34,195 bases of DNA from a bacterium (GTDB taxonomy: Bacteria > Cyanobacteriota > Vampirovibrionia > Gastranaerophilales > Gastranaerophilaceae). The notes beneath the pieces were generated by a model. It was not told where the DNA came from. It saw nothing but the letters and a program-made list of their open reading frames with translations, and ran no database searches. The position numbers were made by a program, and so were the translations under genes. Positions 1 to 34,195 of the stretch are shown piece by piece. The stretch lies in the NCBI GenBank assembly GCA_017633675.1, contig JAGBOW010000105.1:1-34195 (forward strand), read 5' to 3'. Numbering within the stretch: position 1 is the first letter of the stretch; the number at the start of each line of letters is the position of its first letter.

Positions 1-1
1 A

Positions 2-433
2 ACATCAGTAACAGGTGCAAAAGATTTTGTCATGGACGTTAATGGAGGGAAAGGACCTAACAGTGAAAAAATAAACGGTAAATGGCATGATATCAGAAGT
101 TTTAATACTGCACAATTTTCTAAAGGTTGCGCAGGGAAAAAATTTGATGGAATAGGGTGCGTTGTAGTAACAGATACATCATATGATTGGGAAGGTGCTA
201 AAAAAGCATGTTCGGATATGGATATGACATTAGCTGATAATAATACAATAATAAATGTTTGTTTCCAATCTCCTTTAGGTGATAAATATAAAGGCGGATA
301 TTTTTGGTCAATAGAAGAAGATCCTTATGCTAGTAATAAAGCTTTTCGTTTAGGAGGTAGTGGTGGGTGTTCTGGTACAACTAGTTATAAATCTAATTTT
401 TCATATTATCCGGCAATGTGTGTAAGTGAGTAG
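2..433 (+). CDS. Pseudopilin-like protein, 3' part (cut by window edge)
   Basis: The frame is open from the first bases, with no stop before the first ATG at 32, so the gene begins left of the window. The readable part starts TSVTGAKDFVMDVNGGKGPN. This matches the segment IDVNGQKGPN(T/I)LGRDIF found in the two complete pseudopilins at 23683 and 32831. The rest is Cys-, Gly- and aromatic-rich, as expected of the globular head of a type II/IV pseudopilin exported across the inner membrane. The C-terminus (…YYPAMCVSE) differs from the GCSGLLIDQLNWKM ending of the other two, so it is a divergent paralogue. It ends in TAG, showing that TAG works as a stop in this genome. The prepilin leader is off-window, so the assignment rests on the shared head motif. 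Confidence 0.6.
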   Translation, partial: TSVTGAKDFVMDVNGGKGPNSEKINGKWHDIRSFNTAQFSKGCAGKKFDGIGCVVVTDTSYDWEGAKKACSDMDMTLADNNTIINVCFQSPLGDKYKGGYFWSIEEDPYASNKAFRLGGSGGCSGTTSYKSNFSYYPAMCVSE

Positions 434-546
434 GTTATGCATACCTGCCAAATTTACACTCACAATTTTACCATTTATAAAAATTTATAATCCATTGAAT
501 TGATTAAATAAGTGTAATACCATGTCCTTTGAAAGAGGGATAAATT

Positions 547-3500
547 ATGAGAAAAATTTTTATATATTCAGGGATTTTAGTATTTAGTTTATTGATGATT
601 TTGTATCTGGCATTTTTGTTTGTGCTGCCGAATGTTGTGGATTTGAAACAGTTTGTTCCTGAAATTCAGAAGATTGTTAAAGAGCAGGCAGATATTGATT
701 TAGAAATAGAAAACCCGAAAATCAGCACAAACTGGCTTTTACAGGCAGGTTTGAAAACAGGGAAAATATCCGCAAAACTTCCCGACGGCTCAACAATTTT
801 AGATATTGACGGATTAAAGGTTAGAATTTCTCTCCCGAATTTGTTATTTTTAACCGTAAAAGCATCTTGTGTAGAGATTAATTCTCCTAAGATTAATCTT
901 GAAATAATTAACGGTGAACAGTTTAAGGTTGTAAGGCTTGTCGAAGATATTCTGAATAAACAGAAAAATGAACCGCCAAAAGAGGACACAGCACCTTTAC
1001 CGATTGATATTTCAAAGATTAAATATAAAGCTCCGAATGTAAATATTAACAACTATTCGGTTGTAATAAACGATTTAAAAACGAAACACACATTAACCTT
1101 AAAAGGTGAAAAGTTAAAAGCCGGATATAATAACGGAAAATTTGCGAACATAAAAACAATTGCACAAATTTTAAGTGACGATAATGTAAATGTTAAAGCG
1201 GATATTGATTTTGATACTTTTATTCCGCCTGCAACAGAAAAGGATTTAGAAGGTGATAATCCGGCTGAAAAAATTGAACTGCCTTTTATTAATCCCGTTT
1301 TGGCTTACAGGGATTATGATTTAAAATCTGATATAAATGCAAAACTTAAAATCAGACAAAACAAACACCATAAAATGTTAATAAACGGAAATTTTGACGT
1401 GGATAATACTACGGTAAAACTCTCAGGGCTGCAGCTTCCGAAATCCTATATAAAATCAAAATTTAACGGAGATGTAGCTGAAATAAATACCAATCTTGTT
1501 GTTGCGCCTGAACAGGAAGTGAATTTGTATGCAAAATTAAATTACGGCAATAATCCTTTTATTAATCTGAATATATTTACCGACAAGATTTATTTTAACG
1601 ATTTGTTTATAATTGCAAAAGCATATCTTGATACCGCACACATAAATAACAATTTGGCAAATATTAAAGCTAACGGTTACTGGACCGCAAGAGCGAACAT
1701 AAAAACCGATTTCAAAAAACTGAAATCCGAAGGTTCGGTTATTGCCCGAAACGGAAGTATTTCAAATTCAACAACAGGGCTTGTTTTTGACAAAATCAGA
1801 GCAAACATTATTTTAAAAGATAATAAATTAGAAATTGATGATACCAATATTTTAATTAACGGAAAACCGTTGAATATTAACGGGATAATCAGCACTGATG
1901 CATATTCCGATATAAAGATAAATTCGGAAAAACTTCCGCTGCCCGGACTTTTCATGGCATTTGCTCCGTCTGATTTAAAAAAATCCATATCTCTGACATC
2001 AGGAGATTTATCAGTTAATGCACAAGTGGTCGGAGAATTAAAAACACCTGTAGCCTTTGCAAATATTTTAATAAATAATCTTGGTTTGAGAGGAAAAGAC
2101 AACACCTTTATTATAAATAATGAAAAATTAGCTGTCGGTGTCGTTACTGATACAAAAACAATTGACGGAAATATTTCCGACAAGAATTTCAGATTTACTT
2201 TGCCATCAACAAACTCCAATATTCGTGATAACGAATTAAATATAAAATTAACGGATACGGATATAAACATTCTGCCATCTGAAATTACGGTTAATAATGC
2301 ATCAAAAATTGTCATTTCGGGTGATATAAATAATTATTCAAAAACTCCTGATATACAATTAACTGCAAACGGATCGTTGAATGCAAACGACCTGAAAAAA
2401 TTTGCAGGAGAAAGTGCTTCTCCTTTTATTGAAGCAGCAGGGAATTTACCGTTAAAAGCAAAAATCAACGGAAATCACAAAAAACAATCCGTTGTATTGC
2501 AGGTAAAATCAGACAGCAATAACTATATTACACCTGTTGATGTTGAATTTATGCACGGAAAACCAAGTATTTTACAGGCAAAAATAGATTATAAAGGAGA
2601 TAAGTTAAATATTAAAAAGACAGGGTTTTACACGGGTATTCAACAATTCACTGATGATTTGGAAAATAATTTATCAAATGCCCAAAAAGTTATTGAAGTA
2701 TCAGGAACAATTGTCCGTGTAAAAATGCCCGAACCTTTTATAAATCTTATAAAAGTTGATGTTGCAGATGATTTTAATGCAAAATTTACGGCATTTAAAA
2801 ATTCGTCTTTCAGATTTGGCGGTGATTTAATAGTATTTGGTAAACTGGCTTCTCCTATAATGCGCGGAAATTTCAAAATTACGGATTTGAGAATTCCTGA
2901 AATTTTAACTTCTGTGAGAGAAGCAAATGTAAATCTTTCGGGAAAAGATATTATTCTTGATATAAACAGACTGTTATTAAACGGCTCTGATATTAATTTG
3001 AATTTAAGAACCGATATAAACCCGCACCCCGTATTTACAATTACAAGACTTGCCCTAAATTCGAATTTAATCGATTTGGATAAATTGCTTATTGTTCCCG
3101 AAAGACTTAATAAATATCTTGTTCCGTCAAAAGGAGGACAGTCCGCACAAGCCGATATTCCCATATTGATGCGAAACGGCACAATTAATATCAGAGAAAT
3201 AAAAACAGGAAATATTGTTGCAACTGACACTACAGGCAGAATTTCTTTGAGTAATAATGATTTTTATCTGAACAATTTAAATACTCATACATTTGACGGT
3301 AAAATTAACGGTGATATTACGGTTAATCTCATTTCCATGCTTATTGGTATTCAGACAAACGGAACAGGTTTGAATGTTGAAAAAGCCCTGTTTGCTTTAT
3401 CTGACATAAAAGATACTCTGTCAGGTACTTTGAGTTTTGATACTGATTTGACAATCGGCGGAAATACCGTTGAAGAAATGATGAAAAACCTTAAAGGAGA

Positions 3501-4248
3501 TATTAATTTACTCATAACAGACGGTCAATTGGGTCCTTTCGGAAAACTTGAAAATATGATTTTGGCGGAAAATATAAGGGAATCTCAATTTTTCCAGACA
3601 GCATTGGGTGGTGTAATTAATAATCTTACATCAGTTGATACTTCGCATTTCAAAACCTTAGAAGGCTTAATTACTTTTGATAACGGTATTGCTCATATAA
3701 ATCCGATTAAAACAACAGGAACCGTTATGAGTATATATATTGCAGGAGATTTCGATTTATTGAAAAATACTGCCGATATGAAAGTCAGAGCAAAACTGGG
3801 TTCTGTTATAACAAGTCTTTTAGGGCCTCTTGCACAGTTAAACCCTGTAAATCTTGTCCAGGCAACTCCAGGAATGAATGTCGTTATGGCAAAAACCTTC
3901 TTCTTGTTTTGCGAAACCTTAACACCCGAAGAAACAGCTCTGTTACCGCAACTTGAAAAAGACTTAGATGATAAAATGGCAACGAAATTCCAAATTGTTC
4001 TGAAAGGTGATGTTTCTAAACCGTTGACACTTATAAAATCGTTTAAGTGGCTTGCTTTAGCATCAGAAATTGAACAGGCCGAAAATTTTGTAAACACTTT
4101 ACCTGACCCGTCTTTAGTTGATGATCCGCAGAATGCAACTTTAGAAAATATTATGCAGGCACAAGAGGAAAAAGCTAAAGAAGATGCTAAAATTACAAAT
4201 AAAATTAAACGTTTTTTTAGCAGGGACGATAATGCAATAGGGCAATAA
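547..4248 (+). CDS. AsmA-like giant membrane-anchored protein
   Basis: A 1,233-residue protein with one N-terminal membrane segment (about residues 5-27) followed by a very long, beta-rich, Asn/Asp/Ile-rich region that would lie in the periplasm. The early segment VDLKQFVPEIQKIVKEQADI, followed by repeated 'L-x-I-x-N' beta stretches, is typical of AsmA N-termini. Residues of about 950-1,150 (GDINLLITDGQLGPFGKLEN … FKTLEGLITFDNGIAHINP … MSIYIAGDFDLLKNTADMKV) match the AsmA-like C-terminal region. This family includes bridge-like lipid-transfer proteins that span the periplasm in diderms. The C-terminal tail is charged and helical. A purine-rich RBS (GAGGG) sits 7 nt before the ATG. The gene stands alone and is followed by a strong hairpin terminator. 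The fold class is fairly sure; the lipid-transport role is inferred from the family. Confidence 0.8.
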   Translation: MRKIFIYSGILVFSLLMILYLAFLFVLPNVVDLKQFVPEIQKIVKEQADIDLEIENPKISTNWLLQAGLKTGKISAKLPDGSTILDIDGLKVRISLPNLLFLTVKASCVEINSPKINLEIINGEQFKVVRLVEDILNKQKNEPPKEDTAPLPIDISKIKYKAPNVNINNYSVVINDLKTKHTLTLKGEKLKAGYNNGKFANIKTIAQILSDDNVNVKADIDFDTFIPPATEKDLEGDNPAEKIELPFINPVLAYRDYDLKSDINAKLKIRQNKHHKMLINGNFDVDNTTVKLSGLQLPKSYIKSKFNGDVAEINTNLVVAPEQEVNLYAKLNYGNNPFINLNIFTDKIYFNDLFIIAKAYLDTAHINNNLANIKANGYWTARANIKTDFKKLKSEGSVIARNGSISNSTTGLVFDKIRANIILKDNKLEIDDTNILINGKPLNINGIISTDAYSDIKINSEKLPLPGLFMAFAPSDLKKSISLTSGDLSVNAQVVGELKTPVAFANILINNLGLRGKDNTFIINNEKLAVGVVTDTKTIDGNISDKNFRFTLPSTNSNIRDNELNIKLTDTDINILPSEITVNNASKIVISGDINNYSKTPDIQLTANGSLNANDLKKFAGESASPFIEAAGNLPLKAKINGNHKKQSVVLQVKSDSNNYITPVDVEFMHGKPSILQAKIDYKGDKLNIKKTGFYTGIQQFTDDLENNLSNAQKVIEVSGTIVRVKMPEPFINLIKVDVADDFNAKFTAFKNSSFRFGGDLIVFGKLASPIMRGNFKITDLRIPEILTSVREANVNLSGKDIILDINRLLLNGSDINLNLRTDINPHPVFTITRLALNSNLIDLDKLLIVPERLNKYLVPSKGGQSAQADIPILMRNGTINIREIKTGNIVATDTTGRISLSNNDFYLNNLNTHTFDGKINGDITVNLISMLIGIQTNGTGLNVEKALFALSDIKDTLSGTLSFDTDLTIGGNTVEEMMKNLKGDINLLITDGQLGPFGKLENMILAENIRESQFFQTALGGVINNLTSVDTSHFKTLEGLITFDNGIAHINPIKTTGTVMSIYIAGDFDLLKNTADMKVRAKLGSVITSLLGPLAQLNPVNLVQATPGMNVVMAKTFFLFCETLTPEETALLPQLEKDLDDKMATKFQIVLKGDVSKPLTLIKSFKWLALASEIEQAENFVNTLPDPSLVDDPQNATLENIMQAQEEKAKEDAKITNKIKRFFSRDDNAIGQ

Positions 4249-4273
4249 GGCGATATGTCATTTAATAAAAATT

Positions 4274-4311
4274 AAAAAAAGAGGATATCTGATTGATATC
4301 CTCTTTTTTTT
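4274..4311 (+). terminator. Rho-independent terminator after the AsmA-like gene
   Basis: GAGGATATC (4281-4289) pairs perfectly with GATATCCTC (4295-4303) across a 5-nt loop. The stem is preceded by an A run and followed by eight T's, so it could work in both directions. Confidence 0.9.
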
Positions 4312-4341
4312 GTAATATTTATAATGCAAAGGAGTTAGAAA

Positions 4342-4986
4342 ATGGATTTTAGAATAACATTACCAACGAATAAAATACGTGTTATATCAAGACAAGCGAT
4401 AAATTTAAATGTAAACCCTAATGAAGAAAGATTTGCACCACAAAGCGGCAAACAGGTAAAAGTTCAAATTGCAAGAACAAAACAAAATTTAAGAAAAGCA
4501 TTTGCACAAAAACCTGATGAATATATCCCTGCAGAAGCTGCAGAAGAAAAAGTTATTCCAAACAGATTAAGACAACTTACAAAATTAGAGAAACATAAAA
4601 GAAAAACAAAAGTTAATGTTCATAAAAAACATAAAACACCAAAACAAAAATCTTTATTTGAAAAGGATATGCAGGAATTTCCAACTCCGTTTATTTTTGA
4701 AGAAGAACAAAAGTGGATTGATACTGCATTAAGAAATCATAATTATTCTTTGGATTACAAACCGCTTGAAGAGCATTACAGATCGGAAATTGAAAAAGGA
4801 TTTTTAAGAGCAAAACTTGCGAAAGACGGTTACGCAAAAGCAAATAAAGCCAAAACACAGGCCTATTTTAATATGATAAAGACCGACGAAGATTATATTA
4901 ACAAATTGTTCTGGAAAGAAGTAATTTCGTCCGGAAATAAAAAAAGTATTATCGTTAATCTGAATAATAAACTTTTACCATTTTAA
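4342..4986 (+). CDS. Hypothetical basic protein
   Basis: 214 residues that I do not recognise. The N-terminal half is rich in Lys, Arg and Gln with a strongly basic stretch at about residues 75-105 (KLEKHKRKTKVNVHKKHKTP). The C-terminal half looks helical (WIDTALRNHNYSLDYKPLEE, then repeated Lys/Ala segments). There is no signal peptide or membrane segment, so it is probably cytoplasmic and may bind nucleic acid, although only charge supports that. AAGGAG lies 7 nt before the ATG. It is converging with the glycosyltransferase gene at 4993, with only 6 nt between the two stops and no terminator between them. Codon use matches its neighbours. Confidence 0.6.
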   Translation: MDFRITLPTNKIRVISRQAINLNVNPNEERFAPQSGKQVKVQIARTKQNLRKAFAQKPDEYIPAEAAEEKVIPNRLRQLTKLEKHKRKTKVNVHKKHKTPKQKSLFEKDMQEFPTPFIFEEEQKWIDTALRNHNYSLDYKPLEEHYRSEIEKGFLRAKLAKDGYAKANKAKTQAYFNMIKTDEDYINKLFWKEVISSGNKKSIIVNLNNKLLPF

Positions 4987-4992
4987 ATTTCA

Positions 4993-6000
4993 TCATTTTA
5001 CATTTCCGTTTACATAACAAATATCGGATAAATATTTTTCCGCCATATAATCGAACGGATTTGCGTATTTTTTGGATTTTTCATAGTTTTCCGATATTGC
5101 AGGCAATCTTCTTTCATACTCTTCTTTTGTACACATTTTCAATACCTTTTCAATATCGGAATTTTTATTGATTTGAATAATTCCATCAGGATTAAAAAAT
5201 TTATCAATTTTTGTTGCCCCAAGATAAACAGGAACTGTTTGCAACGCAAAAAGAAGCATTAACCTCTCCGTAAAATAATAGGGAGTTATATCATTTTCGA
5301 CACAAACTGCATACCTGTAATCTTTGAACACTTCAGCATCATCAGGTACTCTTGCACCGCCGTCAAACGTACCAAATGTATCGACCAGTCCCGAATTTTT
5401 ACATTGATATGCAAGATTTATCCTGAATTTATGCATATCACACATTGCTTTGTTTGATGAGAGCATTGAAATATTTTTACTTTTCCTTAAATACAATGTA
5501 TCATCAAATTCTTTTGCAAAATTGAATGCATTTAAGGGCACAAGTCTTGCGTTATCGACAGTTTGCAAAATTCTATCCGAATACGTAAAAATTAAATCAA
5601 AATCTTTTTCCAAACCTTTATGTTTTTTAAAGATATTGTAATCTTCCGGAACAATTGTTTCCGATTCAATCAAAACACCGTATTTTCTTGCAGGATTTCC
5701 CATAGTCTGAAGCATGGAATTATGCGTATAAAAATGAGTATTCAATCCGATATTATATCTGTCCCAAATAAAATATTTTGATTCCATTCTCTGATTGTGA
5801 GCAAAATGTATATCCCTGATAAAAAACGTTCTCATTTTCTGCCCGTCAGAATTGTAAATATCATGTTCTACAGCTTCAAGCTTATGTTTGTAATGATAAA
5901 ACGGGAGATATATACGCCCGTATTTTTTGTGAAAAATACATTTGGTGCAATTTCTCCCTCTGATTTTATCTATAATTTTTTGAACAAATTTTAACCGCAT
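4993..6000 (-). CDS. GT10 (fucosyltransferase-like) glycosyltransferase
   Basis: 335 residues. The C-terminal half carries the pattern of family 10 glycosyltransferases (alpha-1,3/1,4-fucosyltransferases): YRYAVCVENDITPYYFTERL, then LFALQTVPVYLGATKIDKFF and a conserved 'IxINKNSDIEKVL' helix. In the family this block binds GDP-fucose; the Glu in CVEN and the TE(R/K) pair are the usual conserved residues. The N-terminal half is the more variable acceptor-binding domain. It begins with a basic, Cys-containing stretch and has no obvious membrane segment. Likely role: adding fucose or a related deoxysugar to a surface glycan. No other polysaccharide genes lie nearby, which is unusual. A GGAG-like RBS precedes the ATG. 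Family confidence is good; donor and acceptor are unknown. Confidence 0.72.
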   Translation of the reverse strand: MRLKFVQKIIDKIRGRNCTKCIFHKKYGRIYLPFYHYKHKLEAVEHDIYNSDGQKMRTFFIRDIHFAHNQRMESKYFIWDRYNIGLNTHFYTHNSMLQTMGNPARKYGVLIESETIVPEDYNIFKKHKGLEKDFDLIFTYSDRILQTVDNARLVPLNAFNFAKEFDDTLYLRKSKNISMLSSNKAMCDMHKFRINLAYQCKNSGLVDTFGTFDGGARVPDDAEVFKDYRYAVCVENDITPYYFTERLMLLFALQTVPVYLGATKIDKFFNPDGIIQINKNSDIEKVLKMCTKEEYERRLPAISENYEKSKKYANPFDYMAEKYLSDICYVNGNVK

Positions 6001-6034
6001 TCTGCTCCGAACTATCCGAATAATAAATCAGCAA

Positions 6035-6457
6035 TTATGCTACGGGTTGTTCTTCATTTTCTTTAGGCTGTTCCTGTTTTTGAGGAACCAGCATTGAAAC
6101 AACCGGATATTTTCTTGAAATTATTTCATTATCATTGTCATAAACATAGAAAGTTAAATCAGAAACACTATAATCCATTGTAATTTTTATATTGTTTAAA
6201 AATGCATTATATACAAAATCTTCATTTGGAATATTTACGGTAGCTTCTCCTAAATTAACTTCTTTTCCGTTGTTTGCAACAGCCTTTACGGACAATTTGT
6301 GTTCACCGACAGACCATTTCGGTCCGCACATAATTACCATATCAAAAGTAAATTCCGCAGGCATAGCTACAGCCCTGAAATTGTCATAAACATTAATGCA
6401 TGTTAATCTGTCATTTTTAAAAATAACTGTTTCCGCTAATAATATGTATTCTGCCAT
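6035..6457 (-). CDS. Small conserved protein, DUF6941-like
   Basis: 140 residues. It opens with AEYILLAETVIFKNDRLTCI followed by NVYDNFRAVAMPAEF and a predicted beta sandwich. This is the arrangement of DUF6941-type proteins ('…LLAE…GKLNILGVFD…FPA…'), whose function is unknown. The C-terminus is a low-complexity, Gln/Glu/Pro-rich tail (PQKQEQPKENEEQPVA). There is no signal peptide. A GGGAG RBS lies before the ATG. It is on the same strand as the GT10 gene, 34 nt upstream of it, and may be co-transcribed with it. The family assignment is from pattern recall only. Confidence 0.5.
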   Translation of the reverse strand: MAEYILLAETVIFKNDRLTCINVYDNFRAVAMPAEFTFDMVIMCGPKWSVGEHKLSVKAVANNGKEVNLGEATVNIPNEDFVYNAFLNNIKITMDYSVSDLTFYVYDNDNEIISRKYPVVSMLVPQKQEQPKENEEQPVA

Positions 6458-6493
6458 TATACACTCCCTTTTTTTTAACTGCTTGAGATAAAC

Positions 6494-6567
6494 TAGCTAG
6501 GGAGAGATTCGAACTCTCGACCTCACGGGTATGAGCCGTGCGCTCTCACCAGCTGAGCTACCTAGCC
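6494..6567 (-). tRNA. tRNA-Met (CAT), elongator type
   Basis: Read on the minus strand, a full cloverleaf of 74 nt: acceptor GGCTAGG/CCTAGCT (G·U at the first pair), D-arm GCTC…GAGC, anticodon stem CACGG/CCGTG with loop CTCATAC (anticodon CAT), and T-arm GAGAG-TTCGAAT-CTCTC. The anticodon arm and the AGGTC variable loop resemble Bacillus elongator tRNA-Met. CCA is not encoded. A CAT anticodon could also be an Ile tRNA modified to lysidine; elongator Met fits the arm sequence better. Confidence 0.93.
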
Positions 6568-6616
6568 ATTTACCGAAATAATTATTTCATAAACAAATTT
6601 TTATTTCAAGCATTTT

Positions 6617-7318
6617 CTAAAAATGCATTTTATCAACTTGATTTAATAAACTTCTGATATTTATCAACAGTTCAGCTTCAATATATGATAACTCTTTTTT
6701 ACTTATTGTATCATTTTCATATTTAACTTTTGCAAGTTTTGTCATGACTACCTTATTAAAATCGACATATTTGGAAACAAATTCTATAATATCTGTAGCC
6801 TTATAAGGCACTTCACTGTCATGCAGCCTTAATATTGAACGGAATATAACCAATATTGTTTTTATAACAACATCAATAAATTTCCTCATTTCTCTTTCGG
6901 AATCAATATTCATTAAGAAATTGACTTTATATTTTAGCAAAAGGTCTTTCAATTCGGATTCACATTGTAAACGAAGTTCGGATTTGTTTATAACTATGTC
7001 TTTGACTAAATCCTTACCGTAAATAATCCTGTAATTACTTCTGATATCACTATATTCAATTGCATAAACATCAAATGAAGAATACCATTCGTTTATATCC
7101 ATAATTACCGGAACGGGATTTTTTTCTTTAACCCACTTTTGTACGGATTTAGAAATGCAATACAAATCTTCCGCACTCAATTCATTTGTTACAACCATCA
7201 GATTGAGGTTGTTCTTAGCATCTTCAACATTAGCTTGAGAACCGAAAGCAATAACAGAAATTAAGTTATCGCCATAATTCTTTTTCAAACTCTCAATAAA
7301 TCTGTCCAAGTTTTTCAT
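6617..7318 (-). CDS. Nucleotidyltransferase-fold protein with degenerate active site
   Basis: 233 residues. The N-terminus (residues 1-45) follows the minimal nucleotidyltransferase (MNT, pol-beta superfamily) pattern: a helix, then VIAFGSQANVEDAKNNLNLM. Active members have GS…DxD at this point. Here the GS is kept but the metal-binding pair reads N-L-N, so catalysis is doubtful. The second half is helical and resembles the C-terminal helical domain of such proteins. A hydrophobic stretch VIKTILVIFRSIL is amphipathic rather than a clear membrane span. A GAGGG RBS precedes the ATG. It is downstream of, and on the same strand as, the TPM gene (40 nt away), so the two may be one transcript. The substrate is unknown; it may be a structural or regulatory relic of the family. 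Confidence 0.6.
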   Translation of the reverse strand: MKNLDRFIESLKKNYGDNLISVIAFGSQANVEDAKNNLNLMVVTNELSAEDLYCISKSVQKWVKEKNPVPVIMDINEWYSSFDVYAIEYSDIRSNYRIIYGKDLVKDIVINKSELRLQCESELKDLLLKYKVNFLMNIDSEREMRKFIDVVIKTILVIFRSILRLHDSEVPYKATDIIEFVSKYVDFNKVVMTKLAKVKYENDTISKKELSYIEAELLINIRSLLNQVDKMHF

Positions 7319-7358
7319 ATTTTACCCTCTCTATTTTGCTTAATTTGTTCTCATTATA

Positions 7359-8051
7359 CTACCAGCTTCCGGAGCATCCGCTTCCGCCGAATCCGCCGCC
7401 TCCGCCAAATCCGCCAAAGCTGCCGTAATTAAATCTTCTCCTTCTCGGAGTAAATAATGACATTATAACCGCTAAAATATATACCCACCAAGGAGCATGC
7501 TCTTTATGTTCCGGAGAAGCACTTGTTGCCTTTGCAGGACAAATACCCTGAGTTTTAATTTCAACATTCTCAACTTTAGCTGCAAGTTCTGCCAATTTAT
7601 ATGTTCCGCGTGCAATACCGTTCACATAATCATCTCTTTTATAATACGGAAGAATGTCGTAATCTCTGATATTATCCAATGAAGGAATACTTATTTTATC
7701 TTTAAAGCCTAAACCCAGCTCTATTCTCATTTTTCTTTCGTTTAAAGCTGTCAGAAATACAATGCCGTTATTCTTTTCTTTAGAGCCTACTTTGTATGTT
7801 CTTCCTATATCAAGTGCAACATCTTCAACCGTCCTGCCGCCTAAGGAATTTACAATAACAACAGCAATATCCGCACCTGATTTTTTTTGCAAATCCCAAA
7901 GTGTCATGTTTAAATCATTCTTTATATCTTTAGGCAGGATATCCGCTTCATCAGCAATAAAACCTTTAAAATCAAGCTTAATATCCGCATGCGCACCTAA
8001 AGGCATAAACAAACACAACAATAAAATTAAAAATAACCAAAACCTTTTCAT
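7359..8051 (-). CDS. TPM-domain protein with Gly-rich C-terminus (YgcG-like)
   Basis: 230 residues. Signal peptide or N-terminal membrane anchor at residues 1-22 (FWLFLILLLCLFMPLGAHA). The TPM domain follows at about 25-155: FKGFIADEADILP, then SGADIAVVIVNSLGGRTVED, NNGIVFLTALNERKMRIELG and the YYKRDDYVNGIARG helix. A second membrane segment (WWVYILAVIMSLF) is followed by an Arg patch and a Gly/Ser-rich tail (FGGFGGGGGFGGSGCSGSW), the usual YgcG architecture. TPM proteins are membrane proteins with a periplasmic or lumenal domain; the plant/cyanobacterial relative Psb32 is linked to photosystem II repair, which would not apply here. A near-consensus promoter sits right against the start (see 8061-8089). 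Confidence 0.85.
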   Translation of the reverse strand: MKRFWLFLILLLCLFMPLGAHADIKLDFKGFIADEADILPKDIKNDLNMTLWDLQKKSGADIAVVIVNSLGGRTVEDVALDIGRTYKVGSKEKNNGIVFLTALNERKMRIELGLGFKDKISIPSLDNIRDYDILPYYKRDDYVNGIARGTYKLAELAAKVENVEIKTQGICPAKATSASPEHKEHAPWWVYILAVIMSLFTPRRRRFNYGSFGGFGGGGGFGGSGCSGSW

Positions 8052-8060
8052 TACACCTTC

Positions 8061-8089
8061 ATTATATCATATTGCAATAAAGTAGTCAA
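8061..8089 (-). promoter_or_regulatory. Strong sigma-70 promoter for the TPM gene
   Basis: On the minus strand TTGACT (8089-8084), a 17-nt spacer, then TATAAT (8066-8061). Only 9 nt separate the -10 box from the ATG, so the transcript should begin at or within a few nt of the start codon. The SD-like GAAGGTG between them would be mostly untranscribed. Confidence 0.75.
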
Positions 8090-8100
8090 TTAATAAAAAA

Positions 8101-8172
8101 AGGCGACACCCAGATTCGAACTGGGGGATAAAAGCTTTGCAGGCTTCTGCCTTACCACTTGGCCATGTCGCC
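8101..8172 (-). tRNA. tRNA-Cys (GCA)
   Basis: A 72-nt cloverleaf on the minus strand: acceptor GGCGACA/TGTCGCC, short 3-bp D-stem GCC…GGC, anticodon stem GAAGC/GCTTT with loop CTGCAAA (anticodon GCA), T-arm CCCAG-TTCGAAT-CTGGG, discriminator U as usual for Cys. CCA is not encoded. Confidence 0.95.
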
Positions 8173-8218
8173 GTTACTTAATGATAAAAAAGACATGATT
8201 AATTGTCAACCCGATTTT

Positions 8219-8246
8219 TTGTAATTACATGTTTTTATGATATTAT
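8219..8246 (+). promoter_or_regulatory. Promoter of the 149-residue membrane protein; leaderless start
   Basis: TTGTAA (8219-8224), 16-nt spacer, TATTAT (8241-8246). The ATG at 8253 lies 6 nt after the -10 box, about where transcription would start, and there is no Shine-Dalgarno sequence. Confidence 0.5.
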
Positions 8247-8252
8247 CCGTTT

Positions 8253-8702
8253 ATGGAAATGAATTTAGTATTATTAAGGCAAATTTCTGTTCTCAGCATT
8301 TTATTTGGAGTTATAATAGGTTTATTGACTTTAGTGCCATATTTGGGAACTATAACATTTGTATTTTTAATTTGTTTTATTGCTCCTTTAGTTATTTGGC
8401 TGCTTATTAAATATAATTGCCTTTCACTTTCAACCGTTCAAACCGGAATTATTACGGGAGCTATATCGGGTTTTATTTCATTTTTGGCATTTTCAATTGT
8501 TTACGTACCATTTTCGGTAGTTTTGATGAAATATTTCGGACTTGCCGCAAATTACGGAATCGGGTTAATGCTTGTGAACTCAAACTTTTTCCTCTTAGCC
8601 GTAATTTCAGTTTTTTTAGGTGTTGTCGGGGCAACCGTAAATGCTTTTTCCGGATTATTAACATATTATGTTGCTGAATTGATTAATAAATCAAAAAAAT
8701 AA
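8253..8702 (+). CDS. Small polytopic membrane protein, unknown function
   Basis: 149 residues with four clear hydrophobic spans (about residues 12-32, 35-52, 65-92 and 112-140) separated by short loops. The third segment is Gly/Ile-rich (GIITGAISGFISFLAF) and the last is Gly/Val-rich (LGVVGATVNAFSGLL), giving a tightly packed helix bundle. No charged catalytic residues stand out, so the function cannot be read. It may be a DUF4199-like protein, but I am not sure. The start is chosen because the -10 box sits 6 nt upstream. The stop is 8 nt from the stop of the converging phosphorylase gene, with no terminator between them. Confidence 0.65.
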   Translation: MEMNLVLLRQISVLSILFGVIIGLLTLVPYLGTITFVFLICFIAPLVIWLLIKYNCLSLSTVQTGIITGAISGFISFLAFSIVYVPFSVVLMKYFGLAANYGIGLMLVNSNFFLLAVISVFLGVVGATVNAFSGLLTYYVAELINKSKK

Positions 8703-8710
8703 TTGACGGT

Positions 8711-9511
8711 TTATACATTATTTATAATTTCGAGAATAAGAGATTTAAATTTTGTTTTAGCTTTGTTTGCTGCAACAATTACGTCCTCATGAGAGAGCTT
8801 ATCTCCTGAAGAAGAACTTGAACTGTTTGTAATACAACTAATACCTAAAATATTCAGACCGCAATAGTTTCCGACAATAGCCTCCGGAACGGTTGACATA
8901 CCAACTGCATCTGCCCCAAGCATTCTCATCATATTGATTTCTGATGGAGTTTCATAAGAAGGCCCGGAATTAGCCCAATAAATGCCTTTTTGAATATCAA
9001 TGCCGAGTTTTTGGGCGCATTTTTCGGCTAAATTAATAAGTGATTTTTTATAGACCTCCGACATATCGGGAAATCTTTCGCCTAAACTATCGTCATTCGC
9101 CCCTATAAGAGGATTTGTCCCCATATTATTTATATGGTCAGTTATAATCATCAAATCGGCAGGGTGAAAACTTTCATTCACCGCACCTGCCGCATTAGTC
9201 AGAATAAGAGTTTTTACACCCAGTTTTTTCATAATTTTTACGGGATAAGTGATTTCGGAGATGTCATGCCCTTCATAAAAATGATTTCTGCCCTGCATCA
9301 TTACGACATTTTTGCCGTTAATTTCGGCAAAAACAAGTCTGCCTTTATGACCTTTTACGGTTGATTTTATAAAGTTGGGAATTTCATTATAAGAAATTGC
9401 ATAATCACAATATTCATCAGCAAATTCACCCAAACCCGAACCCAAAATTATTCCTATTTCAGGTTTAAAATTATTTGTTTTTTCGTTTATAAATTTGACC
9501 GTATCTTCCAT
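8711..9511 (-). CDS. punA: Purine nucleoside phosphorylase
   Basis: 266 residues, the usual length for trimeric PNP (about 270). It splits inosine and guanosine with phosphate to the base and ribose-1-phosphate in the purine salvage pathway. Family motifs appear in order: IGIILGSGLGEFAD (phosphate loop), STVKGHKGRLV, MMQGRNHFYEGHD, TLILTNAAGAVN, then SGPSYETPSEINMM and the base-binding GADAVGMSTVPEAIV. After CITN the sequence has a run of serines (SSSSSSGDKLSHEDV) where other members have a short Ala/Gly loop. This helps bind the base and looks like a tolerated variation. RBS GAGGG precedes the ATG. It is encoded near upp, another salvage gene, though on the other strand. Confidence 0.93.
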   Translation of the reverse strand: MEDTVKFINEKTNNFKPEIGIILGSGLGEFADEYCDYAISYNEIPNFIKSTVKGHKGRLVFAEINGKNVVMMQGRNHFYEGHDISEITYPVKIMKKLGVKTLILTNAAGAVNESFHPADLMIITDHINNMGTNPLIGANDDSLGERFPDMSEVYKKSLINLAEKCAQKLGIDIQKGIYWANSGPSYETPSEINMMRMLGADAVGMSTVPEAIVGNYCGLNILGISCITNSSSSSSGDKLSHEDVIVAANKAKTKFKSLILEIINNV

Positions 9512-9535
9512 ATATCCCTCTTATCCGTCCCTCAG

Positions 9536-9565
9536 ACACCTTCTCCTAAAATAGGAGAGAAGTGT
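9536..9565. repeat. CCTTCTCCT…AGGAGAGAAG hairpin repeat
   Basis: An imperfect palindrome (TTCTCCTA, 3-nt loop, TAGGAGA) between punA and rpoZ. It is of the same purine/pyrimidine-strand type as the repeats inside the pilin leader at 23717 and nadC at 18194, so it seems to be a dispersed family. Confidence 0.45.
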
Positions 9566-9575
9566 AAAAAGCACA

Positions 9576-9609
9576 AAAATGCACAAAATATATTTATTTT
9601 GCGCATTTT
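9576..9609 (-). terminator. Terminator of rpoZ
   Basis: A 14-bp stem: AAAATGCRCAAAAT at 9576-9589 with its partner at 9596-9609, one G·U pair, 6-nt loop. It lies just after the rpoZ stop on the minus strand and ends in T's. Confidence 0.75.
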
Positions 9610-9618
9610 AAAAAATAA

Positions 9619-9861
9619 TTAACCTACTAATCTGTCATCATCAGCTTCTGCTGCTTTAACCATGATTGCATGTTCTACAGGATTTTCTTTTTTATAACCT
9701 GTATCAAAATTTTCTTCAAAACTGAATTCGTCATGAGCCTTTTTGGCTTGATTTTCATCAACCAGTCTTTTTGCCAATTCCGCTATTTCATATACAAGCT
9801 GATACCTGTTTTCGGTATTTTCATTCAAATCCCATGCAACTCTTATAATTTGATCCATCAT
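9619..9861 (-). CDS. rpoZ: RNA polymerase omega subunit
   Basis: 80 residues. ENRYQLVYEIAELAKRLVDE corresponds to the omega core helix ('xRYxLVxxAAxRAxxL'). The C-terminal ENPVEHAIMVKAAEADDDRL matches the 'KPVIRAIxEMSDE' ending of cyanobacterial omega subunits. Omega binds the beta-prime subunit and helps assemble RNA polymerase. RBS AGAGGT lies before the ATG; the gene is single and followed by its own hairpin. The short length and divergence leave some doubt, but both diagnostic blocks are present in the right order. Confidence 0.7.
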   Translation of the reverse strand: MMDQIIRVAWDLNENTENRYQLVYEIAELAKRLVDENQAKKAHDEFSFEENFDTGYKKENPVEHAIMVKAAEADDDRLVG

Positions 9862-9913
9862 AATAATTTACCTCTTTTTAGCAATCATATAATACAAATA
9901 AAATTTTCGCAAG

Positions 9914-9942
9914 TGGCAAAAAAACATGTGTTGTTGTATAAT
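9914..9942 (+). promoter_or_regulatory. Promoter of the MCE gene; leaderless start
   Basis: A perfect TATAAT (9937-9942) lies 6 nt before the ATG at 9949; a weak -35 (TGGCAA) is 17 nt upstream. No Shine-Dalgarno sequence precedes the ATG, so the mRNA probably starts at or next to the start codon. Confidence 0.5.
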
Positions 9943-9948
9943 CGGGTC

Positions 9949-10563
9949 ATGGTTAAAGAAGATATTCGCAGATATATATGGATAGAATTTGTTATATGGC
10001 TTCTTATCCTGTTTTTTATAATTTGCGGAGTCCGAATTTATAATTATAAAATTGCAAAAAAACTTGTTACATACCAGATATTTATTTCTGATGCGGACGG
10101 TTTAATTGTCGGTTCTCCAGTCAGATATATGGGAGTTCCGGTAGGGTATATCAATAAAATAAAAATAGTATCGGACGAAGTTTATCTGAAAATCGTTATT
10201 ACCCAAAAAGATTTTAAATTCCCGAAAGGTGTTATTGCAACAGTCGAATTTAACGGTATGGGAGGTTCAAAATCTCTTGAAATATATCCTCCGACAGAAG
10301 AAAGTTTATTATCCGGAAAAATTATTGCAGTTCAAAACCCAAGACGTTTAAGTGATGCAACATCTCTTTTGGCTGATATGTTCGGAAAAATTAACTCAAT
10401 AACTTCCAGAATGTCATATTTTGCAAGAGAAGTCGGCGTTGTTGATTTTAAAAACGGTGTTGATACAAAAGGCATTGAGGACAATATGGATACTGCTGAT
10501 ATATTGATAAATAAAGTTATAAATGAGGAGTTAAAATATGAAGAACGTAAAAGTAATAAATAA
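9949..10563 (+). CDS. MCE (MlaD-like) lipid-transport protein
   Basis: 204 residues. One membrane anchor (about 11-32, FVIWLLILFFIICGVRIYNY) followed by a single MCE domain at about 40-118: YQIFISDADGLIVGSPVRYM, GVPVGYINKIKIV, then PKGVIATVEFNGMGGSKSLE. This is the MlaD layout: an inner-membrane anchored ring that passes phospholipids between inner membrane and outer membrane. The C-terminal tail is short, without a long coiled coil. The frame is open far upstream (to 9670) but that part is antisense to rpoZ, so I place the start at 9949 where the -10 box ends 6 nt earlier. The 3' end overlaps upp by 26 nt. No MlaE/MlaF partner is in the window. Confidence 0.85.
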   Translation: MVKEDIRRYIWIEFVIWLLILFFIICGVRIYNYKIAKKLVTYQIFISDADGLIVGSPVRYMGVPVGYINKIKIVSDEVYLKIVITQKDFKFPKGVIATVEFNGMGGSKSLEIYPPTEESLLSGKIIAVQNPRRLSDATSLLADMFGKINSITSRMSYFAREVGVVDFKNGVDTKGIEDNMDTADILINKVINEELKYEERKSNK

Positions 10564-11185
10564 TCCCGTAGTACTTTTAAATCTTTGTACAATGCGTGAC
10601 AAAAATACTGACAGTCAGGGTGTAAGAATTGCAACAAGAAAAATTACGAGATGTCTTTTATATGAAGCCTGTAAAAATCTTCCGCTTGTTGAAAAAGATG
10701 TTACAACGCCTTTGACTACATTTAAAGCAAAAACTGTTGACCCCGATATAAATTTGATTATTTCACCAATTTTGAGAGCAGGTCTTATATTTACTGATGA
10801 AGCTATTGATATCTTGCCTCAAGCAACAATTCGTCATATCGGCATGTACAGAGATGAAAAAACCTTAAAACCCGTTTGGTACTATAATAAAGTACCAATG
10901 GAAGCACCAAATCCCGAAAAATTCTATGTTTATATTACGGATCCGATGCTTGCAACCGGAAATTCTCTTATAGAAGCAATAAAATTATATGCGGATAAAG
11001 GAATACCTTCGGAAAACATAAAGTGTTTATGCATAATTTCAGCTCCTCAGGGAATTGAAAATATACATAAAACTTATCCTGATGTGGAAATTATAACAGC
11101 AGCGATTGACGATTATTTGAATGAAAAAGGTTATATCGTTCCCGGCATGGGTGATGCGGGAGACAGAATTTTTAATACGCTGTAA
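10538..11185 (+). CDS. upp: Uracil phosphoribosyltransferase
   Basis: 215 residues, usual length (about 208). It makes UMP from uracil and PRPP in pyrimidine salvage. Visible family blocks: N-terminal VKVINNPVVLLNLCTMRDKN, the dimer/active-site segment ISPILRAGLIFTDEAIDILP, the PRPP loop VYITDPMLATGNSLIEAI, and the uracil-binding C-terminus YIVPGMGDAGDRIFNT. RBS GAGGAG lies 8 nt before the ATG, inside the end of the MCE gene, so the two are translationally linked although their functions differ. A heptamer-repeat hairpin follows before pgk. Confidence 0.95.
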   Translation: MKNVKVINNPVVLLNLCTMRDKNTDSQGVRIATRKITRCLLYEACKNLPLVEKDVTTPLTTFKAKTVDPDINLIISPILRAGLIFTDEAIDILPQATIRHIGMYRDEKTLKPVWYYNKVPMEAPNPEKFYVYITDPMLATGNSLIEAIKLYADKGIPSENIKCLCIISAPQGIENIHKTYPDVEIITAAIDDYLNEKGYIVPGMGDAGDRIFNTL

Positions 11186-11232
11186 GGTCGTATAAGGATT
11201 GCATTTCTTGTTTTTTCTTTTTATAATCTTGT

Positions 11233-11348
11233 GTGAGTGGTGAGTTGTGAGTAGTGAAAAGTTCTTATCATAAAACAACCATAACAAAATTTTATTAATA
11301 TTAATTACGTAAAGAACTACTCACCATTCACCACTCACTATTCACTAG
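11233..11348. repeat. Inverted pair of heptamer arrays between upp and pgk
   Basis: Left arm (11233-11261): units GTGAGTG, GTGAGTT, GTGAGTA, GTGAAAA. Right arm (11317-11348) carries the complementary units CTACTCA, CCATTCA, CCACTCA, CTATTCA. The arms can fold into a long hairpin around an AT-rich centre. The layout is like the STRR heptamers of filamentous cyanobacteria. Its right arm ends about 20 nt before the pgk start. Confidence 0.8.
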
Positions 11349-11367
11349 ATAAAAAAGGAGAAAAAAC

Positions 11368-12585
11368 ATGAAAAAATCTATCAATGATTTAGGCGACGTT
11401 AGAGGTAAACGTGCATTAGTCAGAGTTGATGTTAATGTTCCTCTTGACGCAGACAAGAACGTTACCGACGATACAAGAATTCAGGCAATCGTTCCGACCG
11501 TAAGAGCATTACAGGAAAAAGGAGCTAAAATTATTCTTATGGCTCACTTAGGCAGACCAAAAGGCGAATGGAACATGGAATTTACGCTTGAACCTGTTGC
11601 AAAACACATGTCAAAAGTTTTGGGCGAAGATGTTTTATTCGTTAAATCACCTGTAGGTGACGGTGCAGAAAGTGAACTTGCAAACTTGAAAGACGGTCAG
11701 GTAGCTTTATTGGAAAACATTCGTTTTTATAAAGCCGAAGAAGCTAAAGATGATGATATGACTTTTGCAGAAGAACTTGCAAAACTTGGTGATTTCTATG
11801 TAAATGACGCATTCGGCGCAGCTCACAGAAAACATACTTCTACCGCTAAAGTTGCTCAACTTGTAAAACCGGCTGTTGCGGGTTTGTTGATGGAAAAAGA
11901 AATAAGATGCTTATCTCAGGCTCTTGATAATCCTGTAAGACCTTTCACAGCAGTTGTTGGCGGAGCTAAAGTTTCTTCTAAAATCGGTGTTTTGGAAAAC
12001 CTGTTAGACAAAGTTGATAATATGATTATCGGCGGTGGTATGGCTTATACTTTCGTTAAAGCTAACGGCGGTAAAATCGGTAATTCCATTTGCGAAGACG
12101 ACCAATTAGAAACTGCAAAAGCAATTGAAAAGAAAGCACAAGAAAAAGGCGTAAAACTTGTTATGGCGACTGATGTTTTGGTTACTGACGATTTTTCAGG
12201 AAACGGAACAAACAAATTTGTTAAAATCAACGAAATTCCTGACGGATTTGAGGGAGTTGATGCTGGGCTAGATTCAAGAAAAGCATTTGCTGAAGTTTTG
12301 AAATCTTCGAAAACTATTCTCATGAACGGCCCTGTTGGTGCCTTTGAAAATCCGAAATTTGCTGAAGGAACAAAAGCAGTTTTAGAAGCTATTGTTGAAG
12401 CTACAAAAAATGGTGCAGTATCCGTTATCGGCGGTGGTGATTCTGTTTCGGCGGCTAAGAAATTCTGTAAAGCTGAAGATTTCACTCACGTTTCAACAGG
12501 CGGCGGAGCATCACTTGAATTTATCGAAGGAAAAGTTCTCCCCGGTGTTGCAGCTTTAGATGAAGCATTAGCAGAAGTAAGATAA
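11368..12585 (+). CDS. pgk: Phosphoglycerate kinase
   Basis: 405 residues, close to the usual 390-400. It transfers phosphate between 1,3-bisphosphoglycerate and ADP in glycolysis. Motifs in order: KRALVRVDVNVPLD, ILMAHLGRPKGEWN, LLENIRFYKAEEAKDDD, YVNDAFGAAHRKHTS, FTAVVGGAKVSSKIGVL (nucleotide domain), LMNGPVGAFENP and the phosphate-binding VIGGGDSVSAAKKF, then STGGGASLEFIEGK. AAAGGAG lies 7 nt before the ATG. Codon use is richer in GC-ending codons than in its neighbours, as expected for a highly expressed gene. A terminator follows the stop. It is the only glycolytic gene here. Confidence 0.97.
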   Translation: MKKSINDLGDVRGKRALVRVDVNVPLDADKNVTDDTRIQAIVPTVRALQEKGAKIILMAHLGRPKGEWNMEFTLEPVAKHMSKVLGEDVLFVKSPVGDGAESELANLKDGQVALLENIRFYKAEEAKDDDMTFAEELAKLGDFYVNDAFGAAHRKHTSTAKVAQLVKPAVAGLLMEKEIRCLSQALDNPVRPFTAVVGGAKVSSKIGVLENLLDKVDNMIIGGGMAYTFVKANGGKIGNSICEDDQLETAKAIEKKAQEKGVKLVMATDVLVTDDFSGNGTNKFVKINEIPDGFEGVDAGLDSRKAFAEVLKSSKTILMNGPVGAFENPKFAEGTKAVLEAIVEATKNGAVSVIGGGDSVSAAKKFCKAEDFTHVSTGGGASLEFIEGKVLPGVAALDEALAEVR

Positions 12586-12591
12586 GTCTTT

Positions 12592-12640
12592 TTAGCAGAC
12601 GATAGGACTTATATGGCTATAGGTCGATAAGACTGTTAAA
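12592..12640. repeat. Degenerate octamer array after pgk
   Basis: On the minus strand it reads AGTCTTATCGACCTATAGCC and continues in 8-nt steps, a diverged copy of the ATCGCCCT array seen in nadB, nadC and at 24735. It sits between the pgk stop and the pgk terminator. Confidence 0.6.
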
Positions 12641-12641
12641 T

Positions 12642-12686
12642 AAAAAAGCGATATTGGTAAAATGGTACTGATATCGCTTTTTTATT
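12642..12686. terminator. Bidirectional terminator between pgk and tcdA
   Basis: AAAAAAGCGATAT (12642-12654) pairs with ATATCGCTTTTTT (12671-12683), 13 bp with a 16-nt loop. It has T's on the right and A's on the left, so it can serve both converging genes; it overlaps the last codons of tcdA. Confidence 0.85.
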
Positions 12687-13389
12687 TTTGAATCAAATCA
12701 TTTATAACTTCACTTGCAATTATCAACCCCATAACTGAAGGACAAAATGCATTACTTCCCGGAATTTGATGTTTTACGGAAATTTCATTACTTTTTGGGG
12801 GTTTGAGCGGTTTTTCTTTTGAGAAAACAACTTTTACTTTTGTTATTTTTCGTTTTTTTAATTCCTGTCTGATTACTCTGGCAAGAGGGCAAACAGAAGT
12901 TTCCGAAATATCAGCAACTTCGAATTTTGCAGGATCCAGTTTGTTTCCTGCACCCATTGCACAAATAATCGGGGTATTAACCTTTTTACATTCTTCGATT
13001 AAAGAAAGTTTTCCGACAACCGTATCTATTGCATCAATAACATAGTTATATTCGGAAAAATTAAATAAACTTTTTGTTTCAGAAGTATAGAATGTTTTAA
13101 ATTTCTTTATATTAACATTCGGATTAATATCTCTGATTCTTTCTTCCATAACATCAACCTTTGATTTTCCTATAGTTGAATGTGTTGCAATAATTTGCCT
13201 GTTTAAATTTGTAATACAAACTTCATCATTATCAATTATATCAATATTACCCAGTCCGCTCCTGATTAGAGCTTCTACGACATAACCTCCTACACCGCCT
13301 ATTCCGAATACGGCAACATGTGCATTTTTAAGTTTTTCTATGGCATCAGAGCCTATTAATAATTCTGTTCTTGAAAACTGGTCTTGCAT
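12682..13389 (-). CDS. tcdA: tRNA threonylcarbamoyladenosine dehydratase
   Basis: 235 residues of the ThiF/MoeB/E1-like family. It makes the cyclic form of t6A at position 37 of ANN-reading tRNAs, using ATP. N-terminal FSRTELLIGSDAIEKL is typical of TcdA; the nucleotide loop is VAVFGIGGVGGYVVEALIRS, followed by IDIIDNDEVCITNLNRQ (Asp and Arg of the adenylation site) and YVIDAIDTV. The active-site region ends with ETSVCPLARVIRQELKK, and GSNAFCPSVMGLIIASEV closes the domain. It lacks the CxxC zinc pairs and the Cys arrangement of MoeB/ThiF, which supports TcdA. The -10 box (TATAAT) is 7 nt from the ATG with no SD sequence. It converges on pgk across a shared terminator. Confidence 0.88.
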   Translation of the reverse strand: MQDQFSRTELLIGSDAIEKLKNAHVAVFGIGGVGGYVVEALIRSGLGNIDIIDNDEVCITNLNRQIIATHSTIGKSKVDVMEERIRDINPNVNIKKFKTFYTSETKSLFNFSEYNYVIDAIDTVVGKLSLIEECKKVNTPIICAMGAGNKLDPAKFEVADISETSVCPLARVIRQELKKRKITKVKVVFSKEKPLKPPKSNEISVKHQIPGSNAFCPSVMGLIIASEVINDLIQK

Positions 13390-13396
13390 AATTTGG

Positions 13397-13424
13397 ATTA
13401 TAGAATAAAAACATTTTAAACCAA
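13397..13424 (-). promoter_or_regulatory. Promoter of tcdA; leaderless start
   Basis: On the minus strand TTGGTT (13424-13419), 16-nt spacer, TATAAT (13402-13397), then 7 nt to the ATG. The -35 box lies inside the last codons of the response-regulator gene. Confidence 0.6.
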
Positions 13425-14075
13425 CCCCTCTTTCAAAGCTTTAACAGCAGCTTGCGTTCTGTCATCTACAACAAGTTTCTGAATAATATTACAGACATGG
13501 GCTTTTGCGGTGTGTTCCGAAATAGTTAATTCCTGAGCAATTTCACTGTTAGAAAGTCCTTCTACAACCAATTTTAAAACTTCATATTCTCTTTGGGTAA
13601 GATTTGCATGCTGTTCTTTAAACATTGCTCTTGACATTTGGCGCGGCGGGATTACACCGCAGTTTTTCTCTCTCAAAATAGGTACAACCTTAGGATCCAA
13701 CCACATAGCACCGTCATAAACCGTTTTAATAACCATTTTTAAAGTATCCGTATTAATATCTTTTAAAGCATAAGCACAAGCTCCCGCATGAAGTGCATCT
13801 AAAACTTCCTGTTCGGATAAATGCGCGGTTAAAATTACGATTTTTGCTTTACAATCATATTCAATAATTCTTTTGGCAGCTTCAATACCCGAAATATCGG
13901 GTAAACCGATATCCATAAGAACAATATCAGGTTTATTCAGTCTGTATTTTTCAATTGCTTCTTTTCCCCGTTCGGCTTCATATGAAACAACTATCTCATT
14001 CTGTCCCTCAAACAATGAGATTAACCCTACTCTTATGAGTTTTTGATCTTCTACAAGTAATACGTTTATTGTCAT
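13416..14075 (-). CDS. NarL/FixJ-family response regulator
   Basis: 219 residues. Receiver domain 1-120: acidic pair in VLLVEDQKLIRVG, phosphoacceptor Asp in DIVLMDIGLPDISG, Thr in IVILTAHLSEQEV, Lys in AYALKDINTDTL. A linker (IPPRQMSRAMFKEQ) leads to a LuxR-type helix-turn-helix at about 155-215: LTQREYEVLKLVVEGLSNSE, IAQELTISEHTAKAHVCNII. All receiver residues needed for phosphorylation are present. No histidine kinase lies within the window, so it is an orphan here. RBS GAGGAG precedes the ATG. It lies upstream of tcdA on the same strand, but tcdA has its own promoter. The target genes and signal are unknown. Confidence 0.93.
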   Translation of the reverse strand: MTINVLLVEDQKLIRVGLISLFEGQNEIVVSYEAERGKEAIEKYRLNKPDIVLMDIGLPDISGIEAAKRIIEYDCKAKIVILTAHLSEQEVLDALHAGACAYALKDINTDTLKMVIKTVYDGAMWLDPKVVPILREKNCGVIPPRQMSRAMFKEQHANLTQREYEVLKLVVEGLSNSEIAQELTISEHTAKAHVCNIIQKLVVDDRTQAAVKALKEGLV

Positions 14076-14380
14076 GGTAATATCTCCTCAGTATTACTTA
14101 TAAAATCTATTTGCCCTCAATTAATCCCTTTTTTTAGGATTACCAACGGCAATATTAATGCTTTATAATTTTTAAATATTATTTATATTCAAATTTTTAT
14201 CTTTCGTGCATTTTAAATAATATGCCATTCCAAACTGCGGTTTATTTTGTGTTTTTTCGACTCTCATGATTAAATTCCTCTTTCCGTTATATTAAAACTT
14301 ATAAAAAATAATTTGTAAGAATGAACAAATTTGTTTGGAATTTCGTTACAATTATATAGAAAAACGAAAGGAGATTTTTT
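14076..14380. other. 305-nt intergenic region between divergent genes
   Basis: AT-rich spacer that must hold the promoters of the response regulator (leftward) and the His-rich protein (rightward). I see only weak -10-like boxes (for example TATATA at about 14354) and no good -35 partner, no hairpin with a T run, no repeat of the families found elsewhere, and no credible small gene. Confidence 0.5.
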
Positions 14381-14680
14381 ATGTCAGATGAAATCAAAGA
14401 AGAAAAGAAATGTAATTGCTGCATTTCAGAAGATTACAAGAGATTTTTATTAACAATTTTAGCTTCATTTTTAGGATGTTTGGTTGCGCTCTGCTTATAC
14501 GGTGCTGCTACAAAACCTCAAATACCACCGCAGCCATGTCCTTTAATCAGAATGGAAGCTCCTAATTTCGGACACCATAGAGGTAATCACCCGGAATTTA
14601 ATCACAGAAAAACAGACAAAAGATTTGAACACAAAAAATTTGATGAATTAAAAATGAATGAACACAAAAAGGAAAAATAA
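14381..14680 (+). CDS. Small His-rich membrane-anchored protein
   Basis: 99 residues that I do not recognise. A charged N-terminus with three cysteines (KKCNCCISED) precedes one membrane span at about residues 23-42 (LLTILASFLGCLVALCLYGA). After a Pro-rich turn (PQIPPQPCP) comes a soluble tail rich in His, Lys and Asn, with seven or more histidines (FGHHRGNHPEFNHRKTDKRF). The tail would face the periplasm and could bind metal ions, but only composition supports that. RBS AAAGGAG precedes the ATG at the usual distance. A compact terminator follows, so it is a single-gene unit, divergent from the response regulator. That arrangement might mean regulation by it. Confidence 0.65.
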   Translation: MSDEIKEEKKCNCCISEDYKRFLLTILASFLGCLVALCLYGAATKPQIPPQPCPLIRMEAPNFGHHRGNHPEFNHRKTDKRFEHKKFDELKMNEHKKEK

Positions 14681-14691
14681 AAAAAACAATT

Positions 14692-14719
14692 AAGGGATAA
14701 TGAGAATTATCCCTTTTTG
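14692..14719 (+). terminator. Terminator with GAGA tetraloop
   Basis: AAGGGATAAT (14692-14701), loop GAGA, ATTATCCCTT (14706-14715), then T's. Perfect 10-bp stem directly after the His-rich protein gene. Confidence 0.9.
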
Positions 14720-14736
14720 TGTATTAAAATAATGCT

Positions 14737-15453
14737 ATGATTGAACTTTCATTAAAAACCAAAGATGATATAAGTATAAAAATTAATCAGTATAAAACGG
14801 GGCATAATGAAGTTGTAATAATTTGTCCCGGCTGGTTTATGACAAAAGACAGCAATGCTTTTACAAAAATTGCCGAAGAGCTTTCAAAAGATTTTGATAT
14901 AATATCCATGGATTTCAGAGGTCACGGAAAAAGTTCCGGATTTTACACATTTACATCTAAAGAAACTTCCGATTTACAATCCGTAGTTGATTTTGCAAAA
15001 CAAAATTATTCCAAAATATATCTGGCGGGATTTTCTTTAGGCGGAGCACAGGTGCTTATACATGAAGCTCTTTATCACAATGTTGATAAAATTATTGCGG
15101 TTTCGGCTCCGTCTGATTTTGACAAAATAGAAAATAAAGTATGGCGAAAAGAAGCATTTATTCCGACTTTCAAAAAATTTGAATGGAAACGCTGGATTTC
15201 AATTCGTCCTTCATTAATTATACAAACAAAAATTAAGCCCGTAGACATTGTAAAACAAATAAATGTTCCTGTTCTTTTTATTGCGGGGAAAAAAGATCCT
15301 ACAGTTTGTCCTTGGCACACTCAAAAACTTTATGAAAAAGCTGTTTGCCCTAAAAAATTTGAATTGTTTGAAAACGGAATACACGCAGAAGATTTGTATT
15401 TATCGGAACCCAAAAGGTTCATTAATTTGTGTCTGGAATTTCTGAAAGGATAA
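14737..15453 (+). CDS. Alpha/beta hydrolase (serine esterase-like)
   Basis: 238 residues. Alpha/beta-hydrolase fold with a full triad: oxyanion region VIICPGWFMTKDS, MDFRGHGKSSG loop, nucleophile Ser in LAGFSLGGAQVL (about residue 97), acid in LFIAGKKDPTVCPWH and His in ELFENGIHAEDL. There is no signal peptide, so it is cytoplasmic. Substrate unknown; the overall length and HGKSSG loop fit small carboxylesterases or acylglycerol-type lipases. A TAAAAT box 6 nt before the ATG and no SD sequence suggest a leaderless mRNA, but no good -35 is visible. It lies 95 nt before nadB on the same strand. Confidence 0.85.
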   Translation: MIELSLKTKDDISIKINQYKTGHNEVVIICPGWFMTKDSNAFTKIAEELSKDFDIISMDFRGHGKSSGFYTFTSKETSDLQSVVDFAKQNYSKIYLAGFSLGGAQVLIHEALYHNVDKIIAVSAPSDFDKIENKVWRKEAFIPTFKKFEWKRWISIRPSLIIQTKIKPVDIVKQINVPVLFIAGKKDPTVCPWHTQKLYEKAVCPKKFELFENGIHAEDLYLSEPKRFINLCLEFLKG

Positions 15454-15548
15454 ATAATATTGTCATTTGTCCTTATTCTGTAAAATATTTATAAAGAATA
15501 ATGATAATTACATTTTTTTGGATTATCATATTATAAAAGGCAAATAAT

Positions 15549-17327
15549 ATGAAATATTCCAAATATTCGGTAATTATTATAGGAAGCGGGATTGCTGGAC
15601 TATATTCCGCACTGAAAATTGAACAGCAGGTAAATTTACCTGACGGATTACTTTTAATAACCAAATCAGGATTAGGTGAAAGTAATTCCCGATATGCTCA
15701 GGGCGGTATGGTTGCAGTTATGAAAGAAAATAAATCGGATTCGGTTGCTTCTCACATATCCGACACAATCAAAGCCGGAGCGGGTTTGAGTGAATTTAAT
15801 ACGATAAAATTTATTTCCGAAAATTCTGATGCCGTTGTTCATGATTTGTTGAAATTTGGGGTACAGTTTGACAAAGATGAAAATGATAATTTTTGTTTTA
15901 CCCAAGAAGCTGCGCATAGTGTAAGAAGAATTCTACACTCCGGTGGTGATGCTACGGGCAGAATGATAGAACAGGCACTTTGCAAAAAAGTTAAAGAAAA
16001 CAAAAATATTGAGGTTTATGAAAAGACAGATGCGGTTGAACTTTTAGTGCAATCTGAGGATAGGCTATTTAATAATATCAGTTTTAGTGAAAAATCACAA
16101 GAACAACAAATTGATACGGTCTTATCGCCCTATCGCCCTATCGCCCTATCGTCCGATAATAGCTATACCTCCATACCTCCAAACCTCCATACCTCTAAAA
16201 ATTGCAAAGGTGTCGTTGTCTTTAACAGTGAAACAGGAGAATATGAAACAATTTATTCATCAGCCGTAATTCTTGCAACAGGCGGAGTTGGTCAATTATA
16301 TAAATATACAACGAACCCCGTTGATGCAACAGGGGACGGAATAGCACTCTCATATAAAGCAGGAGCGGTTTTGCAGGATATGGAATTTATTCAGTTCCAC
16401 CCTACGGCATTGGCAATCGATTGTGACGAAAACAGATTTTTAATTTCTGAAGCCGTAAGGGGTGAAGGCGCAAAACTTTGTGATGCGGACGGCATTGAAT
16501 TTATGGCAAAATATGACGAAAGAAAGGAACTTGCTCCGAGAGATGTCGTAACCCGTGCTAATTTTAACGAAATGTGCAAAAACAAAGTAAATAATGTATA
16601 TTTAAACGCATCTTGTATTGACAGTGAAAAACTTGCAAAACGTTTCCCGAATATTTCCAAAAAATGTCTTGAAAACGGCATAGATATCACAAAAGATTTT
16701 ATCCCCGTAGCACCCGCCGCACATTATTTTATGGGCGGTGTAAAAACAAATTTGAGAGGTGAAACCTCTGTTAAAGGTTTATATGCGATAGGTGAAGTAT
16801 CATCAACAGGTTTGCACGGAGGAAACAGGTTAGCCAGCAACTCTTTACTGGAATGTGTAGTCTGTGCATATTCGGTTGCGGATTATTTAAAAACATTGAA
16901 TTTGAAAACCCCGAAACAAATTGACGAAGAAATAAAATCAATTATCGACAAATACAATGATGAAGATGTTGTTTTGGAAGAAATTGATGTAAAATCTCTG
17001 AAATCCGAACTGCAAAATATTATGTGGGATTATGTGGGAATATTGAGAGATGAAAAATCACTAACAACTGCTTTGGAAAAACTTTCAAATATAAAATTCC
17101 CGCGTGGTTCAAAATGCTTAAACAGAGATGAGTATGAGTTTAGAAATATGCTTATTGTTGCAAAACTCATTACTGCCTGCGCTTTGGAGAGAAAAGAATC
17201 AAGAGGAGCGCATTTCAGAACGGATTATCCGAAGATGAATGAAGCTTGTGAGCATAGCGTGATTGATAATAGTGGAAAGTGGAAAGTGGAAAATGGAAAG
17301 TTAAGTAACTTTCAATTTTCAACTTAA
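15549..17327 (+). CDS. nadB: L-aspartate oxidase with repeat-derived insert
   Basis: 592 residues; NadB is usually about 510-540. It oxidises aspartate to iminoaspartate with FAD, the first step of NAD synthesis. Motifs: FAD loop VIIIGSGIAGLYSAL, SRYAQGGMVAV, RILHSGGDATGRMIEQAL, VILATGGVGQLYKYTTNP, FIQFHPTALAI, ISEAVRGEGAKL, LAPRDVVTRANF, PAAHYFMGGVKTN and LYAIGEVSSTGLHGGNRLAS. Residues of about 167-218 are an insertion between the strands ending AVELLVQ and starting GVVVFNSETG. Its core (LSPYRPIALSSDNSYTSIPP) is encoded by octamer arrays, yet the frame stays open. The last 18 residues (SGKWKVENGKLSNFQFST) come from a heptamer array that also supplies the stop. It precedes nadC; nadA is not in the window. 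Confidence 0.95.
   Translation: MKYSKYSVIIIGSGIAGLYSALKIEQQVNLPDGLLLITKSGLGESNSRYAQGGMVAVMKENKSDSVASHISDTIKAGAGLSEFNTIKFISENSDAVVHDLLKFGVQFDKDENDNFCFTQEAAHSVRRILHSGGDATGRMIEQALCKKVKENKNIEVYEKTDAVELLVQSEDRLFNNISFSEKSQEQQIDTVLSPYRPIALSSDNSYTSIPPNLHTSKNCKGVVVFNSETGEYETIYSSAVILATGGVGQLYKYTTNPVDATGDGIALSYKAGAVLQDMEFIQFHPTALAIDCDENRFLISEAVRGEGAKLCDADGIEFMAKYDERKELAPRDVVTRANFNEMCKNKVNNVYLNASCIDSEKLAKRFPNISKKCLENGIDITKDFIPVAPAAHYFMGGVKTNLRGETSVKGLYAIGEVSSTGLHGGNRLASNSLLECVVCAYSVADYLKTLNLKTPKQIDEEIKSIIDKYNDEDVVLEEIDVKSLKSELQNIMWDYVGILRDEKSLTTALEKLSNIKFPRGSKCLNRDEYEFRNMLIVAKLITACALERKESRGAHFRTDYPKMNEACEHSVIDNSGKWKVENGKLSNFQFST
16113..16200 (+). repeat. Octamer arrays inside nadB
   Basis: GATACGGTCTTATCG opens the block. 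Four ATCGCCCT-type units follow, then a spacer GATAATAGCT, then CATACCTC-type units (ATACCTCC ATACCTCC AAACCTCC ATACCTCT). No frame shift or stop is created. Confidence 0.9.
17272..17325. repeat. Heptamer inverted arrays at the 3' end of nadB
   Basis: GTGGAAA-type units (17272-17302) face AACTTTC-type units (17307-17325), forming a hairpin. The nadB TAA is completed by the last base of the right arm, and nadC follows 36 nt later. Confidence 0.85.
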
Positions 17328-17362
17328 TCATATTTTAATGCTTAAAGATAAGGAGGAGCCCC

Positions 17363-18490
17363 TTGTTAAGTAAATTTTACGTAAGAGAACATATAAAAAG
17401 TGCATTACAGGAAGATATCGGGTTTGGCGATATTACAACAGAAAATTTGGCGGGCGAAAATGATTTTTTGAAAGCCGAACTGAATACAAGGAATGACGGT
17501 GTTCTTTGCGGCTGCGAAGTTTTTAAACAGGTTTTTGACGTTTTATCGGGCGAAGTTGAGATAAAATTTTATTTTAAAGACGGCGATTTGATTAAAAAAG
17601 GTGATAAAATAGCTGATTTGAAAGGTCCCGCTAAAGATGTTCTTATGGGTGAAAGGCTTGCGCTTAATTATATTCAGAGATTGTCAGGTATTGCAACGGA
17701 AACAAGAAAATACCAAGACGCCATAAAACCCTATCACGCAAAAATCGTTGACACCAGAAAAACAACCCCGAATTTCAGAGCATTTGAAAAATATTCCGTA
17801 TTCACGGGCGGAGGAGCTTTGCACAGATTTAATCTCTCAGATTGTGCAATGATAAAAGATAACCACATCAAACTTGCAGGTTCGATTACAGAGGCTGTCC
17901 GAAAATTGAGAGAAAAAATTTCTTTTACCCACAAAATTGAAGTCGAATGTGATACGTTTGAACAGGTAAAAGAGGCGGTAGAATGCGGAGCTGACATAAT
18001 CATGCTTGATAACATGCCGGTTGACTTGATGAAACAAGCGGTGGAATATGTGGCAGCTAAGCAGCTAAGCAGCTATGCAGCTAAGTCAGAGGAGTGTCAG
18101 AGGGCAGGAAGTCAGGAGGTCAAGCTTTTTAATAATAGTAGTATTGATAAAATTTCACAGCAACCGCTAACTGAAACCAACTATTCAACCCAAACTCCCC
18201 CTCACCCGCAGGGAAAGGGAGTATGCCATGACAACCTTTCAACCCTTCAACCTTTCAACCCTTCAACCGATACGGACTTATCGCCTTATAGCCCTATCGC
18301 CCTATCGCCCCTAAACAGCCATACTTCCATACCTCCATACCTCCATACCTCCAAAATTATCGTCGAGGCAAGCGGAAATGTAAATTTAGATACGGTAAAT
18401 TCTATTGCATCAACAGGAGTGGATATAATTTCATCAAGTGCAATCGTTGCAAAAGCTCCGACATTGGATTTGGCTTTAGATATTGAATAA
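17363..18490 (+). CDS. nadC: Quinolinate phosphoribosyltransferase with ~100-residue repeat insert
   Basis: 375 residues; NadC is usually about 280. It converts quinolinate and PRPP to nicotinate mononucleotide. The start is TTG, set by a strong AGGAGG 8 nt upstream. Motifs: LQEDIGFGDITTENL, LALNYIQRLSGIAT, VDTRKTTPNFRAFEKY (active-site Arg/Lys), GGGALHRFNLSD, IKDNHIKLAG, IEVECDTFEQVKEAV, ADIIMLDNMPVDLM; it resumes at IIVEASGNVNLDTVNSIAST and ends with APTLDLALDIE. Residues of about 229-331 are an insert encoded by at least six stacked repeat blocks, ending in HTSIPPYLHTSK like the insert in NadB. It falls between a barrel helix and the next strand, where the normal link is a few residues. 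The catalytic residues are all outside it. Follows nadB as an operon. Confidence 0.95.
   Translation: MLSKFYVREHIKSALQEDIGFGDITTENLAGENDFLKAELNTRNDGVLCGCEVFKQVFDVLSGEVEIKFYFKDGDLIKKGDKIADLKGPAKDVLMGERLALNYIQRLSGIATETRKYQDAIKPYHAKIVDTRKTTPNFRAFEKYSVFTGGGALHRFNLSDCAMIKDNHIKLAGSITEAVRKLREKISFTHKIEVECDTFEQVKEAVECGADIIMLDNMPVDLMKQAVEYVAAKQLSSYAAKSEECQRAGSQEVKLFNNSSIDKISQQPLTETNYSTQTPPHPQGKGVCHDNLSTLQPFNPSTDTDLSPYSPIALSPLNSHTSIPPYLHTSKIIVEASGNVNLDTVNSIASTGVDIISSSAIVAKAPTLDLALDIE
18053..18354 (+). repeat. Stack of six repeat blocks inside nadC
   Basis: In order: GCAGCTAA x4 (18053-18084); GTCAGAGG-type units (18085-18122); a spacer related to one in nadB (TTTTTAATAATAGTAG); an ACTCCC…GGGAGT hairpin (18194-18222); CAACCYTT x4-5 (18232-18268); GATACGGACTTATCG plus ATCGCCCT units (18268-18312); CATACCTC x4 (18319-18354). 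All are read in frame without a stop. Confidence 0.9.
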
Positions 18491-18491
18491 A

Positions 18492-18713
18492 TTATTCTGT
18501 CATATCTGCAAAATCACGCAGGCTTATTTTGTAAATTTCACATAATTTACAAACAGTCAGAAATTTTATATCGTGTTTAAAATTTTCAATATTTAGAATT
18601 TTGTAAACAGACAACCCCGATTTTTCTGATAATTCTTTAACAGACAAATTATTACTTATTCTGAGATTTTTTAATACCGTTGCTACACGTTTGCAAAATT
18701 CTGATATTGCCAT
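18492..18713 (-). CDS. XRE-family helix-turn-helix regulator
   Basis: 73 residues. Single HTH_3 domain: VATVLKNLRISNNLSVKELS, EKSGLSVYKILNIENF, then FLTVCKLCEIYKISLRDFAD. It is almost only the DNA-binding domain, so it is probably a dimeric repressor of itself or a neighbour. Its stop is 1 nt from the nadC stop (converging), and it is divergent from the AbrB-like gene at 18817 with about 100 nt of AT-rich shared promoter region. RBS AAGGAG precedes the ATG. The Glu of the recognition helix region and the conserved 'LSVKELSEKSGLS' pattern make the family clear. Confidence 0.85.
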   Translation of the reverse strand: MAISEFCKRVATVLKNLRISNNLSVKELSEKSGLSVYKILNIENFKHDIKFLTVCKLCEIYKISLRDFADMTE

Positions 18714-18816
18714 GATTTTCTCCTTAATGCTTATTCAATATATATTATATAAGCACAATTGTCAAGAGCATAATGTTATTATTTTATGTATATAAAATGT
18801 ATACAAAAGGAGACAG

Positions 18817-18981
18817 ATGTTACACAAAAAATTAAGGCAAACTGGTAACAGTTGGGGTTTAGTCATACCAAAAGCATTTTTAGAAAGCGTGAATATCAAC
18901 CCTGTACTTGATGAAATAAGCCTTGAAATAGAAGGTGATACAATTAAGCTCAAGAAATACAGAGAAGAAAAAGATAGATAG
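18817..18981 (+). CDS. AbrB/MazE-like small DNA-binding protein
   Basis: 54 residues. The sequence LRQTGNSWGLVIPKAFLESV is the classic start of a SpoVT-AbrB swapped-hairpin domain (compare MazE 'kWGNSxaVRIPK'), followed by a second strand pair (DEISLEIEGDTIKLKK). Such proteins are antitoxins or transition-state regulators that bind DNA as dimers. RBS AAAGGAG lies 6 nt before the ATG; TAG ends it. A palindrome-like GTATATAAAATGTATAC sits just upstream (18787-18803), a possible operator. No toxin of the MazF or PIN type follows: the next gene is a NUDIX hydrolase. It is divergent from the XRE gene. It may be a solitary regulator or the remnant of a toxin-antitoxin pair. Confidence 0.75.
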   Translation: MLHKKLRQTGNSWGLVIPKAFLESVNINPVLDEISLEIEGDTIKLKKYREEKDR

Positions 18982-18983
18982 TC

Positions 18984-19004
18984 ATTCCGAACTTGATTCG
19001 GAAT
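18984..19004. repeat. ATTCCGAA/TTCGGAAT hairpin
   Basis: ATTCCGAA, 5-nt loop CTTGA, TTCGGAAT; perfect 8-bp stem right after the AbrB-like stop, with no T run. The probable -35 of the NUDIX gene (TTGATT, 18993-18998) lies in its loop and right arm. Confidence 0.6.
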
Positions 19005-19020
19005 CTATTAATGTTAATAT
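18993..19020 (+). promoter_or_regulatory. Promoter of the NUDIX gene; leaderless start
   Basis: TTGATT (18993-18998), 16-nt spacer, TAATAT (19015-19020), then 6 nt to the ATG at 19027, with no SD sequence. Confidence 0.5.
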
Positions 19021-19026
19021 AGAGTT

Positions 19027-19668
19027 ATGGAATTTGCTGAAAAAACATTGAGTTCGGAACAGATTTATGACGGCAGAATAGTTAAGGTTTTCAGAGATGA
19101 TGTTGAACTTTCTGACGGGAAAAAATCATTCAGGGAAGTTGTAAGACACTCCGGCGGGGTTGTTATTTTGGCGGTAAAGACAGCTAAGCAGCCGGGAAGC
19201 GAAGCGGCTGAGAATAGTGGAAAGTTGAATAACTTTCAACTTTCAACTTTCAACTTGCAACCAGATAATCGCTATACCTCAAGCTCTCAAGCCTTCCATA
19301 CTTCTATTCTGTTCGTTCGCCAATTTCGTTACCCGATGAAAGAGGTTTTATTGGAACTTCCGGCTGGAAAGTTAGAAGATGGTGAAGAACCTTTTAAAGC
19401 GGCAAAAAGAGAATTGGAAGAAGAAACAGGATATTGCGCAAACAAATGGACTGATTTGGGTTATGTTTATACTTCTCCGGGGTATAGTGACGAAAAATTG
19501 TATCTTTATATGGCGGAAGATTTGGAATATACAAAATGTCGTCCCGATGACGGTGAAATTTTAGAGCCTGCAGAATTTTCCGTCAATGAGGCTCTGGAAA
19601 TGATAAAAGACGGAAAAATTATTGATGCAAAAACTTTGTGCGCATTTATGAGGGCAAAACTATTATGA
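19027..19668 (+). CDS. NUDIX hydrolase (ADP-ribose pyrophosphatase-like) with repeat insert
   Basis: 213 residues; relatives are about 170-185. It should split ADP-ribose or a similar nucleoside diphosphate. N-terminal half: EKTLSSEQIYDGRIVKVFRD … REVVRHSGGVVILAV. A complete Nudix box lies at residues 114-136: GKLEDGEEPFKAAKREL then EEETGY, with all the metal-binding Glu residues. Just upstream is the family's QFRYPMKEVLLELPAG. Residues of about 52-95 are an extra segment between VVILAVK and ILFVRQFRYP, where relatives have a turn of a few residues. It is encoded by heptamer and octamer repeats (…LNNFQLSTFNLQPDNRYTSS…). The stop overlaps the next start as ATGA, so the HAD gene is translationally coupled. 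Confidence 0.88.
   Translation: MEFAEKTLSSEQIYDGRIVKVFRDDVELSDGKKSFREVVRHSGGVVILAVKTAKQPGSEAAENSGKLNNFQLSTFNLQPDNRYTSSSQAFHTSILFVRQFRYPMKEVLLELPAGKLEDGEEPFKAAKRELEEETGYCANKWTDLGYVYTSPGYSDEKLYLYMAEDLEYTKCRPDDGEILEPAEFSVNEALEMIKDGKIIDAKTLCAFMRAKLL
19180..19308 (+). repeat. Mixed repeat block inside the NUDIX gene
   Basis: AGCTAAGCAGCCG…CGGCTGAG inverted repeat (about 19182-19212); a heptamer hairpin GTGGAAAGTTGAA / TTCAACTTTCAACTTTCAAC (19217-19255); then GATAATCGCTATACCTC with octamer-like steps to TTCCATACTTC (19264-19304), matching the GATAATAGCTATACCTC junction in nadB. Confidence 0.8.
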
Positions 19669-20474
19669 TAAAAATGGTTGCAACAGATATAGACGGAACG
19701 ATTTTGAATTGGGAATACGGCGGATTTACTCAAGGTGTAATTGACTGCGTAAAAAAATTAACCGCATCAAACGTTAAAGTTGTCCTTGTAACAGGCAGAA
19801 TGCACAAATCCGCAACATTTTTAGCTGATGAACTGGGTCTGGACACTCCCATAGTTTCATATCAGGGCGGAATGATTAAAGAAAACAAAGAAAACGGTGA
19901 ATGTTATTACAGAAAAAATCTTGATAACGAAAAAGCAAAAGAAATTATCAAATGGGCAAGAGAAAATAATATACACATAAATCTTTATATTAATGATGTT
20001 TTATACGTTGAAAACGATAATGAAATTATAAAAAAATATACAGGCGCAAGATATATTGAATATAAGGTTTGTAATTTTGATGATTTGACAATTGATAATA
20101 TAAATAAAATTCTGGCAATAGATTATAACAATCCGGAAAAAGTAACAAACTGGGTTGAATTTTTATCAAAAAAATATCCTGATTTATACATTGTAAAATC
20201 AACTCCGTATTTTTGTGAAATTTCGCATAAAGATGCACGAAAATCTTGTGCCGTAGAATATTTACGTAAAAAATGGAATTTGAAAAAAGAGGAAGTTTTG
20301 ACTATCGGCGATCAAAATAACGATATAGAACTTTTAAAAGCCGGAGGAATAAAAGTTGCTATGGGAAACGGCACACCAGAATTAAAAGAATGTGCCGATT
20401 TCATAACTGATACCGTTCAAAATGACGGTTTTGTAAAAGCTGTTGAAAAATTTATTTTTCATCAGGAACGGTAA
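19665..20474 (+). CDS. HAD-superfamily (Cof-type) phosphatase
   Basis: 269 residues. HAD motif I is MVATDIDGTIL (nucleophile and acid/base Asp); motif II VVLVTGRMHKS; motif III Lys in SHKDARKSCAVEYL; motif IV EVLTIGDQNNDIELLKAGG. The cap between motifs II and III (YQGGMIKENK … YYRKNLDNEKAKE…) is of the Cof/YkrA type. These enzymes remove phosphate from sugar phosphates or nucleotide cofactors such as flavins; the actual substrate is unknown. I take ATG 19665, which overlaps the NUDIX stop (ATGA). The 3' end overlaps the converging YbjQ-like gene by 23 nt. The pair suggests coupled clean-up of phosphorylated metabolites. Confidence 0.87.
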   Translation: MIKMVATDIDGTILNWEYGGFTQGVIDCVKKLTASNVKVVLVTGRMHKSATFLADELGLDTPIVSYQGGMIKENKENGECYYRKNLDNEKAKEIIKWARENNIHINLYINDVLYVENDNEIIKKYTGARYIEYKVCNFDDLTIDNINKILAIDYNNPEKVTNWVEFLSKKYPDLYIVKSTPYFCEISHKDARKSCAVEYLRKKWNLKKEEVLTIGDQNNDIELLKAGGIKVAMGNGTPELKECADFITDTVQNDGFVKAVEKFIFHQER

Positions 20475-20976
20475 ATTTAGTTCCGCATCTCAAGCAGAAT
20501 ATCTGTAATCCCGGTTCGTCATCATCAACGTCCTCAAAACCTCTGATGCGAACTTCACCGTTTGCATCAACATCTGTTTTATATTTTGTTCCGCATTTCG
20601 GGCATGCAACAAACCTAAAACCGTTGCTTGATTGTACTTTGGCAATCAATGATTTTTCATTGTTCTGCTTTGGCATGTAAGCTTCAAGATTTACTCTGTT
20701 CGGCTTGGAACCGCCAACCGGACGACCGTCCTTGTGTTCAACATACACGGCATTTCCGTATACCGTTATCTCCTGAACATTATCTTTTATAGGATAAATT
20801 TCAATTGAAAAATTAATAATTGCATTTGCATCCATAAATTCAGCCATTTGCTGAGCTTTTTTAATTGCTATTTGGCGATATGATTCGCCTTCTGTTGATT
20901 TTGCCGTACCAAAGACCAATTCTTTATATTCAAGAATTCTGTAGCCTTCTATACTTTCTCCTGCTGATATTAACAT
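20452..20976 (-). CDS. YbjQ-like domain fused to a zinc ribbon
   Basis: 174 residues. Residues 1-82 match the YbjQ/UPF0145 (DUF74) fold: GESIEGYRILEYKELVFGTA, a long helix (QIAIKKAQQMAEFMDANAII), then QEITVYGNAVYVE. These are pentameric small proteins of unknown role, sometimes called heavy-metal-binding. Residues of about 120-170 form a treble-clef or zinc-ribbon unit: VACPKCGTKY … IFCLRCGTKFTVPDEK, two CxxC pairs about 35 residues apart. The linker is Asn/Gln-rich. The fusion is uncommon and suggests a metal or nucleic-acid partner. RBS GGAGGAA is strong. It converges with the HAD gene and overlaps its end by 23 nt. Confidence 0.72.
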   Translation of the reverse strand: MLISAGESIEGYRILEYKELVFGTAKSTEGESYRQIAIKKAQQMAEFMDANAIINFSIEIYPIKDNVQEITVYGNAVYVEHKDGRPVGGSKPNRVNLEAYMPKQNNEKSLIAKVQSSNGFRFVACPKCGTKYKTDVDANGEVRIRGFEDVDDDEPGLQIFCLRCGTKFTVPDEK

Positions 20977-21172
20977 TATTTTTCCTCCGGAATTATGAAC
21001 GCAGTATCAAATTTTAAACAAAAAATCCGAATACACGTTTCTACTATATCTACATCTTCCGTATATATATTATAATAACTTAAAAAATTTGGCAATACAT
21101 ATTTAGTACAATAAATGCACGAAATAAAGAAGAATTTTTCAAAAATCTCCTTAAACAGAGTAAAAACTTAAC

Positions 21173-21724
21173 TTATTCCAGCGGTATAGTTAATTTTTGA
21201 CCGATTGAAAGTTTGTTTGGATTAGAAATTTTATTTGCTTTTAAGACAACAGCTTCTTTTTCTTTACTGTAAGAACCGAAAAATCTTATCAAAATACTTT
21301 CCATAGTGTCACCGTTTTGAACAGTGTAAGTTTCATTCGCAAAATCAACTGATGCGGTATCACCTGATGAAGGTACAAAACTCAGGTTCAAATTTTCTTT
21401 TTTTGCAGGCATAATTGAATTTTCTTTTACCGAATTAATACCTTTTGCCGAAAAACTTATTAATATCGATAAAACAAGCATTATAACCACTCCGGCAATA
21501 AAACCTGTCGCCAAATATACATTAGGAGATTTTTCAGACCTTTGATTTATTTTAAAATTTTGCCATAAAACGTCTAATTCCCGCTCTTTATCCTGTGATG
21601 CACCCTGCCTCAGATATACACTCGGTGAATTATCATAAACGTCATGTCCGTATTTAGACAATGTCTCCAAAACTGCCATTTTTTCCTTAGATAAATTTGA
21701 TCTTCTGATAGTTGAACTTTTCAT
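21173..21724 (-). CDS. LysM-domain membrane protein
   Basis: 183 residues from my chosen start (MKSSTIRRSN); the frame is open for 22 more residues upstream, but those are hydrophobic, AT-rich and lack conserved features. A cytoplasmic N-terminal part (about residues 1-75) has a QNFKINQRSEK segment; a membrane span at about 78-100 (LATGFIAGVVIMLVLSILIS) follows; a linker leads to a C-terminal LysM domain at about 135-182 (YTVQNGDTMESILIRFFGSY … ISNPNKLSIGQKLTIP). LysM binds the glycan chain of peptidoglycan, so the C-terminus is in the periplasm (type II topology). It is divergent from the porin gene at 21832, with about 107 nt of promoter region between them. Function beyond wall binding is unknown. 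Confidence 0.8.
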   Translation of the reverse strand: MKSSTIRRSNLSKEKMAVLETLSKYGHDVYDNSPSVYLRQGASQDKERELDVLWQNFKINQRSEKSPNVYLATGFIAGVVIMLVLSILISFSAKGINSVKENSIMPAKKENLNLSFVPSSGDTASVDFANETYTVQNGDTMESILIRFFGSYSKEKEAVVLKANKISNPNKLSIGQKLTIPLE

Positions 21725-21831
21725 TTTTCCAAATCCCAATAATATAAATTGTTTCCATATAAATATATCATAACAAATTTTATATTTCAAGTTTGTGTAT
21801 ATTTGTTAATTTTATGTTATTCTTGTATTAA

Positions 21832-23094
21832 ATGAAGAAGATTTTGTACGTATTAATCCTTACTCTTATTACATCTTGCCCCGTAAAATGCGAAGATGCA
21901 ATTTTACTTGAAGAAAATATAGTACATGAAGAAACCGTAATACAAGATGAAGGGCTTGTTCCTGATGAAGCCGTACTTGATGTTGATATTCCGCACGAAG
22001 AACTTTTTGAAATACGTGAAATTCCTGATATAAGCAAACCTCAAAAATTCGAAACATATACATTTAAAGAACGGGTTTCAAAGGGAGTTGAAGATGTTTA
22101 TAAATTGCAAATTGAAAATACAAGAGTTCCGTCATGCCTTTTAAAAGATCAATTAACAAAAAAATTTGACAAAGGTCCTGTAGAAAGTGTTCATATCTGG
22201 ACGGGTTTAAAGATGAATATGTCGGAAGATATTCGGGAAAACGGTGATAACAACACAACCTTCAGAATGAACGTTATTAACAACTTTATTGACGGAAAAT
22301 TCAGAGGCGGTAAAGAAAATTTCAGAATAATGCTTGATACAACCCCGCAGAATAATGTTTCTTTTATGCAATATCTTTTTCAGGATTTGTATGTTGATAC
22401 AAAGCGGATTCCTCATCACAGAATTTTAATAGGAAATTCCCGTCCGAGTGTAGGTTATGAAGGTTCAGGCTCTGCATACACTCTGCCTTTCGCAAGTCGT
22501 TCCCAAATTGCAAGAAATTTCGGTACTGTTCGAAAATTCGGGGTAAGAGTTATGGGCAATTATCCTTTAATTGATTACGATTTAGGCGGATTTAGTTCGG
22601 ACACTTATTTTACGGAATTTTTTCCCGGAGCTGAATTTGACGGCTGGGTAAATATCAAACCTTTAGCAAAAACTGACGGAAAATACGGAATTTTAAAACT
22701 TGGAGGCGGTATTGCAACAGGCAAAAGACATGGTGAGGATTTTACGGTCAGCAGTGCATATGTCGGATATGAATATAAAAAATTTAGAATTAAAGCCGAA
22801 TATGCAAACGCAAACGGTTCAAACGGCTTATCCGGTTTTACGACAAAAAACCGTCAGGGTTGGACTGTTACGGCTTATTATCTTATAAATAAAAAACTTG
22901 AAGCAATTGTCAGATATGATGAATTTGATCCCGATAAAAGTATCGGCAATAACAATAAACGTGAATATACCGCAGGCTTGAGCTGGTATATAAAAGGACA
23001 GGCGCTAAAACTTATCCTAAACTACGTTTTCTGCCAAAATCAGGCAGCTTCAGACAGCCACAGAATTGTACTCGGTATGCAAATTGCATTATAA
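21832..23094 (+). CDS. Outer-membrane porin, OprP-like
   Basis: 420 residues. Signal peptide at about 1-20 (KKILYVLILTLITSCPVKC), then an acidic segment rich in Glu/Asp/Val (about 21-75), then a beta-barrel. The barrel is visible as alternating strands with Gly/Tyr/aromatic girdles: FRMNVINNFIDGKFRGGKEN, ILKLGGGIATGKRHG, YVGYEYKKFRIKAEYANANG, WTVTAYYLINKKLEAIVRYD, YTAGLSWYIKGQALKLILNY, and a final strand ending RIVLGMQIAL. The last block is the signature of phosphate-selective porins O and P. It gives passage through the outer membrane for anions or small solutes; no lysine ladder is clear enough to say phosphate. There is no SD before the ATG and a -10-like TATTCT 8 nt upstream. Strong sign of a diderm. 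Confidence 0.82.
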   Translation: MKKILYVLILTLITSCPVKCEDAILLEENIVHEETVIQDEGLVPDEAVLDVDIPHEELFEIREIPDISKPQKFETYTFKERVSKGVEDVYKLQIENTRVPSCLLKDQLTKKFDKGPVESVHIWTGLKMNMSEDIRENGDNNTTFRMNVINNFIDGKFRGGKENFRIMLDTTPQNNVSFMQYLFQDLYVDTKRIPHHRILIGNSRPSVGYEGSGSAYTLPFASRSQIARNFGTVRKFGVRVMGNYPLIDYDLGGFSSDTYFTEFFPGAEFDGWVNIKPLAKTDGKYGILKLGGGIATGKRHGEDFTVSSAYVGYEYKKFRIKAEYANANGSNGLSGFTTKNRQGWTVTAYYLINKKLEAIVRYDEFDPDKSIGNNNKREYTAGLSWYIKGQALKLILNYVFCQNQAASDSHRIVLGMQIAL

Positions 23095-23104
23095 AAAATT
23101 AGTT

Positions 23105-23245
23105 TTATTTATTAATAATTGCATAAATTTCTGCTAATTTACCCGATTTGTTATTCTTAAATTTAATTTCCTTTTTAGATTCTGCGGGAGTAAATTCTGA
23201 TTTTTGATAATTAATCAAATAACGCATAAATTCCGGACTAAACAT
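23105..23245 (-). CDS. Small hypothetical protein (46 residues)
   Basis: MFSPEFMRYLINYQKSEFTP, then a Lys/Glu/Asn-rich tail ending AIINK and TAA. A good RBS (GAAGGAAAGG) lies 6-8 nt before the ATG on the minus strand. Its stop is about 10 nt from the porin stop. It has no membrane span, no Cys pairs and no family that I recognise. The codon use matches its neighbours and no repeat overlaps it, which supports a real gene, but a chance frame of this length cannot be excluded. Confidence 0.45.
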   Translation of the reverse strand: MFSPEFMRYLINYQKSEFTPAESKKEIKFKNNKSGKLAEIYAIINK

Positions 23246-23344
23246 ACAAACACCTTTCCTTCACATATATATAAAGGATTTTGATTAAAAATTTTTGCTA
23301 ATATTTTCAGAAATATTTACAATAGTTAACTAAAATGATTATGT

Positions 23345-23465
23345 TTCTGAAAGCAGGTTGAGGATAGTCGGATATTGGAGGAGGGTAAGAGGGTTAGAGG
23401 AATAGTCTTTTAACATAGATTTAAATGGCGATAGGACGATGGGGCGATAAGGCCGTATCGTTTAA
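23345..23465. repeat. Repeat cluster upstream of the MITE-like element
   Basis: From the minus strand: CGATACGGCCTTATCGCCCC and further octamer units (23427-23462), a TTTAAATCTATG spacer, then 8-nt steps CTCTAACC, CTCTTACC, CTCCTCCA. The layout copies that in nadB and nadC, in the opposite direction relative to the following gene. Confidence 0.75.
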
Positions 23466-23667
23466 TTTAAAAAATACACCATAAAAACACATCAAAATAA
23501 ATATTTTGATGTGTTTTGTTCTAACATATACATTTTACAATATTTTTCACGATTTGTCCAGTCCTCAAAATGATGTATTTTTCAATTTTTAGGGTGGTGA
23601 AAATCAGCACTATTCTTTGTTTTCCAGAATAATACATCATAATATTTATTATGGTGTATTTTTTAAA
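23466..23667. mobile_element. MITE-like element with 19-bp terminal inverted repeats
   Basis: TTTAAAAAATACACCATAA (23466-23484) is matched perfectly by its reverse complement at 23649-23667, giving a 202-bp non-coding element. It contains a 15-bp perfect hairpin (23484-23498 with 23503-23517) and an inner copy of a TIR-like sequence (AATACATCATAAT, 23626-23640), which folds with the right TIR into a hairpin with a T run. TTAA occurs at both tips and may be a target duplication. No transposase is in it. The pilin RBS starts a few bases after it. Confidence 0.65.
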
Positions 23668-23682
23668 AGAAAGGAAGGACAT

Positions 23683-24585
23683 ATGAAAAATTTGAAAACA
23701 CTTGTAGAATCACAGTTCCCTCTCCTTGGGAGAGGGTTAGGGAGAGGGGGAGATAAGAAATCCGCCTTCACTCTTGCGGAAGTATTAATTACACTTGGTG
23801 TAATCGGAGTTGTTGCATCGATAACAATATCTGCTTTAGTTAAACATTATCAAAAAATAACATGGACTAATCAACTGAAAACTAATTATTCTTTATTAAA
23901 TCAAGGATTTCAAAAAATGATGGCAGATGACGGGGTACAAAATATTGGAGATACAGAAGTATGGTTATCTATACCTCAAGTAAGACGTCCTTGGGGTACC
24001 ATAGAACCATTCATGGACAGTAGTAGTGATATTGAGATTTGTACTACTTTTTATAACAATTTAGGAAAATATTTCCAAATTTCTAAAATAGGAAAATTGT
24101 CTAATTATGAATATAAGAGAATTACTGGTTCATCATTAGGAATATATAATAATGAAGCTATTATACTTAATAACGGAGCTATAATTTTTAATTATGAATT
24201 TAGAATGCCTGAAATTCCCTCTATGGAATATTGTAAGCAAGTTCACCAACTGGGCGGACACATGTGCGCATATTCCGGAATCTTTGATATTGATATAAAC
24301 GGTCAAAAAGGACCAAATATTCTCGGTAGAGATATATTTCATTTCTATATATCAGAATTAGGCATTATCATACCAGATGGGGGGAATGATTATGCAATAT
24401 ATAGACAATGCAGTTATAGAAACTGTGATCCTAGCGAGTTAGGTATTTGGAAAACCAATAATTCGGAATATGAATTTTCTTTATGCGATTCTAAGGGTAG
24501 AGATTCCAGCAATCAAGCTCATCCAAATGGTTATGGTTGTTCCGGCTTACTTATCGACCAATTAAACTGGAAAATGAATTATTAG
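23683..24585 (+). CDS. Pseudopilin with a repeat-extended leader
   Basis: 300 residues; type IV/II pseudopilin. The hydrophobic helix AFTLAEVLITLGVIGVVASI follows a 28-residue leader, with Glu+5 after the cleaved A/F junction. The -1 residue is Ala rather than Gly. Prepilin peptidase should cut there. Inside the leader, codons for about residues 17-24 (PLLGRGLG) lie in the CCCTCTCC…GGGAGAGGG repeat. The other full pilin has only seven leader residues. The head contains paired Cys residues, IDINGQKGPNILGRDIF and a C-terminal GYGCSGLLIDQLNWKMNY. The ATG at 23683 follows AAGGAAGG; an upstream in-frame ATG (23617) lies inside the MITE-like element and is rejected. It ends in TAG, followed by a terminator. 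Role: minor pilin, secretion or DNA uptake. Confidence 0.85.
   Translation: MKNLKTLVESQFPLLGRGLGRGGDKKSAFTLAEVLITLGVIGVVASITISALVKHYQKITWTNQLKTNYSLLNQGFQKMMADDGVQNIGDTEVWLSIPQVRRPWGTIEPFMDSSSDIEICTTFYNNLGKYFQISKIGKLSNYEYKRITGSSLGIYNNEAIILNNGAIIFNYEFRMPEIPSMEYCKQVHQLGGHMCAYSGIFDIDINGQKGPNILGRDIFHFYISELGIIIPDGGNDYAIYRQCSYRNCDPSELGIWKTNNSEYEFSLCDSKGRDSSNQAHPNGYGCSGLLIDQLNWKMNY
23717..23752 (+). repeat. CCCTCTCCTTGGGAGAGGG repeat in the pilin leader
   Basis: TCCCTCTCC, then TTGGGAGAGGG and TTAGGGAGAGGGGG: a palindromic repeat read in frame as PLLGRGLGRGG between the start codon and the pilin cleavage site. Confidence 0.75.
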
Positions 24586-24608
24586 TCATCTGTTAAAGAA
24601 AATTTGTC

Positions 24609-24646
24609 ATCGCGGATTTGTGTAAACAAATTCCGCGATCTTTTTT
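24609..24646 (+). terminator. Terminator after the second pseudopilin
   Basis: ATCGCGGATTTGT (24609-24621), GTAA loop, ACAAATTCCGCGAT (24626-24639; one bulged base), then a run of T's. Confidence 0.85.
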
Positions 24647-24734
24647 ATTTTAACAATACAGATTGCGCAACAAGTGCGCGATGACAAATAATTTTAAATT
24701 GATAACGACTTATACACTTATTTGTTTCTTCCCC

Positions 24735-24895
24735 GATACGGTCTTATCGCCCTATAGCCCTATCGTCCTATCGCCATTTAAAATGATAAAAACCCTCCGT
24801 CACTTCGTGCCACCTCCCTTAAAAGGGAGGCTTTTAGCTTTCTTATGCTCCTACGCTCTTATCCACCTATAATCCCTATCGCCACTTTAAATCAG
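24735..24895. repeat. Intergenic repeat cluster between the pilin and PHP genes
   Basis: The 385-nt gap (24586-24970) has no gene. It holds GATACGGTCTTATCGCCC with ATCGCCCT-type units (24735-24779), then CACCTCCC/GGGAGG palindrome (24809-24830), then further 8-nt steps (CTTATGCT, CCTACGCT, CTTATCCA). Frames that stay open here are only repeat-derived peptides. Confidence 0.8.
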
Positions 24896-24970
24896 CAAAC
24901 TAAAGTCTACGTATCTATTTGTCTACAACTATTGTCAATTTTAAGGGGTGCACTTCAATTATGCCCAAAT

Positions 24971-25825
24971 TTACGCCAAATCTATCCTTTTCTTTTCCTC
25001 TAAAAGTTTGTCATAAACCCATTCGGGAACGAAGTTTTTACCTAATATGATTTGTCCGTTCATAATATTCGGGCAGTGGAAATCCGAACCACCCGTTACA
25101 ATCAGTCCCAATTCCTCCGCCATTGACGAAAAATATTCCACACAGGCAGGTGAATGTTTTCTATGATACGCCTCAATTCCTCTCAAACCGTATTGCATCA
25201 ATTCTTTTATTAAATTTTCCGCTATATCCAAATCGTGCGGGTGGGCAATTACAGGAATTCCACCTGCGTCATATATAATTTCAACGGCATCATGAGGAGA
25301 AACTGTTTTTCTCTGAACATAAACAGGCGATTCATCATTGATATATTTTGCATAAGCGTCCATAACACTATGCGTTCCTCCCGCATTTGTTATAGCTTTT
25401 GCAATATGCGGACGTCCGATACTTCCGCCTTCCGCAACCTGTTTTTTTATATCATCAAGTTTTATCTTTATACCCTCTTTCTTTGACAATAAAGATATAA
25501 TCTCTTTTGTTTGTTTAATACGAGCCTGTTGCTGTTGTTTCAACATCTCTTTAAAATCACTGTTATTAACGTCCATAAAATATCCCAAAATATGGACTTC
25601 GTTATTTTTATACAACGTATTAACTTCAATACCGCATATAATTTCAAGTTTATCTTCAAGATTTTTTTCTTTTATATAATTTTTTGCGACATCATAGGAC
25701 AGAATATTGTCATGATCTGTCAAAGCAATTACCTGAAGCCCGACATCAATTGCGGTGTCGACTATTTTTTCGGGCGAAAACACACCGTCCGAAAAATAGG
25801 TATGTATATGAAAATCACCTTTCAT
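24971..25825 (-). CDS. PHP-domain phosphatase (RNase AM/TrpH-like)
   Basis: 284 residues. The PHP metal-site motifs are complete: DFHIHTYFSDGVFSPEK (HxH and Asp), VIALTDHDNILSYD, EIICGIEVNTLY, the His in NNEVHILGYF, GRPHIAKAI, PVIAHPHDLDI, and VTGGSDFHCPN. This is the layout of the YciV/TrpH family, which removes phosphate from 3',5'-nucleoside bisphosphates and acts as a 5'-3' exonuclease on RNA ends. It is the third gene of the rny-ymdB-PHP operon and starts inside the end of ymdB (11-nt overlap, RBS GGAAGAGGAAA). The context suggests a role in RNA turnover next to RNase Y. Family sure; exact substrate inferred. Confidence 0.87.
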   Translation of the reverse strand: MKGDFHIHTYFSDGVFSPEKIVDTAIDVGLQVIALTDHDNILSYDVAKNYIKEKNLEDKLEIICGIEVNTLYKNNEVHILGYFMDVNNSDFKEMLKQQQQARIKQTKEIISLLSKKEGIKIKLDDIKKQVAEGGSIGRPHIAKAITNAGGTHSVMDAYAKYINDESPVYVQRKTVSPHDAVEIIYDAGGIPVIAHPHDLDIAENLIKELMQYGLRGIEAYHRKHSPACVEYFSSMAEELGLIVTGGSDFHCPNIMNGQIILGKNFVPEWVYDKLLEEKKRIDLA

Positions 25826-26747
25826 TTTCCTCTTCCTTTTTATTTTTATCTGCTAACTCAAAAATTCTTCTTATTGAAACGGCATGCCCTGATACTTTAT
25901 CAATTTCGACCTCAACAGCATTAATTTGGACGACATTACCGTCAGCTACATCATAACGTTCGGGTACAACAGTCGTAAAGCGATTAACGGAAGTTTTGTA
26001 ATCCATACCGATTACACCATCTTTAGCTCCGCAAAAACCGGCATCTGTAATATATGCCATATTATTAATAATCTGTTCATCAGCGGTTTGAACATGTGTA
26101 TGAGTACCAAAAAACGCACTCACACACAATTCCGAACAAAATTTCGCAAAACAGACTTTTTCTGCTGTAGCTTCTGCGTGAAAATCCATAATCACAATCG
26201 GGGTAATATCTTTTAATCGTTTAATTTCTTCCGCAACGACCGTCCATTGAGAGTCTACAGGGCTCATAAATACCCTTCCCAGTGCATTTATAACCCCGAT
26301 TTTTGTACCGTCATGGAGTTCAAAAACACGACTTCCCTGACCTTGAGTATCCTCGGGGTAATTAAACGGGCGAATAAGTTTTTCCGCCCCGTTGATGTAG
26401 TTAAAAATTTCTTTTTTATCCCAGATATGGTTGCCTGAAGTCATACAGTCAATACCGTATTCTGATAAATCGTTATAATTTTTTTCGGTTAAACCAAAAC
26501 CGTGAGATGCATTTTCGACATTGGCAATTATAAAATTGAAAGTTGAAAGTTGAAAGTTGAAAATTAAGGGTTGACAGTCTATAGTTGAAAAACTTTCCAC
26601 TTTCAATTTTCCACTTTCCGCTGTTTGGAACTTTCCACTTTCAACTTTCAACTTTCCACTTAAATAATCCCGCACGGCAAAACGTCCAGGCCTGCCGACC
26701 AGATCACCAAAGAACAATATTTTTACTGTATTATTGTTATTTGCCAT
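25815..26747 (-). CDS. ymdB: YmdB-family metallophosphoesterase with repeat-derived insert
   Basis: 310 residues; relatives are about 260-265. The metal-binding motifs are kept: VKILFFGDLVGRPGR, IIANVENASHGFGL, CMTSGNHIWDKKEI, INALGRVFM, VIMDFHAEATAEKV, FFGTHTHVQTADE, ITDAGFCGAKDGVIGMDY. YmdB proteins hydrolyse 2',3'-cyclic nucleotides and affect biofilm and sporulation choices in Bacillus. Residues of about 30-71 (SGKLKVESGKF … STFN) are an insert of heptamer repeats between the first helix and the second strand. It is read through both inverted arms with no stop. The gene follows rny, as in Bacillus (ymdA-ymdB); no good SD exists, so it may depend on coupling. The gene overlaps PHP by 11 nt. 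Confidence 0.9.
   Translation of the reverse strand: MANNNNTVKILFFGDLVGRPGRFAVRDYLSGKLKVESGKFQTAESGKLKVESFSTIDCQPLIFNFQLSTFNFIIANVENASHGFGLTEKNYNDLSEYGIDCMTSGNHIWDKKEIFNYINGAEKLIRPFNYPEDTQGQGSRVFELHDGTKIGVINALGRVFMSPVDSQWTVVAEEIKRLKDITPIVIMDFHAEATAEKVCFAKFCSELCVSAFFGTHTHVQTADEQIINNMAYITDAGFCGAKDGVIGMDYKTSVNRFTTVVPERYDVADGNVVQINAVEVEIDKVSGHAVSIRRIFELADKNKKEEENER
26535..26664. repeat. Heptamer hairpin arrays inside ymdB
   Basis: Plus-strand blocks: TTGAAAG units (26536-26563), CTTTCCACTTTCAATTTTCC (26593-26619) and CTTTCCACTTTCAACTTTCA (26631-26662). They form inverted arms within the coding sequence. Confidence 0.9.
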
Positions 26748-26759
26748 TTTTTGCTACCG

Positions 26760-26871
26760 TGAAATGTGAAACGTAAAAAGTGAAAAGTCCTTTAAACTCG
26801 CTTCGCTCGAAAATATTTTTTGCACGAAGTACCAATATAGACATTTCACCTCTCACTTTTCACTTCTCACT
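26760..26871. repeat. Inverted heptamer arrays between rny and ymdB
   Basis: Left arm GTGAAAT, GTGAAAC, GTAAAAA, GTGAAAA; right arm CATTTCA, CCTCTCA, CTTTTCA, CTTCTCA. The centre contains TCGCTTCGCTCGA. It ends at the last codon of the rny frame. Confidence 0.8.
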
Positions 26872-27054
26872 TTATTTCGCTATTTCCGTTGTCCTGAACT
26901 CTCTTACAACCGTTACTCTGATTTGTCCGGGGTAATCAAGTTCATCTTCTATACGTTTTGCAACATCTCTTGCAAGTTTTTGTGATGCCAAATCATCAAA
27001 TCTTTCAGCTTCAACAATAATTCTGACCTCACGACCTGCCTGAACCGCAAACTA
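26872..27054 (-). other. C-terminal part of rny beyond an in-frame TAG
   Basis: Starting at the TAG (27054-27052, read on the minus strand), the same frame runs 59 more sense codons to TAA at 26874-26872. It reads [20 protein letters not shown] … [19 protein letters not shown]. The first block is the strictly conserved 'AxAIQAGREVR' of RNase Y C-termini. So this is coding sequence, not chance. With the TAG read as one residue the protein would be 506 residues, the family's usual length. Confidence 0.9.
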
Positions 27055-28392
27055 CTGTTTTATGCCTTCATAACTGTTTACGATTTCTTCGATTTTTTGC
27101 AAACGTTTGATGTAAATTTCCAAAGTATCACGTCTTGCACCCGGTCTGCCTGCAGAAATTGCATCAGCAACTTTGACTAATACCGCTTCAATTGTATTTG
27201 CTACAACGTCATCATGGTGAGCTTCAATTGCATGAACAACTTCCGATCTTTCACCATATCTTGTGGCAAGTTCTACACCAAGCTGAATATGTGTACCCTC
27301 TTGAGTTTGGTCAACGGCTTTTCCGATATCATGTAATAAACCCGCACGTTTTGCTGTTTTTTCATCAGCACCTATTTCAGCGGCAAGCATGCCTGCAATA
27401 TGACCGACTTCAAGAGAATGTTTCAAAACATTCTGACCGTAACTTGTTCTGTAATATAAACGGCCTAATGTTTTAATAAGCTCTTTATTCAAGCCCATAA
27501 CACCCATTTCAAGTGCTGCGTTTTCACCTTCCGTCCAAATTTTCTTATCAATTTCTTCCTGAGCTTTTTCAACCATTTCTTCAATACGGACAGGGTGAAT
27601 TCTGCCGTCTACAATAAGTTTTTCAAGCGCAAGTTTTGCAATTTCACGTCTTACGGGGTCAAAACTTGATAATACAACGGCTTCGGGAGTATCATCAATG
27701 ATTAAATCGACACCTGTCAATGTTTCCAATGCTCTGATATTGCGGCCTTCACGACCTATGATACGGCCTTTCATTTCGTCATTCGGAAGTGCTACAACCG
27801 AAACAGTAGTTTCAACAACCTGCTCAATCATACATCTTTGCATTGTTGTTGAAAGAATTTCTTTTGATTTTTCAAGAGAAATTTCTTTTATTTTGGCTTC
27901 ATTTTCACGAATTAACTGCATTTGTTCCTGAGCCAAATCATGCTTTAACTGTTCAAGAAGCATATTTTTTGCATCTTCTGCAGACATGCCGGAAATTCTT
28001 TCAAGTTCTGTCGTCTGCTTTTGAACAATCTCTGCCAAATAGTCTTCTTTTTCAAGTAATTCATCAATTTTTCTTTGAGCCTGCAGGTCTTTTTCGGTAT
28101 ATTCCTGAATTTTATCTTCAAGCATATCCTCTCTTTTAGCTAACTTCTGTTCCTGTCTTGCAAGTTCCTGCCTGCGTTCTCTTTCTTCTTCGTTAAGTTT
28201 TTCCCTGTCATTTTGCAATTCTTCGATTGCTTTAATTCTTGCTTCTTTTAAAAGAAGTTTTTCTTTTTCTTCCAATGCTTGTTTATCTTTTTCAACAGAC
28301 TGAAGCATGGATTTAGCCTTGCTTTGCTGGACAATCAGCGCAGCGATTAAAGCTATTACCGCAATAATCGCAATAATTAATTTAAAGTCCAT
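27052..28392 (-). CDS. rny: Ribonuclease Y, ended early by an in-frame TAG
   Basis: 446 residues to the TAG (usual length about 510-520). RNase Y starts mRNA decay by endonucleolytic cleavage at the membrane. N-terminal membrane anchor (residues 4-21, [18 protein letters not shown]), a long coiled coil rich in Glu/Lys/Arg (about 25-190), KH domain ([19 protein letters not shown] at 219-237), and HD domain ([12 protein letters not shown], then H354-D355 in GLLHDIGKA, and AHHDD at 391-395). All catalytic residues precede the stop. The lost part is the C-terminal domain. The first gene of an rny-ymdB-PHP operon. Its promoter lies in 28393-28590, which also has a CCCGATA/TATCGGG hairpin (28436-28458). 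TAG ends other genes here, so this is not a changed code in general. Confidence 0.9.
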
Positions 28393-28590
28393 AAAGTACC
28401 TTATCCTTTTCTATTTTTTAATAATACACACAATGCCCGATACATTTATCCTATCGGGTTTTCAACTATGAAGTTAATCATACGAAAATCATTGCATATA
28501 TTTCCAAAAAATATTTACTACTACATCTGATAATATAGTAGCATGTTTTCTTTTTTTTGTATAGAGGATTTTTAAAATATTAAAATAACT

Positions 28591-29286
28591 TTATTTTTTT
28601 AGGCTCTTATAAAGCTTATCCAATGAATCCATACAAATACTTCTTAACCATGTCGGCAGGTTTTCGTAATATCGGGCTGTTTTTTGGGATATTGTTACAC
28701 CGTTAAACTCTGATTCAGCGCAGTTATATAGAGGTGTAACCAAGTCCTTGTGTAAAATACTTAACAAACTTAATTTGCCATCTTTTTTCTTTACTACTGT
28801 TTTATAGCCGTTTTTATATACATGCACAATTGTAACATCACCATTTGCATCAACTATTCTTGTTTTATACGGAACATAAAAATGATTAGCTTTACCAATA
28901 CGTAATGTTGCTTTATCCTGTTCAGGAATAAATTCTATATTACAATTAAATCTTTTTGGAGAGTACCAAAATACATCATGCCGGACGGAACGTCCATGCA
29001 TTAAAAAACCCATTAAATTATTTAAGCCTGCTTTATTAGGAGTTACTCTTTCGGGATAAACATGTCCGTTATCCAAATTTATAGCCGCAATTTTTCTCCC
29101 TTTTCCGTCTGTATTGTCTGTTAAAGTGAACAGTACAGGAGTTTTTCCCTCATAAGTATCAAACATTTCCCGCAAATAATCTGTACCTGTACATGTCGGG
29201 CTGTCTGCTATTTTTTTTACATCATTATCAAATATACAATGAGCACCGAATGTAAAATCATTATTAACTATTTGCGCAACTTTCAT
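28591..29286 (-). CDS. Hypothetical protein (231 residues)
   Basis: I do not recognise a family. The N-terminus (MKVAQIVNNDFTFGAHCIFD) is followed by mixed beta/alpha sequence with DNTDGKGRKIAAINLDNG and a hydrophilic middle. HVYKNGYKTVVKKKDGKLSL looks like a beta hairpin repeat of about 12 residues. The C-terminal 50 residues are helical (YYENLPTWLRSICMDSLDKL). There is no signal peptide or membrane span. Only a weak RBS (GGAAAGAA) precedes the ATG. It lies 113 nt downstream of the CheR-like gene on the same strand. Codon use matches the neighbours. Possibly an effector or envelope-related protein; no evidence beyond the context. Confidence 0.6.
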   Translation of the reverse strand: MKVAQIVNNDFTFGAHCIFDNDVKKIADSPTCTGTDYLREMFDTYEGKTPVLFTLTDNTDGKGRKIAAINLDNGHVYPERVTPNKAGLNNLMGFLMHGRSVRHDVFWYSPKRFNCNIEFIPEQDKATLRIGKANHFYVPYKTRIVDANGDVTIVHVYKNGYKTVVKKKDGKLSLLSILHKDLVTPLYNCAESEFNGVTISQKTARYYENLPTWLRSICMDSLDKLYKSLKK

Positions 29287-29399
29287 TTATAATTCTTTCC
29301 TTATAGGATATTAATTCCTAAAAATAAAAATTTTGCTGTATTTTCAAAATTTGTACAAGAAATTGTTACAAAACTTTAAAAGAATTTTATAATAATCCG

Positions 29400-30452
29400 T
29401 CATCTTATTTTCTTAAATATTACGGGTACTTTTACCTTGCAATGATATGTAGTTACTTCCGAAAATCCTATCGGCTCAAATCTTCCGCCTTTTAAAAGTG
29501 CCTGTAGGAGCGGAGATTCTTTAAAGCATTTTAGGAATTTATGTTCCCTGTGATTTTTATTCGATTCAACATAAAACGGTGTATCGCAGAAATTTACAAC
29601 ATTTTCTTTCGGTGTTGTTTCATCAGTTAAAAACAAATGTTCTTTTAAGTGGTTACCCAAAACAAAAATACCGCCTTTATCCAAGGTTTTATAAACACCG
29701 TTTATCAAATAATCCATAAGAAGATTTTTGTTTTTAAATACTCCCGGAAGTGCATTATAGTTCAAAACCTCATTTACATTGTTATTGCACATATGATATA
29801 TTGCATTTCTGAAAAATATTCCGCCGACAGGGTTTTCTTTTCTGACCTGACCGACATTCATAAAATTTCCCAGACGCAAATCGATTTGGCTTCTATAAGC
29901 ATTGTGCAAACAATAAAATCTTTCAACAAAATCAGGATTTTCGCATTTTAAACTTATATATGCACTTTTATTATTTATGTCTTTATACTCTCTGCTAGCA
30001 GGAACTTCGTACATCATATCGTGAAATTTTTCTCTCAACTCCAGCAATTCCTGATATTCAGACGGATAATTTTGTTTCAATTGACTTTTTGAAACACTCG
30101 GAAGCAAATATGAATCATACCAGTTTGAAAATACCGTATAAACACCTCTTTTACCGATTCTCAATGCATCTGCACTTGTATCGTAACCGATTGCTCTATA
30201 TTTGCCGTCAGGTAAAAACATTTTAAACGAAATATTTTCTTCACCGGTAGAACAACCGTAAATAAGCACATCTGCACCGTTTGGAAAAGTTGTTTTAATT
30301 TCATCGGCAGCTTCCTGCAAAATTTTTCTGTCCCTGTTAAACCAGCTGTCATTAATATTTCCCGTTTTCGGGTCAACATGAAGCACCCCCGTAAAATTTA
30401 TTTTTTGGGCGGGAGGATTCGTATAATATTGACTACAAACACCAATGCGCAT
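29400..30452 (-). CDS. CheR-like SAM-dependent methyltransferase, orphan
   Basis: 350 residues. The core has the CheR methyltransferase pattern: ADVLIYGCSTGEENISFKMF (SAM motif I), then AIGYDTSADALRIGKRGVYT, DLRLGNFMNV, GGIFFRNAIYHM and YKTLDKGGIFVLGNHLKEH. In CheR the matching pieces are 'ATDIDxxALxxAxxGxY', 'DLIFCRNVLIYF' and 'LxPGGxLxLG'. CheR methylates glutamates on chemoreceptors. Here the N-terminal helical domain is replaced by a short unstructured start with AQKINFTGVLHVD, no receptor or chemotaxis gene is present, and a long insert (about residues 105-185) splits the domain. Its target may therefore be something else. Divergent from pepA. Confidence 0.65.
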   Translation of the reverse strand: MRIGVCSQYYTNPPAQKINFTGVLHVDPKTGNINDSWFNRDRKILQEAADEIKTTFPNGADVLIYGCSTGEENISFKMFLPDGKYRAIGYDTSADALRIGKRGVYTVFSNWYDSYLLPSVSKSQLKQNYPSEYQELLELREKFHDMMYEVPASREYKDINNKSAYISLKCENPDFVERFYCLHNAYRSQIDLRLGNFMNVGQVRKENPVGGIFFRNAIYHMCNNNVNEVLNYNALPGVFKNKNLLMDYLINGVYKTLDKGGIFVLGNHLKEHLFLTDETTPKENVVNFCDTPFYVESNKNHREHKFLKCFKESPLLQALLKGGRFEPIGFSEVTTYHCKVKVPVIFKKIR

Positions 30453-30502
30453 AATGACATAATGTTTGTGAATATAAAAAATTGCTCAATTTATTAAGAA
30501 AT

Positions 30503-30531
30503 TTTACAAATATATATTAAAGTGTTATAAT
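30503..30531 (+). promoter_or_regulatory. Promoter of pepA
   Basis: TTTACA (30503-30508), 17-nt spacer, TATAAT (30526-30531). Transcription should start near 30538, leaving a short leader with AAGGAGAG before the ATG at 30555, the normal arrangement (contrast with the leaderless set). Confidence 0.8.
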
Positions 30532-30554
30532 CTGAGCGAAATAAGGAGAGAAAT

Positions 30555-31949
30555 ATGGAAATTAAAACTGTTCAAAACATTGATTCAACAGAAGTTTTGG
30601 TTATCAACAAATTTGAAGGCGAGAAAACTTCTCAAGAGTTGGTAAATACTTTTGTTGTCGAAAAAGATAATTTTGAAGGAAAATTCGGTCAAACTTATTT
30701 AATTCACACTTTAGGAAAAATTTCCGCAGACAAAATTTTGGTTGTAGGTTTTGGTAAAAGAGAAGAATTTGACCACAACAAAATGAGAGAGGCTGTCGCA
30801 AAAGCTATCAAAAAATTAAATCAAATTAAAGCTAAAAAAGCGATTTTTGATTTTGATGTAAACTGCGATTACGGAAAATCTGCCACACTTGGCGCAATGA
30901 TTGCGGATTATGCTTATGACAAATACAAATCAGAAAAAGTACATCATTTAGATGAAATTTCTTTCACAAAATTTTCTGAAGAAGATGTTGAAGAAGGGAA
31001 AATATTCGGCGAAGCCATGAAATTCACAAGAGATTTGGCAAACACTCCCGCACAAATCGCAACTCCGGCAAAGTTAGCCGAAATTGCACAGAATATTGAA
31101 GGAGTAGAAACCAGAATTTTTGAAAAACCTGAAATAGAAAGAATGGGAATGGGTGCATATTTGGCAGTCGGTCAGGGAAGTGTAAATCCTCCGAAATTCA
31201 TTCACATGAAATATACGGGACTAAACCCCAAAAAACGTATTGCAATAATCGGAAAAGGTATTTGTTTTGATTCGGGCGGTTTGGATTTGAAACCTGCAGC
31301 ATCAATGCTTACGATGAAAGATGACATGTCAGGTGCAAGTTGTGTTTTAGGTGTTATGCAGGCATTAACAAAATTAAAACCCGAATTGGAGGTTCACGGT
31401 ATTATCGCAGCCTGCGAAAATATGCCTTCCGGTGCATCATACAAACCGGGTGATATTTTAACGGCTAAAAACGGAAAAACAATTGAAGTTGACAACACTG
31501 ACGCAGAAGGCAGATTAACTCTTGCTGATGCACTATGTTATGCCTGCGAACTTGGAGTTGACGAAGTTATTGATATTGCAACTTTGACTGGTGCTTGCAT
31601 GGTAGCTTTGGGAACTGTTGCATCAGGAATTATGGGAAATAGCGAAGAATTAATCTCAAAATTAATTTCAACAGCAAAAGATTCCGGTGAAATATACTGG
31701 CAAATGCCAATGTTTAAAGAATATTTTGACAGCCTAAAATCTGATATTGCAGATATGAAAAATACGGGTTCAAGATATGGCGGAGCATCAGCTGCAGGAT
31801 TATTCCTGAAAGAATTTGTAACAGACAACGTAAAATGGGCACATATAGATATTGCAGGAACTGCTTATCTTGAAAAACCGCAAAAAGAATTTATTGCCGG
31901 TGCAACAGGCGCAGGTGTCAGAACATTATTAAATTATTTAAGTAAATAA
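30555..31949 (+). CDS. pepA: Leucyl aminopeptidase (M17)
   Basis: 464 residues. Cytoplasmic hexameric metallopeptidase that removes N-terminal residues from peptides. The C-terminal catalytic domain is intact: RIAIIGKGICFDSGGLDLKP (Lys and Asp), MKDDMSGASCVLGVMQAL, IIAACENMPSGASYKPGDIL, and the signature NTDAEGRL at residues 314-321 with metal ligands Asp316 and Glu318, then IDIATLTGACMVALG. The N-terminal domain is divergent, as usual. AAGGAGAG lies 7 nt before the ATG and a consensus promoter lies upstream. It is divergent from the CheR-like gene. Confidence 0.96.
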   Translation: MEIKTVQNIDSTEVLVINKFEGEKTSQELVNTFVVEKDNFEGKFGQTYLIHTLGKISADKILVVGFGKREEFDHNKMREAVAKAIKKLNQIKAKKAIFDFDVNCDYGKSATLGAMIADYAYDKYKSEKVHHLDEISFTKFSEEDVEEGKIFGEAMKFTRDLANTPAQIATPAKLAEIAQNIEGVETRIFEKPEIERMGMGAYLAVGQGSVNPPKFIHMKYTGLNPKKRIAIIGKGICFDSGGLDLKPAASMLTMKDDMSGASCVLGVMQALTKLKPELEVHGIIAACENMPSGASYKPGDILTAKNGKTIEVDNTDAEGRLTLADALCYACELGVDEVIDIATLTGACMVALGTVASGIMGNSEELISKLISTAKDSGEIYWQMPMFKEYFDSLKSDIADMKNTGSRYGGASAAGLFLKEFVTDNVKWAHIDIAGTAYLEKPQKEFIAGATGAGVRTLLNYLSK

Positions 31950-31960
31950 TAAAAAACGGG

Positions 31961-32027
31961 ATTATCCCCTCATGCACAATTTCAAGGTGACTTTTTTCTT
32001 TAATTTTATAGTGTGTGAGGGGATAAT
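31961..32027 (-). terminator. Terminator for the minus-strand gene at 32063
   Basis: ATTATCCCCTCA (31961-31972) pairs with TGAGGGGATAAT (32016-32027), 12 bp. Read on the minus strand it is followed by CCCGTTTTTT. GGATAAT at 32021 can instead pair with ATTATCC at 32037, so two hairpins compete. Confidence 0.65.
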
Positions 32028-32062
32028 TGTGTATAAAATTATCCGTAAAATTTTAAATAATA

Positions 32063-32458
32063 TTAAACTTTAGCCATTATATGTTGTTTTTGAACATAAA
32101 TTGCATTATCGCGCATAAAGTAGTCGTTTTTTAACATGTTAATTAAAAAATCTCTTACAGTAACTTTTTTGACTTCTTTAAACGATTTTTTATTCATATT
32201 TAATTTTACAAGTGATTTAAGAAAATTTCTTCCGATTTTTGTTAAATTACCCTCATAATTAAAAATCGGATTTTTTGAATTTAATTCCATACTTGCATAT
32301 ATAACGTCTTGTGCGGATACATCACTTCTGATACCGATTTTCATCAAATCCAAAGCATAGCTGTTACTTTCTTTTGCTGCCCGATTCATCATCTGAGCAA
32401 TATCATAGGCATTTGCCCTTATTATAGGTTTATCCATAAAATTTACGGGTTTCATCAT
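32063..32458 (-). CDS. Hypothetical protein (131 residues)
   Basis: Family not recognised. Mostly helical and basic: NAYDIAQMMNRAAKESNSYA, then SAQDVIYASMELNSKNPIFN, FLKSLVKLNMNKKSFKEVKK and a C-terminal DNAIYVQKQHIMAKV. There is no signal peptide, membrane span or Cys pair. A strong GGAGG RBS lies 5-8 nt before the ATG. It is on the same strand as, and 46 nt downstream of, the XRE regulator at 32505, so the two are probably one transcript. The regulator might control this gene. Nothing points to a specific activity. Confidence 0.6.
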   Translation of the reverse strand: MMKPVNFMDKPIIRANAYDIAQMMNRAAKESNSYALDLMKIGIRSDVSAQDVIYASMELNSKNPIFNYEGNLTKIGRNFLKSLVKLNMNKKSFKEVKKVTVRDFLINMLKNDYFMRDNAIYVQKQHIMAKV

Positions 32459-32504
32459 TACCTCCGAACATATAAAAACCCTAAATAAAAAATTTTGCTA
32501 TTAA

Positions 32505-32714
32505 TTATTCAAAAAGTTTATTTAAATCGATATTTAAAGAATTTGCTATATCAATTACAAGTGTGAGTTTTGGATTTTGTAAACCGCTTTCAATCATACT
32601 TATAGATCTTCTTGTTGTATTGGCAAGTTCGGCCAGTTCTTCCTGAGAATAATCTTTACGTACTCGCTCAGCTTTTATATTCCTTCCTATACTTTTGAGA
32701 TCATTTTTATACAT
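32505..32714 (-). CDS. XRE-family regulator divergent from a pseudopilin
   Basis: 69 residues. A single HTH_3 domain: IGRNIKAERVRKDYSQEELA, ELANTTRRSISMIESGLQNP, KLTLVIDIANSLNIDLNKLF. It is the compact YozG/SinR-like type with only the DNA-binding fold, which acts as a dimer. The recognition helix (TTRRSISMIESG) is standard. It is divergent from the pseudopilin at 32831 with about 116 nt between them. That spacer contains two overlapping inverted repeats (see 32760-32807), so it may control the pilin, itself, or both. The basis for control is position and palindromes only. Confidence 0.88.
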   Translation of the reverse strand: MYKNDLKSIGRNIKAERVRKDYSQEELAELANTTRRSISMIESGLQNPKLTLVIDIANSLNIDLNKLFE

Positions 32715-32759
32715 AGTTTAATTCTACATACTTGACTTTTTACATTCTATGTTCAATAC

Positions 32760-32807
32760 TAAAATTAATGAGAAGTATTAATTACAATATGTAATGTATT
32801 AATTTTA
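32760..32807. promoter_or_regulatory. Nested inverted repeats, candidate operator
   Basis: TAAAATTAAT (32760-32769) and ATTAATTTTA (32798-32807) are exact reverse complements. Inside them ATTAC (32781-32785) and GTAAT (32791-32795) form a second palindrome with a different centre. Placed between the XRE gene and the pilin start. Confidence 0.5.
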
Positions 32808-32830
32808 ATATGTATAGTAAGGAGAAAAAT

Positions 32831-33655
32831 ATGAAAAAAAGAAAAATCGGTTTCACGTTGGCGGAAGTTTTGATTACTTTGGGCGTAATAGGTGTTGTGG
32901 CTGCAATAACCATGCCGATATTAATTAAGAATTATCAAAGGCATGTTTGGGTTAATCAGTTAAAAGCAAATTATTCTTTACTAAATCAGGGTTTTCAAAA
33001 AATGAAGGCAGATGACGGGGTGGATAATATATTTGACACAGAAACATGGAGATCCTTAAATCAATCTTGTTCATCAGGATATAATGGAACTACACCAACA
33101 TGTGAAAACTTTTATCCAAATATGAAAAAATATTTCAAAATCGCATCAATTGGAAAATTAAATAATTATAGTTATAAATACGTAAATAATAATATTGCAG
33201 ATAATTATATTAATAATGCAATTGTTTTATCTAACGGTGCAATTCTTTGGGAATATAATTTTTATACAAATAGTACAAATAATGTAGTATGTGATATAGC
33301 AAAACAGTACGGTGGTCATATGTGTGGTCAGTTCGGATCTTTTCGAATTGATGTTAATGGTCAAAAAGGCCCTAACACTTTAGGCAGAGATATTTTTAAA
33401 TTCTTTATATCAGATAAAGGAGAAATTGTTCCGGCAGGAGGAAATCAGCTTGCAATTTATGGTGCTGCTAGTCAAGCTCAATATTCACATAGTATGAATA
33501 TTGAAAAATTCAAAACCAATGGCCCTTGTGATGGTGGTACTTGTTATACTTGCATGCCATCTTTAGCTTCTAGCTATCGTGGAGCCGGACATGAGAACGG
33601 TGATGGTTGTTCCGGCTTGTTGATTGATCAATTAAATTGGAAAATGGATTATTAA
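32831..33655 (+). CDS. Pseudopilin
   Basis: 274 residues. Type IV/II pseudopilin with a short basic leader MKKRKIG cut before FTLAEVLITLGVIGVVAA (Glu+5 present). The head has Cys pairs, IDVNGQKGPNTLGRDIF and the C-terminus GDGCSGLLIDQLNWKMDY. The head is closely related to the one at 23683 in segments (NQLKANYSLLNQGFQKMKAD; IGKLNNYSYKY), so they are paralogues. The start follows AAGGAG; the upstream in-frame ATG at 32810 is rejected because its RBS is poor and the leader would be unusually long. Likely regulated by the divergent XRE gene. Function: minor pilin of an outer-surface fibre or of secretion machinery; the assembly genes are elsewhere. Confidence 0.88.
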   Translation: MKKRKIGFTLAEVLITLGVIGVVAAITMPILIKNYQRHVWVNQLKANYSLLNQGFQKMKADDGVDNIFDTETWRSLNQSCSSGYNGTTPTCENFYPNMKKYFKIASIGKLNNYSYKYVNNNIADNYINNAIVLSNGAILWEYNFYTNSTNNVVCDIAKQYGGHMCGQFGSFRIDVNGQKGPNTLGRDIFKFFISDKGEIVPAGGNQLAIYGAASQAQYSHSMNIEKFKTNGPCDGGTCYTCMPSLASSYRGAGHENGDGCSGLLIDQLNWKMDY

Positions 33656-33750
33656 AGGTAATAACAAATATCTATTTTGTCGGGTTTCACCCAATCTGCT
33701 ACACTCACAAACTTAATTATTTAAAAAAAATAATAAAAAATATAAAATAT

Positions 33751-33786
33751 AAAAAAACTCCCGATTTAAATATTGGGAGTTTTTTA
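33751..33786. terminator. Bidirectional terminator between the pseudopilin and rpsN
   Basis: ACTCCCGAT (33757-33765), 6-nt loop, ATTGGGAGT (33772-33780), one G·U pair; A run on the left and T run on the right. Confidence 0.9.
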
Positions 33787-33838
33787 TATTTCGTTGTGTC
33801 GACTCAACTTGTATTTTCTTTATACAGAATTACCTTAA

Positions 33839-34045
33839 TTACCAGCTTGCTTTGGTAACACCGGGCAACAAGCCTTCATGAGCCATTTTTCTTAAACAAA
33901 TTCTGCAAAGACCGAAATCTCTGTGATAACCGTGAGGTCTGCCGCATATTGAGCATCTGTTATGAAGTCTTACTGCAGGATATTTACCGGCTGCTGCAAG
34001 TTGTTCACGTCTTTGTTCTTTGTTTATCATCGCTTTCTTAGCCAT
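33839..34045 (-). CDS. rpsN: Ribosomal protein uS14, zinc-binding type
   Basis: 68 residues (classic zinc-type S14 is 61). It binds 16S rRNA in the small-subunit head. C31-SI-C34 and C47-RI-C50 give the zinc site; [20 protein letters not shown] and [11 protein letters not shown] are the diagnostic core and C-terminus. The N-terminal part [16 protein letters not shown] is longer than usual, with an inserted [12 protein letters not shown] segment. RBS AAGGAGAAA precedes the ATG. A heptamer-repeat cluster lies immediately upstream on its strand, where ribosomal operons usually have rplE; its upstream neighbour is off-window. Confidence 0.95.
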
Positions 34046-34064
34046 GAATTTCTCCTTTTTTTTA

Positions 34065-34195
34065 GTGGAAAGTTGAAAATTGAAAGCTGAAAGTATTTCA
34101 TTTTCTCTTTTCCAAATTAATTATCTACTATCATCATTCAATGAAAAACTTCAAATGGTTTATGGAAAAAACTTTCCACTTTCCACTTTCCACTT
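34065..34195. repeat. Inverted heptamer arrays at the right edge
   Basis: Left arm GTGGAAA, GTTGAAA, ATTGAAA, GCTGAAA (34065-34092); right arm CTTTCCA units (34171-34195, cut by the window end). They are separated by about 78 nt and can fold back. Confidence 0.8.

Follow-up and report, generated by a model that had tools for sequence, protein, structure and literature searches.

The 202-bp element that precedes a type IV pilin-like gene at positions 23466–23667 of the window (the whole 34,195-nt stretch of DNA analysed here) is very probably an invertible promoter (inverton) comparable to fimS that belongs to a multi-locus family governing pilins. This reading draws on copy number, linkage to pilin genes, conservation of the promoter, the occurrence of both orientations, hybrid junction sites and linked recombinases, all of which were read directly from the sequence. 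The host belongs to the Gastranaerophilales, which are uncultured, non-photosynthetic relatives of cyanobacteria found in animal guts. The genome searched was the window's own assembly (1.91 Mb in 147 contigs, 89% complete). The features of the window on which the analysis turns are the following.

23421–23465, + strand: GATAGGG/GCGATAAGG repeat adjoining the element; about 19 of the 29 copies have this flank
23466–23667, no strand assigned: whole element within its originally annotated limits, comprising the outer arms and, between them, the putative invertible promoter (assembled in the OFF state)
23470–23483, + strand: outer half-site AAAAATACACCATA, adjoining the left site; present at 16 of 29 left junctions
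23484–23517, + strand: predicted left recombination site, a near-palindrome with core ATCAAAA-TAAATA-TTTTGAT (23491–23510)
23532–23560, − strand: sigma-70-like promoter TGGACA-17-TAAAAT (10 of 12 positions as in the consensus), OFF because directed away from the pilin
23570–23585, − strand: internal half-site AAAAATACATCAT, just upstream of the −35 hexamer; direct repeat of the right-end arm
23629–23662, − strand: predicted right recombination site, in inverted orientation, with core ATCATAA-TATTTA-TTATGGT (23636–23655)
23668–23678, + strand: likely ribosome-binding site AGAAAGGAAGG; AGAAAGGAA is common to the pilin genes behind the element
23683–24585, + strand: type IV pilin-like gene (300 aa) behind the switch; PF07963 above its cut-off
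24729–24783, − strand: inverted copy of the GATAGGG/GCGATAAGG repeat, located 3′ of the pilin so that the cassette lies between the two repeats

The two ends of the element, TTTAAAAAATACACCATAA (23466–23484) and TTATGGTGTATTTTTTAAA (23649–23667), are perfect reverse complements over 19 bp. The terminal inverted repeats described in the first-pass annotation are thus real, as they exceed the longest perfect inverted repeat obtained at similar spacing when the whole window was shuffled 100 times with preservation of dinucleotides (18 bp, with most values at 12–14 bp). The hairpin described there as having 15 bp is also present, and corresponds to a 16-bp palindrome with a 2-nt centre at the left end (23484–23499/23502–23517). 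The TTAA given for both tips did not hold up, however: there is TTTAAA within the arms and a single adjacent TTAA on the left, and no target-site duplication. Moreover, the 19-bp outer arm is not the boundary of the unit. That is, the outer 18 bp, previously taken as the left terminal repeat, are absent in 13 of the 29 copies, and palindromic sites located just inside the outer arms are found at every assembled end. These sites share the core CAWAA-TAAATA-TTWTG, and at all assembled ends the two are inverted relative to each other and bound the segment between them, which is the arrangement of recombination sites expected of an inverton. Of the two half-sites, the internal one is present in the copies read as well as in relatives and is a possible accessory binding site for a recombinase or regulator; the outer one, which overlaps or directly follows the stop codon of a recombinase gene on contigs C99 and C106 and in relatives, could, as a guess, provide an accessory binding position for the recombinase or a regulator.

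A promoter had been proposed to lie inside the element, and a good candidate is indeed found there, which in the window is directed away from the pilin. A consensus scan would be insufficient to identify it, given that six sites were found against 4.3 expected in this A+T-rich region. What makes the candidate convincing is its conservation across copies: the TGGACA/TAAAAT hexamer pair, or a one-base variant of it, occurs with the same 17-bp spacing in all copies matched by a motif scan. The element ends directly 5′ of the pilin ribosome-binding site, as previously noted, with AGAAAGGAAGG coming next and the pilin ATG at 23683, and the repeat cluster reported on its left side is a GATAGGGCGATAAGG-type repeat. 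Inverted GATAGGGCGATA-type repeats bracket the whole pilin cassette (23421–23465 and 24729–24783), and a repeat of this type also follows some other pilins.

The first-pass annotation had staked its reading on the existence of further copies in the genome, and many were found. The 202-bp query matched 65 places in the assembly, 24 of which were longer than 90 bp at 89–100% identity, a count that may include the window's own copy. Flanking sequences could be read for 27 left and 15 right junctions, and contigs C98 and C120 each contribute one more left junction at an end, giving a family of about 29 loci in the genome. Many contigs break off inside the element, as would be expected for a repeat. 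Contig C98 (L224) ends with AGATCGG inside the element, probably a leftover sequencing adapter. All 15 right junctions lead into AGAAAGGAA...ATG followed by a prepilin leader (MKKIKKAFTLAEVLI or MKNLKT...SAFTLAEVLI), and the DNA of the switch and leader is almost constant among loci. The left junctions vary, with a GATAGGGCGATAAGACCTTATCGTTTAAT-type repeat at about 19 of the 29 and no such repeat at the others. No close copy of the element was found in other species among 33 genomes of the genus and 288 of the family; within that sample, the expanded pilin-linked form is present only in the window's genome.

A high copy number, terminal inverted repeats and a non-coding centre are what a miniature inverted-repeat transposable element (MITE) would display, and the element had originally been annotated as MITE-like. 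According to this explanation, a MITE or other non-autonomous transposon would by chance lie upstream of pilins and supply a promoter. The junctions do not resemble those of a transposon, which would be expected to have varied insertion sites, a target-site duplication and constant ends. Here it is the right flank that is constant, all 15 assembled right ends joining the same pilin ribosome-binding site and leader, while the left boundary is variable owing to the missing outer arms, and there is no duplication. Furthermore, the interior is found inverted between constant flanks. We therefore regard a transposon origin as extremely improbable. The earlier suggestion that a mobile unit brings switching to a surface protein is plausible as regards switching and fails as regards the mobile unit.

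The evidence for inversion comes from comparisons between loci and between genomes, the window locus itself being seen in the OFF orientation only, with its promoter directed away from the pilin. The interior is reversed (ON) at two loci, on contigs C106 and C92. C106 shares with C99 the order recombinase, element and pilin, and the flanks of the two loci are 85% and 82% identical; their 133-bp interiors are only 59% identical as read and 94% identical after reverse-complementing one of them, so that the promoter points toward the pilin in C106 (ON) and away from it in C99 (OFF). In C92, a reversed interior is joined to the standard left flank. Contig C88 consists of a flank, the element and the reverse complement of the same flank, that is, an OFF and an ON junction of one flank. 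The ON junction at C88 and C92 reads ATCAAAATAAATATTATGAT, an exact hybrid of the left outer arm and the right inner arm, which is precisely what a crossover in the core predicts, whereas ATCAAA(A/T)TAAATATTTTGAT is found at the OFF junctions of the main family. An inversion was also observed at an orthologous locus in relatives, which carries a recombinase gene on the left and the same gene (MNLEWKAAELDEF...) on the right, when genome G015 (L089) is compared with Candidatus Scatousia excrementipullorum (L137). There, the left flank is 90.5% identical and the right flank 100% identical over 300 bp, and the interior is 61% identical as read and 84.5% identical when reversed. Both orientations between constant flanks, as expected of an inverton, are therefore seen in the C106/C99 and L089/L137 comparisons and in C92 and C88. 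All orientations come from assemblies alone. The assembly of the family is fragmentary, C106 has perfect arms of 35 bp, across which a misassembly is possible in principle, and C88 is a fold-back contig end. An assembly error is least plausible for the L089/L137 pair, whose perfect arms of about 15 bp are shorter than the k-mers usually used in assembly.

The same observations bear on two explanations that do without active switching. In the first one, the element would be a fixed pilin leader, i.e. a conserved 5′ regulatory or RNA-structure region that has been copied by duplication with the pilin genes and not recombined. Invariable linkage to pilins implies that the copies spread together with them, and RNA folding of the element region is much stronger than that of shuffled sequences (z −5.8). 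The folding, though, is a by-product of the DNA inverted repeats, and in most copies the only good internal promoter is directed away from the pilin. Together with the reversed interiors in C106, C92, C88 and an orthologue, this makes a fixed leader highly improbable. In the second one, the elements would be former switches, most of them locked OFF, and would form a silent archive used mainly for homologous recombination between pilin cassettes. As assembled, 24 of the 27 left junctions are OFF, and the cassettes share the DNA before the gene while encoding mature pilins that are 25–56% identical to that of the window. An OFF bias would also be expected of live switches, since an assembler reports the majority form; in addition, no damage is apparent in the sites, the promoter or the active-site residues of the recombinases, and the assembly itself contains ON junctions. 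We consider such an archive of locked copies very unlikely.

If the family consists of working invertons, a recombinase should be encoded in the genome. A serine (Mpi/Hin-type) invertase system was rejected: no match to PF00239 was found in the 89%-complete assembly, while 10 of 14 control genomes had one. The assembly encodes eight tyrosine recombinases, namely two of 286 and 302 aa, which are Xer-like by size, and six of 180–193 aa. The small ones reach PF00589 (Phage_integrase) with 90 bits against a cut-off of 27.1, and the R-K-H-R-H-Y residues are kept in an alignment with relatives. They score 43 and 38 bits with the FimB and FimE subfamily models (NF007370 and NF007371), for which the cut-offs are 222 and 221, and are thus FimB-like in size and setting and outside the FimB/FimE subfamily. 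On contigs C59, C99 and C106, the small recombinase gene lies just upstream of an element and pilin. Those on C81 and C91 sit among phage-like genes; yet a phage origin of the element was rejected, as the exact pattern of the promoter region is absent from viral contigs. The small recombinase gene on C44 is followed by its own pair of similar palindromes (L072 1920–2862, minus strand; GCACCA...TTATGGTGC) and then by a gene for a 561-aa protein with a signal-peptide-like start and no Pfam match, which suggests that this locus is probably a separate phase-variable surface gene. Close relatives of the small recombinase are found in 21 of 33 genomes of the genus, and the similar switches in relatives precede other, different genes wherever neighbourhoods were read. 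In one relative (L113 3001–4307), two different small tyrosine recombinase genes flank a 163-bp segment that has inverted repeats of 20 bp, and hence one of the two enzymes may switch the other.

Taking these elements together, the following mechanism can be proposed. A small tyrosine recombinase, encoded at another place in the genome (the best candidates being the C59, C99 and C106 genes that each lie near a copy), would recombine the TAAATA-centred sites at both ends of the element and flip the roughly 145 bp between them. In the ON state, the internal promoter would read across the right site into the pilin gene, producing a leader of about 60 nt; in the OFF state, which is that of the window as assembled, it would read away from the pilin. 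A few small recombinases could in this way place a promoter before each pilin, or remove it, by local inversion. Catalysis by the small recombinases, transcription from the promoter, ON/OFF expression of the pilins and their display at the surface are each predicted from sequence. A cell would probably express only a few of the surface-fibre proteins, the others staying off, and because the mature parts of the switched pilins differ, the pilin set would vary from cell to cell within a population. As the approximately 29 loci carry nearly the same recombination sites, recombination between loci is possible as well, and might swap the pilin behind a promoter or rearrange the chromosome. That the system both switches and shuffles the repertoire is conceivable, though unlikely; in that case, the role of the internal and outer half-sites would be to favour exchange within the local pair or the OFF state.

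The basic mechanism is already known. In E. coli, fimS with FimB/FimE, and ipuS and hyxS in uropathogenic strains, are short invertible promoter segments before surface-structure genes, and fimS-type switches are flipped by a tyrosine recombinase of about 200 aa, usually encoded next to the switch (PMC6083910). The present family likewise combines a putative invertible promoter upstream of surface-protein genes with small tyrosine recombinases nearby. Unlike these systems, which comprise few switches and control chaperone-usher fimbriae, it has about 29 near-identical copies and type IV pilin-like targets; its sites are near-palindromic with a TAAATA centre, and its recombinases fall far below the FimB/FimE model cut-offs. 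Bacteroides fragilis offers a multi-locus parallel, in which the master invertase Mpi acts on 13 regions and Tsr19 flips promoters both locally and at a distance (PMC4747536). The Mpi/Tsr regulons resemble the pilin family in having many scattered surface-gene promoters with a common recombination site and a small number of recombinases. Mpi, however, is a serine recombinase, a type not found here, and these regulons serve capsule and outer-membrane genes. In the pilin family, near-identity between loci extends over the whole element, which moves together with the start of the pilin gene. Moraxella bovis varies its pilin by DNA inversion (cited in PMC11868660); there, the pilin genes themselves are inverted, rather than a promoter as proposed here. 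Invertons of gut bacteria in defined communities also lie near surface and adhesion genes (PMC11892184), as do those described here, which differ in being a single sequence family expanded together with the pilin repertoire; the text of that study makes no mention of Melainabacteria or pili. In the paper collection searched, which lacks most subscription titles, we found no article treating inverton, tyrosine recombinase and pilin together and no description of such a switch system in Melainabacteria/Gastranaerophilales, an earlier mention in large inverton surveys being possible; the literature match for Melainabacteria and phase variation concerns flagellins. What appears to be new is the scale, the target and the cassette structure; the host lineage and the near-identity of whole elements also set the family apart from the systems above.

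The pilin targets themselves are diverse. The window pilin carries the prepilin N-terminal methylation motif (PF07963, above cut-off), and about 98 pilin-like genes with a prepilin motif are present in the 1.9-Mb genome, compared with 9–150 per genome across the genus (32 relatives). Roughly 15–30% of these 98 or so genes may be under a switch, a range given by the 15 directly linked genes and an upper estimate of about 29 switches; no such site lies upstream of most of the other pilin genes that were examined. The pilins of C106 (L071 2878–3972), C65 (L018 161–1198) and C59 (L074 88–729) have a common C-terminal domain that is variable near its end, and one of the three has a sub-threshold Pfam match to Lcl_C. 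A diversity-generating retroelement acting on the variable pilin ends was rejected, as the sole reverse transcriptase (C146) has no matching template repeat nearby. Prepilin leaders with in-frame small-repeat insertions just before the cleavage site were observed in the window (23718–23752; CCCTCTCCTTGGGAGAGGGTTAGGGAGAGGGGG, read as LLGRGLGRGG) and elsewhere (FTLAEGATHVETLKDNRKLAFTLAEV; L194–L196, L207, L209, L211 and L214), as if small repeats settled in the part of the prepilin that is discarded. For the very large pilin-like repertoires of the genus, the switch family offers a testable answer, for one species, as to how they are used: if the proposal is true, part of the repertoire would be mostly silent behind a family of flip-switches, much like the Bacteroides capsules. 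Metagenome reads could test the switching without cultivation. Other inverted repeats with perfect arms of at least 13 bp precede 3 of the 72 remaining pilins in this genome and none of 16 in relatives, against 0.4 and 0.05 expected from mononucleotide shuffling, in a test that misses the known family, whose perfect arms are short; the three hits look unlike that family. Finally, the window contains a second strong inverted repeat (20 bp; 26538–26656), made up of GTTGAAAGTTGAAAG-type repeats at the 5′ end of a YmdB-like gene.
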